From Brevibacterium mcbrellneri ATCC 49030 (GTDB taxonomy: Bacteria > Actinomycetota > Actinomycetes > Actinomycetales > Brevibacteriaceae): 64,000 nucleotides of DNA. Within the stretch, counting starts at the first letter, position 1, and each line of letters begins with the position of its first letter. A model generated the notes under the pieces. It was not told where the DNA came from. It ran no database searches and saw only the letters and a list, made by a program, of their open reading frames with translations. The translations under genes and the position numbers were made by a program. The stretch spans positions 62,001 through 126,000 of the forward strand of contig NZ_ADNU01000046.1 of the NCBI RefSeq assembly GCF_000178455.1, in the 5' to 3' direction. Below are positions 1 to 64,000 of this stretch, in pieces.

Positions 1-345
1 CTATCGCCGTTTGTGACTGATGTGAAGTCGATTGGTGGCGATATCGCGCGTCCGGGGATGAGTGAATATGCTTATCCGCGCACTCCGCTGAGTGGTGTTG
101 CGGAGCTACATCGCGGCTGTGAGCGGGTTCGTGCGCGCCTGTGGTCGGTTGAAACGCCGGTGACGTTGATGTCGTCGTCGACTGACAATGTGGTGGCGTC
201 CCGGTCGAGTGACTTTATTGAACGTGAGGCACAGAACGTGACACGCGTGATTATGCGTCACAGTTTTCACGTGGCCACGTTGGACTATGATGCGCTTGCG
301 ATCGTTCAGCAGATCGAGCGTGCTCTGGCGCGTGAAGATGCATGA
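1..345 (+). CDS. C-terminal part of an alpha/beta-hydrolase (carboxylesterase-like), truncated by window start
   Basis: The reading frame is open from base 1 and stops at 343-345, giving 115 residues of a protein that begins outside the window. The end carries the usual late hydrolase motifs: an Asp in SSSTDNVV that fits the catalytic acid, and a His in the motif RHSFHVATLDYD that fits the catalytic histidine. This pattern is typical of small actinobacterial carboxylesterases of the Est30 type. The nucleophile serine lies upstream and is not visible, so substrate cannot be judged. The stop overlaps the next start (ATGA), which suggests translational coupling. Confidence 0.7.
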   Translation, partial: LSPFVTDVKSIGGDIARPGMSEYAYPRTPLSGVAELHRGCERVRARLWSVETPVTLMSSSTDNVVASRSSDFIEREAQNVTRVIMRHSFHVATLDYDALAIVQQIERALAREDA

Positions 346-755
346 AAAGTAGTGATAGTGACGGCTCTGTTCCTGAGTGGGAACGATTGAGCGAAGACGA
401 ACGCGTACGTGACGAAGACTGGGACGCGATTGTCGCTGACTTTGGGCGTTCAACTGCGTACAACTCAGAAGTTTCAGCAGAAGAGGTGACTGAATACCTT
501 GAGCAACGTGAAGATTGGGAAGGTCCAGTTGTTGACAAGGTAGATCTCCGCGATGCCCAACCTGCACGCGTTGTATCACTCGTCGCTCTGGTTGGTGGAA
601 TTCTGGCAATCATTGTTGTGGCACTTTTTGTGCGTCCCGTCCCTCTGTGGGGAACAGTCATGTGTGTTGCGGTGGCGGCTGGAGGCGGTGTGGGAGCGAT
701 CTTCACATTGCCCAAGGACAGGCGCGCGGATGACGACGGTGGAGCCCAGGTGTAG
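342..755 (+). CDS. small membrane protein of unknown function
   Basis: A 137-residue protein. The first 85 residues or so are acidic and hydrophilic (rich in Asp and Glu, with several Trp). Two adjacent membrane helices follow, about residues 86-107 and 110-130, then a short charged tail. The topology suggests a cytoplasmic N-terminal domain with a membrane hairpin. The start overlaps the esterase stop by ATGA, so the two genes are probably one operon. Similar small two-helix proteins precede the exonuclease gene in other actinobacteria, but I do not recognise a family and assign no function. Confidence 0.6.
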   Translation: MKSSDSDGSVPEWERLSEDERVRDEDWDAIVADFGRSTAYNSEVSAEEVTEYLEQREDWEGPVVDKVDLRDAQPARVVSLVALVGGILAIIVVALFVRPVPLWGTVMCVAVAAGGGVGAIFTLPKDRRADDDGGAQV

Positions 756-811
756 ATGAATCTGCGCAGATACTTCAGGCTGTGTCAGTGCTATCTAGAA
801 TCATGTAGGCC

Positions 812-2533
812 ATGACTTTTCAGTTTGATCGCCCCGAAGCCAGGGGTCCCATGACATTCGCCGATCTTGGCACTGATCTCCACGACGTCACGTTCACTGT
901 TGTTGACCTTGAGACAACGGGGGCAAACTCCGCACAAGGTGACATCACGGAGATCGGTGCAGTCAAGAGCCGAGGCGGTGAGATCATTGGTGAGTTTCAA
1001 ACGCTGGTGAGGCCCACGCGCTCCGTTATTTCTCCGTTCGTTGAGCGTTTAACGGGTATCACCAACTCGATGGTGGCGACTGCCCCAGAACTGGCTTCGG
1101 TTATTCCCATGTTTCTTGAGTTCGCGCATGGAAGTATCTTGGTCGCGCACAATGCGGGCTTTGACGTGGGGTTCCTCAAAGAGGCGTGTGCGCGATTGGA
1201 TTATCCATGGCCGGGATACGAGGTCGTCGATACTGTACGCTTGGCGCGGTTATGTGTGACCCGGCAAGAGGTACGCAACCATAAACTTGGGACGCTTGCG
1301 ACGTTTTTTAACGTGCCCACTCCCCCAACACACCGCGCCCTCGATGACGCCCGCGCAACACATCACATTCTGCAGTCCATGTTTGAACTTTTTGGCGCAG
1401 TGGGTGTGACAACTTTTGAAGATCTTCAAGGCCTCAAGCAACAAGGGTGGAAGGTACGGCAGTCGAAAAAGCATTTAGCGCACGACGTTCCACATGCGCC
1501 TGGCGTGTACATGTTTGTGGACGGGGCCGACCGGGTTCTCTATGTGGGCAGTAGCCGTGACATGCGCTCCCGTGTCACGTCATATTTCAATGCCGCAGAA
1601 TCTCGCGGTCGTATGGCGGAGATGGTGACGGCGGCACAGAGTATCCGTGTGATCGTGTGCCCAACTGAACTCGAAGCGCGAGTCCGTGAAGTTCGGTTGA
1701 TTGATGAGCTGCAACCGCCTTATAACCGGCTTTCAAAAGGTGCTTCACGTGAGACGTGGCTCAAGCTGACAAACGAGAAATACCCGCGCTTATCGATAGT
1801 GCGTACGCCACCGAGTCAACAGGACCTGGCTTTGGGTCCGTTTAGAAAGAACGCATCAGCTCGCGCCGCGAAAGACCTTCTGGAACGTATCTACCCGTTG
1901 AAACGTTGCACAGCAAAGCCAGAACGCGCTGACTTCCGGCCATGCCCAGCTGGAGAAATGGGAAAGTGTGGCGGACCGTGTAGCGGTATTACGCGTTCGG
2001 AGGACTATGTGCGCGGAATTGCTCCGGTAGTAGCCCTGTTGGAGGGAACTCCGCAAGCGTTCGTCGGCCACACGATGACGCACCTGAAACAGCTCGCTGT
2101 CCAAGAGCGCTATGAAGAAGCAGCCACGGCACGTGATGTGGCAATCAGTGTATTGCGGGCGGGATCTCGTGGTGAGCAGAACGGGAGTGTGGAGAAAAAT
2201 GAACACCTTGCTGCCGCCATGGTCACCGACCACGGTTTTGATGTTGCGATCATTCGCCGGGGGCTTTTAGGTGCCACTGAACACGTCCCGTGGGGCACTA
2301 ACCTGCAGGATGTGAGCCGTAGTTTGGGACTCACCGCAGCCCAGTACCCACACAACTACCGCGGACTTGCGGAAGAACGCTCACTTATTTCCACCTGGCT
2401 GTTCAGTGACGGCGTGACCCTCTTGGACCTTGAAACTCCAATCAGCCAACCCACCAACGGATATCAGCGAGCCCTCAGTGATTCAGCCCTGGGCGCTCCG
2501 AAGATCCTGCGACGCACGGATCACCGCGTCTAA
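812..2533 (+). CDS. DEDD 3'-5' exonuclease fused to a GIY-YIG (UvrC N-terminal-like) endonuclease domain
   Basis: A 573-residue fusion. Residues 25-200 are a DnaQ-type exonuclease: Exo I in VVDLETTG, Exo II in VAHNAGFDVGF, Exo III in HRALDDARATH. From about residue 230 a GIY-YIG nuclease domain begins (APGVYMFVDGADRVLYVGSS), as in the N-terminus of UvrC, followed by a UvrB-interaction-like stretch near 430 (RYEEAATARDVA). The architecture is that of the actinobacterial DnaQ/UvrC-like proteins such as Rv2191, presumed to act in DNA repair. A possible promoter (TTCAGG at 774, TAGAAT at 796) places the transcript start close to ATG 812, consistent with a leaderless message. A second ATG 13 codons in is an alternative start. 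The last 51 bases overlap the convergent trpD gene. Confidence 0.85.
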   Translation: MTFQFDRPEARGPMTFADLGTDLHDVTFTVVDLETTGANSAQGDITEIGAVKSRGGEIIGEFQTLVRPTRSVISPFVERLTGITNSMVATAPELASVIPMFLEFAHGSILVAHNAGFDVGFLKEACARLDYPWPGYEVVDTVRLARLCVTRQEVRNHKLGTLATFFNVPTPPTHRALDDARATHHILQSMFELFGAVGVTTFEDLQGLKQQGWKVRQSKKHLAHDVPHAPGVYMFVDGADRVLYVGSSRDMRSRVTSYFNAAESRGRMAEMVTAAQSIRVIVCPTELEARVREVRLIDELQPPYNRLSKGASRETWLKLTNEKYPRLSIVRTPPSQQDLALGPFRKNASARAAKDLLERIYPLKRCTAKPERADFRPCPAGEMGKCGGPCSGITRSEDYVRGIAPVVALLEGTPQAFVGHTMTHLKQLAVQERYEEAATARDVAISVLRAGSRGEQNGSVEKNEHLAAAMVTDHGFDVAIIRRGLLGATEHVPWGTNLQDVSRSLGLTAAQYPHNYRGLAEERSLISTWLFSDGVTLLDLETPISQPTNGYQRALSDSALGAPKILRRTDHRV

Positions 2534-3562
2534 CTTGGCGCGCGCTGCCCCGGAATCAACGACCTCGGCGACCGTGGCAAACTTCGCAGCCAGCCTGTCC
2601 GTAAACGACCCTTCAGAAGCACTGTCAGCGGCCACCAAAGCTGCTGCCGCGTTGAGAAGCACCACATCACGTACAGGTGAGTGCTCGCCTGATAGCGTGC
2701 GCTCCATGACCGAGGCGTTGAACGCTGGGTCTCCCCCACGCAGGTCATCCTTTGTCACACGCGGCAAGTCCAACGTGGTCGCGTCGAACTCCCAGTGAGT
2801 GATGGTCCCGTTGCGGACTTCCCACACGTCGTTCACGGCAGTGTTGCTGAGTTCGTCGAGCCCATCACGGGAACGGAACACTACGGCTTGGTCACCTCGG
2901 TTGTTTAGGACGCCGGTCACCAGGTCGATCATCGCAGAATCAGCGACACCAATCGCTGTCATCGTGGTGTGGGCAGGGTTGGTGAGAGGGCCCAGGATGT
3001 TAAACGCGGACGGCACTGCAATCTGCTTGCGAACCGGCGCAATGAATCGCATCGAAGGGTGGTAGACGTTCGCAAAAAGAAACGCCATGTTTTCGCGGTT
3101 GGCAAGCTCAGCAGCAGCTTCCGGCCCAAGTTCCAGCTGAAGGCCAAGCGTCTCAAGGACGTCAGCAGATCCGGACGCCGAGGAGGTTGCCCGGTTTCCG
3201 TGCTTAAGGACGCGTTGCCCCGAAGCAGCGATGATGAACGAGGCAGTCGAAGAAATGTTGACCGTTTTGGCACGGTCCCCTCCGGTTCCGACGATATCCA
3301 CAGAGTCTTCGAGACCATCAATACGCACGGCGTGTTCGTACATTGAACGGACGAGTCCGTTGATCTCATCGACAGTTTCACCCTTGGCGTGGTGAGCGAC
3401 TAAGAAAGACGCCATCGTGACGTCAGGCACAACCCCGGACATAATCTGATCCATGGCCCATGCCGAGGTGTCAGAGTCCATGTGATCGCCACGCATGAGA
3501 CCAACAAGCAGGTCCGGCCAGTTACGCACGTCTGACATTGTGGCCGGTTGTGCTTTACTCAT
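2483..3562 (-). CDS. trpD: anthranilate phosphoribosyltransferase
   Basis: TrpD transfers phosphoribose from PRPP to anthranilate, the second step of tryptophan synthesis. The 359-residue protein has the PRPP-binding GTGGD motif, the following VNISS loop and the KHGNRA motif, at normal family length. I chose the ATG at 3562 because AGGAG lies 7 bases upstream; an ATG 7 codons further up (3583) has no such site. No other trp gene is nearby, which matches the isolated position of trpD next to the cytochrome operon in mycobacteria. The 3' end overlaps the convergent exonuclease gene by 51 bases. Confidence 0.93.
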   Translation of the reverse strand: MSKAQPATMSDVRNWPDLLVGLMRGDHMDSDTSAWAMDQIMSGVVPDVTMASFLVAHHAKGETVDEINGLVRSMYEHAVRIDGLEDSVDIVGTGGDRAKTVNISSTASFIIAASGQRVLKHGNRATSSASGSADVLETLGLQLELGPEAAAELANRENMAFLFANVYHPSMRFIAPVRKQIAVPSAFNILGPLTNPAHTTMTAIGVADSAMIDLVTGVLNNRGDQAVVFRSRDGLDELSNTAVNDVWEVRNGTITHWEFDATTLDLPRVTKDDLRGGDPAFNASVMERTLSGEHSPVRDVVLLNAAAALVAADSASEGSFTDRLAAKFATVAEVVDSGAARAKLDAVIRASQDLRSAQG

Positions 3563-3786
3563 ACGCTCTCCTCTGATCGTCATCTGTATGTGAAAGCTTC
3601 CGGGTTGGGAAGCAACGTCTAAATGCTAATGAGTCCGCGCCCATTTTTCGACACGCCCACCCACTTTTCTCAAAAGTGCCTCTTAGCCACTATCTACGCG
3701 ACTTTCCTGGTCACGTATGAGGCGAAGCAAGCTCGTTTCCTGAGTAAAAGATGAAATTACCCTGCCAACTGGGTAATAATAGGCCT

Positions 3787-4425
3787 GTGTCAACAGCAAC
3801 TGCATCTCATTCAGCGCCAGTTCATCCAGTGATCAACCGGCCCAATACCTCAACCGTGGGGTTCATTGTTTGGCTTGGTAGTGAGCTGATGTTCTTTGCC
3901 GCGCTCTTCGCCATGTACTTCACCATCCGGTCTGTCGCCCCAGAAATGTGGCAGGAAGAAACGCCTAAGCTGGCTGTGCCTTTCGCTTTGGCTAACACGA
4001 CCGTCCTGGTGATCTCATCCATTACCTGTCAATTCGGAGTCCACAAGGCTGAGCACTTCAAGCCAGCTCGCACCGGTGGCATCTTTGAGATCGGCAAGTG
4101 GGGAATGATCGAGTGGTACCTCCTCTCGTTCTTCCTTGGATCCATCTTTATCGGCGGGCAGGTTTTTGAATACGCGACTCTTGTTAGTGAAGGCGTGGCT
4201 CTCAACTCAAATGCCTACGGATCGGTGTTCTACCTCACGACAGGGTTCCACGGCCTTCACGTGATCGGTGGACTCATCGCTTTCTTGATGGTTGTTGGTC
4301 GCGCCTACGGTGCTAAGAAGTTTGGGCACCGTGAAGCAACTTTTGCCGTCTGTGTGTCGTACTACTGGCACTTCGTTGACGTCGTGTGGGTTGCCCTGTT
4401 CGCAGTGATCTATCTCCTGCACTAA
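3787..4425 (+). CDS. ctaE: cytochrome c oxidase subunit III (aa3-type)
   Basis: Membrane subunit III of the aa3 oxidase. The protein is about 212 residues with five predicted helices and the conserved end ([13 protein letters not shown]) containing the Glu/His-rich subunit III signature. The annotated start is GTG 3787 (MSTATASH), which begins at the usual place for actinobacterial CtaE. The open frame extends to 3751 but that extension is unlike the family. No Shine-Dalgarno sequence is visible; TAATAAT at 3774-3780 is placed as a -10 for a leaderless transcript starting at the GTG. It leads the ctaE-qcrCAB operon, where oxidase and bc1 subunits form a supercomplex. Confidence 0.93.
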
Positions 4426-4463
4426 TAGATTTCACCTAGCTCAGACAGAAAAGGACTCGTAAC

Positions 4464-5249
4464 GTGAAGCTTCTAGCGCAACGCCGTCGCCACCCGCTGG
4501 CGCTGGTCGTCCTGTTGCTCGTAGGCCTGTTAGTGACCGGCGGTGCATATGCACTGTTCACTAACAACTCAACCGCCACAGCTCAGCAGGCATCGACCAA
4601 AGACATCGAAGCTGGTGAAAAGCTCTTCATCTCAAACTGCAAAACATGCCACGGCGCAAATGCAGAAGGTACCCCCAACGGACCAAGCCTCATTGGTGTA
4701 GGTGCGTCCGCTGTTGACTTCCAGGTGGGTACAGGTCGTATGCCACTTCAGATGCATGGGCCCCAAGGCCAGGTGAAGAAGCCGCAGTTCAGCCAGGACG
4801 AAATTGACCAGATGGCAGCTTATGTCGCTTCTCTCGGTCCTGGGCCCGCGCTTCCCGACGAAGAGTACTTGGACGCTTCCAAGGGTGACCCTGCTGCCGG
4901 CGGAGGCCTCTTCCGCACCAACTGCGCGATGTGTCACAACGTTGTAGGTGCGGGTGGTGCCTTGACCCGCGGTAAGTACGCTCCAAACCTGTCTGAGGTG
5001 TCCGAAAAGCACCTGTACCAGGCAATGCAAACCGGCCCGCAGAACATGCCAATCTTCAACGATGCGAACCTGACGCCTGAGCAAAAGCGTGACGTGATCG
5101 CGTACGTGCGCTCAGTGTCTGAACCTACTTCACCAGGTGGGTTCAAGTTAGGCTCGATTGGGCCAGTCGCCGAAGGTCTGTTTATCTGGTTCTTCGGCCT
5201 TGGAGCTGTAGTTGGGATCACTGTGTGGCTAACCGCCCGCTCAAAGTGA
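4464..5249 (+). CDS. qcrC: di-haem cytochrome c subunit of the cytochrome bc1 complex
   Basis: QcrC is the actinobacterial cytochrome cc that replaces both cytochrome c1 and a mobile cytochrome c, shuttling electrons from the Rieske centre to the aa3 oxidase. The 261-residue protein has an N-terminal signal anchor (about 12-33), two haem c sites (C59-K-T-C62-H63 and C153-A-M-C156-H157), and a C-terminal membrane helix around 233-256. These are the expected features at normal length. It lies 38 bases after ctaE and 38 before qcrA. Confidence 0.96.
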   Translation: MKLLAQRRRHPLALVVLLLVGLLVTGGAYALFTNNSTATAQQASTKDIEAGEKLFISNCKTCHGANAEGTPNGPSLIGVGASAVDFQVGTGRMPLQMHGPQGQVKKPQFSQDEIDQMAAYVASLGPGPALPDEEYLDASKGDPAAGGGLFRTNCAMCHNVVGAGGALTRGKYAPNLSEVSEKHLYQAMQTGPQNMPIFNDANLTPEQKRDVIAYVRSVSEPTSPGGFKLGSIGPVAEGLFIWFFGLGAVVGITVWLTARSK

Positions 5250-5287
5250 TCGAAGAAAACCGTATTGAGATCTAGACGAGGAAGCGA

Positions 5288-6337
5288 ATGACCTCGAAGA
5301 ATTTGACTGGCACAACAGGCCAGCTGGAACAGGTAAATGGGTTTGAGAACCCTGGACTGCCTGAACACAAGCCACGTCTTGTAGACAGTGATCCACAGGC
5401 TGAAAAGGTAGCAGAACGGCAGATTGCCTTCTGGTTCCTTGCCTCGATGGTTGGAACCATTTGGTTTATCGTGTCGTACTTCCTGTTCCCACTCGATGGG
5501 ACTATGGAGGCACTGCGCTTGCAGAACACAATGCTGGGGCTGGGAGCAACTGTCGCGCTTGCCGGCATTGGTATCGGTATTGTTCTGTGGGCTAAGAACT
5601 TGATCACGGACGTGGAAGTCGTTGAGGAACGTCACAGCATCGCCGGGTCTGAAGAAGACCAGGCAATTGCTCTCGAGATCCTCAACCAAGCCAAAGAAGA
5701 ATCAGGTATTGCACGCCGTCCTCTTCTGCGCAACATGCTCATCACTGCGGTAGCAATTGCTCCGCTTCCAGCTGTGCTTGTCTTGCGCGACCTCGGGCCA
5801 CTTCCCGGCAACAAACTGTTTGAAACTCTGTGGGGCCCAGGCGTCCGCCTGATCCAGGACCCGGGCGGTATTCCACACGAAGGTGCTGAACGTCCAATCA
5901 AGCTTGCAGACGTCACCATCGGTTCAGCTTTCCACGTTCTTCCAGAGGGGATCGCAAAGTCCGATCACCCGCTGAACGAAAAGGCGAAGGCATCCGTGTT
6001 GCTTATGCGCGTCGACCCGCGCGAGCTCAACACTGATCCTGCTAAGGAAGACTGGGGCATTGACGGAGTCGTTGCATACTCCAAGATTTGTACACACGTG
6101 GGTTGCCCAGTTGCTCTGTACGAGCACCAGACACACCACCTGCTGTGCCCATGCCACCAGTCGACCTTCGACGTGACAAACCACTGTAAGGTCATCTTTG
6201 GGCCTGCTAAGCGTCCGCTTCCACAGCTTCCAATTGCTGTCGACAGCGAAGGGTATCTCGTTGCACAGCGCGACTTCCCAGAACCAGTTGGACCTACCTT
6301 CTGGGAGATTCACACGAGGGAGACTGAGTCTGAATGA
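5288..6337 (+). CDS. qcrA: Rieske iron-sulfur subunit of the cytochrome bc1 complex
   Basis: A 349-residue Rieske protein. Three membrane helices (about 47-68, 83-101, 152-168) are the actinobacterial arrangement, unlike the single anchor of mitochondrial Rieske proteins. The [2Fe-2S] cluster ligands are C268 and H270 (CTHVGC) and C287 and H290 (CPCHQS), with C273 and C289 placed for the stabilising disulfide. The protein takes electrons from menaquinol and passes them to QcrC. The stop overlaps the qcrB start (ATGA), so the two are translationally coupled. Confidence 0.96.
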   Translation: MTSKNLTGTTGQLEQVNGFENPGLPEHKPRLVDSDPQAEKVAERQIAFWFLASMVGTIWFIVSYFLFPLDGTMEALRLQNTMLGLGATVALAGIGIGIVLWAKNLITDVEVVEERHSIAGSEEDQAIALEILNQAKEESGIARRPLLRNMLITAVAIAPLPAVLVLRDLGPLPGNKLFETLWGPGVRLIQDPGGIPHEGAERPIKLADVTIGSAFHVLPEGIAKSDHPLNEKAKASVLLMRVDPRELNTDPAKEDWGIDGVVAYSKICTHVGCPVALYEHQTHHLLCPCHQSTFDVTNHCKVIFGPAKRPLPQLPIAVDSEGYLVAQRDFPEPVGPTFWEIHTRETESE

Positions 6338-7965
6338 GTAACGTTCAAGTAACTGAATCGAAAGCACTTTCGGATTCAGCAAAATGGATTGAAGCGCGTA
6401 CCGGCGCATCGGTCGCAGTACGTGAGTTTGGTCGCAAGATCTTCCCAAGCCACTGGTCGTTTATGCTGGGTGAAGTAGCTCTTTACAGCTTCATCATTCT
6501 ATTGATCTCGGGAACTTTCCTAACTCTCTGGTTCAAGCCTGCTATGGGCGAGACCATTTACAATGGTCCGTTCCTTCCCCTCAAGGGTGTTGAGATGTCG
6601 GAGGCATACGCTTCCACGCTCGCAATCTCCTTTGAGATTCGTGGCGGGCTCTTCATCCGCCAGATCCACCACTGGGCAGCACTGCTGTTCATGGCTGCTT
6701 TGAGCTTGCACGCCCTGCGTATTTACTTCACCGGAGCATACCGCAAGCCACGTGAAATTAACTGGATGATCGGTGTTGCGCTCATCGCAATGGGTATGGC
6801 GGCTGGATTTACTGGATACTCGCTGCCTGACGACCTCCTTTCGGGTAACGGTCTGCGAATTATCGACGGTCTGCTCAAGGGCATTCCTCTCGTCGGAACG
6901 TATATCTCGTTCTTCCTGTTCGGGGGAGAGTTCCCAGGAGTGGACATTGTGTCCCGTCTGTACATGTTCCACATCATGTTGGTTCCGGCCATTCTCATTG
7001 CGCTGATCGGTGTCCACCTGATGTTCGTTGTGATCCACAAGCACACGCAGTGGCCTGGTGCTGGACACACCAACAAGAATGTTGTTGGTGAACCAGTTCT
7101 CCCAACGTTCGCTGCGAAGGGTGGAGGATTCTTCTTTCTCATCACAGCACTTCTGACACTGATCTCTGGTCTGTTCACGATTAACGCTGTGTGGAACTAC
7201 GGTCCATACGACCCCTCCCCTGTTTCAGCTGGTACTCAGCCTGACTGGTACATCGGATGGATGGACGGTTACCTGCGTATTATTCCGGGCTGGTTCGAGT
7301 TCTACATTGCTGGATTCCCAATCAGCTTCAACATCTTCTCGGCCCTCTTGGCTGCAGGTGTGCTGTTCGGTGGAATGATCGCTTGGCCGTTCATTGAGCA
7401 GTGGGTGACCAAGGACTACCGTGAGCACCACATTCTGGATCGTCCACGAAACACGCCTACGCGTACCGCTCTGGGTGTTGCCGTGTCGATCTGGTACCTC
7501 AACATGTGGGCTGCAGCGTCGGGTGACCTTATTGCAGTGATGTTCCACATGTCCTTGAACGACATGATTTACATCTTCCGTGTTCTGTTCTTCGCTGGAC
7601 CAGTGATCGGTTACATCATCACCAAGCGTGTATGCCTTGGTCTACAGCGTAAGGACCGCGAGATTGCTCTGCACGGTCGCGAAACGGGTCAGATTATTCG
7701 CTTGCCACACGGTGAGTACCAGGAACGTCACGAACCACTCTCGCCTGAGAAACTGTGGGTACTGACCTCCTTCGAATCGCCTAAGTACATTCCAGCTCAG
7801 CCGAATGAAAAGGGTGTCATCACCAAGGCTGAACGGAACCGTGCGAAGCTCTCGAAGTTCTTCTTTGAAGACCGCGTTGCACCAGTGACAAAGGCTGAAC
7901 TGGATGCAGCACACCACGATCACGCGGTTGAAAGCGGTAACGACAAAGAACAGCTCGAAAAGTAA
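6334..7965 (+). CDS. qcrB: cytochrome b subunit of the cytochrome bc1 complex
   Basis: QcrB holds the two b haems and the menaquinol sites. The 543-residue protein has the paired histidines for haem ligation (HHWAALLF in the second helix and histidines around FHIMLVPA) and about eight or nine helices. The quinol-oxidation-site motif reads PDWYIGW rather than PEWY, as in other actinobacteria. The hydrophilic C-terminal tail of roughly 120 residues is longer than in proteobacterial cytochrome b and is typical of actinobacteria. It is the last gene of ctaE-qcrCAB; a strong hairpin follows 34 bases downstream. Confidence 0.96.
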   Translation: MSNVQVTESKALSDSAKWIEARTGASVAVREFGRKIFPSHWSFMLGEVALYSFIILLISGTFLTLWFKPAMGETIYNGPFLPLKGVEMSEAYASTLAISFEIRGGLFIRQIHHWAALLFMAALSLHALRIYFTGAYRKPREINWMIGVALIAMGMAAGFTGYSLPDDLLSGNGLRIIDGLLKGIPLVGTYISFFLFGGEFPGVDIVSRLYMFHIMLVPAILIALIGVHLMFVVIHKHTQWPGAGHTNKNVVGEPVLPTFAAKGGGFFFLITALLTLISGLFTINAVWNYGPYDPSPVSAGTQPDWYIGWMDGYLRIIPGWFEFYIAGFPISFNIFSALLAAGVLFGGMIAWPFIEQWVTKDYREHHILDRPRNTPTRTALGVAVSIWYLNMWAAASGDLIAVMFHMSLNDMIYIFRVLFFAGPVIGYIITKRVCLGLQRKDREIALHGRETGQIIRLPHGEYQERHEPLSPEKLWVLTSFESPKYIPAQPNEKGVITKAERNRAKLSKFFFEDRVAPVTKAELDAAHHDHAVESGNDKEQLEK

Positions 7966-7998
7966 GCACTGCTTTCGGTAGATAGCTAAACAAGAGCG

Positions 7999-8041
7999 AA
8001 TAGCGAAGCGGGTGAGAATTAATCTCACCCGCTTCGCTATT
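7999..8041 (+). terminator. hairpin terminator after qcrB
   Basis: A perfect 19-bp stem (7999-8017 with 8023-8041) and a 5-base loop (ATTAA). No run of T follows on the plus strand, so termination may be less sharp than at a canonical intrinsic site. The stem could also protect the mRNA 3' end. Confidence 0.75.
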
Positions 8042-8581
8042 GTGCTTAGTTAAGTGCCGCTGTACCTTGTTTCTGGGCTAACAATGCCTCAGCTATCACC
8101 CCAACGCCTAACTATTGGTCCAGGGCCTGGTAGATGATGCTTCAACGTTGACCACGGAGGCTTGTTGCACGCCTCCTTACATCCCGGCAGCCTGGAAGGT
8201 TGTTCTATTGCCACTAATCTGGCTCGGACAGAGTGTGAAGTCTCGGGACCTCGTTCCCCTTTTGGAGTTGGGTGTGTAGGTGATTGCCGCGTTAAGGGCC
8301 CACAGTGTGTATGGAGGCCGGGTGCATCAGGGGTACGGCAAATACGTCAGGTGGTTTTCTCCACAGCCCTGAGCTGTTGTTAGACTAATGGCCTTCTAGG
8401 TGCATGGTGGCCTCGCAACTGCTGGGTGTTCTGCATCTGCTCGGTAGACAACATCTGCTTCGCGTAGCAGTCCAAGTGAAGTGACCCGAGTGATGTAGCT
8501 GTGACCACACGGCGCAAAGCGAGCGAAACTACGCAATGTAACGCACCGTATTGCTCGCTTTGTGCACGGACGCAGGCGTAC
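8042..8581. other. 540-bp intergenic region between two convergent respiratory operons, no convincing gene
   Basis: Open frames here (for example 8162-8383 on plus and 8380-8583 on minus) have atypical composition with many Cys and Arg, lack ribosome sites and resemble no protein I know. No tRNA, tmRNA or SRP RNA signature is visible. A small hairpin (GGAGGC with GCCTCC) lies near 8156-8176, and a larger imperfect inverted repeat is listed separately. The region is unusually long for a tail-to-tail junction in this gene-dense window. It could be a decayed gene or an unrecognised small RNA. Confidence 0.5.
8512..8565. repeat. imperfect 15-bp inverted repeat
   Basis: Arms 8512-8526 and 8551-8565 match at 13 of 15 positions (core CAAAGCGAGC), separated by 24 bases. 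It lies just beyond the ctaF terminator as read on the minus strand. It could be a secondary terminator, a small RNA hairpin or a copy of a dispersed element. No neighbouring T run supports an intrinsic terminator. Confidence 0.5.
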
Positions 8582-8618
8582 AAAAGGGGCCACAGCGTAA
8601 AAACGCTGCGGCCCCTTG
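8582..8618 (-). terminator. rho-independent terminator of the ctaCDF operon
   Basis: Stem arms 8584-8596 and 8605-8617 (AAGGGGCC and CAGCG pairing with CGCTG and GGCCCCTT, one mismatch) around an A-rich loop. Read on the minus strand, the stem is followed by TTTTG. It lies directly after the ctaF stop at 8632, as expected for an intrinsic terminator. Confidence 0.85.
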
Positions 8619-8631
8619 TAATGCTTAACGC

Positions 8632-9029
8632 TTAGTGCGCGTGGTCTCCTCGGTCGTATTCGTATACAAGACCTACAAGACCTACGAGTGCAATAGCAGC
8701 TCCGAACGGCATAATCCAAAAGCCAACTGCGACACCAATAAAGACAATCGCAGCTCCGGTAGCGAGCACAATTGGCCACCAAGACCATGGGCTATAGAAC
8801 CCGTACTCGTACACTTCGTCGGAGATCTCACCAGCTTCATTGTCCTGGGGCTGGTCACCAACACTCTTGTGGTGCAAGAGGATGTAGCCACCAACCATGA
8901 TCGACATGAGGCCGGTGACGATGAGCGCAGGGAAACCAACCATTTCTTGGAAGTCGGTTAGGAACCCGTACACAATACCCACTGGAATGAAGAAGAACGC
9001 AGTGGTCAGCATAATCCATCCGGCTGATT

Positions 9030-9033
<4 letters not shown>
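8632..9033 (-). CDS. ctaF: cytochrome c oxidase subunit IV, actinobacterial type
   Basis: A 133-residue membrane protein with four predicted helices. The first pair is separated from the second by a hydrophilic loop containing the motif [13 protein letters not shown], a hallmark of the small subunit IV (CtaF) of actinobacterial aa3 oxidases. It stabilises the oxidase and has no redox centre. The start overlaps the ctaD stop by four bases, so it is the last gene of ctaC-ctaD-ctaF. A terminator follows. Confidence 0.92.
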
Positions 9034-10741
<1,708 letters not shown>

Positions 10742-10742
<1 letters not shown>

Positions 10743-11632
10743 TACTTATCCCCTTCCTTGGTGTAAGGGTTCTTGTACCATTCGGTACGGTCCAGCTCTG
10801 GTCCGAGGCGACCCTCATTGCCTTCAGCCTTGAGCTTTTCGGTGTACGCCTTGTACTCGTCAAGAGAAACAACCTTGACGTTGAAGATCATTTCTGCGTG
10901 GAACTCACCGCAAAGTTCGGCACACTTTCCGAGGTATTCGCCTTCCTTGTCCATGCGAAGGTGAATCTTCTCAGTGCGACCTGGGATCATGTCACGTTTT
11001 TCGAGGAATGCAGGAACCCAGAATGAGTGGATGACATCGCGAGACCGCAGTTCGATCTCGACGTCGGTGTTCGATGGGAGGTACAGAGTCGGTGCGTCGA
11101 TTCCAGGCTGTTCAGTCCCGTCGAGGTTGACCTGCTTTCCGCCGTAGTACGCGTTTTCAGTCAGGTAGTTGAAGTCCCAAGCCCACTGCTTACCAACAAC
11201 CTCGACCTTCACTTCGCCTGGCGTGTCGTCATACACCGTTTTGTCGAGTGTGTTCACAGTTGCGAAGAAGAAGCCCACAACCAAGATGATGGGGAGAACG
11301 GTGTACATGATTTCAACCGGCATGTTGTACTGCACCTGAACGGGCAGACCGCGGTCATTCTTGCGACGACGGAAAGCAATAATGCAGAACAGCATGAGGC
11401 CCCAGGTGATAGCACCTACGGCGAGCAACGCGATCCAACTACCGTTCCACAACGCGATGTAGTGGTCGGTGTGGCTAGTTGCACCTTTTGATTCTGGGGG
11501 GAAGAAGCCGACTTCCCACTGCTCTTTTGTACAACCTGCGAGAAGTACCGTGCTGGCTAGTCCGCCTAATACGCCAACTCGCTTAGCCCAGCGTGCGCCA
11601 GACTTGCGTACTGGCTGATTCGGAGAATCCAC
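10742..11632 (-). CDS. ctaC: cytochrome c oxidase subunit II, lipoprotein
   Basis: Subunit II carries the CuA centre that accepts electrons from QcrC. The protein has a lipoprotein signal ending STVLLAGC, two membrane helices in the mature N-terminal part, and the CuA motif [12 protein letters not shown] near the C-terminus. I chose the GTG at 11632 (MDSPNQPV, 296 residues): it is preceded by AAAGG at suitable distance and puts the signal peptide near the start. The frame is open to 11701, but that extension would place the lipobox too far in. First gene of ctaC-ctaD-ctaF. Confidence 0.94.
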
Positions 11633-11746
11633 GTGCAGCCTTTCGAAACCTAGTCGAACCGTAATGCCCGGCAAGAAGCCAGCCAAAAGGTCCGAGCACA
11701 AACCTTGACGAATACACCTTACCGCTACATGCGGTAGAAATTCACG

Positions 11747-12385
11747 TTAACTGCCCGATTTATGGGAAATTCCTGAAAAATCTACATCGTGTAGCGCTAG
11801 CTCAAGCCGATCACGGTATTCGCCCGCCCACATCTGCGACACACCCAAGCTCGCTAAGTGCGGGGTTTGCCACTGCGTGTCGATGATCCAAGTATCGCCA
11901 CATTCGGCATCCAGGGTACGAACCAGCTCTACAAGTGCCGCTTTCGACGCATCAGTCACACGGTGAAACATCGATTCGCCGGCGAACAGCCTTCCCAACC
12001 ACACGCCGTAGAGACCACCTACCAGACAGCCATCCCGCCAGACTTCAACCGAATGTGCCACATCTAGGTCGTGGAGTTTGCAATACAAATCGCGAATATC
12101 AGGCGTGATCCATGCGCCCGGACGGTCAGGATCAGCGCACGCATCAACGACCTCGGGAAAGGCATTATCACAAGAAAACGTGAACCGGCGCATCGACTTC
12201 CGCAGGCTCTTACTCACGCGCAAGTCCCCAGGGAGCAACGCTCCGCGACGCACGGGCGACCACCACCCTATTGGGCCACTCCCCTGTTCACCTAGCCCCA
12301 TAGGGAAGAGTCCGCTGCGGTAAGCAGAAAGGACCCCAGGCACCGTGAGTTCGTTGCTAACGCAACACAGGTCCCTGGGGTCCAT
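11747..12385 (-). CDS. aat: leucyl/phenylalanyl-tRNA--protein transferase
   Basis: Aat adds Leu or Phe from the charged tRNA to proteins with N-terminal Arg or Lys, marking them for ClpAP/ClpS degradation in the N-end rule pathway. The 212-residue protein shows the family motifs in order: FPMG, WWSPVRRGALLP, GAWIT, and GGLYGVWLGRLFAGESMF followed by DTQWQTPHLASLG. Length is normal. A small hairpin (TACCGC with GCGGTA, 11720-11736) lies between its stop and ctaC, without a clear T run. Confidence 0.92.
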   Translation of the reverse strand: MDPRDLCCVSNELTVPGVLSAYRSGLFPMGLGEQGSGPIGWWSPVRRGALLPGDLRVSKSLRKSMRRFTFSCDNAFPEVVDACADPDRPGAWITPDIRDLYCKLHDLDVAHSVEVWRDGCLVGGLYGVWLGRLFAGESMFHRVTDASKAALVELVRTLDAECGDTWIIDTQWQTPHLASLGVSQMWAGEYRDRLELALHDVDFSGISHKSGS

Positions 12386-12422
12386 CGCCGAGGTCGTCGT
12401 AGTTTACGCTGGATTCAGGCTT

Positions 12423-12764
12423 TTAGCTAAAGGAGTCACCGCACGCGCAGGATCCCTGAGCGTTGGGATTGTCGATGGTGAAGCCTTGCTTTTCGATGGT
12501 GTCTGAAAAGTCGATAGTTGAGCCGTCCAAGTAGGGAACACTCATGCGGTCAACGATGACTTCAACCCCGTCGAAGTCACGAACCGCGTCACCATCGAGG
12601 ACGCGCTCGTCGAAATAGAGCTGGTAGATGAGCCCGGAGCATCCGCCTGGTTGCACCGCAATGCGCAGACGGAGGTCGTCGCGACCTTCCTGTTCAAGGA
12701 GGCTACGGACTTTGTCGGCGGCAACCGTTGAGAGTTCAACACCGTGGGTTGCTGTTGCGGTCAT
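12423..12764 (-). CDS. erpA: iron-sulfur cluster insertion protein, HesB/IscA/ErpA family
   Basis: A 113-residue A-type carrier that delivers Fe-S clusters to apoproteins. The three conserved cysteines are present: one in QPGGCSGL and two in the C-terminal CAC motif (SCACGDSF). In mycobacteria the orthologue sits beside the cytochrome c oxidase genes, as here. It may help supply clusters for QcrA and lipoyl synthase, both encoded in this window; that link is inference. The exact subfamily name (ErpA or IscA) is assigned by context. Confidence 0.88.
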   Translation of the reverse strand: MTATATHGVELSTVAADKVRSLLEQEGRDDLRLRIAVQPGGCSGLIYQLYFDERVLDGDAVRDFDGVEVIVDRMSVPYLDGSTIDFSDTIEKQGFTIDNPNAQGSCACGDSFS

Positions 12765-12844
12765 GTGTTCTCCTTAATAAGTATTCCGTCACACGTCGTC
12801 CGTTCATGCGTAACGTACTCCACGCGCATTCTATTCCGATTATT

Positions 12845-14263
12845 CTATTCCGACTGACCTAACCGGTGAAGAAGCAGAGCTTCTGAAACGATCGCTGACT
12901 TGAAGTCCGGCAAGAATAGAGACTCATTTGCGCTGTGGGCACGTGTATCAGGGTCTTCAATTCCTGTGACCAAGATTGACGCTTGTGGGAAAACTTCTAA
13001 CAGGTCCGCGATAAAAGGAATGGACCCACCGAGTCCCATATCGACGACGTCTGTGCCGAACCCGTCGCTGATTGCTTGTTTAGCAACAGCCACACGCGGG
13101 TCGTCCAGATTGGCTTGCCACGGTGCACCCGACTCCTCTGGGCCAAACTCCAAGGTTGCGCCAAATGGAACATTTTCCTCTACGTGCTGCTTGAGCTTCG
13201 ACAAAGCGTCCTGTGGGTCCTGGCCGGGTGCCAGACGCATGGAAACTTTGGCACGTACTGACGCTTGCAGAGTGTTCGACGAGTGGTCGACGTCCGGAAT
13301 GTCGATGCCAATTACAGTGAGCGCAGGCTTGGACCACACGCGACTTGCGAATGGACCGGACCCAATCAGTTCGGTGCTGTCGAGAACGCCGGAGTCCTTG
13401 CGGATTGTCGCTTCGTCGTAGTCGTTTGCAACGTCCTCATTCTGAACGAGCCCCTCTACCGCAACGGAGCCGTCATCGTTATGGAGCGTGTTCAGCAGGC
13501 GAATCATCGCCATGCCCGCATCAGGAACCAGACCTCCGTACATTCCAGAGTGAACAGAGTGGTTGAGCGTTGTGAGCGAGAACTCAAGAGCAACCATGCC
13601 GCGGAGGCTCACGGTGAGCGCTGGCACGCGTTCGGCCCAGTTACCAGAGTCGGCCACCACGATCACGTCGCCTTCGAGTTTGTCCCGGTACGTGTGGAGG
13701 AAATTGTTGAAGCTAGGCGAACCGGCTTCTTCTTCACCTTCGATGAAGAGGACCACCCCCACGTTGAGTTTGTCCCCTAAGAGCTTGAGCGCAGCTAAGT
13801 GCACCATGACACCGGCTTTGTCATCGGCGGCTCCACGTCCGTACATGCGGTCGCCTTTGACAGTTGCGACGAAGGGTTCGGTATTCCACAGCGCAACGTC
13901 GCCGGTGGGCTGAACGTCGTGGTGGGCATACAGGACAACGGTGGGGCGACCTTCTGGTGCTGCTTTGCGCGCAACAACAGCCAGGTAGCCTTCTTCCCCG
14001 CTGGGGGTTGCTGCGGTGAGAATCTCTACCGAATCAAAGGAAAGTTCGCGCGCCATCTCGGCGACGACCTCGGCGCTCTTTTCTACATGTGCGCGATCAT
14101 AGGCCGGCCATGCGACAGACTCGATCGAGACCAACTCCGAGAGTTGAGCGAGCACGCGATCAAACTCTGCGTCGAGGGCCGCGCGTAGAGATTCGGGCGT
14201 CAAAACGTCGGAAACAGCTGAATCTGGGTGACCCGCCTGGGCGGGGTGCGAGTTGTTAGTCAT
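12845..14263 (-). CDS. M20-family zinc dipeptidase
   Basis: A 472-residue metallopeptidase. Metal-binding motifs are HHDVQPTGD (His and catalytic Asp), GRGAADDKAG (bridging Asp) and EGEEEAGSPSF (catalytic Glu pair), with a histidine near the end in the THARSANES-like segment. A dimerisation domain is inserted in the middle. This is the dipeptidase/carnosinase-like branch of M20, cleaving dipeptides in the cytoplasm. The start ATG 14263 is used because the open frame upstream (to 14494) runs antisense through the neighbouring gene. Only 12 bp separate it from the divergent start at 14276. Confidence 0.88.
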   Translation of the reverse strand: MTNNSHPAQAGHPDSAVSDVLTPESLRAALDAEFDRVLAQLSELVSIESVAWPAYDRAHVEKSAEVVAEMARELSFDSVEILTAATPSGEEGYLAVVARKAAPEGRPTVVLYAHHDVQPTGDVALWNTEPFVATVKGDRMYGRGAADDKAGVMVHLAALKLLGDKLNVGVVLFIEGEEEAGSPSFNNFLHTYRDKLEGDVIVVADSGNWAERVPALTVSLRGMVALEFSLTTLNHSVHSGMYGGLVPDAGMAMIRLLNTLHNDDGSVAVEGLVQNEDVANDYDEATIRKDSGVLDSTELIGSGPFASRVWSKPALTVIGIDIPDVDHSSNTLQASVRAKVSMRLAPGQDPQDALSKLKQHVEENVPFGATLEFGPEESGAPWQANLDDPRVAVAKQAISDGFGTDVVDMGLGGSIPFIADLLEVFPQASILVTGIEDPDTRAHSANESLFLPDFKSAIVSEALLLHRLGQSE

Positions 14264-14275
14264 ACTTCCGATACT

Positions 14276-14893
14276 ATGTTGGGCGTGTTTGGACGGAAAA
14301 AAGACAAAGCGACGGATGCTCAGGAAGTTGAGCAGAACACGGCTCCAGAAGAGCCGACCGTTCGTGATGCCGAAGCTAAAAAGAACAGGCCCACGCCCAC
14401 CCGCAAAGAGCAGGAAGCGAAGCGGAAACGCTCTCTTGTGCCCGATGACCGGAAAGAGGCGAAGCGTAAGTACCGTGCGGAAATGGCGAAACAACGTGAT
14501 GAGGCCCGCCGAGGTGTCCTCGAGGGTGACGAGCGTTATTTGACTGCCCGCGACAGGGGGCCGCAGCGACGCTACGTGCGTGACTTTGTGGACGCGCGGT
14601 TTTCGATTGGCGAGCTACTGATCCCCGTGGCCGTGGTTGTTTTGATCGTGGGGATTTTCAGCAATCAGCAGATTCAGTTGTACGCGACAATCGTGGTGTA
14701 CGGACTGTTTGCCTTGATCATCCTGGATTCGATCTTCCTCAACTACCAGCTCCGAGGACGTATGGCCCAGAAGTTCGGGGGCAAGGAGAACCTGGAACGC
14801 GGACTCGGTTTCTACGCGACTATGCGCGCCATCCAGCTACGGGTTCTGCGCACGCCGCGCGCCAAGGTTAAGCGTGGCGAATACCCTTCGTAA
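14276..14893 (+). CDS. DUF3043 family membrane protein
   Basis: About 205 residues. The N-terminal 100 are highly charged and Lys/Arg/Glu rich (FGRKKDK start, coiled-coil-like). A conserved stretch RRYVRDFVDARFSIGE then precedes two membrane helices at roughly 115-155, and a basic tail follows. This is the DUF3043 pattern, widespread in actinobacteria and of unknown function. No ribosome site is seen ahead of ATG 14276; GTG 14285 is an alternative and the message may be leaderless. The 3' end overlaps convergent pyrD by 26 bases. Confidence 0.82.
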   Translation: MLGVFGRKKDKATDAQEVEQNTAPEEPTVRDAEAKKNRPTPTRKEQEAKRKRSLVPDDRKEAKRKYRAEMAKQRDEARRGVLEGDERYLTARDRGPQRRYVRDFVDARFSIGELLIPVAVVVLIVGIFSNQQIQLYATIVVYGLFALIILDSIFLNYQLRGRMAQKFGGKENLERGLGFYATMRAIQLRVLRTPRAKVKRGEYPS

Positions 14894-15935
14894 TCTGTGA
14901 CGCCCAGCCGGGTCCGCGGTAGATCATTCCCGTGTAGCCCTGCACCAGCGACGCACCTGCGGCCAGACGCTCGTGAGCGTGGGCCGCAGTTTCTATTCCG
15001 CCTACGGAAACCAACGTGAGCGCGTCGGTGTGAGACCTGATGAGGCGCAACACTTCTAGCGACCTGTCAGCAACCGGGCGCCCAGAGATGCCACCGGCTT
15101 CTGCTTGGGCCAGCTCTTTGTCTTTTCCGCTTAAAACCTCACGGTTAATTGTGGTGTTCGTGCAGATGAGCCCGTCAACGCCAGTATCGATGCACATGTC
15201 AGTGACTTCTAGAATGTCCTGGTCGTTCAGATCAGGCGCAATCTTCACGAGTAGTGGTACGTGACCCAGGGTCGAGCGTGGATTGCGCACAGCCTCATCT
15301 GCTTCAGCGCGCACGGCGTCGACAATGGGACGCAACGTGTCGATCGCTTGTAGGTCGCGCAGCCCCGGCGTGTTGGGTGAGCTGACGTTGATGACCATAT
15401 AGTCCGCAAGGGGGCTCAAAAGGCGTGCCGAGGTCGCGTAGTCGCTGACCGCGTCTTCGGCAGGAACGACCTTGGTCTTCCCAATGTTGATCCCAACGAT
15501 GGGCCTTCGTGACTCAGGTAGCACCCGCAGCTTCTTGAGCTCAGCCCGGATGTTGAAGACGGCCTGCCGGGCTCCGTCGTTGTTAAAGCCCATGCGGTTG
15601 AGAATCGCTCCGTGATCTGTGAGCCTAAACAGGCGAGGCTTAGGGTTGCCCGGTTGTGAGTGGGCGGTGATCGTGCCTACTTCAATGTGGCCAAAACCCA
15701 GACGTGCAAGAGCACGGATCGCGCTACCGTTCTTGTCGAACCCTGCTGCCAGCCCCACACGGTTAGGAAACCGAAGGCCAAGCACGTTCGCTGGATCGGG
15801 AGCTGTCCCGTACATCTCGGCGAGATAGGAACCAAGACCTGCCATATCCAGCGCCCTGAGCGCAGTCATGCTCATGTGGTGTGCGCGTTCTGGGTCGACG
15901 TGAGTCAGGGCGTTGCGAAACAAGAAGTCATACAC
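14868..15935 (-). CDS. pyrD: dihydroorotate dehydrogenase (quinone), class 2
   Basis: PyrD oxidises dihydroorotate to orotate and reduces menaquinone, the fourth step of pyrimidine synthesis. The protein has the FMN-binding and active-site features of class 2 enzymes: [20 protein letters not shown], a [12 protein letters not shown] segment with the catalytic Ser, and [10 protein letters not shown] near the end. The N-terminal helices that insert into the membrane are present. I chose GTG 15935 (355 residues) because it begins with the usual YDFLFR motif; the frame runs open to 16049 without family similarity. Confidence 0.93.
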
Positions 15936-16003
15936 ACACTCATGGTATCCGGCCGGTTGGTCTAGTATCGAAAAGAACCCAATAAACGGAAGGAATGTTA
16001 CTA

Positions 16004-17464
16004 ATGCCAACAGTCCCGGTTTCAGTGTCGGCTTCGAATGTTTCTGCATCGAAGGTCAAGGCTGACATTTTGGTCGTAGCGAAAACACACAACGGCGCTG
16101 TTCTCGCTGAGTTGGACAAAACGGTCGTCAAAGAGCTCACAGGCGCGCTTGATGCGATCGACTTCGCTGGTAAAGCCGGTTCGTCAGTGCGTGTCGCCGC
16201 ACCCAAAGGTGTAAGTGCGAAAAGCGTCGCGGTCATTGGCGTTGGTGAAGTTGAGAAGTTGGAAGATGACCTCGAAAAGTTGCGTCAGCATGTGGGGTCA
16301 TTCACCCGTGGGTTGGACGCCGAGGTCTCCGTCGCCTTTGCGCTGCCCACCCCCACCGCCGAGGTCGCAGCTGCGATCACGTTGGGCGCCGTGTTGGGTG
16401 CGTACCGCTACAACGACTATGTGAGCGAAAAGAAGAAGACCGCTTCTGAAATCACCGTTATCACCGCTAAGAAGTTCAAGGACGCTGTTGAAGAGGCCCG
16501 TATTATCGCGTCCGGTGTGACTGGTGCTCGTGACCTGGTGAACCAACCTCCGTTGGACCTATACCCAGAAACCTTCGCAAACCGCGTGAGCGAACTCTCC
16601 AAGGGGCGCAAGGTCAAGGCTACGGTTTACGACGCCAAGTACCTGGAAGAGAACGGTTACGGCGGCCTGCACGGTGTGGGCCGTGGATCCGCACGCGGTC
16701 CTCGTTTGGTTAAGCTCGAGTACTCCCCCAAGAAGGCTGAGAAGCACTTGGCGCTTGTGGGTAAGGGAATCACCTTTGATTCCGGTGGTCTGTCGCTTAA
16801 GCCTGCGCAGTCCATGGAGGAAATGAAGTCAGACATGGGTGGTGCAGCAGCAGCCGCACACACACTGTTCGCTGTTGCCGACCTCGGGCTGAACGTCAAG
16901 GTCACCGCATGGCTGTGCCTGGCTGAGAACATGCCTGACGGCAACGCTCAGCGTCCGTCCGATGTTGTCACGATTCTGGGTGGTAAGACCGTTGAAATTA
17001 CCAACACCGACGCTGAAGGGCGCCTGGTGCTGGCTGACGGTCTGGTTTCCGCACAGAAGGACAACCCAGACCTTGTTATTGACATTGCAACGCTGACCGG
17101 CGCTCAGATTGTGGCGCTGGGTAAGCGCACGACGGGTGTGATGGGGACCGAGGCTGCGCGTGACAACGTCTGTGAAGCAGCTCACGCAGCTGGCGAACAG
17201 ATGTGGCCAATGCCATTCCCCGAGGAAATCCGCGACCAGTTCCGCTCCGCGACTGCAGACCTGAAGAACTCCGGTACACGCGAGGGTGGAATGCTCGCAG
17301 CCGGTATCTTCCTGAAGGAATTCATTGAAGAAGGAACGGAATGGGCACACATCGACATTGCTGGCCCGTCGTTCACAACAAGCCCATGGGGTTACACGCC
17401 CGAAGGTGGGACTGGTGTTCCAGTGCGGACGCTCATTGAAGTCGCCCGAGGACTGAGCAAATAA
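16004..17464 (+). CDS. pepA: leucyl aminopeptidase, M17 family
   Basis: A hexameric di-zinc aminopeptidase that releases N-terminal residues from peptides in the cytoplasm. The 486-residue protein has the M17 catalytic core: GKGITFDSGGLSLKP and the signature NTDAEGRL, with metal ligands and the catalytic Lys/Arg pair in these motifs. The N-terminal third is the variable domain. ATG 16004 is chosen because GGAAGGA lies about 9 bases upstream; an ATG three codons earlier would abut that site. A hairpin follows before the lpd gene. Confidence 0.95.
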   Translation: MPTVPVSVSASNVSASKVKADILVVAKTHNGAVLAELDKTVVKELTGALDAIDFAGKAGSSVRVAAPKGVSAKSVAVIGVGEVEKLEDDLEKLRQHVGSFTRGLDAEVSVAFALPTPTAEVAAAITLGAVLGAYRYNDYVSEKKKTASEITVITAKKFKDAVEEARIIASGVTGARDLVNQPPLDLYPETFANRVSELSKGRKVKATVYDAKYLEENGYGGLHGVGRGSARGPRLVKLEYSPKKAEKHLALVGKGITFDSGGLSLKPAQSMEEMKSDMGGAAAAAHTLFAVADLGLNVKVTAWLCLAENMPDGNAQRPSDVVTILGGKTVEITNTDAEGRLVLADGLVSAQKDNPDLVIDIATLTGAQIVALGKRTTGVMGTEAARDNVCEAAHAAGEQMWPMPFPEEIRDQFRSATADLKNSGTREGGMLAAGIFLKEFIEEGTEWAHIDIAGPSFTTSPWGYTPEGGTGVPVRTLIEVARGLSK

Positions 17465-17502
17465 CCCTAAGCACGCAAGCGGTTATGCGGACGTGAAGCA
17501 TG

Positions 17503-17548
17503 GAATGTGGTGTGAACCTTTGTGTTGTTCGCACCACATTCGGCTTTC
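17503..17548 (+). terminator. hairpin terminator after pepA
   Basis: Arms 17503-17517 and 17527-17541 pair at 14 of 15 positions with a 9-base loop, followed by a pyrimidine-rich stretch (CGGCTTTCTT). It separates pepA from the lpd-E2 operon. Confidence 0.7.
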
Positions 17549-17644
17549 TTCCCGCAACGTGTTGCCAAATTTTTCCCAGTTCGTGGAAAGATAAGAGTAA
17601 CCGCTGATACGGCAATTTGTTTTCACGAGTATGAGGAGCTCATC

Positions 17645-19036
17645 GTGGTTGATTCTAAGAACTCGTACGACTTGGTCATTCTGGGAGGCGGAACAGCTGG
17701 ATATTCGGCTGCAATCCGTGCTTCACAGCTTGACATGAAGGTCGCACTTATCGAACGCGACAAGGTGGGCGGTACGTGCCTCCACCGTGGGTGCATTCCC
17801 ACTAAGGCGCTGTTGCACGTAGCCGAAATCGCGCACAGCGTTCGCGACTCCAAGAGCTTCGGAATCCTTTCCGAGTTCCATGGTGTAGACATGGAAGCGG
17901 CGATCAAGTTCAAAGACGGAATTGTCGACCGTAACTACAAGGGTCTGTCCGGTATGATCAAGGCCGACGGTGTTGACCTGATTAGCGGTGAAGCCAAGCT
18001 TAAGGACCAGTCGACTGTGACTGTGTCGACCGATGAGGGTGAACTTGAACTTAACGCAAAGAACATCATCCTGGCTACTGGTTCCGAACCTAAGACGATC
18101 GGAATTGAAATTGGTGGACGCGTTCTCACCAGTACTGAAGCCTTGAGCCACACCGAGGTGCCTGGCAGCGCGATCGTTCTGGGTGGCGGTGTGATCGGTT
18201 GTGAGTTCGCAAGCATCTGGTCATCACTGGGTTCGGAAGTCACCATTGTTGAAGGTCTCCCCCGCCTCGTCGCAAACGAAGACGCCGACATTTCAAAAGA
18301 ACTCGAAAAGGCTTTCCGCCGTCGCAAGATCAAGTCCAAGCTGGGCGTGAAGTTCAAGAGCGTCGAACAGGACGACAACGGCGTAAAGGTTCAACTCGAA
18401 GACGGTTCAGAACTCGAAGCTGATGTTCTTCTTGTCGCTGTTGGTCGTGGACCGGTGACTGCCGACTTCGGTTATGAAGAAGCAGGTATCAAGCTCGACC
18501 GTGGATTCGTTGTCACCAATGAACGCCTGCACACCGGCGTCGGAAACATCTGGGCAATCGGTGACATTGTTCCTGGTCTGCAGCTGGCACACCGTTCGTT
18601 TGGTCACGGAATCTTCGTGGCAGAAGAAATTGCGGGACTTGAACCAACTCCAGTCGATGAAAACGGTGTGCCACGCGCCACCTACTCAGAACCTGAAATC
18701 TTCTCCGTGGGACTCACCGAGGACCAGGCTAAAGAAAAGTATGGCGAAGACAAGATCGCAAGCGTGAAGTTCCCACTGGGCGGTAACGCGAAGTCTGCGA
18801 TTCTCAAGACCAACGGCTTCGTTAAGGCTGTCCGCGTGAAGGAAGGGCCGGTTGTGGGTCTGTGCGGAATTGGAGCACGTTTCTCCGAACAGGTTGGTGA
18901 AGCGCAGCTCATCATCAACTGGGAAGCATTCCCAGAAGAAGTCGCACACCTGATCCACGGACACCCAACTCAGAACGAAGCAATCGGCGAAGCCATGCTC
19001 GCTCTTGCCGGTAAGCCACTCCACTTCCACAACTGA
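17645..19036 (+). CDS. lpdA: dihydrolipoyl dehydrogenase (E3)
   Basis: E3 reoxidises the dihydrolipoyl groups of 2-oxo acid dehydrogenase complexes using NAD. The 463-residue flavoprotein has the FAD-binding GGGTAGYSAA motif, the redox disulfide in GGTCLHRGCIPTK, the NAD-binding GGGVIGCEFA, and the C-terminal HGHPTQNEAIGEA with the catalytic His-Glu pair. Start GTG 17645 is supported by GAGGAG seven bases upstream; the frame to 17522 crosses the preceding terminator. E2 follows after 15 bases. Confidence 0.96.
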   Translation: MVDSKNSYDLVILGGGTAGYSAAIRASQLDMKVALIERDKVGGTCLHRGCIPTKALLHVAEIAHSVRDSKSFGILSEFHGVDMEAAIKFKDGIVDRNYKGLSGMIKADGVDLISGEAKLKDQSTVTVSTDEGELELNAKNIILATGSEPKTIGIEIGGRVLTSTEALSHTEVPGSAIVLGGGVIGCEFASIWSSLGSEVTIVEGLPRLVANEDADISKELEKAFRRRKIKSKLGVKFKSVEQDDNGVKVQLEDGSELEADVLLVAVGRGPVTADFGYEEAGIKLDRGFVVTNERLHTGVGNIWAIGDIVPGLQLAHRSFGHGIFVAEEIAGLEPTPVDENGVPRATYSEPEIFSVGLTEDQAKEKYGEDKIASVKFPLGGNAKSAILKTNGFVKAVRVKEGPVVGLCGIGARFSEQVGEAQLIINWEAFPEEVAHLIHGHPTQNEAIGEAMLALAGKPLHFHN

Positions 19037-19051
19037 TTCAGGGGAAAATAC

Positions 19052-20851
19052 ATGTCTAACTCCGTACAGATGCCAGCCCTCGGTGAATCCGTGACCGAAG
19101 GTACCGTTACACGCTGGCTCAAAGAAGTCGGCGAAGAAGTAGAAGTCGACGAACCGTTACTTGAGGTTTCGACCGACAAGGTCGACACCGAAATCCCCAG
19201 CCCTTACGCGGGTGTCCTCGAGAAGATTCTTGCTGATGAGGACGACGTTGTAGAAGTTGGTGGAGACCTCGCAATCATTGGCGATGGCTCCGGTGGGGGC
19301 GACTCGTCTGACGAAGACACTGAAGAAGAGACTCAGGAAGAAACTGAGGATGATTCTGAGGAAGAATCTGCCGAAGACGCTTCAAGCGATGACAGCGCTG
19401 AGGAAGACTCGGCTGATGACGCGTCAGCGGAAAAGGCTGAAGGCTCGAAGCCAGCCTCATCGGGTGAGTCCAGCGAGGTTCCTATGCCTGCTCTGGGTGA
19501 GTCGGTGACCGAAGGAACCATTACTCGCTGGCTCAAGGAAGTTGGCGAGGAAGTCGAGGTCGACGAACCACTCGTCGAGGTTTCGACCGACAAGGTTGAC
19601 ACCGAAATTCCTTCGCCGGTAGCCGGAGTTCTTCTTGAGCAACTCGCCGCTGAAGACGACGAGGTTGAGGTCGGTGCTCCACTGGCACGCATTGGATCCG
19701 GCGACGCTTCCGCTGACGACTCTTCTTCACAAGACGACGAGCCTAAGGAAGAACCAAAGGAAGAGCCCAAGGCTGAAGAGGCCCCTAAGGAAGCTCCTAA
19801 GGAAGAGCCCAAGGCAGAAGAAGCTCCTAAGGAAGAACCTAAAAAGGAAGAACCCAAGAAGGAAGCTGACGCATCTGCAGAAGTCAAGACACAGTCGGTC
19901 AGGGGCATGTCACGTCCAAACGCTGGCGCTTATGTGACTCCTCTGGTGCGTAAGCTTGCACGCGAAAAGGGCGTGGATCTGGACACTGTAGAAGGAACGG
20001 GTGTGGGCAGACGTATCCGCAAGGAGGACGTCCTCAACGCTGTTTCCTCTTCGCCAGCTGCAACCACCTCGGCGCCGGTTGCTCCAAAGGGACCACACAC
20101 GGTGGAAATCCCAGAGGACGTGAAGAAGCTGCGTGGCACCACGCAGAAGGCTTCCCGCATTCGCCGGACAATCGCATCACGTATGCGCGATTCGCTCCAG
20201 AACTCCGCTCAGCTCACCCAGGTGATCGAAGTGGACATGACTCGCGTTTCGCGTCTGCGGAAGCAGCACAAGGACACATTCCAGAGCACTCACGGTGTAA
20301 AGCTCACCTACTTGCCGTTCTTCGCAAAGGCAGTTGTCGAAGCCCTGCAGGTTCACCCTAAAGTCAACGCACAGTACGACGTTGATGCGAAGGAAATCAC
20401 CTACTTCGACCACGAAAACCTGGCAATCGCGGTAGACACCGAACGTGGGCTACTGGTTCCGGTTGTCAAGGACGCTGGTGGAATGTCACTGGCTGAACTG
20501 TCAAAGTCGATCGACGACCTTGCAGAGCGCACGCGTTCTGGAACGATCGGCCCCGATGAACTGTCCGGTGGAACCTTCACCATCACCAACATCGGCTCGG
20601 TAGGCGCACTGTTTGACACGCCAATCATCAACTCACCTCAGATGGGCATTCTGGGCACCGGCGTGATCACCAAGCGCCCAGTCGTAGTCAAGACCGAGGA
20701 CGGCGAAGAGTCCATCGCGATCCGCGACATGGTCTACCTGCCGCTGACCTACAACCACGAACTGGTTGATGGTGCTGACGCAGGCCGTTTCCTGCAGACC
20801 ATCAAGGCTCGCTTGGAAGAAGGAAACTTCGAAGCTGACCTTGACCTGTAA
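19052..20851 (+). CDS. sucB: 2-oxo acid dehydrogenase E2, dihydrolipoamide acyltransferase with two lipoyl domains
   Basis: The acyltransferase core of the pyruvate/2-oxoglutarate dehydrogenase system. Two near-identical lipoyl domains (about 4-78 and 148-222) each carry the lipoylation motif [15 protein letters not shown] peripheral-subunit-binding domain lies near 290-330 and the catalytic domain ends with [12 protein letters not shown]. Actinobacterial annotation calls this gene sucB although the protein serves pyruvate dehydrogenase (DlaT in mycobacteria); the nearby lipA/lipB and the aceE gene at 58.1 kb fit that. Linker 1 is almost purely Asp/Glu/Ser and linker 2 is a Lys/Glu/Pro repeat, not the common Ala/Pro type. 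Confidence 0.94.
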
Positions 20852-20862
20852 GTCGAGCTAAG

Positions 20863-20904
20863 AACAAAGCGGGAGGTGCTTAGACACCTCCCTCTTTGTT
20901 TATT
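20863..20904. terminator. bidirectional terminator between the E2 gene and a convergent gene
   Basis: A long stem (AACAAAG plus GGGAGGTG pairing with CACCTCCC plus CTTTGTT, one interruption) with a 6-base loop. TTTATTTAT follows on the plus strand, and the minus-strand side is also T-rich. It serves the E2 gene and probably the minus-strand gene ending at 20910. Confidence 0.85.
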
Positions 20905-20909
20905 TATGT

Positions 20910-21659
20910 CTACTCTGTGACCTCCCAAACGCGCCACCGCTTGTCCACCTTCTTAAGCGTGAGTGTCAGGCGCACGCCCTTCTCCGGGTGAGCGGTGACT
21001 GTTGCGGTAACGACGGCAGAATCATTCGTCTCGCTGACCACGTCGATGTCCGTAGCGTCAATTGCGATGTCCACTCCCCCGTACTTGTGAAGATCATCGA
21101 ATTTTTCTGCCTGCCGTGCAGGTGAACCGTCCGCAGTAAGAGAGCGCAAGAGTTTTTCATCGGCCGTACTGAAGGCCAGAGCCCGTTCATTACACAAACG
21201 AATCACGGCATCATGGGCTGACTCTTCGTGTGTTGGTCGTTTCTCCGAACCACTGGGAGCGCTTTGGGCAACAGTCTGCTCACTGCCCCGTGGAACAAAC
21301 GCGAGGACTACAATCACAGCAACGAGTACCACTCCTGCAGCCATGATGATGAGGTCATAGCGTCGAGGTCGTTTTTGGGTGCGTCTTTTTCTTCTGGTGG
21401 GTTGTGTACGACTTGCCTGTTTGCGAGTACCCTGCTTTTGAGTGCCTTCCGGTTCGTTTTTTCGCAGTGCGGCGACAACCGTTGGCAACTCCGTTGTGGG
21501 CGCGTTAGCCGCATCAGGTGACTGCTTGTTCAGTGGTTCGGGTGCTTCAGGTTCCTCCTCTTTGGAAGGGAAGGACGACTGAGAAGTGCTGCTGTTGTTC
21601 TTCCTATGGAGGTTCCGTAAGTATTCTTCGATGGGTTCCATGACACTAGATCCGTTCAT
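20910..21659 (-). CDS. membrane-anchored protein of unknown function with extracytoplasmic C-terminal domain
   Basis: About 249 residues. A hydrophilic N-terminal half ends in a very basic stretch (RKRRTQKRPRR), followed by one membrane helix (about residues 107-128) and an outside domain of roughly 120 residues whose last part ends KVDKRWRVWEVTE. The end resembles the NTF2-like or Mce-associated type domain in layout, but I do not claim the family. The positive-inside rule puts the N-terminus in the cytoplasm. Start uncertain: ATG 21674, 21659 and 21641 are all possible. Divergent from lipB. Confidence 0.6.
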   Translation of the reverse strand: MNGSSVMEPIEEYLRNLHRKNNSSTSQSSFPSKEEEPEAPEPLNKQSPDAANAPTTELPTVVAALRKNEPEGTQKQGTRKQASRTQPTRRKRRTQKRPRRYDLIIMAAGVVLVAVIVVLAFVPRGSEQTVAQSAPSGSEKRPTHEESAHDAVIRLCNERALAFSTADEKLLRSLTADGSPARQAEKFDDLHKYGGVDIAIDATDIDVVSETNDSAVVTATVTAHPEKGVRLTLTLKKVDKRWRVWEVTE

Positions 21660-21796
21660 GCTTTCAACAACCAAACAACGCTGTTTGATGTCGTTTGATC
21701 TTATTTAGCATACTTTGTGAGTGTAAGAAAAACTAGAGTGTCATGTTCGTCACTTTGTATTTGGGTGTCGACACTATCCGGTCTAGGGTTATCGGT

Positions 21797-22435
21797 ATGG
21801 CTTTCATTGTCGAAAAGTTGGGTTTCGCTCCCGAGTTTGTTGACTACACAGATGCACTCGATGTGCAGAACCAGTACCACAGCGACGTGGTGAATGGGAC
21901 ACGGGAATCAACCCTGCTCGTGATCGAGCACAGCGCTACGTACACAGCTGGCAAACGCACAGAACCCCACGAGAGGCCTCAGGACGGTACTCCTGTTATC
22001 GATATCGACCGAGGTGGGAAAATCACGTGGCACGGCCCCGGCCAGCTGGTTGTCTACCCGATTTACCGCCTGCGTGAAGCCCACCAGGTTCGCCTGTACG
22101 TGGATCAGATCGAAAAGGCCGGCATTGCCCTGCTGGCCGAATACGGCATTCAGGCAGGCCAGGTCGAAGGACGCTCGGGTGTATGGTTGCCAGCAACTGA
22201 CACACAACCAGAACGCAAGATTTTAGCGATCGGGATTCGCATCCATCAGGGCGTGGCGATGCACGGCCTTGCACTCAACTGCTCGAATTCCAACGCGGGC
22301 TTCGACATGATCGTCCCATGCGGCATTGCTGATGCTGGTGTCACGTCAATTTCTGCAGAGATTGGTAGAACCGTCAACCCCAGCGACGTAGCAGACCGCT
22401 TGATTGAACTTTTGAACGAACACATCACCGCATAA
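21797..22435 (+). CDS. lipB: octanoyltransferase (lipoyl(octanoyl) transferase)
   Basis: LipB moves octanoate from octanoyl-ACP to the lipoyl domains of E2 and GcvH, using a Lys/Cys pair in the active site. The 212-residue protein has the motifs EHSATYTAGKR, GGKITWHGPGQLV, GVW-(5-6)-KILAIGIR with the catalytic Lys, and CGIADAGVTS with the catalytic Cys. ATG 21797 is chosen because AGGG sits 8 bases upstream and the frame before it (to 21743) is not conserved-looking. lipA follows after 14 bases. Confidence 0.95.
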   Translation: MAFIVEKLGFAPEFVDYTDALDVQNQYHSDVVNGTRESTLLVIEHSATYTAGKRTEPHERPQDGTPVIDIDRGGKITWHGPGQLVVYPIYRLREAHQVRLYVDQIEKAGIALLAEYGIQAGQVEGRSGVWLPATDTQPERKILAIGIRIHQGVAMHGLALNCSNSNAGFDMIVPCGIADAGVTSISAEIGRTVNPSDVADRLIELLNEHITA

Positions 22436-22449
22436 GAAGGAATTAAAAA

Positions 22450-23490
22450 GTGACAATTGCTCCTGAAGGCCGCAAACTGCTTCGAGTTGAAGCACGTAAC
22501 CAGCAGACGCCTATTGAGGACAAGCCTAAGTGGATCAAGGCTAAAGCAAACATCGGGCCAGAGTTTACCGAACTCAAATCTTTAGTCCGTAACTCCAAGC
22601 TCAACACGGTGTGTGAAGAAGCCGGCTGTCCGAACATTTTCGAATGCTGGGAAGACCGAGAAGCAACCTTCCTCATCGGTGGCGAGCAGTGTACGCGTCG
22701 TTGTGACTTCTGCCAGATCGAGACCGGAAAGCCACAAGAGCTCGACCGTGACGAACCGCGACGTGTTGCAGAGTCGGTAGCCAAAATGGGCCTTCGCTAC
22801 TCAACCGTGACCGGTGTTGCGCGCGATGACCTTCCGGACGGCGGTGCATGGCTCTACGCCGAGACTGTACGCCGGATTCACGCCCTTGAACACCCTGACG
22901 GTCAGGGAACTGGTGTCGAACTCCTCATTCCTGACTTCCAAAACAGGGACGACGACCTCGATGAAGTGTTCTCATCACGACCAGAAGTCTTGGGCCACAA
23001 CCTCGAGACAGTGCCCAGGATCTTCAAGCGTATTCGCCCCGCTTTCCGCTACGAACGTTCGCTTGAAGTGCTGACAAAAGCACGCAAGGCCGGGCTCATC
23101 ACCAAATCGAACCTTATTTTGGGAATGGGCGAAACCAACGAAGAAGCTATTGAAGCTCTACGCGATCTGCACGAAGCGGGAACCGACCTCGTGACCATCA
23201 CCCAGTACCTGCGGCCCAGCTCTCTCCACCACCCCATCGACCGTTGGGTCAAGCCACAGGATTTCGTTGAACTGCGTGACGCTGCCCTGGAGATCGGCTT
23301 CTTGGGTGTCATGTCAGGTCCGCTGGTGCGTTCGTCCTACCGAGCAGGACGCCTGTGGGCTGGTGCGATGCGTAAACGTGGACAAGAAATCCCTGCTCAC
23401 TTAAGTCACCTCGACAAGGAATTCCCTGCAAAGCAGGAGGCACAGTCGGTAGTTGATACGTTTGGTGCTGGCGAAGAGGTAAAATTCTAG
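22450..23490 (+). CDS. lipA: lipoyl synthase, radical SAM
   Basis: LipA inserts two sulfurs into the octanoyl group on E2. The 346-residue protein has the auxiliary-cluster cysteines in [12 protein letters not shown], the radical SAM motif CTRRCDFC, and the C-terminal RSSYRAG motif whose Ser ligates the auxiliary cluster. With lipB and the E2/E3 genes just upstream it makes a complete endogenous lipoylation module. GTG start with AAGGAATT nearby. Confidence 0.96.
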
Positions 23491-23520
23491 GTCGAAGTAG
23501 AAGTACACAAACGAGAGACT

Positions 23521-24255
23521 ATGGCTGACAAAGAAAAACGTTCCCGAGGACTGTTCAAACGTAAACCCAAGGACCCTGCAAATCCCGGTCGTATCGCGCA
23601 GATGCGCGAAGTGTTTAAGCTTGCACGCAAACACTACCCAGCGCTTCCGTGGATCATGCTTGCCGCGGTCGCGGGTATCACGCTTGTGGGTGTGCTCATT
23701 GGACTCCTCCTTCCACCCGTGTGGTTATGGGGAATCCTCGGGTTTATGGGCGGTATTGTTTTTGCCCTCTGGATTTTGGGACGTTACGCGGAGAAAGCCG
23801 CGTTTGCTGAAATGCGTGGGAAACCAGGTGCGATTGGCGCTGTTTTGAACTCGGCTCGCAGGAGCTGGCTCATGGATGAACAGCCCATCGCGGTTGATCC
23901 GCGCACCAAGGACATGGTGTTCCGCTCCACCGGCCGAGGTGGTGTTGTGCTTGTCAGCGAAGGCCCGGCTAATCGCACGTACAAGATGCTTGAAAAAGAG
24001 CGCAAGCGTCACGAGCGTGTGCTGCCGAACGTGCCTGTCACCATTATTCAAGCAGGCGACGGTAAAGACCAGGTGCCCATGGACAACCTCGTGTCCACCG
24101 TGCACAAGCTGCCACGCAAACTGCACAAGGACGAAGTTCTGGCAGTTCGCAAACGCCTCTCATCACTGGGATCGATGACCAGCCGGCCACCCATCCCCAA
24201 GGGCATTGACCCTAACCGTGCGCGTCCCGACCGTCGCGCAATCCGAGGTCGCTAA
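23521..24255 (+). CDS. DUF4191 family integral membrane protein
   Basis: A 244-residue protein with a basic N-terminus, two adjacent membrane helices (about 39-60 and 63-84) and a hydrophilic cytoplasmic C-terminal domain of about 150 residues. The order lipB-lipA-DUF4191-RDD-glnA is conserved from mycobacteria to Micrococcales, and the family is common near lipA. Function unknown. It starts 30 bases after lipA and probably belongs to the same transcript. It ends one base from the convergent RDD gene. Confidence 0.85.
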   Translation: MADKEKRSRGLFKRKPKDPANPGRIAQMREVFKLARKHYPALPWIMLAAVAGITLVGVLIGLLLPPVWLWGILGFMGGIVFALWILGRYAEKAAFAEMRGKPGAIGAVLNSARRSWLMDEQPIAVDPRTKDMVFRSTGRGGVVLVSEGPANRTYKMLEKERKRHERVLPNVPVTIIQAGDGKDQVPMDNLVSTVHKLPRKLHKDEVLAVRKRLSSLGSMTSRPPIPKGIDPNRARPDRRAIRGR

Positions 24256-24256
24256 G

Positions 24257-24667
24257 TTAACTCCGAACCACCACTGATTTCCCCGCATAGTCGTGGAGAC
24301 CTCGGCGGTCAGGATCATAAATGATCGCCGGGATCACCAGGCAGAACGCAAGGTGACGTAACAGGACACGTAGCACGTTCACTTTTTGACCCTCTGTTGT
24401 CATGAGCAGCAGGCCGAAAACTCGGTACCCGATCGTGTACCCCAACAGTGGCAACATGATGAGCACTTCAAGCGAGTACAGCACCCACGTGACCCACTCG
24501 TTGTTGTCAAAAAACAGAACGGACAAGCCAAAAGCGATCCCCCAGTCAATGAAGAGCGCCCCCAAACGACGAATGACGGGGGCAACGGAACCTCGTCCCG
24601 ACTGGGGGAATCCGTACTTCTTACCTGGGTAGTCGTTGGCCGACTGCGAGCCTGCTGTTCGATTCAC
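24257..24667 (-). CDS. RDD family membrane protein
   Basis: About 136 residues with three or four helices. It carries the RDD features: an Arg and Asp pair in RRLGALFIDWGIAF at the start of helix 1, and a late Asp region near RRGLHDYAGKSVV. RDD proteins are of uncertain role; some are linked to ion or osmotic homeostasis. GTG 24667 is taken as the start because the family domain begins soon after; the frame is open to 24760, into the glnA promoter. Divergent from glnA. Confidence 0.82.
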   Translation of the reverse strand: MNRTAGSQSANDYPGKKYGFPQSGRGSVAPVIRRLGALFIDWGIAFGLSVLFFDNNEWVTWVLYSLEVLIMLPLLGYTIGYRVFGLLLMTTEGQKVNVLRVLLRHLAFCLVIPAIIYDPDRRGLHDYAGKSVVVRS

Positions 24668-24753
24668 CCGCCCAGTGTACCTGTGCGCCCTGCCGCCGGC
24701 ACCCATCGCCCTCACTCTTACCCACCTCGGGAAATACCCAATTCGGCCGGGCC

Positions 24754-24769
24754 GAAACACGCACGAAAC
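24754..24769 (+). promoter_or_regulatory. candidate GlnR box upstream of glnA
   Basis: GAAAC-n6-GAAAC (24754-24758 and 24765-24769). The GlnR consensus in actinobacteria is gTnAC-n6-GaAAC. The second half site matches fully; the first differs only in the second base. Position, 74 bases before the glnA start, is suitable for an activator. No GlnR gene is in the window. Confidence 0.4.
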
Positions 24770-24842
24770 GATTCAGACATGGTTCCTTCATGCTTGGCCG
24801 TTAAACTCGAATCACTGGTGAAAAACCCGATTAGGAGTAAAT

Positions 24843-26267
24843 GTGTTCTCGACACCAAGTGAACTAGTTGCCTATCTTGCTGATCACGACGTGAAGTTTG
24901 TGGACGTCAGGTTCTGTGACCTGCCGGGAGTAGTGCAACGTTTCAATCTTCCAGCTAGTGCATACGGGGAGGATGAGATTCGAGACGGCTTACTCTTTGA
25001 TGGGTCGTCAGTTCGCGGGTTCCAAACGATCAACGAATCAGACATGAAGCTGCTTGCCGATGTCAGCTCGGCGTACATCGACCCGTTCCGCGATGCGAAA
25101 ACACTCGTTGTCAACCACTCGATTGTGGATCCGTTTACCGATGAACCGTATTCGCGCGACTCCCGTCAGGTCGCGGCCAAGGCCGAAGCCTACTTGAAGT
25201 CCACTGGAATCGCGGACACCGTGTTCTTTGGCGCAGAAGCCGAGTTCTATATGTTCGACGAAATTCGCTACTCGGTAACACCAGGCCACAGCTTCTACAA
25301 GATCGACTCGGAAGAAGCCGCCTGGAACACCGGGCGCGAAGAACTTGGTGGCAACCTGGGCTACAAGACCCCCATGAACGGCGGGTACTTCACAGCGGGC
25401 TCACAGGACAAAGACGCGGATATTCGTGATGAGATTTCTCTCACCCTCGAGTCGATCGGGTTTGAGATGGAGCGTGCGCACCACGAATGCGGAACCGCTG
25501 GGCAACAGGAAATCAACTACAAGTTCGCCACTTTACAGAAGGCGGGCGACCAGCTTCTCGACTTCAAGTACATTGTTCGCTCAGTGGCTGAACAGCGGGG
25601 CAAGACGGTCACGTTTATGCCTCGCCCGCTCATGGACGACAGTGGTTCGGGAATGCACTGCCACCAGTCGCTCTGGAAAGACGGTAAGCCTCTGTTCTAC
25701 GACGAAAACGGATACGCCGGGCTTTCGGACCTAGCCCGCTGGTACATCGGTGGCCTCATCGAACACGCAGGCGCTGTCTTGGCCTTCACCAACCCCACCA
25801 TCAACTCCTACCGCCGTCTGGTTCCTGGATACGAAGCCCCTATCAACTTGGTGTACTCGGCGCGTAACCGTTCGGCTGCGATCCGCATTCCAGTCACGGG
25901 AGACTCCCCTAAGGCAAAGCGTCTGGAGTTCCGTGCACCGGACCCTTCGTCCAACCCATATCTGGCGTTCTCGGCTCAGCTCATGGCTGGTTTGGATGGA
26001 ATCCGTAACCGCATTGAGCCACCAGAGCCAGTCGACAAGGACCTGTACGAGCTCCCGCCAGAGGAGTTGCAGGACATCAAGCACGTGCCTGCATCGTTGG
26101 AAGAGGCGCTCGACGAACTCGACAACGACCGCGACTTCCTCACACAGGGAGACGTGTTCACCGATGACCTCATCGACACGTGGATCAACTACAAGCGCAC
26201 CCACGAAATCGACGTGATGCGCCTGCGCCCAACGCCTACAGAGTTCGAACTGTACTACTCTCTGTAA
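24843..26267 (+). CDS. glnA: glutamine synthetase, type I, adenylylation-regulated
   Basis: The main ammonia-assimilating enzyme (GSI-beta, dodecamer). The 474-residue protein has the N-terminal latch motif [10 protein letters not shown], the DGSSVRGF region, the ATP-binding region, the Glu/Arg active-site motifs, and the adenylylation site in LYELPP with Tyr402 in the usual place. GTG 24843 follows AGGAG by five bases. GlnE, which modifies that tyrosine, is encoded 1.5 kb downstream. A terminator closes the gene. Confidence 0.97.
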
Positions 26268-26301
26268 CAGCAACGAACGACTGAGCACATAGAGTCGCTG
26301 A

Positions 26302-26343
26302 GCATATACACCGGCTGTTCACGGCCGGTGTATATGCTTTTTC
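26302..26343 (+). terminator. strong intrinsic terminator after glnA, directly before mtr
   Basis: A perfect 14-bp stem (26302-26315 with 26324-26337), an 8-base loop and TTTTTCT. It ends at the base next to the mtr start codon (26345). The right arm contains TATATG at 26331-26336, placed correctly to act as a -10 for a transcript starting at the mtr ATG. Confidence 0.9.
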
Positions 26344-26344
26344 T

Positions 26345-27787
26345 ATGGCACATTTTGATCTTCTTGTTATTGGGACGGGTTCTGGGAATTCAATCGTTGA
26401 CGACCGCTTCAGCCATCTCAAGGTTGCGATCGCTGAAGAGTGGTTGTTTGGAGGAACGTGCCTGAACGTTGGGTGCATTCCTACGAAAATGCTCGTGTAT
26501 CCGGCCGAGGTCGCACACAGTTCCGCAGATTCGACGCACCTGAATCTGCAGACGAGTTTTAACGGCGTTGATTGGCCCGGACTTTCTCACCGAATCTTCG
26601 ACCGTATCGACGCGATCGAAGCGGACGGTCGAGACTATCGCACGAATCGACTCGACAACGTCACGGTGTATCCAGATCGTGTCCACTTTACCGGCCGTAA
26701 TTCCGCCCAAACCGCCTCTGGCGACACGTTCACCTTTGAACGGGTAGTGATCGCTACCGGGTCCTCCCCCACTCAGCTCAAGGCCGCTGGTCTGGACTGG
26801 GACCGGGTCGACACAGAAAACTACCCTGTCAAAACCTCAAACTCGATCATGCGGATCCCTACACTCCCGCGTTCTCTCGTGATTGTTGGTTCAGGTTTTG
26901 TTGCTGTGGAGTTCGCACACATTTTCTCGTCTCTAGGTGTCGAGGTCACCGTGTTGGCCCGCGGAAACCGATTGCTAGGTAATCACGACCACGACGTCTC
27001 CCAGGCGTTCACGCAACAATTCTCTGAAAGCGTCAACGTGCGTTTCGGAGTAGAAGTTGAATCCGTTGACACAGCAGACGGAGTCACCCTCACACTCAAG
27101 GAAACGGGGCGTGCGGAGGGGGCGGACACCTCGGCGGTGGAAGCCGACCTCATGCTGGTAGCCGTGGGGCGAACGCGCTCCACTCACGCACTCAACGTAG
27201 ACGCCTTGGACGCCACCACAGACGGTGACCGGCTGGTCGTCGACGAGTACCAACGCGTTATGTCGTCAAGCGGTGAACCTCTTGATGGGGTGTGGGCACT
27301 GGGTGACGTGTGCTCAGAGCACTTGCTTAAGCACGTGGCCAACGCAGAGGCTCGCACTGTACAGCACAACATTTTGGTAGATGTAGGGCTTGAACCAACG
27401 CCTGTGAGCACCGACCACAGCGTGATTCCGGCAGCCGTGTTTAGCCACCCGCAGATCGGTTCCGTGGGTGCGACGGAAGAGCAGTTGCGTGAAGAAGGTG
27501 TCGATTTTGTGTCGAGCACATGTGAGTACGGCGGCGTTGCTTTCGGGTGGGCGTTAAACGCGCCTGGTTTTGCGAAGGTACTCGCCCACAAAACCACCCG
27601 GCAAATTCTTGGCGCTCACGTCGTAGGTGAACAAGCGGCCTCGCTGGTTCAGCTTTTTGTGCAGGCTATGGCGTTCAAGATTCCCGCTGACAAGATGGCC
27701 CGTGGGCAAATGTGGATCCACCCCGCCCTGACCGAGGTCGTTGAAAACGCGCTCTTGGGACTCAACTTTGGCGAAGACGGACGTTAA
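26345..27787 (+). CDS. mtr: mycothione reductase
   Basis: An NADPH-dependent flavoprotein that reduces mycothiol disulfide, the actinobacterial counterpart of glutathione reductase. The 480-residue protein has the redox pair in GGTCLNVGCIPTKM, the FAD site DLLVIGTGSGN, the NADPH site VGSGFVAVEFA and the catalytic histidine in HPALTEVVENALL. GTGSGN in place of GGGPGG is characteristic of the mycothione reductase branch. There is no room for a Shine-Dalgarno site beyond the glnA terminator, so a leaderless message is likely. Its stop overlaps convergent glnE by four bases. Confidence 0.93.
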   Translation: MAHFDLLVIGTGSGNSIVDDRFSHLKVAIAEEWLFGGTCLNVGCIPTKMLVYPAEVAHSSADSTHLNLQTSFNGVDWPGLSHRIFDRIDAIEADGRDYRTNRLDNVTVYPDRVHFTGRNSAQTASGDTFTFERVVIATGSSPTQLKAAGLDWDRVDTENYPVKTSNSIMRIPTLPRSLVIVGSGFVAVEFAHIFSSLGVEVTVLARGNRLLGNHDHDVSQAFTQQFSESVNVRFGVEVESVDTADGVTLTLKETGRAEGADTSAVEADLMLVAVGRTRSTHALNVDALDATTDGDRLVVDEYQRVMSSSGEPLDGVWALGDVCSEHLLKHVANAEARTVQHNILVDVGLEPTPVSTDHSVIPAAVFSHPQIGSVGATEEQLREEGVDFVSSTCEYGGVAFGWALNAPGFAKVLAHKTTRQILGAHVVGEQAASLVQLFVQAMAFKIPADKMARGQMWIHPALTEVVENALLGLNFGEDGR

Positions 27788-30774
27788 ATGTCTTCCGGTT
27801 CGAACCCGAAGAACACGTGTTCCATGACTTTTCGGGCCCTGCGCGTTGCACCCAAATAGTCGTCAACGAGTTGGTACCCGCCACCTGGTTCGTAACCCAA
27901 GAGAAGCGCGATTGCTTCAAGTTCTGTTTCGTCAGTGGGAAGAGAGTCTGAACCGCGGCCCTTGTAAAGAACAGCAGCGCTGCGCACACGTGAAGCGATT
28001 GTCCACGCGGCTTCAAGTTTGTGAGCTGAGTCTTCGTCGATGAGCCCGTTCTGGGTGGCGGCGTGCAGAGCGTCAAGGGTGGATGTTGTGCGTAGCCCTG
28101 GGTGCGTATGAGCATGCTGGAGCTGCAACATTTGGACGGTCCACTCAACGTCACTGAGCCCGCCAGTCCCTAGCTTGAGATGGCGTTTCTTGTCACCACC
28201 TCGGGGAAGGCGTTCACTTTCCATGCGCGCCTTTAACCGACGCATCTGCATTAGCGAGGACTCCGGGACTTCTTCGGGGTAGCGCAGCGGGTCAATAAGC
28301 CGAGTAAATGCCTGCCCCAGCTCTTCATCTCCGGCGATTGGACGAGCACGCAAAAGTGCTTGCGCCTCCCACGGTTCGGACCATGCGGCATAATACTTGG
28401 CGTAAGACGAAAGAGTACGAACCAATGGCCCGGACTTACCTTCGGGACGCAGATCGGCGTCAATATCCACAATGGGTTCAGCAGACCTGGTTTCAAGCTC
28501 TGACGTCAGGGTCAGAGCTACCTGCTTGGCATGTGACGGAAGCGCTTCGCGTTGAGCCGGGGTGAGCGTCTCACCGGGCTCATACACGAACATCACATCG
28601 GCATCCGAATAGTAGCCGATTTCCGCGCCGCCTAGACGCCCCATCGCTATGATGCAGAATCGGTAGTCATCAATGCCAGACATCGCGTCGAGCCTCATGC
28701 GCACGTGCGAAAGCGCTTGGTGCACGGTGATGTCCATAGCGTTGGTCAGGGCTGTCATGACAGTGTCCAAGTCGTAGAGTCCCAACGTGTCCGCCAAGGA
28801 CGTGCGGAGAATCTCCTCGCCATACACCTTGCGAATAGCAGCAACTCCGTCATCGCGCCGACGACTGCGTTCGCGCATGCGGGTAGCGATTGCGTCCGGT
28901 TCGCTGGGCTGTAGACGTTCGTTGTTTCCTAACCACTGGACCGACTGGGGGTGCGAAATCAATAGATCGGATGCAAAACGAGAAAGCGACAAAACGCGGG
29001 CCATGTTTTTCACGGCCACACCAGAGTCACGCAGCATAGCCAAGTACCACGTGGTGTGTGACAGACCCTCTGACAACCTACGGAAGGCCACCAAACCAGC
29101 ATCGGGGTCGACACCTCGGGAGAACCAATCAAGAAGCGCTGGCAAAACCTGACGCTGCACATAGGCCACCCGATTCAAGCCCGTGGACAGTGCGCGAATA
29201 TGGCGCATAGCGGCGGCGGGATCCTGATAGCCAAAAGCTGTCAACCGGTCACGCGCAACTGCCTCGCTCACGGTTGACATCTGCGCACTTCCCGTCGCCG
29301 CATCAAGGATAGGCCGGTAGAAAATCTGCTTGTGCAACGCTCTCACCGCGCGCATGTGCCCCGCCAGTTCCTTCTTCAAACGGTCTACACTGCGCTCCTC
29401 GACGGGATACACGCTTCGGGCTAACGCTCTGAGCTTGCTGGCGCGTTCCGGAAGAACCGCTTCACGAGCCATGCGCGGAATCTGCAAGCGGTGCTCAACA
29501 ACGCGCATGAACCTATATGCCGATGCCAGTGTGCGTGCCTCATGCGACGCTAAATAGTTGTGCGAGCTCAAAATGCGGAGCGCACCACCGGTTGAACGCA
29601 CTCTGAGGTCTTCATCGTGCGGGCCGTGAACCAGCTGCAGAAGCTGCACCGTGAACTCCACGTCACGCAAGCCACCGGGACCAAGCTTGATGTGGCGATC
29701 CAGCTCGTTCTTAGGGATCAGCGACACCACACGACGTCGCATGGACCTCACTTCAGAAACGAAACCGGACCGCGCACCGGCCGTCCACACAAACGGTGAC
29801 ACGTCATCCTCAAACTGCTCGCACAATTCTGGGCAACCAGCGATCGGACGGGCTTTCAAAAGCGCTTGGAACTCCCAGTTATGCGCAACTTTCTGGTAGT
29901 ACTGAACGAACTCGTCGATCGTACGCACCAGAGCACCCGATTTACCTTCAGGACGCAGAGCTGTGTCAATCTCCCACAGCGCCGGTTCATGTGCGCCCCC
30001 AGATATCAGTTCAGTAACCCGAGTTGCTAAATGAGTGGCCTGTTCACGAACCTCATCGTCGAGTTCTTCACCTTCACGTGGCGCATACGCGAAAATCACA
30101 TCGACATCGCTCACGTAGTTAAGTTCGCGCGCACCACACTTGCCCATCGCCACAACAGCGATACGGGCACGTAGACGCTCCCCCTGTTCGACCTCGGCGA
30201 TCTTATACGCGGCCTGAAAGACCGCGGCAGCCAAATCTGACAGAACCCGGGTGACATCCTCCACAATCTCTTCTGGCTGCGCATGCTCAAGATCCTGTAC
30301 AACAAGGCGCGTGACCAAATCCCGGTATGTACGGCGAAGTGCAGTAATACCCTCATCCCCCGTCAGCAACGACCCCTTGTCCGCTAACGCTTCAGTGAAA
30401 GTGTCCTCGAGTGCCTCTGGAGTAGAAGCAAGTGAGTCGATGAAGTCCGGTTCATGTGCCAGGGTGCGGATGAACTGTGGCCAGCGAACGAGGTGGTCGA
30501 CTGTTGCCTCCGAACCACCGGAGACGATGATCAGCCGGTTAAGCAGAATGGGCGACTCGTCGAGTAGCTGTCGCAGGTTGATGTCGTTCTGCTGGCACGC
30601 CTCGGCAATCCGCACAAGGCCAAGTGCGGCCGAATCCCGGTCAGCCGCCGCAGCCAGCGCACTTTCCGGATCCTGAGCTAGTTGCGTGCCCAACATTTCA
30701 TCAAACTGGCCCAAGAAACGTTGCGTTCGCTCAAGTGCCTGACTGCGATGACGAGCAGGATCTTTTTTACGCAT
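27784..30774 (-). CDS. glnE: bifunctional glutamine-synthetase adenylyltransferase/deadenylylase
   Basis: GlnE adds or removes AMP on the regulatory tyrosine of GlnA according to nitrogen status. The 996-residue protein has the normal double layout: an N-terminal nucleotidyltransferase domain (motif GKCGARELNYVSDVDVIF) and a C-terminal one (GRLGGAEIGYYSDADVMF), each with a helical GlnE-specific region after it. The start overlaps the glnA2 stop (TAATG), so glnA2 and glnE are cotranscribed. Target presumably Tyr402 of the GlnA encoded at 24.8 kb. Confidence 0.96.
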   Translation of the reverse strand: MRKKDPARHRSQALERTQRFLGQFDEMLGTQLAQDPESALAAAADRDSAALGLVRIAEACQQNDINLRQLLDESPILLNRLIIVSGGSEATVDHLVRWPQFIRTLAHEPDFIDSLASTPEALEDTFTEALADKGSLLTGDEGITALRRTYRDLVTRLVVQDLEHAQPEEIVEDVTRVLSDLAAAVFQAAYKIAEVEQGERLRARIAVVAMGKCGARELNYVSDVDVIFAYAPREGEELDDEVREQATHLATRVTELISGGAHEPALWEIDTALRPEGKSGALVRTIDEFVQYYQKVAHNWEFQALLKARPIAGCPELCEQFEDDVSPFVWTAGARSGFVSEVRSMRRRVVSLIPKNELDRHIKLGPGGLRDVEFTVQLLQLVHGPHDEDLRVRSTGGALRILSSHNYLASHEARTLASAYRFMRVVEHRLQIPRMAREAVLPERASKLRALARSVYPVEERSVDRLKKELAGHMRAVRALHKQIFYRPILDAATGSAQMSTVSEAVARDRLTAFGYQDPAAAMRHIRALSTGLNRVAYVQRQVLPALLDWFSRGVDPDAGLVAFRRLSEGLSHTTWYLAMLRDSGVAVKNMARVLSLSRFASDLLISHPQSVQWLGNNERLQPSEPDAIATRMRERSRRRDDGVAAIRKVYGEEILRTSLADTLGLYDLDTVMTALTNAMDITVHQALSHVRMRLDAMSGIDDYRFCIIAMGRLGGAEIGYYSDADVMFVYEPGETLTPAQREALPSHAKQVALTLTSELETRSAEPIVDIDADLRPEGKSGPLVRTLSSYAKYYAAWSEPWEAQALLRARPIAGDEELGQAFTRLIDPLRYPEEVPESSLMQMRRLKARMESERLPRGGDKKRHLKLGTGGLSDVEWTVQMLQLQHAHTHPGLRTTSTLDALHAATQNGLIDEDSAHKLEAAWTIASRVRSAAVLYKGRGSDSLPTDETELEAIALLLGYEPGGGYQLVDDYLGATRRARKVMEHVFFGFEPEDI

Positions 30775-32111
30775 TACAGGGAGTTGAAGTGGCGAGACAG
30801 CTCAAACTGTGTCACTTGAGCACGGTACTGGGACCACTCATCGCGTTTATTCTTCAAAAAGTAGTCGAACACTTCTTCGCCCAGGGTTTCAGCGACAAGT
30901 TCACTGTGTTCCATGTTGTGTACAGCATGCGACAAGCTCGACGGCAAAGGTTCAATACCAAGGGCACGACGTTCGTTATTGGACAGCTGCCACACGTCAT
31001 CTTCTGCCTCGAGAGGAAGCACGTACTCTTCTTCGATCCCTTTCAGGCCCGCAGTCAATAGAACGGAATACGCCAAATACGGGTTAGCCGAAGAATCCAT
31101 GCCACGGTACTCAATGCGCGCTGAGGACGACTTGCCTGATTTGTACTGCGGAACGCGGACCAACGCCGAACGGTTGCGATGGCCCCAACAGATGAAGCTA
31201 GGAGCCTCGTGGCCGGTCCACAGACGCTTGTATGAGTTCACGTACTGGTTGGTGACAGCGCAGAATTCCGGCGCGTGTTTGAGGATCCCGGCGACGAACT
31301 GCCGGCCAATCTTGGAGAGTTGATAGCGTGCGCCTGGTTCATAAAATGCGTTGTCATCGCCCTCAAACAGCGACATGTGCGTGTGCATGCCGTTACCAGG
31401 TTCATCCGCCAATGGTTTAGGCATGAATGACGCGTAGACACCACGTTCTAGTGCAACTTCTTTGATGACGGTCTTAAAAGTCTGCACGTGATCAGCCATG
31501 GTGAGGCCGTCGGCGTACCGTAGGTCGATCTCGTTCTGTCCCGGCCCACCTTCGTGATGGGAAAACTCCACGGAAATGCCCATCTCTTCGAGCATTTGCA
31601 CCGCTGCACGTCGGAAGTCGTTGGCTGTTCCGCCGTTGACGTGATCAAAGTATCCGGCCGTGTCAACGGGAACTGGAGGTTGGCCGTTGAGCTCGCCAGA
31701 CTTGAACAGGTAGAACTCAATTTCTGGGTGGACGTAGAAGGTGAAGCCCATTTGGGCTGCCTTCTCCATTGTGCGTTTGAGCACTTGCCTTGAGTCAGCG
31801 GAAGCAGGAACACCTTCAGGGGTGTTGATGTCGCAGAAAATACGGCCTGTAGGGTCGTCTCCTCCACGCCATGGGAGGAGCTCGAATGTCGAAGCGTCAG
31901 GTTTGAGAACCATATCGGATTCATAGATCCGTGCGAAGCCTTCAACTGATGACCCGTCGAAACCGATACCTTCGTCGAATGCGCTTTCGAGTTCCGCCGG
32001 AACGATCGCTACAGACTTCAGCCGTCCCAGCACATCGCTAAACCACAATCGAATAAACCGGACATCCTTGTCTTCGATGGTCTGGAGTACATAGCGACGG
32101 TGGTCCGTCAT
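30774..32111 (-). CDS. glnA2: glutamine synthetase-like protein GlnA2 (type I, not adenylylated)
   Basis: A second type I glutamine synthetase, 445 residues from ATG 32111 (GGGAG about 9 bases upstream). It keeps the catalytic signatures GFDGSSVEGFARI, the FSHHEGGPGQNEIDLRYA region and NPYLAYSVLL. The loop that carries the adenylylation tyrosine in GlnA reads DDVWQLSNNERR, with no tyrosine, so GlnE should not modify it even though it is in the same operon. This is the GlnA2 pattern of actinobacteria; its role in nitrogen assimilation is minor or conditional in species studied. Confidence 0.93.
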   Translation of the reverse strand: MTDHRRYVLQTIEDKDVRFIRLWFSDVLGRLKSVAIVPAELESAFDEGIGFDGSSVEGFARIYESDMVLKPDASTFELLPWRGGDDPTGRIFCDINTPEGVPASADSRQVLKRTMEKAAQMGFTFYVHPEIEFYLFKSGELNGQPPVPVDTAGYFDHVNGGTANDFRRAAVQMLEEMGISVEFSHHEGGPGQNEIDLRYADGLTMADHVQTFKTVIKEVALERGVYASFMPKPLADEPGNGMHTHMSLFEGDDNAFYEPGARYQLSKIGRQFVAGILKHAPEFCAVTNQYVNSYKRLWTGHEAPSFICWGHRNRSALVRVPQYKSGKSSSARIEYRGMDSSANPYLAYSVLLTAGLKGIEEEYVLPLEAEDDVWQLSNNERRALGIEPLPSSLSHAVHNMEHSELVAETLGEEVFDYFLKNKRDEWSQYRAQVTQFELSRHFNSL

Positions 32112-32302
32112 GAGTTGTTCTCCCACCTTTGATCGTCTTGATCCCATTCACGCGTACGTTCTTGAGCTGTTTCGAGAGCTTGTTGAGCTTCCTCTTGTGT
32201 GTCGTATGGGCCCATGCGTTTATCCCACGCACTGACCTTGCCTTTTTCGACTTGGCCAGTCTCCAAATTGAAGAAGAACTTTTCGTCACCGGTGTCTGCC
32301 AT
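32108..32302 (-). CDS. small SPOR-domain-like protein
   Basis: A 64-residue hydrophilic protein with the pattern FFFNLETGQVEKG, then GPYDTQEEAQQALETA and a Trp/Asp-rich tail. It matches the short SPOR-like proteins that precede glnA2 in many actinobacteria. SPOR domains bind peptidoglycan, but this protein has no signal peptide, so the usual role is doubtful. The stop overlaps the glnA2 start by four bases, giving an operon of this gene, glnA2 and glnE. Confidence 0.78.
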   Translation of the reverse strand: MADTGDEKFFFNLETGQVEKGKVSAWDKRMGPYDTQEEAQQALETAQERTREWDQDDQRWENNS

Positions 32303-32473
32303 GAGAGCTCCCTCCGATCAATGGTGTACGCGTTCAGCGTATCGCGACCGACACATAAAAGATCTGAAAAGACAACGGTAAGTCCGTATTTTGGATAACT
32401 GTGCATGAGTGAGTATTGTTCGAACTGCTGAGTAAAGACCTTGCACACGTGCGTCACGAACAAAGGAGAACGG

Positions 32474-33589
32474 ATGCATATCTCAGTGCCCACCGAAGTC
32501 AAAAACAACGAAAACCGCGTCGCAGTCACTCCTGCTGGTGTCACTGAGCTTGTTCGCGCTGGTCACACGGTGACCGTGCAGAAAGGCGCGGGTGTTGGAT
32601 CGGCTATCTCTGACGAACAGTACATCGAGGCTGGCGCTCAGATTTCCAATACAGCGGAAGAAACCTGGAAAGCCGGCGAGATGGTTATGAAGGTCAAAGA
32701 ACCTATCGCATCTGAGTACGGTTTCTTGCGTGAAGACCTCACACTGTTCACCTACCTGCACTTGGCAGCTGACGAGCCACTCACCAAGGCACTTCTTGAA
32801 GCTGGCACGACCTCTATCGCATATGAAACGGTCCAGCTGGAAAACCGTGGGCTACCACTCCTCGCGCCCATGTCGGAAATCGCTGGGCGCCTTGCCCCGC
32901 AGGTAGGTGCCGCTGAGCTTCTTTCACCCCGAGGCGGTCGCGGAGTTCTTCTTTCAGGTACCCCGGGCGTTGAACGCGCCCACGTCACCGTAATTGGTGC
33001 TGGTGTCGCGGGCACGAACGCTGCCCGAATCGCGGCAGGCATGGGTGCTCACGTGGAAATCATCGACATCAACATTGCGCGTCTGCGTCAGATTGACGAG
33101 ACCTTCGGTTCGCTCATGCAGACTACCGTGTCGAACGCTTATGAGATCGAGAGGGCTCTGTCGACTTCCGACCTGGTAATCGGTTCTGTTCTGATCCCTG
33201 GTAAGCGTGCGCCTAAGTTGGTTACAGACGACATGGTGAAGAACATGCGTAAGGGATCGGTTCTGGTTGATATTGCGATCGACCAGGGTGGATGCTTTGA
33301 AAACTCGCGTCCCACAACTCACGACGACCCCACGTTCAAGGTTCACGACTCGATCTACTACTGCGTGGCAAACATGCCGGGCGCTGTTGCCGCTACCTCC
33401 ACGCGTGCATTGACGAACGCAACCCTGCAGTACGCAACGAAGATTGCGTCGATGGGCTGGAAGGACGCCATGCGCAAGGACCCTGCACTGGCAAAGGGTC
33501 TTAACACTGACGCGGGTCATGTCACGAACGACGCAGTTGCAGAAGCGTTCAACATGGAGTTCACACCGGTCGACGAGATTCTCAAGTAG
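32474..33589 (+). CDS. ald: alanine dehydrogenase
   Basis: NAD-dependent interconversion of alanine and pyruvate plus ammonia, useful when alanine is a carbon or nitrogen source or under oxygen limitation. The 371-residue protein has the N-terminal substrate-binding motifs KNNENRVAVTPAG and the Rossmann fingerprint VIGAGVAGTNAARIA, then SVLVDIAIDQGGC. ATG 32474 is chosen for AAAGGAG 6 bases upstream; 11 codons earlier in frame lack similarity. Confidence 0.95.
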   Translation: MHISVPTEVKNNENRVAVTPAGVTELVRAGHTVTVQKGAGVGSAISDEQYIEAGAQISNTAEETWKAGEMVMKVKEPIASEYGFLREDLTLFTYLHLAADEPLTKALLEAGTTSIAYETVQLENRGLPLLAPMSEIAGRLAPQVGAAELLSPRGGRGVLLSGTPGVERAHVTVIGAGVAGTNAARIAAGMGAHVEIIDINIARLRQIDETFGSLMQTTVSNAYEIERALSTSDLVIGSVLIPGKRAPKLVTDDMVKNMRKGSVLVDIAIDQGGCFENSRPTTHDDPTFKVHDSIYYCVANMPGAVAATSTRALTNATLQYATKIASMGWKDAMRKDPALAKGLNTDAGHVTNDAVAEAFNMEFTPVDEILK

Positions 33590-33603
33590 TTCATGACGAG
33601 TCA

Positions 33604-33636
33604 CATAGAGGTCCAGCCATAAGCCGGGCCCCTATG
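33604..33636 (+). terminator. possible weak terminator after ald
   Basis: Imperfect stem with arms 33604-33614 and 33626-33636 (CATAG and GG pairing with CC and CTATG, one A-C mismatch and one G-U pair). No T run, so this is tentative. Confidence 0.3.
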
Positions 33637-33653
33637 ACTATCATGGAAGCATC

Positions 33654-34523
33654 ATGACTTCGATTGGTAACCTCACTAAAGGCACTGTTTCGCCTCAGCT
33701 GTCCGTCCCGTCTTCAATTCCACGCCCTGAGTACGTGGGCAAGCGTGAACCCACTGAAGGTTTGGGCGGAAACATGTACACGGATGAAGAAATTGAACGT
33801 GTACGGATAGCTGGACGGATCGCCGCGAACGCAATCGTGGAAGCTGGAAAAGCGTGTATCCCCGGGAACTCTACTGACCAGATTGACAAGATCGCACACG
33901 AATTCTTGCTCGACCACAACGCGTATCCGTCATGCTTGGGCTACCGTGGTTTCCCCAAGTCCATCTGTACTTCTGTCAACGAAGTGATTTGCCACGGCAT
34001 CCCTGACTCCACTGTCCTTCAGGACGGTGACATTATTAACCTAGACATCACTGCGTACATCGGCGATATGCACGGTGACACCAACTACACGTTCCTTGTC
34101 GGTGACGTTGACGAAGAGTCGAAACTCCTGGTTGAACGCACATACGAAGCAACCATGAGGGGCATTAAGGCCGTCAAGCCTGGGCGTGAAATCAACGTCA
34201 TCGGTCGCGTCATCGAAAAGTACGCTAACCGTTTTGGCTACGGCGTGGTACGCGACTTCACCGGGCACGGTGTAGGCCGAGACTTCCACACAGGACTCAT
34301 CGTCCCCCACTACGATGCAGCCCCTGCACACAATGAAGTCATGGAGCCGGGAATGATCTTTACGATCGAACCCATGCTCAACCTCGGCACTGAGAAATAC
34401 GACGCGTGGGACGACGGCTGGACAATCGTGACAAAGGACCGCAAACGTTCTGCCCAGTTTGAACACACCCTAGTGGTGACCGAAACCGGATCAGAGATCT
34501 TGACCCTGCCCGATCAGGAATAA
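33654..34523 (+). CDS. map: methionine aminopeptidase, type I
   Basis: Removes the initiator methionine from new proteins; dinuclear metal enzyme. The 289-residue protein has the five metal ligands in [15 protein letters not shown] (two Asp), GHGVGRDFH (His), TIEPM (Glu) and QFEHT (Glu). The N-terminal extension of about 40 residues containing a PRPEYVGK-like motif is the actinobacterial MetAP type 1c form, which binds ribosome or adaptor through this segment in other species. Followed by ppgK after 12 bases. Confidence 0.95.
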
Positions 34524-34535
34524 CGAGGAGTAGCC

Positions 34536-35318
34536 GTGTCAGAGCAGTGGGCTGTGGGAATTGATATTGGCGGAACTGGCATCAAAGTCGCATGTGTGGA
34601 CTGGGCAACAGGCACCCTCATGGACGAACAGCTTCGCATTCCCACTCCCCAGCCTTCAACGGCTACGAATGTGGCAAAAGCCGTGGGCCAGGCTCTCAAC
34701 GAACTTCAAGAGCGCTCACGCCACACGATCCCTGACGGAATACGGTCACTGCCGATTGGGCTTGCCTTCCCCGGATCGATTCGCCGAGGAAAGGTGACCT
34801 TTTTAGGGAACCTGGACCAATCGTGGGTCGGCGAAGATGTTTCGACCGTCTTCTCATCCGTGACGGGTGCACAGTGCTTGTTCTTGAACGACGCAGATGC
34901 CGCAGGTCTTGCCGAAATGCGCTTTGGCGCGGGTTCACAGGCCCAGGATAAGTCAGTTCTCATGCTCACTTTGGGAACCGGGATCGGGTCGGCCCTGTTT
35001 ACACGTGGCGAACTATATCCGTACACCGAATTGGGCCACATCACTGTCGACGGCAAAAATGGTGAACGCTACGCTTCTGTGTCCACAAAAGACCGCGAAG
35101 GACTCACCTACGAAGAATGGGCCGGACGCCTGCAAAAATACCTCGACCAGATCGTGCTCCTAACGAATCCGGAACTCATCATTGTGGGTGGCTGGATTTC
35201 CTCCCAGCACGCGTCGTGGTTGCACCTTATCGACGTGCCAGTCCCCGTTGTCACGGCACAGTTGCACAACGACGCAGGGATCGTGGGGGCCGCGCTGTTC
35301 GCGCACCAGCACGCATGA
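34536..35318 (+). CDS. ppgK: polyphosphate glucokinase
   Basis: Phosphorylates glucose using polyphosphate or ATP. The 260-residue ROK-family protein has the phosphate-binding motif GIDIGGTGIKVA, the catalytic region LNDADAAGLAEMRFG, and the TLGTGIGSALF motif. The segment ELYPYTELGH replaces the zinc-binding cysteine motif of typical ROK glucokinases, as expected of PpgK. Length is normal. It is the last gene of the map-ppgK pair, facing the RNase P RNA gene. Confidence 0.93.
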   Translation: MSEQWAVGIDIGGTGIKVACVDWATGTLMDEQLRIPTPQPSTATNVAKAVGQALNELQERSRHTIPDGIRSLPIGLAFPGSIRRGKVTFLGNLDQSWVGEDVSTVFSSVTGAQCLFLNDADAAGLAEMRFGAGSQAQDKSVLMLTLGTGIGSALFTRGELYPYTELGHITVDGKNGERYASVSTKDREGLTYEEWAGRLQKYLDQIVLLTNPELIIVGGWISSQHASWLHLIDVPVPVVTAQLHNDAGIVGAALFAHQHA

Positions 35319-35334
35319 TCCGGGCCGGTAAAAA

Positions 35335-35698
35335 CCTTTGAGGGACAGGCCGCGTATACGCCGGGTTTTGTACGTGGGGCAGTTACCCGCGTCCACGCGA
35401 CGACAATCTATCTAGGCGACGTGTTGCCACGGCGCTCAAGCGATCCACCCGACAGCTAAGCGAGCAGCCTGCGCTGTCTGTCTGATCTTGCTCCCGGTGG
35501 GGTTTACCAAGCTATTCCAGTCACCTGGAACACTGGTGGTCTCTTACACCACCTTTTCACCCTTACCACTTACGTGGCGGTCTGTTTTCTGTGGCACTTT
35601 CCCGCGAGTTACCCCGGGTGGGCGTTACCCACCACCGTGCTCTGTGGAGCCCGGACGTTCCTCGTTTTCACGTAGTCGTCCCGCGACCTGTCCAGCGG
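35335..35698 (-). ncRNA. rnpB: RNase P RNA (class A)
   Basis: The catalytic RNA that trims the 5' leader of tRNA precursors. On the minus strand I read the universally conserved blocks in order: GAGGAACGTCCGGGCTCCAC, then GGAAAGTGCCACAGAAA, GTAAGGGTGAAAAGGTG, TAAGAGACCACC and, near the 3' end, AGATAGAT. Helix P1 forms between the 5' end (GGACAGGTCGCG) and the 3' end (CGCGGCCTGTCC). A T run follows at 35330-35336 on the minus strand. Ends are placed by P1 and may be off by about 10 bases. Confidence 0.95.
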
Positions 35699-35722
35699 AA
35701 CATTTTACCTTAGGATCGACGT

Positions 35723-36430
35723 GTGATTATTTTTTTGCCTCCGTCGGAATCCAAGACTCCACACACGCACGGCGATCCGCTGAACCTTGACCAGCTGTCT
35801 TTCCCAGAACTCACTGAGGATCGCTCACACATGTGTGACACACTCATGGAGATTTCTGCCCGCGAACGCGGGTGGGAAGAGTTAGGTGTGAGTCAACGCT
35901 TGGCGCCGGAAGTCGAACGCAATACGGAACTTTTTATCGCCTCGGCCGGGCCTGCCATCAACACATACACAGGAGTCCTTTACACGGCCTTGGACGCGGA
36001 CACGGTGACACATGAGGATCGCTTGGACACGGTGTTCATCAGTAGCGCACTCTTTGGTGTGGTGAGTGCGCGTGATCACATTCCTGCCTACCGGTACACC
36101 ATGACTCCCAAGCTCGCTACGTGGTGGAAGAAGCGGCTGTCACCGGTTTTGGATGACGCGTGGGCCGCCGAGGTCGTTGTGGACTGCCGTTCGGGTGCTT
36201 ACCGGCGTGCGTGGCCGGGGGCGAATACGCTTCCGGTCAAGGTAGTCACTGAGACTGACGGGGTGCGCAAAACTGTTTCACACAACGCGAAACATACACG
36301 TGGGCTGGTGGCGCGGCACCTGCTGAACCGAGGCGAGCAGATGCCGACGACTCCCCAAGGTGTGGTGGACGCGCTTGAGGAGGCGTTCACTGTCGAGTAC
36401 GACCACCCTGAGATCACGATTGTGGTGTGA
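35723..36430 (+). CDS. yaaA: peroxide stress protein YaaA (DUF328)
   Basis: A 235-residue protein beginning with the family signature FLPPSESKT. YaaA reduces intracellular free iron and limits Fenton damage during peroxide stress in E. coli. The rest of the family pattern is present: VLYTALD, VFISSALFGVV and HNAKHTRGLVARHLL near the end. GTG start at 35723, close to the 5' end of rnpB on the other strand, so the two promoters share about 25 bases. Confidence 0.9.
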   Translation: MIIFLPPSESKTPHTHGDPLNLDQLSFPELTEDRSHMCDTLMEISARERGWEELGVSQRLAPEVERNTELFIASAGPAINTYTGVLYTALDADTVTHEDRLDTVFISSALFGVVSARDHIPAYRYTMTPKLATWWKKRLSPVLDDAWAAEVVVDCRSGAYRRAWPGANTLPVKVVTETDGVRKTVSHNAKHTRGLVARHLLNRGEQMPTTPQGVVDALEEAFTVEYDHPEITIVV

Positions 36431-36434
36431 GAGT

Positions 36435-37157
36435 TCAGCCTTCCTTGATGACGTAACTTTCGCACGCTTCGCATTCGGCCACACTGTACGGGCCTGAGTT
36501 CGCGAGAGCGTCAAGGGCTGTTCCGCTGAGTGCCGCACCGCACCCGCCGCAGCTGCCTGCGCGTAACGTGGCAGCTCCGGGCCCGTCCTGGGCGCGTTGT
36601 GTCACCTGGGTGCCAAAGTCCCCCATGTTCTTCGCCAGCCCCGCCAGTTGTGACGAAAGCTCCTGGGCTTGAGCGTCAAGCGTTGTGGCTGTGCGCGCGC
36701 GTTCTTCTTGGAGCTGTTTTCCACGCGCAGCGATCGCGTGGCCTTCTTCCGTGGCGGTTTCCACTGCGGAAGTGACGCGCTCTTCTTCTTGCAAGGCCGC
36801 AAGGTGTTCGTCCTCTGTGCGTTGCAGTTTTTCCTTGAGCGTGTCGATCTCTTTGCCGATCGCTACCAGGTCGCTTGACGTGAGCCCAGTCCCGTCGTTC
36901 ATCCGTTGTTCGCGCCCGCTGATTTCCGCTTCGAGGTCAGTGCTACGTGCGTTGAGTTCGCGCACCTGCTTTTGAACGGCCTCACGGTGGGAGGTCAGTT
37001 TTACGATCTTCCCGGCTTGTTCCTTGTGCTGAGCCACCAGCGCGGTGAGTTCCTCTTTGAGCTCTTTTTGCTGTGCGTCTGCCCGGTTCTTGCGCAGCTG
37101 AGCTGATACCCGAATCCATTCAAGGGTGGCGCTGTGCTGCTCAGGCGTGAGTTCCAT
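36435..37157 (-). CDS. zinc-ribbon protein with long coiled coil (C4-type, CT398-like)
   Basis: About 240 residues. Residues 10-180 form a long coiled coil (heptads rich in Ala, Glu, Lys and Gln), followed by a zinc ribbon with two CxxC pairs (GSCGGCG and ECEACES). This is the CT398/Rv2229c-type protein that accompanies the Nif3-like gene in actinobacteria. ATG 37157 is chosen because AAGGAG precedes it; the frame upstream runs into the Nif3 gene. It overlaps the Nif3 3' end by 17 bases, so they are cotranscribed. Confidence 0.87.
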   Translation of the reverse strand: MELTPEQHSATLEWIRVSAQLRKNRADAQQKELKEELTALVAQHKEQAGKIVKLTSHREAVQKQVRELNARSTDLEAEISGREQRMNDGTGLTSSDLVAIGKEIDTLKEKLQRTEDEHLAALQEEERVTSAVETATEEGHAIAARGKQLQEERARTATTLDAQAQELSSQLAGLAKNMGDFGTQVTQRAQDGPGAATLRAGSCGGCGAALSGTALDALANSGPYSVAECEACESYVIKEG

Positions 37158-38025
37158 GGTCGTCCTCTCCTTGGGCGTCGTCATGGGATGGGATACGCAG
37201 GTCCCATGGGTCGGTGCGAGTGGTGGAGACGTGAATGTCGACGTCAAAGCCGTTTTCTTTGAGCTTCTCCCCCAGCTGAGTTGCGGCAATGCTCATCCAT
37301 GGGGATTCGGCCGCCCAGTGAGCCACGTCAATGAGGTGTGGCGTGTTGGAAGTTCTGTGGGAGATGTCACGGGCTTCCGTCGCAGGGTGGTGACGCAAGT
37401 CCGAGGTGACATAGACGTCAGCGCCGTGGGCCCGGACCTCGTCGAAGAGGGAGTCACCCGAGCCTGCTAAAACGGCTACCCGTGAGACTGTTGCGTTGGG
37501 GTCTCCGGCCACGCGGATTCCGGTTTTGGTTGCTGGTGTTGAGCGGGCAAGAGTGTGTGCAAGTTCTGACACTGTGCGGGGCTGAGGAAGGGTTCCGACG
37601 CGCCCCAGGCCAACGCCTTCTGGGTGGTTGGGGCCCGAGGTGATTGGCTGCCGGTCTGTGAGTTCTAGCATGTCGGCCAGGACGTCAGATACGCCACCTT
37701 GCGCTGAGTCGGCGTTGGTGTGCGCGTTGTACTGTGCGATTCCATGCGAAATCAGCCGGGTAAGGGCACCGCCTTTTAACGTGTGTGCAGCGACGCTTGT
37801 GACGCCGCGAAGCAGAAGCGGGTGGTGGGTGAACAGCAGTTCTGCTTTGAGGCTCACTGCTTCGTCAATGACTGCGTCCATGGGGTCAAGAGCCATAAGA
37901 ATTGTGGACACGCGAGCGTTGAGATCACCGGTTGCGAGGCCGTTGGAGTCCCATGATTCGGCATACTCGGTAGGCCACAGTTTTTCGATGTGCGCGATGA
38001 TGTCGCCAAGTGTCGCGTGTGTCAT
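37141..38025 (-). CDS. Nif3-like dinuclear metal centre protein (DUF34)
   Basis: A 294-residue member of the Nif3/YbgI family, which forms toroidal hexamers with a di-metal site; linked to GTP cyclohydrolase I-like chemistry in some species, exact function unsettled. Metal-binding motifs are THHPLL and the Asp/His pairs in AHTNADSA and DVAHWAAES. The initial motif WDSNGL is also typical. A canonical partner, the zinc-ribbon coiled-coil protein, is downstream with overlap. Confidence 0.9.
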   Translation of the reverse strand: MTHATLGDIIAHIEKLWPTEYAESWDSNGLATGDLNARVSTILMALDPMDAVIDEAVSLKAELLFTHHPLLLRGVTSVAAHTLKGGALTRLISHGIAQYNAHTNADSAQGGVSDVLADMLELTDRQPITSGPNHPEGVGLGRVGTLPQPRTVSELAHTLARSTPATKTGIRVAGDPNATVSRVAVLAGSGDSLFDEVRAHGADVYVTSDLRHHPATEARDISHRTSNTPHLIDVAHWAAESPWMSIAATQLGEKLKENGFDVDIHVSTTRTDPWDLRIPSHDDAQGEDDHGTHA

Positions 38026-38148
38026 ATCTCTACTCTTTCATATGTTGGTCAGCGACATACGATTCCCGGCCTCGAAGCCCACGTCTCAAGGTGTGAAATT
38101 TTCGACGTCATTTATGATTCGTGGGCATGTGGTGGTTGGATTCTTTTT

Positions 38149-39663
38149 ATGACCTCAATCACAGCAGTAAACCGCAGCACCATCTCTGACGTTATTCGCC
38201 GCTCCACGTCACGCGTGCCAGACAAGACCGCGATTGTTTTCGACGACCGTTCGTGGACGTATGCCCAGCTTGAGTCGGCAGTGACCTCTGTGGCTCGCCA
38301 CTTGGTAAGTCAGGGCCTTGAAAAGGGCGACCGCGTGGCCGCTTTTGACAAGAACAGTGACCTGTTTGCCATTTTGTTCTTGGCGTGTACACGCGCCGGA
38401 CTCATTCACGTGCCCATCAACTACCAGCTCACCCGCGAAGAGCTGGAGTACATGCTGGAAAACTCGGGCGCAAAGCGCATCTACGTGGGAAGCGACTTTA
38501 TTCGTCACGTGCAGTCGGCAAAGGCTGAGAACGTAGAGATTGTTCCTTTCGCAGACCTCCTGGAAGTCGCGCAGCAGACAGACGTAGAGCCATCGGAGCC
38601 AGGCGAATTCGACGTCGTCGACACGGACATTGCCCAGCTGCTGTACACCTCGGGAACCACTTCCCTCCCCAAGGGTGCGATCATGACGCACCGCGCCTTG
38701 CTCACCGAATACCAGTCAGCATTGCTCACGCTGGACCCCGAAGAGTCCGACCGCTGGGTCCACGCACTTCCTCTATACCACTCCGCCCAGATGCACGTTC
38801 TGCTGATCCCATCCTTGATGAAGGGCTCGTTCAACATCATCGTGCCTGCACCAGTGACGGGGCAGCTGCTAGAGATCATTGAGCGCGAAAGGATCACGGC
38901 GTTCTTTGCAGCACCTACTGTGTGGGTCGCAATCGCTCACCACCCAGACCTGCAGACCCGCGACCTTTCCAGCTTGAAACGCGCCATGTATGGTGCTTCG
39001 ATCATGCCGGGACCAATCCTGAAGAAACTGCGTGAAACTCTTCCCAACCTCGGGTTCTACAACTGCATGGGGCAGTCCGAACTTGGTCCCCTGGCGATTG
39101 TTCTACGCCCGGAGGAACACGACGAGCGCCCAGACTTCGCTGGTCGTCCCGTTCCGTTTGTGGAAACCCGTTTGGCTGACCCAGAAGGCAACGACGTGGC
39201 ACCCGGTGAACAGGGTGAAATTCTGTACCGTTCGCCTCAGCTGTGCCTGGGTTACTGGGACAAACCAGAAGCCACTGAAGAAGCTTTTGCGGGAGGTTGG
39301 TTCCACTCAGGTGACCTCGCTGTTGCCGACGAGCAGGGTTACATCAAGGTTGTTGACCGTGTGAAGGATGTCATCAACACCGGTGGTGTTCTGGTTGCAG
39401 GTCGTCAGGTTGAAGACAGTATTTTTGAACTCGACGCAGTTGAAGAGGTAGCTGTTGTTGGTCAGCCGGACGAGAAGTGGATCGAAGCGATCACTGCCTA
39501 CGTCGTTGTGAAGGAGGGCCAAGAGCTTGACGAAACAACGGTGATCGAGCACGTCAAGGAACGCTTGGCCGCTTTCAAGGCACCTAAGGCTGTTCACTTC
39601 GTCGACGCGTTGCCAAAGAACTCGGCAGGTAAGATCCTCAAGCGCAAACTGCGCGAGTCATAA
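38149..39663 (+). CDS. fatty acyl-CoA/AMP-dependent synthetase (FadD-like)
   Basis: Activates a carboxylic acid with ATP and CoA. The 504-residue protein has the P-loop YTSGTTSLPKG, the A5-A8 motifs YNCMGQSELG, GWFHSGDLAVADEQGY and VDRVKDVINTGG, and the catalytic lysine in PKNSAGKILKRKL. It is a long-chain or aromatic acyl-CoA ligase by resemblance; the substrate cannot be read from the sequence. ATG 38149 is used because the frame upstream (to 37990) is antisense to the Nif3 promoter. Confidence 0.85.
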   Translation: MTSITAVNRSTISDVIRRSTSRVPDKTAIVFDDRSWTYAQLESAVTSVARHLVSQGLEKGDRVAAFDKNSDLFAILFLACTRAGLIHVPINYQLTREELEYMLENSGAKRIYVGSDFIRHVQSAKAENVEIVPFADLLEVAQQTDVEPSEPGEFDVVDTDIAQLLYTSGTTSLPKGAIMTHRALLTEYQSALLTLDPEESDRWVHALPLYHSAQMHVLLIPSLMKGSFNIIVPAPVTGQLLEIIERERITAFFAAPTVWVAIAHHPDLQTRDLSSLKRAMYGASIMPGPILKKLRETLPNLGFYNCMGQSELGPLAIVLRPEEHDERPDFAGRPVPFVETRLADPEGNDVAPGEQGEILYRSPQLCLGYWDKPEATEEAFAGGWFHSGDLAVADEQGYIKVVDRVKDVINTGGVLVAGRQVEDSIFELDAVEEVAVVGQPDEKWIEAITAYVVVKEGQELDETTVIEHVKERLAAFKAPKAVHFVDALPKNSAGKILKRKLRES

Positions 39664-39679
39664 GAATCCTCGTCTCTAC

Positions 39680-39721
39680 ATCTGCTCGTCTAGGCGCCCC
39701 TAATCGCCTAGGCGAGCAGAT
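39680..39721. terminator. bidirectional terminator overlapping the MOSC gene 3' end
   Basis: Arms 39680-39696 and 39705-39721 pair at 16 of 17 positions, with an 8-base loop. The right arm and part of the loop lie inside the last codons and stop (39700-39702) of the minus-strand MOSC gene, so the hairpin is partly coding. It can stop transcription from fadD as well. Confidence 0.75.
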
Positions 39722-40380
39722 TCGTCTGTCACGTAGCCAGAGAGGCGACGTTGCAGTTGCTCCACCCACCGTGGTGGCATGCCGGGCGCGTCGATGAGGG
39801 AGCGAATGCCTTGAGCGTCGGTGCGGTCGATGTTCATGACCCGGTTGACCTCGGGCAGAGCCACACTTCGCGGTTCCCGCTTGATCACCGTCACTGTGTC
39901 ACCCATGCGAATAGTGCCGGGTTGAAGAATGCGCACATAGAACCCGCTGCGCCCCGTGCTTTGTACTAGACGGGGTAGCTCTTTCATGTTCCACCGGTGC
40001 GCCAGTGTTGTACACGGCCGTCGAATCTGCGAGACCTGCACCGTCACTTCACCTATCTGCAAAGTATCAGCAAGGTGAACGTCACTCGTGGCTATTCCGT
40101 CAACGGTGACGTTTTCGAAGAAGTTGCCCGGCTGAAACTGGTGGCCGTCAGCCGCCCATTGCGTGTAATCGTCTTGCGTGTAGAGTAACAGGGCTTTTTC
40201 TGGGCCACCGTGTACTTTCCGGTTGCCCTGTTCATCGCCTTCCGCGCCATGAGTGTGAACTGCGACCGTGTCAACGAGATGCTTATGAGCGCCGGTGAAG
40301 ATATCTCTTCCCGAGTAGTTCTGCCACTGGGCTTTTCCAACCCACAAGTGGGTGACGGTTCCGGTAAATTTTGTGTGCAC
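39700..40380 (-). CDS. MOSC domain protein (YiiM-like)
   Basis: About 226 residues. The MOSC domain includes KVHGGPEKALLLY, a segment GNFFENVTVDG and the conserved cysteine in RRPCTTLAHRW, as in YiiM and molybdenum-cofactor-sulfurase C-terminal proteins. YiiM handles N-hydroxylated bases with molybdenum cofactor. The start is unclear; GTG 40380 is used, and the frame extends to 40413. tRNA-Pro lies 47 bases upstream. Confidence 0.8.
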   Translation of the reverse strand: MHTKFTGTVTHLWVGKAQWQNYSGRDIFTGAHKHLVDTVAVHTHGAEGDEQGNRKVHGGPEKALLLYTQDDYTQWAADGHQFQPGNFFENVTVDGIATSDVHLADTLQIGEVTVQVSQIRRPCTTLAHRWNMKELPRLVQSTGRSGFYVRILQPGTIRMGDTVTVIKREPRSVALPEVNRVMNIDRTDAQGIRSLIDAPGMPPRWVEQLQRRLSGYVTDESARLGD

Positions 40381-40427
40381 GTGTATTGACTTTACACAGT
40401 CGGATCTGCACATTCCGCCTTACGCAA

Positions 40428-40504
40428 TGGTCGGGATAACAGGATTTGAACCTGCGACCTCCTCGTCCCGAACGAGGCGCGCTACCAAACTGCGCCATAT
40501 CCCG
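40428..40504 (-). tRNA. tRNA-Pro (anticodon CGG)
   Basis: A full cloverleaf on the minus strand. Acceptor CGGGATA pairs with TATCCCG, the anticodon stem-loop is CCTCG-TTCGGGA-CGAGG giving anticodon CGG, the T arm has GGTTCAAATCC, and CCA is encoded at the 3' end (40428-40430). 77 bases. Confidence 0.96.
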
Positions 40505-40567
40505 GTGCAAAACTGCCCGTCCATCTTAACGCTGACGCGCTACTTCACCTAATCACACTTCACCGAA

Positions 40568-42442
40568 TCACGGCGCAGTGTGCTCTTCTTCACGCAGTTT
40601 CTTCAACGTTCGAGGGCTCCTGAGTGCCAACAGTGCGTACAAAATAGCTACAAGGTCCACAATCTCTTGCGTCAACGCACCAAACACGGCAGGAATAGCG
40701 CCCATTGCGGCCACCAGCATTAACCCCACGCTCAAGATGATGCCCAACCAAATAGCGGTCAGGGCAACAGACACTGTGTGCCTTGAGATCGCAACGACTT
40801 CCACAACCGAGCGCAAACTATTACGCAAAATCACACCATCTGCCGCCTCGGACGCGGCCGTTGCGCTCTTCGCCCCAATAGCCAGCCCAACGTCAGCGCG
40901 CGCCAAAACCGGGGCGTCGTTAATCCCGTCACCCACCATGAGGACAGGACTGGGCTTGGTTTCGCCGGCAAGCCGAACTTTGTCAGGTGGCAGAAGATCA
41001 GCCTTGACATCGTCAATACCAGCCAGTTGCGCAATGTGCTGGGCAGTGTGAACGTTGTCGCCAGTGAGCATTGAAACGTTCTTGACACCGTTGTCGCGCA
41101 ACCAGGATATGACCCGAGGTGTTTCTGGGCGAATCTGGTCCGCCAGCATGACTGTTCCGGCATAGGCGCCGTCGATGGCGACGAAGGCAGCTCCTTCGCC
41201 AGGCTCCAAAGTAGGTGCTTCGATGGAGCCCACCGACTCTTCGATGAAGCTCTTTTTACCTACGCGCAAGTCGTGGCCGTCGATAACAGCCCACACGCCA
41301 TTGGTGGCAACTTCGTCTGCCGTGTCGGTGTCGCTGAGGCTGAGCTTACGATTCCTAGCGGCCTCGATGATTCCGCGTGCAAGCGCGTGGGTGGAGTACT
41401 GTTCCGCCGAGGCGGTGAGCCGCAAGAGTTCGTCCTCGTCCCAGCCGTGCGCCGGGACAACGCGGGTGACTTCGGGGGTACCACGGGTAAGCGTGCCGGT
41501 CTTGTCGAAGAGTGCTGACTGGATGCGCGAAAGCTGTTCGAGGACCGCGCCCGATTTCACGATCACGCCATTGCGCGACGCTTGGGCTTGACCACCAATA
41601 AAAGCGACCGGTGCCGCAATAAGCAGCGGGCAAGGGGTAGCCAGCACCATCACTTCAGCAAACCTAGTAGCTGAGCCACTGACAAACCACGCAACGCCAC
41701 CGATGACCAGGGATAGCACGGCGAACGGGATTGCGTACCTGTCTGCGAGGCGCACAATAGGTGCACGGTTTTCTTCCGCCTTGCTCATGAGAGCAACGAT
41801 TTGTTGGAACTGTGATTCGTGAGCTTTCTTTGTTGCGGTGACTGTCACTGCGGTGGTGCTGTTGACCACACCGGAGAGAATCTCATCGCCTGCAGTTTTG
41901 GTCACAGGCAGGCTCTCACCTGTCAGTGACGACTCGTCGAAGCTCGCTGTGTCGCTGTTGAGCTTGCAGTCTACTGGAACGACTTCGTTAGGTTTAACAA
42001 GGAGTTGGTCACCGATTTCAACGTCTTCGACATCAATGTCTCTGGGCGTGCCGCCTTCAAGGATGTGGGCGATTGCCGGTGAGTGTTTGAGAAGATTCTC
42101 TAGGTCGCGTGCAGCCCGGTGCTGAGCGTAGTCCTCAAGAGCTTCTCCCCCAGAAAGCATGAGGACCACAACGATGGATGCGAGCACTTCACCTACAGCT
42201 AAGGTGGACACCATTGCGACGACAGCAAGAATGTCCAGGCCCCAGTTTCCACGAACAATATCGCGGATCATGCCCACCAGGGTCACTACGATGAAGATCG
42301 CTACATACACTCCACCGATCCAGGTGCCCAGGGTTTTCTGCCCGGACAGAGCCAAGACCCCGTACAACAATGCGATGACGCACGTCAGGACGACCCACAT
42401 GTATCGGCGAAGTAGTGTCCCCATGTGGATATTCTTGAACAT
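40568..42442 (-). CDS. P1B-type cation-translocating ATPase, metal specificity unknown
   Basis: A 624-residue heavy-metal-type P-ATPase without an N-terminal metal-binding domain. Functional motifs: SLTGES in the actuator, phosphorylation motif DKTGTLT and hinge GDGINDAP. The membrane metal-site motif is TPCPLL, not the CPC of copper/zinc pumps. The usual HP dipeptide of the nucleotide domain reads STHALA. These variants belong to a distinct P1B group whose ion is not established. Divergent from a TetR gene 52 bases away, which probably controls it. Confidence 0.88.
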   Translation of the reverse strand: MFKNIHMGTLLRRYMWVVLTCVIALLYGVLALSGQKTLGTWIGGVYVAIFIVVTLVGMIRDIVRGNWGLDILAVVAMVSTLAVGEVLASIVVVLMLSGGEALEDYAQHRAARDLENLLKHSPAIAHILEGGTPRDIDVEDVEIGDQLLVKPNEVVPVDCKLNSDTASFDESSLTGESLPVTKTAGDEILSGVVNSTTAVTVTATKKAHESQFQQIVALMSKAEENRAPIVRLADRYAIPFAVLSLVIGGVAWFVSGSATRFAEVMVLATPCPLLIAAPVAFIGGQAQASRNGVIVKSGAVLEQLSRIQSALFDKTGTLTRGTPEVTRVVPAHGWDEDELLRLTASAEQYSTHALARGIIEAARNRKLSLSDTDTADEVATNGVWAVIDGHDLRVGKKSFIEESVGSIEAPTLEPGEGAAFVAIDGAYAGTVMLADQIRPETPRVISWLRDNGVKNVSMLTGDNVHTAQHIAQLAGIDDVKADLLPPDKVRLAGETKPSPVLMVGDGINDAPVLARADVGLAIGAKSATAASEAADGVILRNSLRSVVEVVAISRHTVSVALTAIWLGIILSVGLMLVAAMGAIPAVFGALTQEIVDLVAILYALLALRSPRTLKKLREEEHTAP

Positions 42443-42447
42443 TCAAG
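42434..42447. promoter_or_regulatory. palindrome at the ATPase start, candidate TetR operator
   Basis: CTTGAA-CA-TTCAAG is a perfect palindrome with a 2-base centre that spans the ATPase start codon (42440-42442). A second inverted repeat (GCCTTTTC and GGAAAGGC, 42447-42454 and 42464-42471) follows. Their position between the divergent ATPase and tetR genes suits a shared operator. Confidence 0.4.
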
Positions 42448-42494
42448 CCTTTTCGACCAGGAAGGAAAGGCAATCCAAACGTAGGCTAAGGGAT

Positions 42495-42995
42495 ATGGCT
42501 CTGAGTACCGACATCATTACTGACGCGGCGTTGAAGATCGCGTCTGAGTTCGGTTTGGGCGACCTGTCTATGCGTCGTCTGGCCCGGGAACTCGAGGTAC
42601 AACCGTCTGCACTGTATTGGCATGTGGCTAATAAGCAGGAGGTTTTTATTCTGGTTGCGCGCCGCATGTCGGAGCAGGTGGATCTAGCGTGTGGCACTCC
42701 CCCGCACACGTTCACGCAGGTGGCTGTCCATTTGCGGCGCATACTTGCGTCATATCGGGATGGCGCTGAGGTTTTCTTGTTGGCGTTCGCGCTCAAAGGA
42801 GAGGAAGTCACGCCTCAGGTTCTTCAGGGCGCGGTGCGCGCCACCTTTCCCGAGGCGCATCAGGCAGTCCTTGAGAGGCTGATTTCGTTTGTGGTGGGTT
42901 TCGTTGCGATTGAGCAAAACCGTGAGTTGTATGGAACCACTGGTGTGTCAAACAATGAAGATTTTGAGGCAGCGATACAACTTTTAGTTGATTGA
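42495..42995 (+). CDS. TetR family transcriptional regulator
   Basis: A 166-residue repressor, short for TetR. The N-terminal HTH reads from residue 6: ITDAALKIASEFGL, then MRRLARELEVQPSALYWHV, with the signature Tyr-Trp-His of the TetR/CamR recognition helix. The C-terminal ligand domain is reduced. ATG 42495 follows TAAGGGA at proper distance. Followed by the MFS gene 42 bases downstream, so it likely controls that gene and the divergent P-ATPase. Confidence 0.87.
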   Translation: MALSTDIITDAALKIASEFGLGDLSMRRLARELEVQPSALYWHVANKQEVFILVARRMSEQVDLACGTPPHTFTQVAVHLRRILASYRDGAEVFLLAFALKGEEVTPQVLQGAVRATFPEAHQAVLERLISFVVGFVAIEQNRELYGTTGVSNNEDFEAAIQLLVD

Positions 42996-43037
42996 GAAGT
43001 CAACCCCTGGCGCGATGTTTAGCACCTCCGCGAGTGG

Positions 43038-44660
43038 TTGTATGAATATGTGAACAAAGCATTTCAACAGCCGTCACGACGTGACTGGTTCGGGCTCGCT
43101 GTTTTATCTGTAGGTTTGGGCCTCATTGTGCTCGATGGAACCATCGTTGGGGTCGCTTTGCCAACCATCATTCGTGACCTGGGTTTGAACCTCACGGACG
43201 CACAGTGGGTAAATAGCTTATACGCAGTCGTGCTTGCTGGGTTGCTTCTCACGACAGGGAATCTGGCTGACCGATGGGGACGCAAACGACTGTTCATTGC
43301 TGGAACCGCCGTGTTTGTTCTGGGAAGTCTTCTGGCCGCACTTTCTCAAACTGCGGGTGTGCTCATCACGTCCCGGGCAGTCCAAGCAGTTGGTGCGGCA
43401 CTGATTATGCCGTCAACATTATCCACTGTGAATGCGGTGTTCCGCGGTAAGTCACGTGCGGTGGCCTTTGGCGTGTGGGGTGCCGTAATTTCTGGTGCCG
43501 CTGCGGTTGGGCCGCTGGCGGGCGGCGCTTTAACTCAGTGGGTGTCGTGGCACTGGATTTTCTTAGTGAATCTGCCCATTGGTTTGTTGGCGATTGTGGC
43601 GGCCGCGTTTACTGTGCCAGAAACCCGAGGTGGCAAAAAGCTTCCAGGGATGGATGTCGATGGCGCGCTCTTGAGCGCGATAGGATGCGGGGCACTTGTT
43701 TTTGCGATCATCGAAGGCCCCGATTTAGGTTGGTGGACGCCCCGTTCCGATTTCAGCGTTCTGGGGTGGGTCTGGCCGGTTTCCGCACCGGTCTCAATTG
43801 TGCCTGTTGCCCTGGCGGTATCGATAGTTGCGATCATTCTCTTTGTTCTGTGGGAAAAACACAGAGCCCGCGTTCAGCGCGACGCTCTTCTCGACCTCGG
43901 CCTGTTCAGTTACAAGACCTTCTCCTGGGGTAACCTCACCGCGGCCATGGTTGCTGTGGGCGAATTTGGGATCATTTTCGTTCTTCCGCTATACCTGATC
44001 AGCGCCCTGGGTATGAGCGTGATGGGGGCGGGCCTCGTGCTTGCGGCAATGGCTGTTGGCGCCTTTATGTCAGGTGCAGCCGCGCGTCATTTGGCAAGAA
44101 GGTTCGGTGCGCCCGGCACGGTACTGATTGGACTAGGGCTAGAGGTGTTTGGCGTTGTCGTGTTGGCGTTCCTTGTTGATCCTGAGATACCAGGGTGGGT
44201 CGTAGCGTTACCACTAACGGTGTATGGCGTGGGGCTTGGTCTGGCTTCTGCGCAACTGACGGGTACGGTGCTACAAGATATCCCTGTAGATGTGTCTGGC
44301 CAAGGTTCGGCAACGCAGAGCACAGTGAGGCAGATCGGTTCGGCTTTGGGAACCGCGGTTGCAGGCGCAACCTTGGCGGTTTCCTTGGCGAGTACCCTGC
44401 CGGGTTCTCTAGCTTCAGCTGGGTTCACGGGAGCTCAGGTAGACCGGCTAGCTGGGGCGACTCGCGTTTCGGCAGGTACTGTTTTGGCACAGTTACGTTC
44501 GCAGGGGCCTGCCGGACCGTTAGGTGAGCAGACCCCTGCCTTAGTGGACGCATTAACTCAAGGCTTTGCGTCAGCCGTTTCGTGGGTCCTCCTGGCTGCC
44601 GCTCTGTTTTTGGTGCTGGGTTTAGCCGGGGCGTGGCAGGTTAAGCGGCAGTCGAGGTAA
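43038..44660 (+). CDS. MFS drug-efflux transporter, DHA2 family (14 helices)
   Basis: A 540-residue transporter with 14 predicted helices. Motif A is present as GNLADRWGRKRLF, and the helix 5 motif C-like region reads GAAAVGPLAGGALTQ. The layout and length fit EmrB/QacA-type proton-driven drug exporters. The first codon is uncertain: TTG 43038 or GTG 43050 (MNKAF...) with TATGAAT just upstream as a -10 for a leaderless start. It sits in one transcript with the TetR gene, a typical efflux-pump arrangement. Confidence 0.87.
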   Translation: MYEYVNKAFQQPSRRDWFGLAVLSVGLGLIVLDGTIVGVALPTIIRDLGLNLTDAQWVNSLYAVVLAGLLLTTGNLADRWGRKRLFIAGTAVFVLGSLLAALSQTAGVLITSRAVQAVGAALIMPSTLSTVNAVFRGKSRAVAFGVWGAVISGAAAVGPLAGGALTQWVSWHWIFLVNLPIGLLAIVAAAFTVPETRGGKKLPGMDVDGALLSAIGCGALVFAIIEGPDLGWWTPRSDFSVLGWVWPVSAPVSIVPVALAVSIVAIILFVLWEKHRARVQRDALLDLGLFSYKTFSWGNLTAAMVAVGEFGIIFVLPLYLISALGMSVMGAGLVLAAMAVGAFMSGAAARHLARRFGAPGTVLIGLGLEVFGVVVLAFLVDPEIPGWVVALPLTVYGVGLGLASAQLTGTVLQDIPVDVSGQGSATQSTVRQIGSALGTAVAGATLAVSLASTLPGSLASAGFTGAQVDRLAGATRVSAGTVLAQLRSQGPAGPLGEQTPALVDALTQGFASAVSWVLLAAALFLVLGLAGAWQVKRQSR

Positions 44661-44703
44661 CTGCGGATTCACTGTACAGACGTTGACCCGCGGTGAGACG
44701 GCT

Positions 44704-46212
44704 TTAGACGAAGAGCTGGAGGGATTTCAGCACAATCTGTACGAGGCCGTAACCCAATCCCACTGTCACGATCGCCGTGAGGACCCACGCAGCAGCAGTA
44801 TGTAGCGCGTTTCCGGCATTCACGGCGATACCACCGTCTTTACCTGTCTTGAGGTTATGACTTGCCGCGATTTGTTCGACTTCTTCGTCACTGGCGTAGT
44901 GCTTGTCAGCGACAGGACGCATGAGCGCGTTTGCAATGAAACCTACCGCCAAAACACCCACCATGATGAACAGACTCAATTGGTAAAGAGCTGGTCCCTC
45001 AGCTCCAGTACTGCGACGGGATTCAAGCACCGTGTTCACAATGAGTGGTCCAGCGACTCCTGCGGCTGACCACGCGGTGAGGAGGCGACCGTGGATCGCA
45101 CCCACTTGCATGGTGCCAAAGATGTCTTTGAGGTAGGCGGGCATGGTCGCGAATCCTCCGCCGTAGAACGACAGGATCACCAAGGTTGCCAAGATGAACA
45201 GGATGAGGGAACCGTGACCGATCAGCGCAACCAAGAGGTAGAGGCCAACTCCAACGCCCAAGTAGACAATGTAGATGAATTTACGTCCGGTAATGTCCGA
45301 TACCGATGACCACAGGAAGCGGCCACCCATGTTAGCCAAGGACAGCAGTCCGACGTACCCGGCGGCTGATGCCGGTGTGATCTGCGAGAAGTAGTCCTGG
45401 ATCATCGGTGAAGCGCTTTCCAGGATTCCGATACCCGCGGTCACATTGGTGAATAGCACGACCCACAACAGCCAGAACTGAGGAGTTGAGATAGCTTTGC
45501 GTGCGGTGACGTGGCGGGTGGTCTGCATCGACTTTGACTTCACGGATGCAGGGTCCCATCCCTGGGGCTTCCAGTCTGGGTGTGGAACGCGAACAACGTA
45601 GGCGCCAAGAGCAATCACGACGGCGTACACAACTGCCAAAACAATGAAGGTGGGGAACACACCGGCGACAAGGTTTTCTGCGGAGTCGCCGCCACCAAAG
45701 GCAACCATGAGTTGGTTAGACATTGGTGAAGCGATAAGTGCACCTCCACCGAAGCCCATGATGGCGAGCCCAGTTGCTAGCCCTGGACGGTCAGGGAACC
45801 ATTTGATCAGGGTTGAGACTGGAGCGATGTAACCGATTCCGAGTCCGATTCCTCCGAGGAAACCGTAACCGAAATACACAAGCCACAGTTGACCTGTTGC
45901 GATACCGATCGAGGCAACAAAGAACCCAATGACCCAGAAAGCACCTGAGACGAGCATGGACAGGCGTGGACCGGCTTTTTCGACCCATGTTCCACCGATT
46001 GCAGACGAGATACCGAGCATGGCGATAGCCACCGAGAAGATCCATCCGACTGCAACTTCACCCGTGTTGAAGTGCTCGACAAGTGGCATTTTGAAAACCG
46101 AGAACGCGTACACCTGTCCAATACACAGGTGAATTGCGAGGGCTGCTGGTGGAATGAGCCAGCGGTTGTACGTCGTAGGTGCGGTGATACCGGACCTGGT
46201 GAGAACTGACAT
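44704..46212 (-). CDS. OFA-family MFS transporter with extra C-terminal helix
   Basis: A 502-residue member of the oxalate/formate antiporter family. The helix 1 motif IHLCIGQVYAFSVFK and the motif GRFLWSSVSDITGRKF are typical. The usual 12 helices end near residue 430; a hydrophilic linker is followed by a further helix (TAAAWVLTAIVTVGLGYGLV). No oxalate or formate enzymes are nearby, so the substrate is unknown (carboxylates such as formate, oxalate or pyruvate are plausible). ATG 46212 has GGAG 7 bases upstream, preceded by a leader hairpin. Confidence 0.86.
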   Translation of the reverse strand: MSVLTRSGITAPTTYNRWLIPPAALAIHLCIGQVYAFSVFKMPLVEHFNTGEVAVGWIFSVAIAMLGISSAIGGTWVEKAGPRLSMLVSGAFWVIGFFVASIGIATGQLWLVYFGYGFLGGIGLGIGYIAPVSTLIKWFPDRPGLATGLAIMGFGGGALIASPMSNQLMVAFGGGDSAENLVAGVFPTFIVLAVVYAVVIALGAYVVRVPHPDWKPQGWDPASVKSKSMQTTRHVTARKAISTPQFWLLWVVLFTNVTAGIGILESASPMIQDYFSQITPASAAGYVGLLSLANMGGRFLWSSVSDITGRKFIYIVYLGVGVGLYLLVALIGHGSLILFILATLVILSFYGGGFATMPAYLKDIFGTMQVGAIHGRLLTAWSAAGVAGPLIVNTVLESRRSTGAEGPALYQLSLFIMVGVLAVGFIANALMRPVADKHYASDEEVEQIAASHNLKTGKDGGIAVNAGNALHTAAAWVLTAIVTVGLGYGLVQIVLKSLQLFV

Positions 46213-46236
46213 GCGTACTCCAAACTAGGGAACAGA

Positions 46237-46270
46237 GGTGTCACGCTGGCCACGTTGAGAGCGTGACACC
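46237..46270. promoter_or_regulatory. perfect 11-bp inverted repeat in the leader of the OFA gene
   Basis: GGTGTCACGCT (46237-46247) and AGCGTGACACC (46260-46270) with a 12-base spacer, 25 bases upstream of the ATG. No T run follows in either direction, so it is not a simple terminator. It could be an operator for a dimeric regulator or an RNA hairpin that modulates translation. Confidence 0.5.
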
Positions 46271-46445
46271 CTGAAATTCTTACATTGCTTACTCAGCATT
46301 TACACACGTTATCTTAAAGCGAGCTGTTGCACACGGCGTTTAGCGCAGTATTTCTGTTTGGATTAATAAGAGCATTCCGCAAGGCACGTTGGTTCGTCGA
46401 TTTCTCCACTCGGCATAAAAAGCGGTTCACTCAAGCGCAAGTTGT

Positions 46446-46491
46446 TTATAAAAAGCGCAAGACCGGCCGGGCAAACGCCCGACCGGCCGGG
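46446..46491 (-). terminator. terminator of the wall-anchored HtaA-like gene
   Basis: GC-rich hairpin (GACCGGCCGGGC with GCCCGACCGGCC, one internal mismatch, AAAC loop). On the minus strand it is followed within four bases by CTTTTTATAA. It lies 32 bases past the stop at 46523. The rest of 46213-46445 holds the OFA promoter region and nothing else I can name. Confidence 0.75.
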
Positions 46492-46522
46492 AAGAGTCGC
46501 GCCAGTATTGTCAGATCTCCAT

Positions 46523-48514
46523 TTAAGCTCGACGACTGGAGATAATCATGGCGACAGCGCCAACAGCAAGCAATGTGATTCCTGCAATTCCGACTGCCAG
46601 ATTAGTGCCACCGGTACGCGGCAGTGACTTGGAAGCGGTAGGGCTCGGCTTCCCGCTGCTCCCGTGAGAACCTGAAGTTTCTGCGGCGCCGGGCCTGTCC
46701 GCTCCGGGCGCTTCCGCGCCAGGATTCTGACCATCTGGGCCCTGAGCTTCCGGTTGGATCACTTCAGGTTCCTTCACCTCGGGTTCCTTAGTGCCTGGTT
46801 CCGTCGGCTCGCCGTCGCCATTCTCCGGAGTGCCCGGTTCGTTTGGCTCCTGGGCCTCAGGCACCTCGGGCTCCTTCGTGTCGGGTACTTCGGGCTCCTT
46901 CGGATCCTGCGTCTCCGGATCCGTCGGTTTGTCGTCGCCGTTTTCCGGGGTGTCGGGCGCCTCAGGTTCCTTGGTGCCTGGTTCCGTCGCCTCGTCATTG
47001 CCGTTCTCTGGAGTGCCGGGCTCGTTGGGTTTTTGCGTTTCAGGCGTCTCGGGCTCCTTCGTGTCTGGAGCTTCAGGTTCCGTCGGTTCCTGTGGGTCCT
47101 GTGTTTCCGGGTCCTTCGGATCCTGCGTTTCCTGTTCCTTGGGATCTTCGGCTGGGAACAGCGTGTTCTTCTGTTCGTCGGTGAGGTTGATGTTCGAGCG
47201 GTGGAGAACCGTTTCGTCGTTCGGGTTGCCGTGAGCAACCCACACGACGGTGTCGTAGTCGGTGTCCTTGTTCAGCTTGTCTGCTCCTGCGGTCACCTTA
47301 GCGTTGAGCTTGCCGTCCTTGATGGCACTGCCAGGGATGTACTCAACGACGACAGGTTCCTTGGACGACTTTTCTGCTACAGAAGCTGCCTTAGCGGACG
47401 GACGCGACAGTTCAATTTCGCTGTTCTTGACCTTGCGGTCGACAACTGCGACGTAGACACCGTTGGCGTCCTTGCCGGTGCTGGCCTTGGGCAGCACGCT
47501 GTAGCCTTTGCCGGTCACATTGACCGCCAGGCCCTCGTCAGAAACAGAGTGCGTGCTCTTAGTCGTGTTCTTAATCGTTTCTTCATCGACCTGCGATTCA
47601 GACTCTTCGGCCTTGTACTTTACGGTGAGTGCAGTGGGTTTCTTGCGTGGGTCCGCAGCTCCGCCGGAGGAGTACCAGTACTGGGCCTGGCCGGTCTGTA
47701 CGTTGTAGTCGACCCAGCTCTTGGGGAATGAACCCCAGCCGTCTTTTTCTTTGTTTTGGTCGGGCTGTCCACTGTCAACACCTTCGTAGTCGGGGGTGAC
47801 GGTGAAGCCGTTTTCATCGAGCTCGACCTTGTTGTTTCCGAAGTCGGCGATGGTGCCTTCAACGGGCTTGAGCTTCTCCCACTTGGAAAGGTCGGCCATG
47901 TCGGCTCCGTAGCCGGAGAAGGTGCCGGTGATCTTGCCCTTGCCGTTCTTCACCTCGAGCTTCGGGTTACTGACCGACCAGTAGGTGAACCCGGAATAGT
48001 ACACGACGGTGAACGAACCTTCCCACTCGATGGTGCCGGACTTCGTTTCAGGGTCGATAGTGCCCTTGCCACCGGAGATCTCAACGAAGTTGCCCGACCG
48101 CTTAGCCGTCTCGCCGTTATACGTGTTGACGCGTTCGCCCTCAGGCGTTTGGCACTTGTTGTCCCACGTGATCGGCTGCGTGCCGCCATCAGCGGTGGGG
48201 CGCAGGATCTTGACGTTGCCCTCTTCCGGGCTGAACAGCTTCTTAGCTTCCGCGTCTTCCTTTGACCACACGTCAGCCTTCCCCGCATCGCCGGACACAC
48301 CGGCGGACAGGAAGTTGCATGAGCCGGGGTAATAAGCACCCGCACCGGATTCGGCGTTGATACCCCAGCTAAAGACAGCGTCAGAAACATTAACTTCTGC
48401 TGCCTGCGCGGGGTGGGCGGACAGCAGACCGGCTCCTCCCAACGCGAATGCCACGCTTCCGGCCACGCCGGCGCGCCAGCTAAAGCGCGAAGGCGCGCTT
48501 GATGATGACTTCAT
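46523..48514 (-). CDS. wall-anchored HtaA-like haem-acquisition protein (LPxTG)
   Basis: A 663-residue surface protein. Signal peptide to about residue 39 (HPAQAA); HtaA-like domain 46-300 (starting SWGINAESGAG, with YYSGFTYWSVSNPKL and GYGADMADLSKWEKL); a second unnamed beta-like domain 300-450; a Pro/Glu/Thr-rich spacer 455-610; sortase signal LPRTG 631-635, helix and RRA tail. HtaA proteins in corynebacteria take haem from haemoglobin. The domain has Cys66 and Cys121, likely a disulfide, and contains no histidine. Divergent from hmuT with an iron box between. No sortase gene is in the window. Confidence 0.88.
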   Translation of the reverse strand: MKSSSSAPSRFSWRAGVAGSVAFALGGAGLLSAHPAQAAEVNVSDAVFSWGINAESGAGAYYPGSCNFLSAGVSGDAGKADVWSKEDAEAKKLFSPEEGNVKILRPTADGGTQPITWDNKCQTPEGERVNTYNGETAKRSGNFVEISGGKGTIDPETKSGTIEWEGSFTVVYYSGFTYWSVSNPKLEVKNGKGKITGTFSGYGADMADLSKWEKLKPVEGTIADFGNNKVELDENGFTVTPDYEGVDSGQPDQNKEKDGWGSFPKSWVDYNVQTGQAQYWYSSGGAADPRKKPTALTVKYKAEESESQVDEETIKNTTKSTHSVSDEGLAVNVTGKGYSVLPKASTGKDANGVYVAVVDRKVKNSEIELSRPSAKAASVAEKSSKEPVVVEYIPGSAIKDGKLNAKVTAGADKLNKDTDYDTVVWVAHGNPNDETVLHRSNINLTDEQKNTLFPAEDPKEQETQDPKDPETQDPQEPTEPEAPDTKEPETPETQKPNEPGTPENGNDEATEPGTKEPEAPDTPENGDDKPTDPETQDPKEPEVPDTKEPEVPEAQEPNEPGTPENGDGEPTEPGTKEPEVKEPEVIQPEAQGPDGQNPGAEAPGADRPGAAETSGSHGSSGKPSPTASKSLPRTGGTNLAVGIAGITLLAVGAVAMIISSRRA
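46772..47077 (-). repeat. tandem Pro/Glu/Thr repeat in the wall-spanning region
   Basis: Two copies of a unit of about 40 codons (protein residues 481-520 and 542-581, offset 61), sharing PDTKEPE, PNEPGTPENG and TEPGTKEPE. They form the extended spacer that carries the HtaA-like domain through the cell wall. Unit number may vary between strains. Confidence 0.75.
47840..47931 (-). repeat. inverted duplicate of 53972-54063 (92 bases identical)
   Basis: Reverse-complemented, this segment of the LPxTG HtaA gene is identical base for base to 53972-54063 in the second hta gene; with one mismatch the match is 114 bases. Another 59-base identity (54127-54185) lies within the same 750-bp homologous block. 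Confidence 0.9.
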
Positions 48515-48589
48515 GGTTCTCCTTGTGAACGTGATGCGGCGCTATACAGCTCGCAATCTTTTACGACATAGTCACTTGACCTAATTCAC

Positions 48590-48608
48590 TTAGGTAAGGC
48601 TATCATTA
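48590..48608. promoter_or_regulatory. DtxR/IdeR-type iron box
   Basis: TTAGGTAAGGCTATCATTA matches the 19-bp DtxR/IdeR consensus (TTAGGTTAGSCTAACCTAA) at 15 positions. It lies in the divergent promoter between the wall-anchored hta gene and hmuT, so iron-loaded DtxR should repress both sides. Confidence 0.8.
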
Positions 48609-48624
48609 GCTAAACATAACCTGT
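48606..48624. promoter_or_regulatory. second, weaker overlapping iron-box-like site
   Basis: TTAGCTAAACATAACCTGT has 12 of 19 matches to the same consensus, with the right half TAACCT well kept. It overlaps the first box by three bases on the hmuT side, as in tandem DtxR sites. Weaker than the first. Confidence 0.4.
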
Positions 48625-48691
48625 TAGTCAATTCACAGATCAGTGATAGTTCGCTTAAAGCGGCCAACGCACTGGCACGGAGAAACATGCA

Positions 48692-49963
48692 ATGAAAACC
48701 ACATCTCGATCTCTATGCCGGGACACAGAGCCCGACGTTAAAGCCTGGTACAACCACACGAGGTGGCGTGTGCCTCGCCGGACCAAACGCCGTGTGGCAG
48801 TGACCGCAACGGTGCTCGCGGTTGGGCTTTTCCTGTGGAACAACGGTTTCCACAACATCGGCACGCTCAATGCTGCTCACTCCCACGAGTGTGTTCCCCC
48901 ACCGGCAACCCCTGCGGCGCAACTTCCGGACATCCCGGATGTTCCCACCTCAAAGAAGTTACCGGTCAGCAAGATCCACGGCCCGACTACCGCCTACACC
49001 CGTGCTTCTGAAATCCGGCCGATTGCAGATTTCGCAGATCAGCAGCAGACCCTCCCGGTGACCGTCACCTCGGACGATGGTCCCAAGCAGACGGTGCGTG
49101 ACACCTCGAGAATTCTGGCAGTCAACCAAAACGGCGGTTTGGCTGCCGCGGTTGTCGGCCTGGGTCTGGGCTGCAATTTGATCGGCCGTGATGTTTCAAC
49201 GCAGCTGTCATCACTCATGCCGGGACAAAAAGAGATTCCGCTCGTCACTCAGAACGGGCACGAACTCAGCGCGGAGGCGATCCTCAATCTGGCACCCACC
49301 GTGGTGCTGACGGATTCGACCATCGGCCCCTATGACGTCCAACTGCAGCTACGCAATGCTGGCATTCCGGTGGTGTTCATTCCTTCGGCGACGGAGGACG
49401 GTGTGCAGGGTGTGAGCCCGCAAATCGTTGCGGTTGCTAAGGCGCTGGGCCTGCAGGATGCGGGTGAGCAACTGGCTAAGCGCGTCGATGAGGAAGTCGC
49501 CGAAACCCAAAAGAGAATCCAGGCGCTCGCTCCGGACAACCCGGCCGACCGTCCGCGCACGGTGTTCCTGTATCTGCGTGGCGACATCTATTACTGGTTC
49601 GGCAAGGGTTCCGGTGCAGATTCCCTCATTCAGGCCATTGGCGCCCGCGATGTTGCGACCGAAGTCGGCTTTTCAGGCATGTCTCCAACCAACGCTGAGG
49701 CGCTTGTTAAAGCGGCCCCAGACGTCATTTTGGTTATGACGAAGGGCCTGGAGAGCGTCGGCGGTATCGATGAAGCCCTCAAACTGCCGGGCATTGCGCA
49801 AACGCCCGCCGGCAAACACCGTCGGATTGTCGACATGAGCGACTACGAAGTCATGAGCTTCGGCCCCCGCACCGCCGAAGTCATCGCCGCCCTGGGCACA
49901 GCGGTCCACGCCCCCGAATACGCCTACGTCCCACAGGAAGAGTCCGCTAAAGCGGACGCCTAA
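48692..49963 (+). CDS. hmuT: haem ABC transporter substrate-binding protein HmuT
   Basis: A 423-residue class III solute-binding protein. The probable axial haem ligands of HmuT are kept: His190 in NGHELSAE and Tyr300/301 with Arg296 in YLRGDIYYWFG. A hydrophobic N-terminal segment (about 35-50) is present, but no lipobox cysteine follows it, so the protein looks anchored by an uncleaved helix rather than lipidated. ATG 48692 has GGAG about 9 bases upstream. First gene of hmuTUV and the surface genes; hmuU starts 11 bases after it. Confidence 0.9.
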   Translation: MKTTSRSLCRDTEPDVKAWYNHTRWRVPRRTKRRVAVTATVLAVGLFLWNNGFHNIGTLNAAHSHECVPPPATPAAQLPDIPDVPTSKKLPVSKIHGPTTAYTRASEIRPIADFADQQQTLPVTVTSDDGPKQTVRDTSRILAVNQNGGLAAAVVGLGLGCNLIGRDVSTQLSSLMPGQKEIPLVTQNGHELSAEAILNLAPTVVLTDSTIGPYDVQLQLRNAGIPVVFIPSATEDGVQGVSPQIVAVAKALGLQDAGEQLAKRVDEEVAETQKRIQALAPDNPADRPRTVFLYLRGDIYYWFGKGSGADSLIQAIGARDVATEVGFSGMSPTNAEALVKAAPDVILVMTKGLESVGGIDEALKLPGIAQTPAGKHRRIVDMSDYEVMSFGPRTAEVIAALGTAVHAPEYAYVPQEESAKADA

Positions 49964-49974
49964 GGAGAAGACCC

Positions 49975-51177
49975 TTGAGCACTACTCACTACAGACCCCC
50001 TGAGCATTCCGATGCTCCCGCACCTTTTGCCGGCTCGCCTTTGGAAGAAAAGCACACGAGGCGCCGCTCCCGTTCTACTTCTTCGACACCTGCCGCCCCG
50101 GTTCCAGGGGGCAGGCACAGTGAGAAAAATTACGGAAGGGTTTCGGCTGCCCGGGTGACCACGGTCTTCACCACTGTGGCGGTTCTGCTGCTCGGCGGAA
50201 CTCTGCTTTCGGCAATGTTGGGTCAGCTCTACATTTCGCCGAAGGAAATCGTGGGCTCCGTTCTGCAGTCGGTGGGCATCAACTGGCTGCCGGGTCCGTC
50301 GCACGAATTCGGTGCTGAGGCCCTGTGGGAAGTGCGCTTCCCGCGGATTGTTCTGACGGTCTTTGTGGGTGCAGCCCTGGCTATTGCCGGTGCTGTTATG
50401 CAGGGCATCTTCGGCAATCCGCTGGCTGAGCCGGGCACGATCGGAGTGTCTTCCGGTGCTGCCGTCGGCGCGTCGTTCGCCTTTCTGCACGGTCTGAGCT
50501 TCCTTGGCGGATTCACGGTTCCTCTCCTGGCATTTGCGTGCGGTCTGGCGACGACGATCGTCGTGTACGTCTTGGCACGGTCGAACGGCCGGACGGAAGT
50601 CGTCACCCTGATCCTCACAGGTGTTGCGGTCAACGCGATTTCCGGTGCCCTCATTTCCTTCATCGTGTTCAAGGCCCCCACGCAGGCTCGTGAGCAGATC
50701 GTGTTCTGGCAGATGGGAAGCTTCAACGGCAGCCGATGGGAACAGGTTGCGATCGTCGTTCCACTGGTGGTCGTGGGAATCGTCCTCACGATGTTCCTCG
50801 CCCGCGGCCTGGACCTGGTGTCGCTGGGTGAGAAGGCGGCCCGCCACCTTGGTGTCGATGTTGAGCGTCTGCGCCTGTACGCAATGATCCTGTCGGCTCT
50901 GCTAGTCAGTGCGGCCGTTGCATTCGTCGGCATCATCGCCTTCGTCGGTCTGGTCGTTCCCCACCTGATGCGCATGCTGCTGGGGCCGAGCCACCGTCTG
51001 CTGCTGCCGGCCTCGGCGCTCGGCGGTGCGGCACTGCTGACCTTTGCCGATCTGGCTGCACGCACGCTCATTGAGTTCGCCGACCTCCCGATCGGCATGC
51101 TCACTGCGCTCATCGGTGGTCCGTACTTCTTCTACCTGCTGCGCCGTAGCCGTCGTGAGGCAGGAGGCTGGGCATGA
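49975..51177 (+). CDS. hmuU: haem ABC transporter permease HmuU
   Basis: A FecCD-type permease of 400 residues. About 50 hydrophilic residues precede ten predicted helices; the family motifs GNPLAEPGTIGVSSGA and FIAFVGLVVPHLMRMLLG (the ATPase-contact region) are present. It imports haem delivered by HmuT. TTG 49975 is the start, with AGGAG at the right distance. Its stop overlaps the hmuV start (ATGA). Confidence 0.94.
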   Translation: MSTTHYRPPEHSDAPAPFAGSPLEEKHTRRRSRSTSSTPAAPVPGGRHSEKNYGRVSAARVTTVFTTVAVLLLGGTLLSAMLGQLYISPKEIVGSVLQSVGINWLPGPSHEFGAEALWEVRFPRIVLTVFVGAALAIAGAVMQGIFGNPLAEPGTIGVSSGAAVGASFAFLHGLSFLGGFTVPLLAFACGLATTIVVYVLARSNGRTEVVTLILTGVAVNAISGALISFIVFKAPTQAREQIVFWQMGSFNGSRWEQVAIVVPLVVVGIVLTMFLARGLDLVSLGEKAARHLGVDVERLRLYAMILSALLVSAAVAFVGIIAFVGLVVPHLMRMLLGPSHRLLLPASALGGAALLTFADLAARTLIEFADLPIGMLTALIGGPYFFYLLRRSRREAGGWA

Positions 51178-52025
51178 TCGAAAAGCTGCGCCGGGCCCGC
51201 GAAAGCCGTCCGCCGGAAGTCCCCACACCGGGAAGCACCGTTCTGTCGGTGGACCAGGTGACGGTGTCCTATGACGGTGAAAGGAAGGTTCTCGAGGGGG
51301 CCAGCCTGGATGTCCGGGCGGGCGAAGTGCTGGCTCTTGTCGGCCCCAACGGTGCCGGAAAATCCACACTTCTGGGTGTCATTACCGGCGATGTTGAGGA
51401 GGCTTCCGGGGCAGTCACCATCAACGATCATCCGTCCTATGCGTGGAACACCCGCGAACTGGCTATGCGCCGGGCTGTTCTGCTGCAACAGGTCGATGTG
51501 TCTTTCCCCTTCACAGTGCTCGAGGTCGTTGAGATGGGCCGCGCCCCGTGGCAGCGGACGCAGGCGACAGCCGATGACGACAGGATCGTGTCCGCAGTGC
51601 TGGAGCGCACGGACACGAGCCGCTTCGCTTCCCGCACCTTCACCTCGCTGTCCGGTGGTGAGCGTTCGCGTGCTGCTTTGGGCCGCGTCCTTGCACAGGC
51701 AGCCCCGATTCTGCTGTTGGACGAACCAACAGCGGCCATGGACATCCGCCACCAGGAACTCGTGCTGACGATTGCGCGTGAATACGCGGCCACGGGCTCC
51801 GCTGTTGTTGTGGTTCTGCACAGCCTTGATCTGGCCGGAGCCTACGCAGACCGCATTGCCCTGCTCAACAACGGCCGCATCGCTGCTGACGGCACACCGG
51901 AAGAGGTGCTGACAGCCGAGCGGATCAGCGAAGCCTACGGCCATCCCGTCACTGTTTTTACCGACCCGGTATCAGGTTCACCGCTCGTGGTGCCGGTCCG
52001 CCCTCCCAGAAAGGACATGTCATGA
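51174..52025 (+). CDS. hmuV: haem ABC transporter ATP-binding protein HmuV
   Basis: The ATPase of the haem importer, 283 residues. Walker A is GPNGAGKST, the Q-loop is near residue 100, signature SLSGGERSRAALGR, Walker B LLLDEPTAAMD and the switch His in VVVLHSLDLA. Family FepC/HmuV by its context and signature. Overlaps hmuU upstream and the next gene downstream by four bases each. Confidence 0.95.
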   Translation: MIEKLRRARESRPPEVPTPGSTVLSVDQVTVSYDGERKVLEGASLDVRAGEVLALVGPNGAGKSTLLGVITGDVEEASGAVTINDHPSYAWNTRELAMRRAVLLQQVDVSFPFTVLEVVEMGRAPWQRTQATADDDRIVSAVLERTDTSRFASRTFTSLSGGERSRAALGRVLAQAAPILLLDEPTAAMDIRHQELVLTIAREYAATGSAVVVVLHSLDLAGAYADRIALLNNGRIAADGTPEEVLTAERISEAYGHPVTVFTDPVSGSPLVVPVRPPRKDMS

Positions 52026-53386
52026 ATCAGCCTGGACACGCCGCGGGCAGTCGGAAGAAGCGGCTTGGTCTGCGGTGGTTTGTAGCCACGGTTGCCGCTG
52101 TGCTCATCGGCGGCATGGGCGCGTTTGCGGGTGCCACCGTCAGTCCCGAACCTGCCGAGGCGGCCGCCCGGGTTTCCGTGTCGGGTACGCCTTCTGTTGA
52201 CGGTACCTCGACCCTGAAACTCTCTGGCAGTGGTTTCCAGTCGGTGCAGAACGGCTTCGGCGGCATCTATGTCCTGTTCGGTGTTGCCGAAGGCACGTGG
52301 CAGCCAAGCAAGGGCGGCAAAACGGGCACGAACCTGCGCTATGCCTATGACGATGAATCGAATCCGGTGGGCTATCAGCTGTTCGTCACGTTCCCAGGAT
52401 CGTCGACAGCTCACGCTGCCAACGGTGGCACGCTGAATGCCGACGGCACGTGGTCAGGCGAGATCATCCTTCCCGGAGCTCGCTTCACGTCCTATGACCG
52501 TGACCGCAATCCGGTTGATGTTGATTGCACGCGTGAACGCTGCGGCATCATCACGATCGGCGCACACGGTGTGTCGAACGCCAAGAACGAAACCTTCACG
52601 CCGATTGAGTTCCCGGCTGCCGCAGCGGCTGGTCAGTCGGGTGGCGAACAGGCACAAAACAACGGTGCTACCGGTGAGGCAGCCGCACCGAATGACAATG
52701 CTTCGAAGGACGACAAAGACCAGAAGAACGCAGACGGCCCCGCCGCACCGGCACCGGGAGCAGCGGGTGGACAGCAGCCGGCTTCAGGGCCCCTGCTGGA
52801 GCCCGATCAGGTTGATGCGATCAACACGAACGCCAACCGCATGCTGTTTCTGCTGATGATCGGAGTGGTTCTCGCCATCTGTGCGATTGCCCTGGCCGTG
52901 GGAGTCGGTTCCTACATGGCTGTGAAGTCGCTGCTTTTGGGTGTCAGCCCCGAAGCACTGGAGCGTGTGCGCACGCGCAGGGCTAAGCGCGCTATTGGGG
53001 CAGAGCACAAGCGCGAACGCAAACTGCAGAAGTTCCGTGAGAAAGAAGAAGCTCGCACGCGCAAATACGAGAGAACTGTTGATACCAAGATTGCACGAGC
53101 TGACATGCATGATTCCGGAATGCGTCACCCGGTAATCAGCAAACAATACTCGTACACACAGCAACCGAGCACACACAATCAGACATCAAGAGGACCCATG
53201 CGATTCTTTGAACTTATCGAAGACAAAGAAAGCTCCTCCGGCGATCAGCCACGGCAGCCAGTAGCAAGAGGGAAGCACATGCATTCCCAGGGCGCAACAG
53301 CCGGCGCAGACAGTGGAAACGCTCCAACACTTGTTATGGAGCGCATCGTTGACGGTAGGGCAGAGTCACAGGAGGAAACACGATGA
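52022..53386 (+). CDS. surface protein of unknown family in the haem locus, with large cytoplasmic tail
   Basis: A 454-residue protein I do not recognise as a named family. Signal peptide or anchor 18-38; an extracytoplasmic beta-rich domain 49-198 (starts VSVSGTPSVDGTSTLKLSG, two nearby cysteines C169 and C174); a low-complexity Ala/Gly/Asn/Asp spacer 199-258; a membrane helix 274-300; then about 150 cytoplasmic residues rich in Lys, Arg and Glu (LQKFREKEEARTRKYERT). The ectodomain could be immunoglobulin-like. Coding overlaps hmuV and the next hta gene by four bases each, so it is a full member of the haem operon. Confidence 0.75.
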   Translation: MNQPGHAAGSRKKRLGLRWFVATVAAVLIGGMGAFAGATVSPEPAEAAARVSVSGTPSVDGTSTLKLSGSGFQSVQNGFGGIYVLFGVAEGTWQPSKGGKTGTNLRYAYDDESNPVGYQLFVTFPGSSTAHAANGGTLNADGTWSGEIILPGARFTSYDRDRNPVDVDCTRERCGIITIGAHGVSNAKNETFTPIEFPAAAAAGQSGGEQAQNNGATGEAAAPNDNASKDDKDQKNADGPAAPAPGAAGGQQPASGPLLEPDQVDAINTNANRMLFLLMIGVVLAICAIALAVGVGSYMAVKSLLLGVSPEALERVRTRRAKRAIGAEHKRERKLQKFREKEEARTRKYERTVDTKIARADMHDSGMRHPVISKQYSYTQQPSTHNQTSRGPMRFFELIEDKESSSGDQPRQPVARGKHMHSQGATAGADSGNAPTLVMERIVDGRAESQEETR

Positions 53387-55569
53387 AGCGATCAATAGTC
53401 ACATGGGTGGCAGCTGGAACAATATTCTTGATCCTGGTGTTCGCTACAGGACTACTCATAGGTACAGCAGCCTTGGCATCACCGAACAGCGAGTCTGGGA
53501 CCTCCGAAGCTGATTCGTCGAAATTAAAAGTCTCAGACGCCGGGCTCACGTGGGGAATCAATGCAGAGTCCGGAGCAGGTGCCTATCTACCCGGTTCATG
53601 CAACTTCCTTTCCGCAGGTGTAGCGGCTGACAACGGTGGATCCTCGCTGTGGCCGAATGACGCCGAAAAGCGCGGACTGTTCAAAGCCCAGGATGGCAAC
53701 GTCAAGATTCTGCGCCCCACCGCTGATGGCGGAACGCAGCCGATCACGTGGGACAACAAATGCCAGACCCCAGACGGCAAACGAGTCAATACCGCGGGTG
53801 TGAGCTCTGGAAACTACGTCCAGTTTTCCGGTGGCACGGGAGAAGTAGACACCGCAACTAACACTGGAAACATCCAGTGGGAAGGGTCGTTCACCGTGGT
53901 GTACTACTCCGGGTACACCTACTGGTCGGTGAGCAACCCAAAGCTTGAAGTGAAGAACGGCAAGGGCAAGCTCACCGGCACCTTCTCCGGCTACGGAGCC
54001 GACATGGCCGACCTTTCCAAGTGGGAGAAGCTCAAGCCCGTTGAAGGCACCATCGCCGACTTCAAGAACAACACGGTTAAACTTGATGAGAACGGCTTCA
54101 CCGTCACCCCTGACTACGAGGGTGTAGACAGTGGACAGCCCGACCAAAACAAAGAAAAAGACGGCTGGGGTTCATTCCCCAAGAGTTGGGTGGACTTCAA
54201 TGTGCTGACTGGCCAGACCCAGTACTGGTACACGTCCGGCGGGGCCGCGGATGCGCGCAAAAGCCCCAGTCCGCTGAGCGTATCGTTCACAGGCACTCCG
54301 GTCATGCCCGAACAGCCGTCGGCTACTCCGCAGCCACCGGCACCCAGTCCGAAACCCGATACTGGGGACGACAACACGGAAAAACCGGACGGCACCTCGA
54401 CAGAGGAGAAGAATCCGCCCGAAACACCGACGGGATCAGACGCAACCTTGTTCTGGGCGATCAACAAGGAAACCAGCGCCGGCGGGTTTGCTCCCGGCAC
54501 TTGCAACTTCCTGTCCGCAGGCGTGTCCCCAGACAACGGGGGTGCTGTTGTCTGGGACGCACCTGGAAAACTGTACAAACCTACCGACGGCAACGTAAAG
54601 ATCGAAAAGCCAGACGCATCCGGAGAGTTCCACACCGCAACATGGCAGAACAAGTGCGATGACCGCTATGGCGGTCGAGTCGTGGCAGCCGACAAGGACT
54701 CGCACCACGAATCGCGGCTGAACATTGCTGGTGGAAGCATCAACATCGACGACGGTGAAATAACTGCCAGCTGGGATGGCGGTTTCACAATCGTCTTCTA
54801 CTCCGGGATGACGTACTGGTCCGTATCCGACCCGAAGCTCACCGTCACAAAAGACGGAAGGGGCGAACTGACGGGAACCGCGTCCGGTTACGGAGCAGAC
54901 ATGGAAGACCTGTCAAAATGGGAGAAGCTGAAGTCCGAAACCATCACGCTTGCGACCTTCTCCGGGCTCGATGTGAACAAGGCCGTGAAGGATGGAGGAT
55001 TCACCGTCACCCCCGACTACCTTGGTGTTGATTACAGGGCCGGCGATGGCAACACACCGCAGGATCGAACCGAAGCCGAATGGGGTTCATTCCCTAAGAG
55101 CTGGGTCGACTTCAACGTCAAAACCGGGCAGAGCTCCTACTGGTATTCCTCCGGTGGAATTGCGGACGCCCGCAAACCCGCACTGCCGCTGACGATTGCC
55201 TTTGACAACAGCTTCCAGGTGCCAGCTACAGAACCAGCAAAACCCGGTGAAAGCGTAGCTGGGGCAGGCGGACCAGGTTCAACTGTGACCGGCGGAAACA
55301 CTGTTGGCGAACCAGGAGTTGGTGTCCCAGGCGCTGTAGGGCCCGGCGGCGGGCCGCAGAGCTCCAGCGCCCAGCCGGCAGACGTTGAAGACACAACAGC
55401 GTTCGCTGCAACCGCATATGAGGCTCGCCGCTCCGAAGGAATGGGCACCATCAATGCAAAAACCTGGTGGCTTGGAGGAGCAACCGCGGCCACAGGCATC
55501 GCAGCAACCGTCGGAATCGGCTGGTTGCTACGAAGAAACATCGGACTCGATCCCAGTACTTGGACCTAA
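53383..55569 (+). CDS. membrane-anchored protein with two HtaA-like domains
   Basis: A 728-residue surface protein. N-terminal signal or anchor 10-31; HtaA-like domain 1 (54-302) and domain 2 (355-620) separated by a Pro-rich linker; then a Gly/Pro/Ala linker and a C-terminal helix (about 694-715) with RRN tail. Both domains share the cysteine pair (C73/C127; C374/C425), YSG-TYWSVS-PKL and GYGADM-DLSKWEKL. Domain 1 has no His; domain 2 has His residues in EFHT and DSHHES. It should relay haem from the wall protein to HmuT. The start overlaps the preceding stop (ATGA), SD GGAGG. Confidence 0.88.
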   Translation: MKRSIVTWVAAGTIFLILVFATGLLIGTAALASPNSESGTSEADSSKLKVSDAGLTWGINAESGAGAYLPGSCNFLSAGVAADNGGSSLWPNDAEKRGLFKAQDGNVKILRPTADGGTQPITWDNKCQTPDGKRVNTAGVSSGNYVQFSGGTGEVDTATNTGNIQWEGSFTVVYYSGYTYWSVSNPKLEVKNGKGKLTGTFSGYGADMADLSKWEKLKPVEGTIADFKNNTVKLDENGFTVTPDYEGVDSGQPDQNKEKDGWGSFPKSWVDFNVLTGQTQYWYTSGGAADARKSPSPLSVSFTGTPVMPEQPSATPQPPAPSPKPDTGDDNTEKPDGTSTEEKNPPETPTGSDATLFWAINKETSAGGFAPGTCNFLSAGVSPDNGGAVVWDAPGKLYKPTDGNVKIEKPDASGEFHTATWQNKCDDRYGGRVVAADKDSHHESRLNIAGGSINIDDGEITASWDGGFTIVFYSGMTYWSVSDPKLTVTKDGRGELTGTASGYGADMEDLSKWEKLKSETITLATFSGLDVNKAVKDGGFTVTPDYLGVDYRAGDGNTPQDRTEAEWGSFPKSWVDFNVKTGQSSYWYSSGGIADARKPALPLTIAFDNSFQVPATEPAKPGESVAGAGGPGSTVTGGNTVGEPGVGVPGAVGPGGGPQSSSAQPADVEDTTAFAATAYEARRSEGMGTINAKTWWLGGATAATGIAATVGIGWLLRRNIGLDPSTWT
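53972..54063 (+). repeat. inverted duplicate of 47840-47931 (92 bases identical)
   Basis: The partner of the identical segment in the LPxTG hta gene, inside a 750-bp block (53542-54288) homologous to 47615-48379 in opposite orientation. Such long exact identity in otherwise diverged genes points to recent duplication or gene conversion. Confidence 0.9.
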
Positions 55570-55626
55570 ACCCCAAACAAAAAAGTAAGAAATCCCATAA
55601 CCGGGACAACACCTCGTGGAGGAGAC

Positions 55627-56283
55627 ATGACTATCACAACCCCAGCCGCAGAAACCCTGTCGTTCTCACAGCGACTGCGGAAGGAAACGCAGCGGGAACA
55701 CAGTGAAGCCGAATCCGAAAAGTTCATTGTTGATCTCATGGCGGGAAGACTCGACCGCCATGCCTACATTGCGTTGCTAGAACAGTACGCGGTCCTCTAC
55801 CCTGCGCTGGAAACCGCTGTGCAAGCTGCACCCTCTGACTCTACTGTTGCGTTCTTCGACCACCCAGGACTCGCTCGCACTCAGGCGATCAATAATGACC
55901 TCGACTACCTACTTGGGGAGGACCGCCAGCCTCCAGTAGCTCTGGAAGCAACACGCTTCTTGGCTGAACACTTCCAGTCTGAGGTGAGTCCAGAGCAGTT
56001 ACTAGCGCATCACTACCTGCGCTACCTAGGCGACCTCTCAGGCGGTCTGGCAATCGGAAAGCTGGTCAAGAGGCACTACAGCATCGAAGATGAAGCACTT
56101 AACATGTGGCGCTTCCCGGGCATCAACAAGCCGAAACTGTTCAAGGACGACTATAGGGCCAAGCTCGATGCGGTAACGCTGACCAGGGAGCAGCAGGAAG
56201 CGGTCATCGCCGAGGCAGAGCTGGGCTTCCGCTTAAACAAGGCGATTTTCCGTCAGCTCGGAGAGACGTTGCACGTAGAGTAA
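55627..56283 (+). CDS. hmuO: haem oxygenase, biliverdin-producing type
   Basis: Cleaves haem to biliverdin, CO and Fe2+, freeing the iron. The 218-residue protein has the proximal histidine in REHSEAES (His25) and the distal helix with the conserved glycines in YLRYLGDLSGGLAIG. This is the HmuO/HO-1 fold, not the HugZ or IsdG type. It closes the haem operon, preceded by GGAGGAG. A minus-strand tRNA and its terminator follow. Confidence 0.95.
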   Translation: MTITTPAAETLSFSQRLRKETQREHSEAESEKFIVDLMAGRLDRHAYIALLEQYAVLYPALETAVQAAPSDSTVAFFDHPGLARTQAINNDLDYLLGEDRQPPVALEATRFLAEHFQSEVSPEQLLAHHYLRYLGDLSGGLAIGKLVKRHYSIEDEALNMWRFPGINKPKLFKDDYRAKLDAVTLTREQQEAVIAEAELGFRLNKAIFRQLGETLHVE

Positions 56284-56291
56284 AAAGGGCA

Positions 56292-56341
56292 CAAAAAACA
56301 CAAAAGTCTCGGGGCAACGAGTGAACGATGTCCCGAGACTT
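56292..56341 (-). terminator. terminator of tRNA-Val
   Basis: Perfect 10-bp stem AAGTCTCGGG (56304-56313) with CCCGAGACTT (56332-56341), 18-base loop. On the minus strand it is followed by TTTTGTGTTTTTTGT, a good intrinsic terminator, 7 bases past the tRNA 3' end. Confidence 0.8.
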
Positions 56342-56348
56342 CACAGGG

Positions 56349-56422
56349 TGGGCCCAGAGGGACTCGAACCCCCGACCCTCTCGGTGTAAACGAGATGCTC
56401 TAGCCAACTGAGCTATAGGCCC
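56349..56422 (-). tRNA. tRNA-Val (anticodon TAC)
   Basis: Cloverleaf on the minus strand. Acceptor GGGCCTA with TGGGCCC, D arm with AGCTCAGTTGG, anticodon stem-loop TCTCG-TTTACAC-CGAGA giving TAC (Val), and T arm GGTTCGAGTCC. CCA is not encoded. 74 bases. Confidence 0.96.
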
Positions 56423-56489
56423 CCTGGTCAGGATTTCTCACTGACCACTGAAAGATTATGGCACACATCTTTCAGAACGCAAAACTCGT

Positions 56490-56879
56490 TTACAGTGCCT
56501 CTTTGATCTTCGACGCAGCTTCTTCACGAGCTTCTGCCGTGGTGTCGTGCTTATTAGCCAGATCAAAGTCAGAGATCTGATTCGTTGGGAACACGTGAAT
56601 GTGAACGTGGGGAACCTCGAACCCTTGCACAATAAGCCCTACGCGTTCGCAACCAAACGCTTTCTTCTGTGCGTTTCCGAGCTTCTTTGCCACCGTGAAG
56701 AGGTGGGATACCAAGTCATCGTCAAGATCAAGCCAGTGGTCTACTTCTTCACGTGGCACAACCAGAAGGTGACCGTCGGTCAGAGGCTGAATGTCCATGA
56801 ATGCGACACAATGATCGTCTTCGTAGACAAATGTTGCAGGGATTTCACCGTCGATGATTTTGGTAAACAGAGTGGCCAA
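56490..56879 (-). CDS. HIT family nucleotide hydrolase
   Basis: A 129-residue HIT protein with the catalytic histidine triad HVHIHVFP (VPHVHIHVF). The HINT/HIT branch hydrolyses nucleotide phosphoramidates such as AMP-lysine. The N-terminal IIDGEIPATFVYEDD motif is typical. Upstream (57 bases past the 5' end) is the peroxiredoxin gene; the spacing suggests a separate promoter. Confidence 0.92.
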   Translation of the reverse strand: MATLFTKIIDGEIPATFVYEDDHCVAFMDIQPLTDGHLLVVPREEVDHWLDLDDDLVSHLFTVAKKLGNAQKKAFGCERVGLIVQGFEVPHVHIHVFPTNQISDFDLANKHDTTAEAREEAASKIKEAL

Positions 56880-56950
56880 AACATGTCCTTCCTCGTGAGG
56901 TGTCTATCACCATCATGGTGGAAGCAACTCAATAATGCGAGAGGTGACCG

Positions 56951-57442
56951 CTATGTAGTGAGGGCGTCAATCCATCGAGCCAGACCACGCTCAGTGAAAT
57001 CACGCTTCTGCCCAGGCTGCAGAACCTGGGAGTCAACGACCTGCCCGTTCATATTCAGCGCAAAGGTGCCGCGCACAGCCATACCCGACTGCTCATCGAA
57101 AACCCCAAAATCACGACTCAAGGCACCGTGTGGCCAAAAGTCAGACATGAGAGGCCACGCAGATCCCGCCGTTTCCACCCACGCTGCTTGCGTAAACTTG
57201 GAGTCGCACGAAACGACCGTGCAGACGATCCCAGCTTCCTCCAAAACTGCGCGCGACGCGGAAAGCTCTCCCACCTCGGCGTGGCACGTAGGCGTAAACG
57301 CAAACGGGACAAACACGGCCAGCAACCCACGCTGATCAACTTCAGGGGCAAGGACTTCACCCACTGTCGACAAGGACACAACCGGCCCTAAATGGGTGGG
57401 GCACTCACGCGTCCAACCGGGGTGCGCGTCAGTGCTGGCCAT
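56951..57442 (-). CDS. ahpE: AhpE-like one-cysteine peroxiredoxin
   Basis: Thiol peroxidase that reduces peroxides, probably recycled by mycothiol/mycoredoxin. The peroxidatic cysteine is in PFAFTPTCHAE; no clear resolving cysteine is positioned as in 2-Cys enzymes, although other cysteines exist (VSCDSK). 163 residues. It forms an operon with DUF3052 (stop and start overlap, TAATG), the same pair as in mycobacteria (AhpE-Rv2239c). Confidence 0.85.
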   Translation of the reverse strand: MASTDAHPGWTRECPTHLGPVVSLSTVGEVLAPEVDQRGLLAVFVPFAFTPTCHAEVGELSASRAVLEEAGIVCTVVSCDSKFTQAAWVETAGSAWPLMSDFWPHGALSRDFGVFDEQSGMAVRGTFALNMNGQVVDSQVLQPGQKRDFTERGLARWIDALTT

Positions 57443-57870
57443 TATCCGTACGACTTTTTACCAACCAGGCGCACTGCTGACCAGTCGTCACACACACTGA
57501 CAGTTTTAGTCACGTGCATGCCAGCGGTTGGAGCAGCCGCGTTGATATCAACGGGAGCGATGTGACCTTCCCGCCCTGCCTTGGGAGTAAGAAGCCACAC
57601 AACACCACCTTCAGCCAGAGTGGTCTGGGCGTCTACGATTGCGTCGGTGAGGTCGGGGTCATCTGATCGCCACCACATGACGATCGCGTCAAAGACGTCG
57701 TCGACATCCTCATCGGCCATTTCTTCGCCTGTGACCTTCTCGATGGCCTCGCGCAAGGCGAAGTCAACGTCGTCGTCATAGCCGATTTCCTGAATGTATG
57801 TACCCTTCTCCAATCCAAGAGGATTAGTGCGAGTACAGTCGAGCGTCCTTCCTGACGGGGTGTTACTCAT
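57442..57870 (-). CDS. DUF3052 family protein
   Basis: A 142-residue actinobacterial protein. It has an acidic central region (YDDDVDFALREAIE), a WWRSDDPDLTDAIVDA motif and ends GKKSYG. DUF3052 is of unknown function and regularly sits between ahpE and aceE. ATG 57870 (MSNTPSGR) is used; the frame upstream to 57906 is not conserved. Confidence 0.87.
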   Translation of the reverse strand: MSNTPSGRTLDCTRTNPLGLEKGTYIQEIGYDDDVDFALREAIEKVTGEEMADEDVDDVFDAIVMWWRSDDPDLTDAIVDAQTTLAEGGVVWLLTPKAGREGHIAPVDINAAAPTAGMHVTKTVSVCDDWSAVRLVGKKSYG

Positions 57871-57967
57871 AACTCCTATTCTTCCCGTAAGTTCGCTCTT
57901 GGGCAAACCTAAAGTTCATTTTGAAACTTCTGGTCCATGCATCCTGCCGGTCAGCTGCCCTGTGACT

Positions 57968-57980
57968 GTGTTAGTAACAC
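57968..57980. promoter_or_regulatory. palindromic candidate operator between DUF3052 and aceE
   Basis: GTGTTA-G-TAACAC is a perfect 13-bp palindrome in the divergent intergenic region, 98 bases from DUF3052 and 136 from aceE. It has the half-site structure of an operator for a dimeric regulator (GntR-like), but I cannot identify the protein. Confidence 0.4.
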
Positions 57981-58115
57981 CACACTGGACCGTTTTGTCT
58001 GTATGAACAACGCAACTGAGCGCGTATTCGGTTTAGGCTAGAAAACAGCCAGCAGATCGGCTGTAGCGGTGAATGTGTCACCCGGCCGACATCTTTTGTT
58101 CAGGAGGAAAACTAA

Positions 58116-60875
58116 GTGGACAGTAAGAGGCATGGACCAATTCTTAACGGTCTCCCCAGCCAAGTGCCCGACACAGATCCTCAAGAAACTCAGGAATGGA
58201 TTGAGTCACTTGACGCCCTGATCGACGAAGCAGGGCAGTCGCGTGCCCGCTATGTCATGCTCAGCCTGCTTAACCGTGCGCGCCAGAAGCGCATCGGCGT
58301 ACCCAGCCTGACAGCCACTGACTTCATCAACACGATTGGCCCAGAAGACGAACCGTGGTTCCCCGGAGACGAAGAAGTCGAACGCCGGTACCGCCGCTGG
58401 TTGCGCTGGAACGCAGCCGTTATGGTTCACCGTGCACAGCGCCCAGGCATCGAAGTAGGTGGACACATTTCCACCTACGCCTCGGCTGCAACCTTGTATG
58501 AAGTGGGCCTCAACCACTTCTTCCGCGGAAAAGACCACCCTGGTGGCGGTGACCACGTCTTCTACCAAGGCCACGCCTCCCCCGGTATGTACGCACGCGC
58601 GTTCCTGGAAGGCCGTCTGAGCGCTGACCAGCTCGACGGCTTCCGCCAAATGAAGTCCCACTACATCGACGGAAAACAATTCGGACTTCCTTCATACCCA
58701 CACCCGCGCCACATGCAGGACTTCTGGGAGTTCCCAACCGTCTCCATGGGTCTTGGACCCATGAACGCAATCACGCAGGCAATGTTCGACAAGTACCTGC
58801 TCAACCGAGGAATCAAGGACACCTCCCAGCAACGTGTGTTCGCGTTCCTGGGTGACGGTGAACTCGACGAGCCGGAAAGCCGCGGAATGTTGCAGTACGC
58901 AGCATTCGAAGAGCTCGACAACCTCAACTTCATCGTCAACTGCAACCTGCAACGCCTCGACGGGCCGGTGCGCGGTAACGGAAAGATCATTCAGGAACTC
59001 GAAGCGTTCTTCCGAGGTGCCGGGTGGAACGTCATTAAGGTCATCTGGGGTCGTGAATGGGACGCACTGTTGGCAAAGGACCGCGACGGTGCGCTCGTGA
59101 ACCTCATGAACGCAACGCCGGACGGCGACTACCAGACCTACAAGGGTGAGTCCGGTGGATTCGTGCGCGACAACTTCTTTGGTCGCGACCCACGCACCAA
59201 GGCCATGGTCGCCGACATGACCGATGAAGAGATCTGGAACCTTAAGCGCGGTGGCCACGACTACCGCAAGGTGTATGCGGCATACAAGGCAGCAGTTGAG
59301 CACACCGGACAGCCCACGGCGATTCTCGTGATGACGGTCAAGGGTTACTCTTTGGGACCAACGTTCGAAGCTCGTAACGCAACGCACCAGATGAAGAAGA
59401 TGACCGTTGAGGACCTCAAGCTCGCCCGCGATCACTTCTCAATTCCGATCTCTGATGAAGAACTGGAGAAGAACCCCAAACTTCCTCCGTACTACCACCC
59501 GGGTGAAGACGCGCCTGAAATCCAGTACATGCTGGAACGCCGACGCGAACTGGGTGGCTTCTCCCCCGAACGTCGTTCCAAGTACACGCAGATCTCTTTG
59601 CCAGACGACAAGGCATACGCCATGGCAAAGAAGGGCTCGGGAACTCAGGCCATCGCCTCGACCATGGGCTTTGTGCGCATTCTGAAAGACATCATGCGTG
59701 ACAAGGAATTTGGCAAGCGTGTGGTTCCGATCATCCCGGACGAAGCGCGTACATTCGGAATGGACTCGTTCTTCCCAACGGCGAAGATCTACAACCCGCA
59801 CGGACAGAACTACGTGTCGGTTGACCGTGACCTGTTCCTTGCCTACAAGGAAGCAACAGACGGTCAGATCCTGCACATGGGAATTAACGAAGATGGTTCG
59901 GTCGCCGCATTCAACGCAGTGGGTACCAGCTACGCCACGCACGGCGAACCCATGATTCCGTTCTACATCTTCTACTCGATGTTCGGGTTCCAGCGCTCCG
60001 GCGACGGTTTCTGGGCTGCCGGTGACCAGCTGGCACGCGGATTCATTCTGGGTGCAACGGCAGGTCGCACCACGCTCACCGCTGAAGGTCTACAGCACGG
60101 AGACGGCCACTCGCACGTGCTGTCGTCAACGTACCCGTCGATCGTGTCCTACGACCCTGCGTACGTGTACGAAATCGGTCACATTTTGCGCGATGGACTC
60201 AAGCGCATGTACGACCCTGAGGACGAACGCCAGGACCCAGACGTTTCGTACTACATCACCATGTACAACGAACCGATGATTCAGCCTGCTGAACCTGAAG
60301 ACCTCGACGTCGAAGGGCTTCTCAAGGGAATCTACAAGCTGTCAGACGGGCCAGAGCTTGACGGGCCAAAGGTTCAGCTCCTGGCATCCGGTGTTGCAGT
60401 TCCGTGGATAGTCAAGGCCCAGGAAATGCTGGCTGAAGAATGGAACGTGTCTGCCGATGTATGGTCAGTCACTTCATGGCAAGAACTTCGACGCGACGGC
60501 CTGGCCTGCGACGACGAACGACTGCTGGATCCAAGCGCTGAGCGTCGCCTGCCATTCGTCACGCAGAAACTCGCTGACGCGCCGGGGCCGGTCATTGCGA
60601 CCTCGGACTACACGCGGACTGTGCCGGACATGATCCGCCAGTACGTCCCTGGCCACTTCACCAGCCTGGGTGCTGACGACTACGCGATCTCCGACACTCG
60701 CGCAGCAGCCCGCCGTCACTTCCTCATCGACGCAGAATCCGTGGTTGTCCAAGCGCTCATCAGCTTGGCTGACCTGGGTGAAATCGATGCATCGGTGGCT
60801 GCGGAAGCGTCCAGGAAGTACAAGCTCGACGATCCACGCGCTGGATCGACCGGCGAAGCCGGAGGCGACGCCTAA
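58116..60875 (+). CDS. aceE: pyruvate dehydrogenase E1, homodimeric type
   Basis: Decarboxylates pyruvate with thiamine diphosphate and passes the acetyl group to lipoyl-E2. The 919-residue protein is the single-chain alpha2-type E1. The ThDP-binding region reads [12 protein letters not shown] (GDG start, 272 region) and [15 protein letters not shown]; the histidines for catalysis are in GQNYVSVD and [16 protein letters not shown] 58116 follows AGGAGG closely. E2 and E3 are at 17.6-20.9 kb; actinobacterial complexes take this split arrangement. Confidence 0.96.
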
Positions 60876-60918
60876 CACCAGCTCACGTCACCTGGGCACC
60901 GCCCCCGGGTGGCACCCC

Positions 60919-60959
60919 CGCCGAGGTCGCAGCGAGTCCCGCTGCGACCTCGGCGTTTT
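60919..60959 (+). terminator. strong intrinsic terminator after aceE
   Basis: Perfect 16-bp stem (60919-60934 with 60940-60955), 5-base loop, followed by TTTTCTTGTTT. Separates aceE from the fasR-fabD region. Confidence 0.93.
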
Positions 60960-60978
60960 CTTGTTTCTAACCTACAAA

Positions 60979-60996
60979 ATGTTTGTTCAAAAACAT
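60979..60996. promoter_or_regulatory. candidate operator upstream of fasR
   Basis: ATGTTT-GTTCAA-AAACAT, a perfect palindrome with a 6-base centre, 14 bases before the GTG/ATG start of the regulator. Position suggests autoregulation by the encoded PucR-type protein or control by another factor. Confidence 0.45.
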
Positions 60997-61009
60997 GTAG
61001 CATGTGCTC

Positions 61010-62203
61010 ATGCTTTCCACTCAGCCTAAGTCTGGAAAACTCAACGCTGATCAATCCAGACGCGACGACACTATTGTGCGACTCCTCAAGGGCAAGGACG
61101 CTCTCACCCGACTCACGGCAGGCCGGATCGAAGCGCAATTGCCGTGGTTTCGCAGACTCTCACCGTCAGAGCGCAAGTGGGTGGTACACCTGGCACACGC
61201 GGGTATCACCTCGTTTATTGAGTGGTACCGCAATCCCGATGCCCCGGTTGGGATCGTTTCGGAGATCTTCCACAACGCGCCACGCGAACTGATGCGCACG
61301 ATTTCACTGCAACAGACCCTGCAGCTACTGCGGGTTGTTGTTGAGGTTGTTGAAGAGCACGTAGCTCAGCTGGGTAACTCATCTGACGTGGACAGTCTGC
61401 GTGAAGGTGTTTTGGTGTTTTCGCGTGAGATCGCGTTCGCCGCGGCTGATGTGTACGCCCGGGCTGCCGAGGCGCGTGGCAGTTGGGACGTCCGCCTCGA
61501 AGCGATGGTGATCGACGCGCTCATGCGTGGTGACTCGGTGGATGAGTTGGCTAGCCGTACCGCTGCGTACGGGTGGCGTTCGAAGGCGGCCGTGCATGTG
61601 ATTATTGGTCGCGCGTCCACGCGCACGTTCAAGGGTGGGCTCAGTGAGGTGAGGTCCGCTGCTCAGCGAGCCGGCGAAGACGCTTTGGTGGGGATTCATG
61701 ACAATCGCTTGTTGATTGTGTTGGGTGGAGCCACGGACATTGACCGCGCTGTGGGCCAGTTGTTGCAGTACTTTGGTCCGCAAGAAGTGGTGATCGGGCC
61801 GCAGGTGGCTTCTTTGGCCGAGGCGGGAGCAAGTGCCGCTGCCGCGTCATGGGCATTGCGTACAGCGTATGCGCGTCCTAACTCCCCGCGCCCAGTGTTT
61901 GCCTCTGATTTGTTACCTGAACGTGCCATGGCTGGTGACCAGACTGCTCTGAATGAACTGGTGAGGCGGTTCTACGAACCCTTGTCTCTGGGCTCTGGGC
62001 AGTTGCTTACGACTGCCGAAAACTATGTGGACTTTGGCGGTTCGCTTGAGGCGACGGCGAAAGCACTGGAGGTGCACCCAAACACGGTGCGGTACCGGTT
62101 GCGAAAGATTCAAGAATTGATTGGGCTTGACGCTACGCAAGCGCGTGCTGGTTTTGTTCTGCGAATCGCTTTGGTGTTTGGCAGACTGACAGAAGGCATG
62201 TAA
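61010..62203 (+). CDS. fasR: PucR/CdaR-type transcriptional regulator (FasR/MabR family) of fatty-acid genes
   Basis: A 397-residue regulator. The C-terminus has the PucR-type HTH: GSLEATAKALEVHPNTVRYR, followed by LRKIQELIG. The middle (about 170-270) is a GGDEF-like degenerate domain of the CdaR family. Its position directly upstream of fabD-fabH is that of S. coelicolor FasR and mycobacterial MabR (Rv2242), which control these FAS genes in response to acyl-CoA. ATG 61010 is preferred; an alternative GTG is two codons earlier. Confidence 0.87.
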   Translation: MLSTQPKSGKLNADQSRRDDTIVRLLKGKDALTRLTAGRIEAQLPWFRRLSPSERKWVVHLAHAGITSFIEWYRNPDAPVGIVSEIFHNAPRELMRTISLQQTLQLLRVVVEVVEEHVAQLGNSSDVDSLREGVLVFSREIAFAAADVYARAAEARGSWDVRLEAMVIDALMRGDSVDELASRTAAYGWRSKAAVHVIIGRASTRTFKGGLSEVRSAAQRAGEDALVGIHDNRLLIVLGGATDIDRAVGQLLQYFGPQEVVIGPQVASLAEAGASAAAASWALRTAYARPNSPRPVFASDLLPERAMAGDQTALNELVRRFYEPLSLGSGQLLTTAENYVDFGGSLEATAKALEVHPNTVRYRLRKIQELIGLDATQARAGFVLRIALVFGRLTEGM

Positions 62204-62304
62204 TTGTCGATTGCTCACAAAAACACAGTGGTGAGGCCATAAGTCGCTAAGCTTTCACACGGTACTTTGTCCACACATGAGACGCCGTCTCGAATGGGAG
62301 AAAA

Positions 62305-63219
62305 ATGCTCGTCATTGCATGTCCAGGCCAGGGGGCACAAAAGCCAGGCTTTCTAAACTCTTTTCTCGAATCCCCTTCTTTCCGAGAGACAATCGAAGCC
62401 GCTGGTCAAGCATGTGGAATTGACTTGGTGTCACACGGCACACAGTCCGATGAAGAGACGATCAAGGACACCGCGGTTGCTCAGCCACTTCTCGTCGCTT
62501 CTGCCATTGCAACGTTCAACGAACTGTTTACAGACGACTCACTCCCCCAGTTTGTTGCTGGGCACTCGGTAGGTGAGATCGGTGCTGCTGCAATTGCCGG
62601 CGTACTGAGCGCGGAAGACGCCATGAAGTTTGTTCACGTGCGTGCACAAGGAATGGCCGATGCGTCAAATGCTCAACCAACAGGAATGGCCGCAGTTGTT
62701 GGCGGAGTTGCCGAGGATGTTATCTCCGCGATTGAAGCGGCAGGGCTTGCGCCTGCTAACGTCAACGGTGGCGGACAGATTGTTGCCGCTGGAAGCCTTG
62801 AGGCTATCGAGAAGTTTGCTGCTAACCCACCTGAGCGCGCCCGGGTCATTCCGCTGAAGGTGGCTGGCGCGTTCCACACTGAGTACATGAAGTCGGCTCA
62901 GGCTCCTTTGGCTGAGATGGCTGCAGGGCTTGAAGTGCATGACCCGAGGATTTCGATTCTGTCGAACCGTGACGGGCGCGCAGTGGAGTCTGGCCGCGAA
63001 TACGTTGACGCTTTGGTGTCACAGGTGACGAACCCCGTGCGTTGGGACTTGTGCCAGGCTACCCTTGTTGAGGCCGGTGTTACGGGGCTCATTGAACTTG
63101 CTCCCGGTGGAACTTTGACCGGGCTTGCCAAGCGCGCCATGAAGGGCGTGGAAACTCTAGCTATTAAATCCGCTGAAGATCTTGAAAGTGCCCGCGAATT
63201 CGTGCGGACACACGCGTAA
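62305..63219 (+). CDS. fabD: malonyl-CoA:ACP transacylase
   Basis: Loads malonate on ACP for chain extension. The 304-residue protein has the nucleophile Ser in GHSVGE, the conserved QPLLVASA motif, and the catalytic histidine in AGAFHTEYM. N-terminal motif IACPGQGAQ is normal. ATG 62305 follows GGGAG. It starts the fabD-fabH operon; the promoter lies in 62204-62304 (101 bases from fasR). Confidence 0.95.
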   Translation: MLVIACPGQGAQKPGFLNSFLESPSFRETIEAAGQACGIDLVSHGTQSDEETIKDTAVAQPLLVASAIATFNELFTDDSLPQFVAGHSVGEIGAAAIAGVLSAEDAMKFVHVRAQGMADASNAQPTGMAAVVGGVAEDVISAIEAAGLAPANVNGGGQIVAAGSLEAIEKFAANPPERARVIPLKVAGAFHTEYMKSAQAPLAEMAAGLEVHDPRISILSNRDGRAVESGREYVDALVSQVTNPVRWDLCQATLVEAGVTGLIELAPGGTLTGLAKRAMKGVETLAIKSAEDLESAREFVRTHA

Positions 63220-63239
63220 CCCATACGAAAGGACACGCG

Positions 63240-64000
63240 ATGGTCACACTTAAAACTCCGCAACCCCAGCGTTTTGCACGCATTTCTGGTTTGGGCGGGT
63301 ACCGGTCTGAACGCACGGTCACGAACGAGGAAATCGTCGGCCCCATTAACTCTTCTGACGAGTGGATTCAGCAGCGCACTGGAATCAAGACTCGCCACTA
63401 TGCGAGTGAGGATGTCAGCGTTGTCGATATGGCTGAACAGGCCGCCATCGAAGCGATCGCAAACGCTGGACTGAAGCCGGCCGATATTGGCGCGATCGTC
63501 GTATCAACGGTCACGTTCACGGTTGCAACTCCTTCAGCGGCTGCTGAGCTCACGCGTCGTCTGGGAACCGGTCCCGTACCTGCGTGGGACATCTCGGCCG
63601 CCTGTGCAGGATATTGCTATGGCATTGCGCAGGCCGACGCTTTTGTGCGTGCTGGCACTGCCGACAACGTCCTGGTAATTGGTGCTGAGAAACTCTCCGA
63701 CATCATCGACCCCACAGACCGTTCCATTTCGTTCATTTTGGGCGACGGCGCTGGAGCGGTCGTGGTAAGCGCTTCAGACACACCCGGCATTTCGGAATCG
63801 GTGTGGGGCTCCAAAGGTGAAAACTGGGACACCATCCGCATGACATCGTCCTTCTTGGACATGAAGAAGGACCCCTCAACCCCATGGCCTACATTGCGTC
63901 AGGATGGTCCCAGCGTGTTCCGTTGGGCGGTCTGGGATATGGCCGAGGTGGCACAAGAAGCACTCGACCGTGCCGGCATCACGGCCGCAGACTTGGGCGC
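63240..64000 (+). CDS. fabH: beta-ketoacyl-ACP synthase III, truncated by window end
   Basis: The initiating condensing enzyme joining acyl-CoA with malonyl-ACP. The first 253 residues are visible with ARISGLGGYRSERTV at the start, ...SDEWIQQRTGIKTR and the active-site Cys in ISAACAGYCYG. The His and Asn of the triad lie beyond the window. ATG 63240 has GAAAGGA upstream (63226-63232). An acyl carrier protein and KAS II are expected downstream but not seen. Confidence 0.95.
   Translation, partial: MVTLKTPQPQRFARISGLGGYRSERTVTNEEIVGPINSSDEWIQQRTGIKTRHYASEDVSVVDMAEQAAIEAIANAGLKPADIGAIVVSTVTFTVATPSAAAELTRRLGTGPVPAWDISAACAGYCYGIAQADAFVRAGTADNVLVIGAEKLSDIIDPTDRSISFILGDGAGAVVVSASDTPGISESVWGSKGENWDTIRMTSSFLDMKKDPSTPWPTLRQDGPSVFRWAVWDMAEVAQEALDRAGITAADLG

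Follow-up and report, generated by a model that had tools for sequence, protein, structure and literature searches.

How transcription ends at glnA and begins at mtr is the question raised by a 64,000-nucleotide stretch of the Brevibacterium mcbrellneri ATCC 49030 genome (hereafter the window; contig NZ_ADNU01000046.1, positions 62,001–126,000), in which a hairpin with its T run fills the space before the mtr start codon. The glnA gene (24843–26267, plus strand) encodes a type I glutamine synthetase (TIGR00653, E 8.8e-189, above the cut-off) and mtr (26345–27787, plus strand) a mycothione reductase (NF005884, E 1e-167, above the cut-off; TIGR03452, E 1.3e-153, below the cut-off of that profile), and the two co-oriented genes are separated by 77 nt. 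As glnE, for glutamine synthetase adenylyltransferase (27784–30774, minus strand), converges on mtr with overlapping stop codons, mtr would be the sole gene downstream of any merged element in this gap. Judged from sequence and its comparison among relatives, positions 26300–26344 are very probably the intrinsic terminator of glnA, with a right arm and T tract that serve at the same time as the core promoter of a leaderless mtr.

The nearest species in the comparison, G025 (2.41 Mb), has an Mtr protein with 88% identity. The best named relative of Mtr was found in Brevibacterium sp. ZH18 (L003), of the same genus, in which the glnA–mtr gap is 332 nt, as it is in G075, likewise of this genus. 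A search of a plasmid collection with 301 bases of the glnA–mtr region returned no match.

The hairpin after glnA

In the predicted fold, positions 26300–26317 pair with 26322–26339 around a loop at 26318–26321, giving a plus-strand hairpin (26300–26339) of 18 pairs, two of them G-T, with an energy of −31.6 kcal/mol (z −8.1; 0 of 200 shuffles equally stable). The same arms are found in G025. An earlier note on this DNA had correctly described the perfect 14-bp core, in which GCATATACACCGGC (26302–26315) is complementary to GCCGGTGTATATGC (26324–26337), as well as the T run (26338–26342) and the ATG (26345–26347); it had placed the T run one base before the ATG, where there are in fact two, C at 26343 and T at 26344. 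The end of glnA thus carries the two components of an intrinsic terminator, a stable hairpin and then a T run, and the tract TTTTTCT (26338–26344, plus strand) would be both the terminator tail and the spacer between −10 and start. A simple terminator scan of 24000–29000 returned five sites, against 5.3 expected by chance, with 18 pairs in the glnA–mtr hairpin and 5–6 in each of the other four. A bidirectional terminator is not indicated, as the minus strand past the stem is C-rich and mixed (CAGCGACTC) and has no T run. No Rfam family matched at its gathering score, the one sub-threshold match reaching 19.3 bits against 100 (E 0.76).

A hairpin 3′ of glnA was present in the genus rows that were read, with sequences unrelated to one another. 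By eye, such a hairpin was also recognized in G013, G069 and G008, though no mtr lies behind glnA there. As glnA has a hairpin even where mtr does not follow, the hairpin would serve glnA. The loci without mtr after glnA are L155 (G013), L156 (G069) and L157 (G008); G069 and G008 have no mtr match anywhere at E 1e-60, although on the glnA tree they group with the window's species.

The start of mtr in the window and in relatives

The frame upstream of the ATG at 26345 is open back to a stop at 26282 and contains no earlier ATG, GTG or TTG, and the mycothione reductase profile aligned to Mtr from residue 1. The stem and T run stand directly before this ATG, with no Shine-Dalgarno sequence, and fill the space that a ribosome-binding site would need, as the earlier note had pointed out. 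Its placing of a −10 in the right arm of the stem also held good, in the form of TATGCT (26333–26338, plus strand), which occupies −12 to −7 and lies fully within the stem, some seven bases from the start codon; this prediction draws on the sequence, on a genome-wide TANNNT peak and on the mtr genes of relatives. The hexamer that the note had named, TATATG (26331–26336), was rejected in favor of TATGCT, since it lies two bases off, at −14 to −9, and does not end in T. The distance to the −10 predicts a transcription start at the first base of the ATG (26345, plus strand). The predicted mRNA begins AUGGCACAUUUUGAUCUUC, and its first 19 nt are unpaired in a fold of the first 60 nt; in the minimum-energy fold of a longer read-through RNA of the window's species, the AUG is base-paired with upstream bases. 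The gap contains one further TANNNT, TAGAGT at 26290, which is missing from G025. No −35 was recognized at mtr (best 2 of 6 positions), and a generic promoter scan missed the site. Nor were TTGACA-like hexamers (at least 4 of 6) enriched at leaderless candidates: 8/36 and 6/32 of these had one in the two genomes, as against 10 and 7 when the control window, 20 nt farther upstream, was examined.

The frequency of the motif before start codons was determined in 239.5 kb of the window genome (183 genes, 468 candidate ATG/GTG starts) and 400 kb of G025 (288 genes, 760 starts), with genes called by a simple codon-usage caller. In the window genome, TANNNT had 24 occurrences at −12 and 12 at −13, against a mean of 3.2 per other offset from −6 to −30, or about 0.7% of candidate starts for any one such offset (3.2/468); the corresponding numbers in G025 were 21, 11 and 3.3. 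Leaderless-looking genes that carry the −10 in this position are thus common in both species, and the hexamer TATGCT itself recurs at some of the others. A divergent gene pair, one member of which encodes a DUF3090 protein, has only 37 bases between its ATGs and TANNNT at −12 of each, and thus two leaderless-looking promoters back to back within 37 bp; it is present in both species, on the window's own contig upstream of the window (L163, 19141–19183) and in G025 (L133, 5473–5515).

Among 57 genomes of the genus, the window's own included, 55 had a match to mtr; G013, a distant match (44% identity) that does not start at residue 1, was left out, leaving 54. TANNNT was observed at −12 in nine of these and at −13 in seven (16/54); none has it elsewhere between −6 and −30. 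The remaining 38 comprise 36 with a purine-rich motif from a loose list (for example, GGAGGGATGGACT before TTG and CAGGGATGGACA before ATG) and two with none listed; three TANNNT rows (G070, G017 and G035) match the loose list too, through TAGGAT as their −10 or through the bases that follow. The mtr matches of G017, G032, G016, G004 and G014 each contain one TGA, perhaps where the match overruns the normal stop. Outside the genus, 61 of 79 loci (L004–L082) were usable, that is, had an oriented match, a start codon close to residue 1 and sufficient sequence upstream, and the other 18 were not counted. Here TANNNT occurred at −12 in 7 and at −13 in 18 (25/61), at −27 in two, and at no further offset from −6 to −30. 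In a midpoint-rooted glnA tree of 55 rows, from which G036 and G015 are absent for want of a usable glnA fragment, the 37 motif-less rows formed one clade (100/100), and the 15 rows called leaderless, a label that denotes the same TANNNT motif and not mapped starts, formed a grade around it, together with three further rows in which mtr does not follow glnA. The recurrence of the motif in the genus and the outgroup and this grade on the tree make leaderless mtr look old and widespread.

Overlap of stem and predicted −10, and competing explanations

In the window's species and G025, the last paired base of the stem lies at −6, with the −10 inside the stem. In G064 it adjoins the −10, at −13; in G002, where it lies at −14, a single base intervenes; and in the other leaderless rows it is farther upstream, as located with a simple stem finder. 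Full overlap was thus seen in two species, and near-contact in two others. The stems after glnA in G064 (L118) and G002 (L160) are strong and G+C-rich, have no T run and stand at an mtr −10 of TAGACT. The five shortest glnA–mtr gaps, of 60–77 nt, all belong to leaderless rows. With a leaderless promoter that looks old and a hairpin that follows glnA even without mtr, two existing elements seem to have merged, each of them presumably older than their overlap, which would have arisen before the split of the window's species and G025. As only these two species, close kin, have full overlap, a single chance event of gap shortening may account for it.

The fused geometry, defined as a stem with 12 or more pairs whose end lies at −14 to −1, TANNNT at −12 or −13, and an ATG or GTG, occurred once in the 239.5 kb of the window genome, at mtr, and never in first-order Markov sequence of fivefold length. 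In 477 kb of G025 it occurred twice, at mtr and in a weaker case, with two in the fivefold Markov control. The weaker case (L134, about 11448–11490) starts with GTG, preceded by TAAAGT at −12; its stem, of 13 pairs including G-T pairs, ends at −11, and it may be either another weak overlap or a product of chance. Of the 468 candidate starts of the window genome, one, that of mtr, has a strong stem that ends no more than 15 nt away, and so do four of the 760 in the G025 sample, in which mtr is not contained; none of these four is among the 32 TANNNT starts there.

We propose that the merged element would act at two levels. As RNA, the 18-pair hairpin followed by UUUUUCU would release the glnA transcript at about 26342–26345. 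As DNA, TATGCT would be the −10 for the housekeeping sigma factor, without a recognizable −35; transcription would start at the A of the ATG, and the mtr mRNA, beginning with AUG, would be translated without a ribosome-binding site. Because polymerase engaged in one function would cover the DNA of the other, termination and initiation should exclude each other. The proposal of the earlier note that one short sequence both ends glnA and starts a leaderless mtr message is thus supported by the comparison, in that TANNNT recurs before mtr in the genus and the outgroup, the leaderless rows form a grade, the motif peaks genome-wide, and glnA hairpins exist without mtr.

Other explanations were weighed against this one. 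It is very unlikely that mtr is mainly read from a glnA–mtr message, with the hairpin as a partial terminator or a stabilizing or processing site. Such read-through would suit two co-oriented genes 77 nt apart, and in C. glutamicum coverage fell only gradually at 773 of the 1,383 predicted terminators (PMC3890552); however, the ATG, lacking a ribosome-binding site, would stand right at the base of the hairpin, the AUG is paired when the longer RNA takes its minimum-energy fold, and relatives have retained one of two elements before mtr, a −10 or a purine-rich ribosome-site motif. That the terminator is real but TATGCT a chance match, with the mtr promoter elsewhere, for example within glnA or at TAGAGT (26290–26295), appears highly improbable: TAGAGT fits TANNNT, the TA-rich right arm could match accidentally and there is no −35, yet G025 retains TATGCT and not TAGAGT, a start near 26302 would yield an mRNA beginning with the terminator, and TANNNT falls at a given offset in so few candidate starts.

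Conservation is the ground for a third alternative, in which the palindrome binds a protein as an operator at the mtr promoter and is not, or not mainly, a terminator. Between the window genome and G025, the outer arms, the T run and the last two bases are identical, in a palindrome that spans 36 bp in both species, despite identity at fourfold sites of only 51% in mtr (128/250) and 63% in glnA (144/228). We considered stem identity as a sign of extra sequence-specific constraint and rejected it, because other hairpins of the window are equally conserved: among seven mappable, intergenic-looking ones, the mtr stem is identical at 34 of 36 positions and others at 16/16, 33/34, 32/32 and 17/18, with 17/22 and 15/20 in two weaker hairpins. 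Thus, the identity of the mtr stem is no sign of a further function. An eighth hairpin, near-perfect, of 19 bp and without a T run, at 7999–8041 of the window has no counterpart in the G025 alignment. Moreover, no second copy of the palindrome with up to three mismatches was found in the window genome and G025, and no copy at all in three relatives; the T run is one-sided, and the glnA hairpins of relatives are unrelated in sequence. An operator, which would then have this single site, therefore seems very improbable.

Comparison with known systems

If the merged element is as proposed, the end of one transcript and the start of the next would lie about two bases apart, a limit case of compaction, and in genomes rich in leaderless genes, promoters may lie hidden in terminators that are called right before an ATG. 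As a mutation in the right arm would alter both promoter and stem, and a change in the left arm would restore the stem alone, the two functions should be cleanly separable, which would suit the site well to studies of how polymerase recycles once it has terminated and of how termination and initiation interfere with each other. Narrow literature searches, judged by titles and abstract openings, showed no bacterial case of a promoter naturally placed within the stem of a terminator among the matches listed, a weak negative, and at the same depth no Brevibacterium transcript map was found in the literature on Brevibacterium and leaderless genes.

Post-termination recycling offers one comparison. 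Polymerase often remains on the DNA after intrinsic termination in vitro and can restart at nearby promoters (PMC6978380), and a start site lies within 1000 bp of 85% of 371 major termination sites in E. coli and within 952 bp of every one of the 888 in B. subtilis (PMC11347151). Like such pairs, glnA–mtr has a predicted promoter near a terminator in the same orientation; unlike them, it has the two at a distance of about zero. Recycling was shown with E. coli polymerase in vitro, and at glnA–mtr it would be hypothetical. A hand-over device, in which polymerase stays on the DNA after releasing the glnA RNA, keeps or regains sigma and restarts at the mtr −10 so that mtr follows glnA, is conceivable but unlikely; if true, mtr (thiol redox repair) would track glnA (nitrogen assimilation) without a common mRNA. 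On this reading an antisense start towards glnA could occur as well, since the palindrome puts TATGCT on both strands.

Leaderless genes and intrinsic terminators offer further comparisons. For S. avermitilis, TANNNT has been reported as the −10 consensus (PMC8780764), and the leaderless share is given as 22.2% in that species (PMC8780764), 33% (707/2,147) in C. glutamicum (PMC3890552) and 47.5% (1016/2139) in M. smegmatis (PMC5741613), with translation without a leader documented in other actinobacteria (PMC3890552, PMC5741613). Like these genes, mtr has TANNNT just before its ATG and no ribosome-binding site, but its start is a predicted one and its predicted −10 lies inside the terminator stem of the upstream gene. 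Similarly, the glnA hairpin has the G+C-containing stem, short loop and T run of intrinsic (Rho-independent) terminators, whereas its T run lies two bases from the next start codon and would be common to the mtr promoter. It also resembles bidirectional terminators in being a palindrome between genes, and differs from them in its one-sided T run and the co-orientation of the genes. Terminator and promoter are thus each ordinary; it is their near-complete overlap that is unusually compact, and easily tested.
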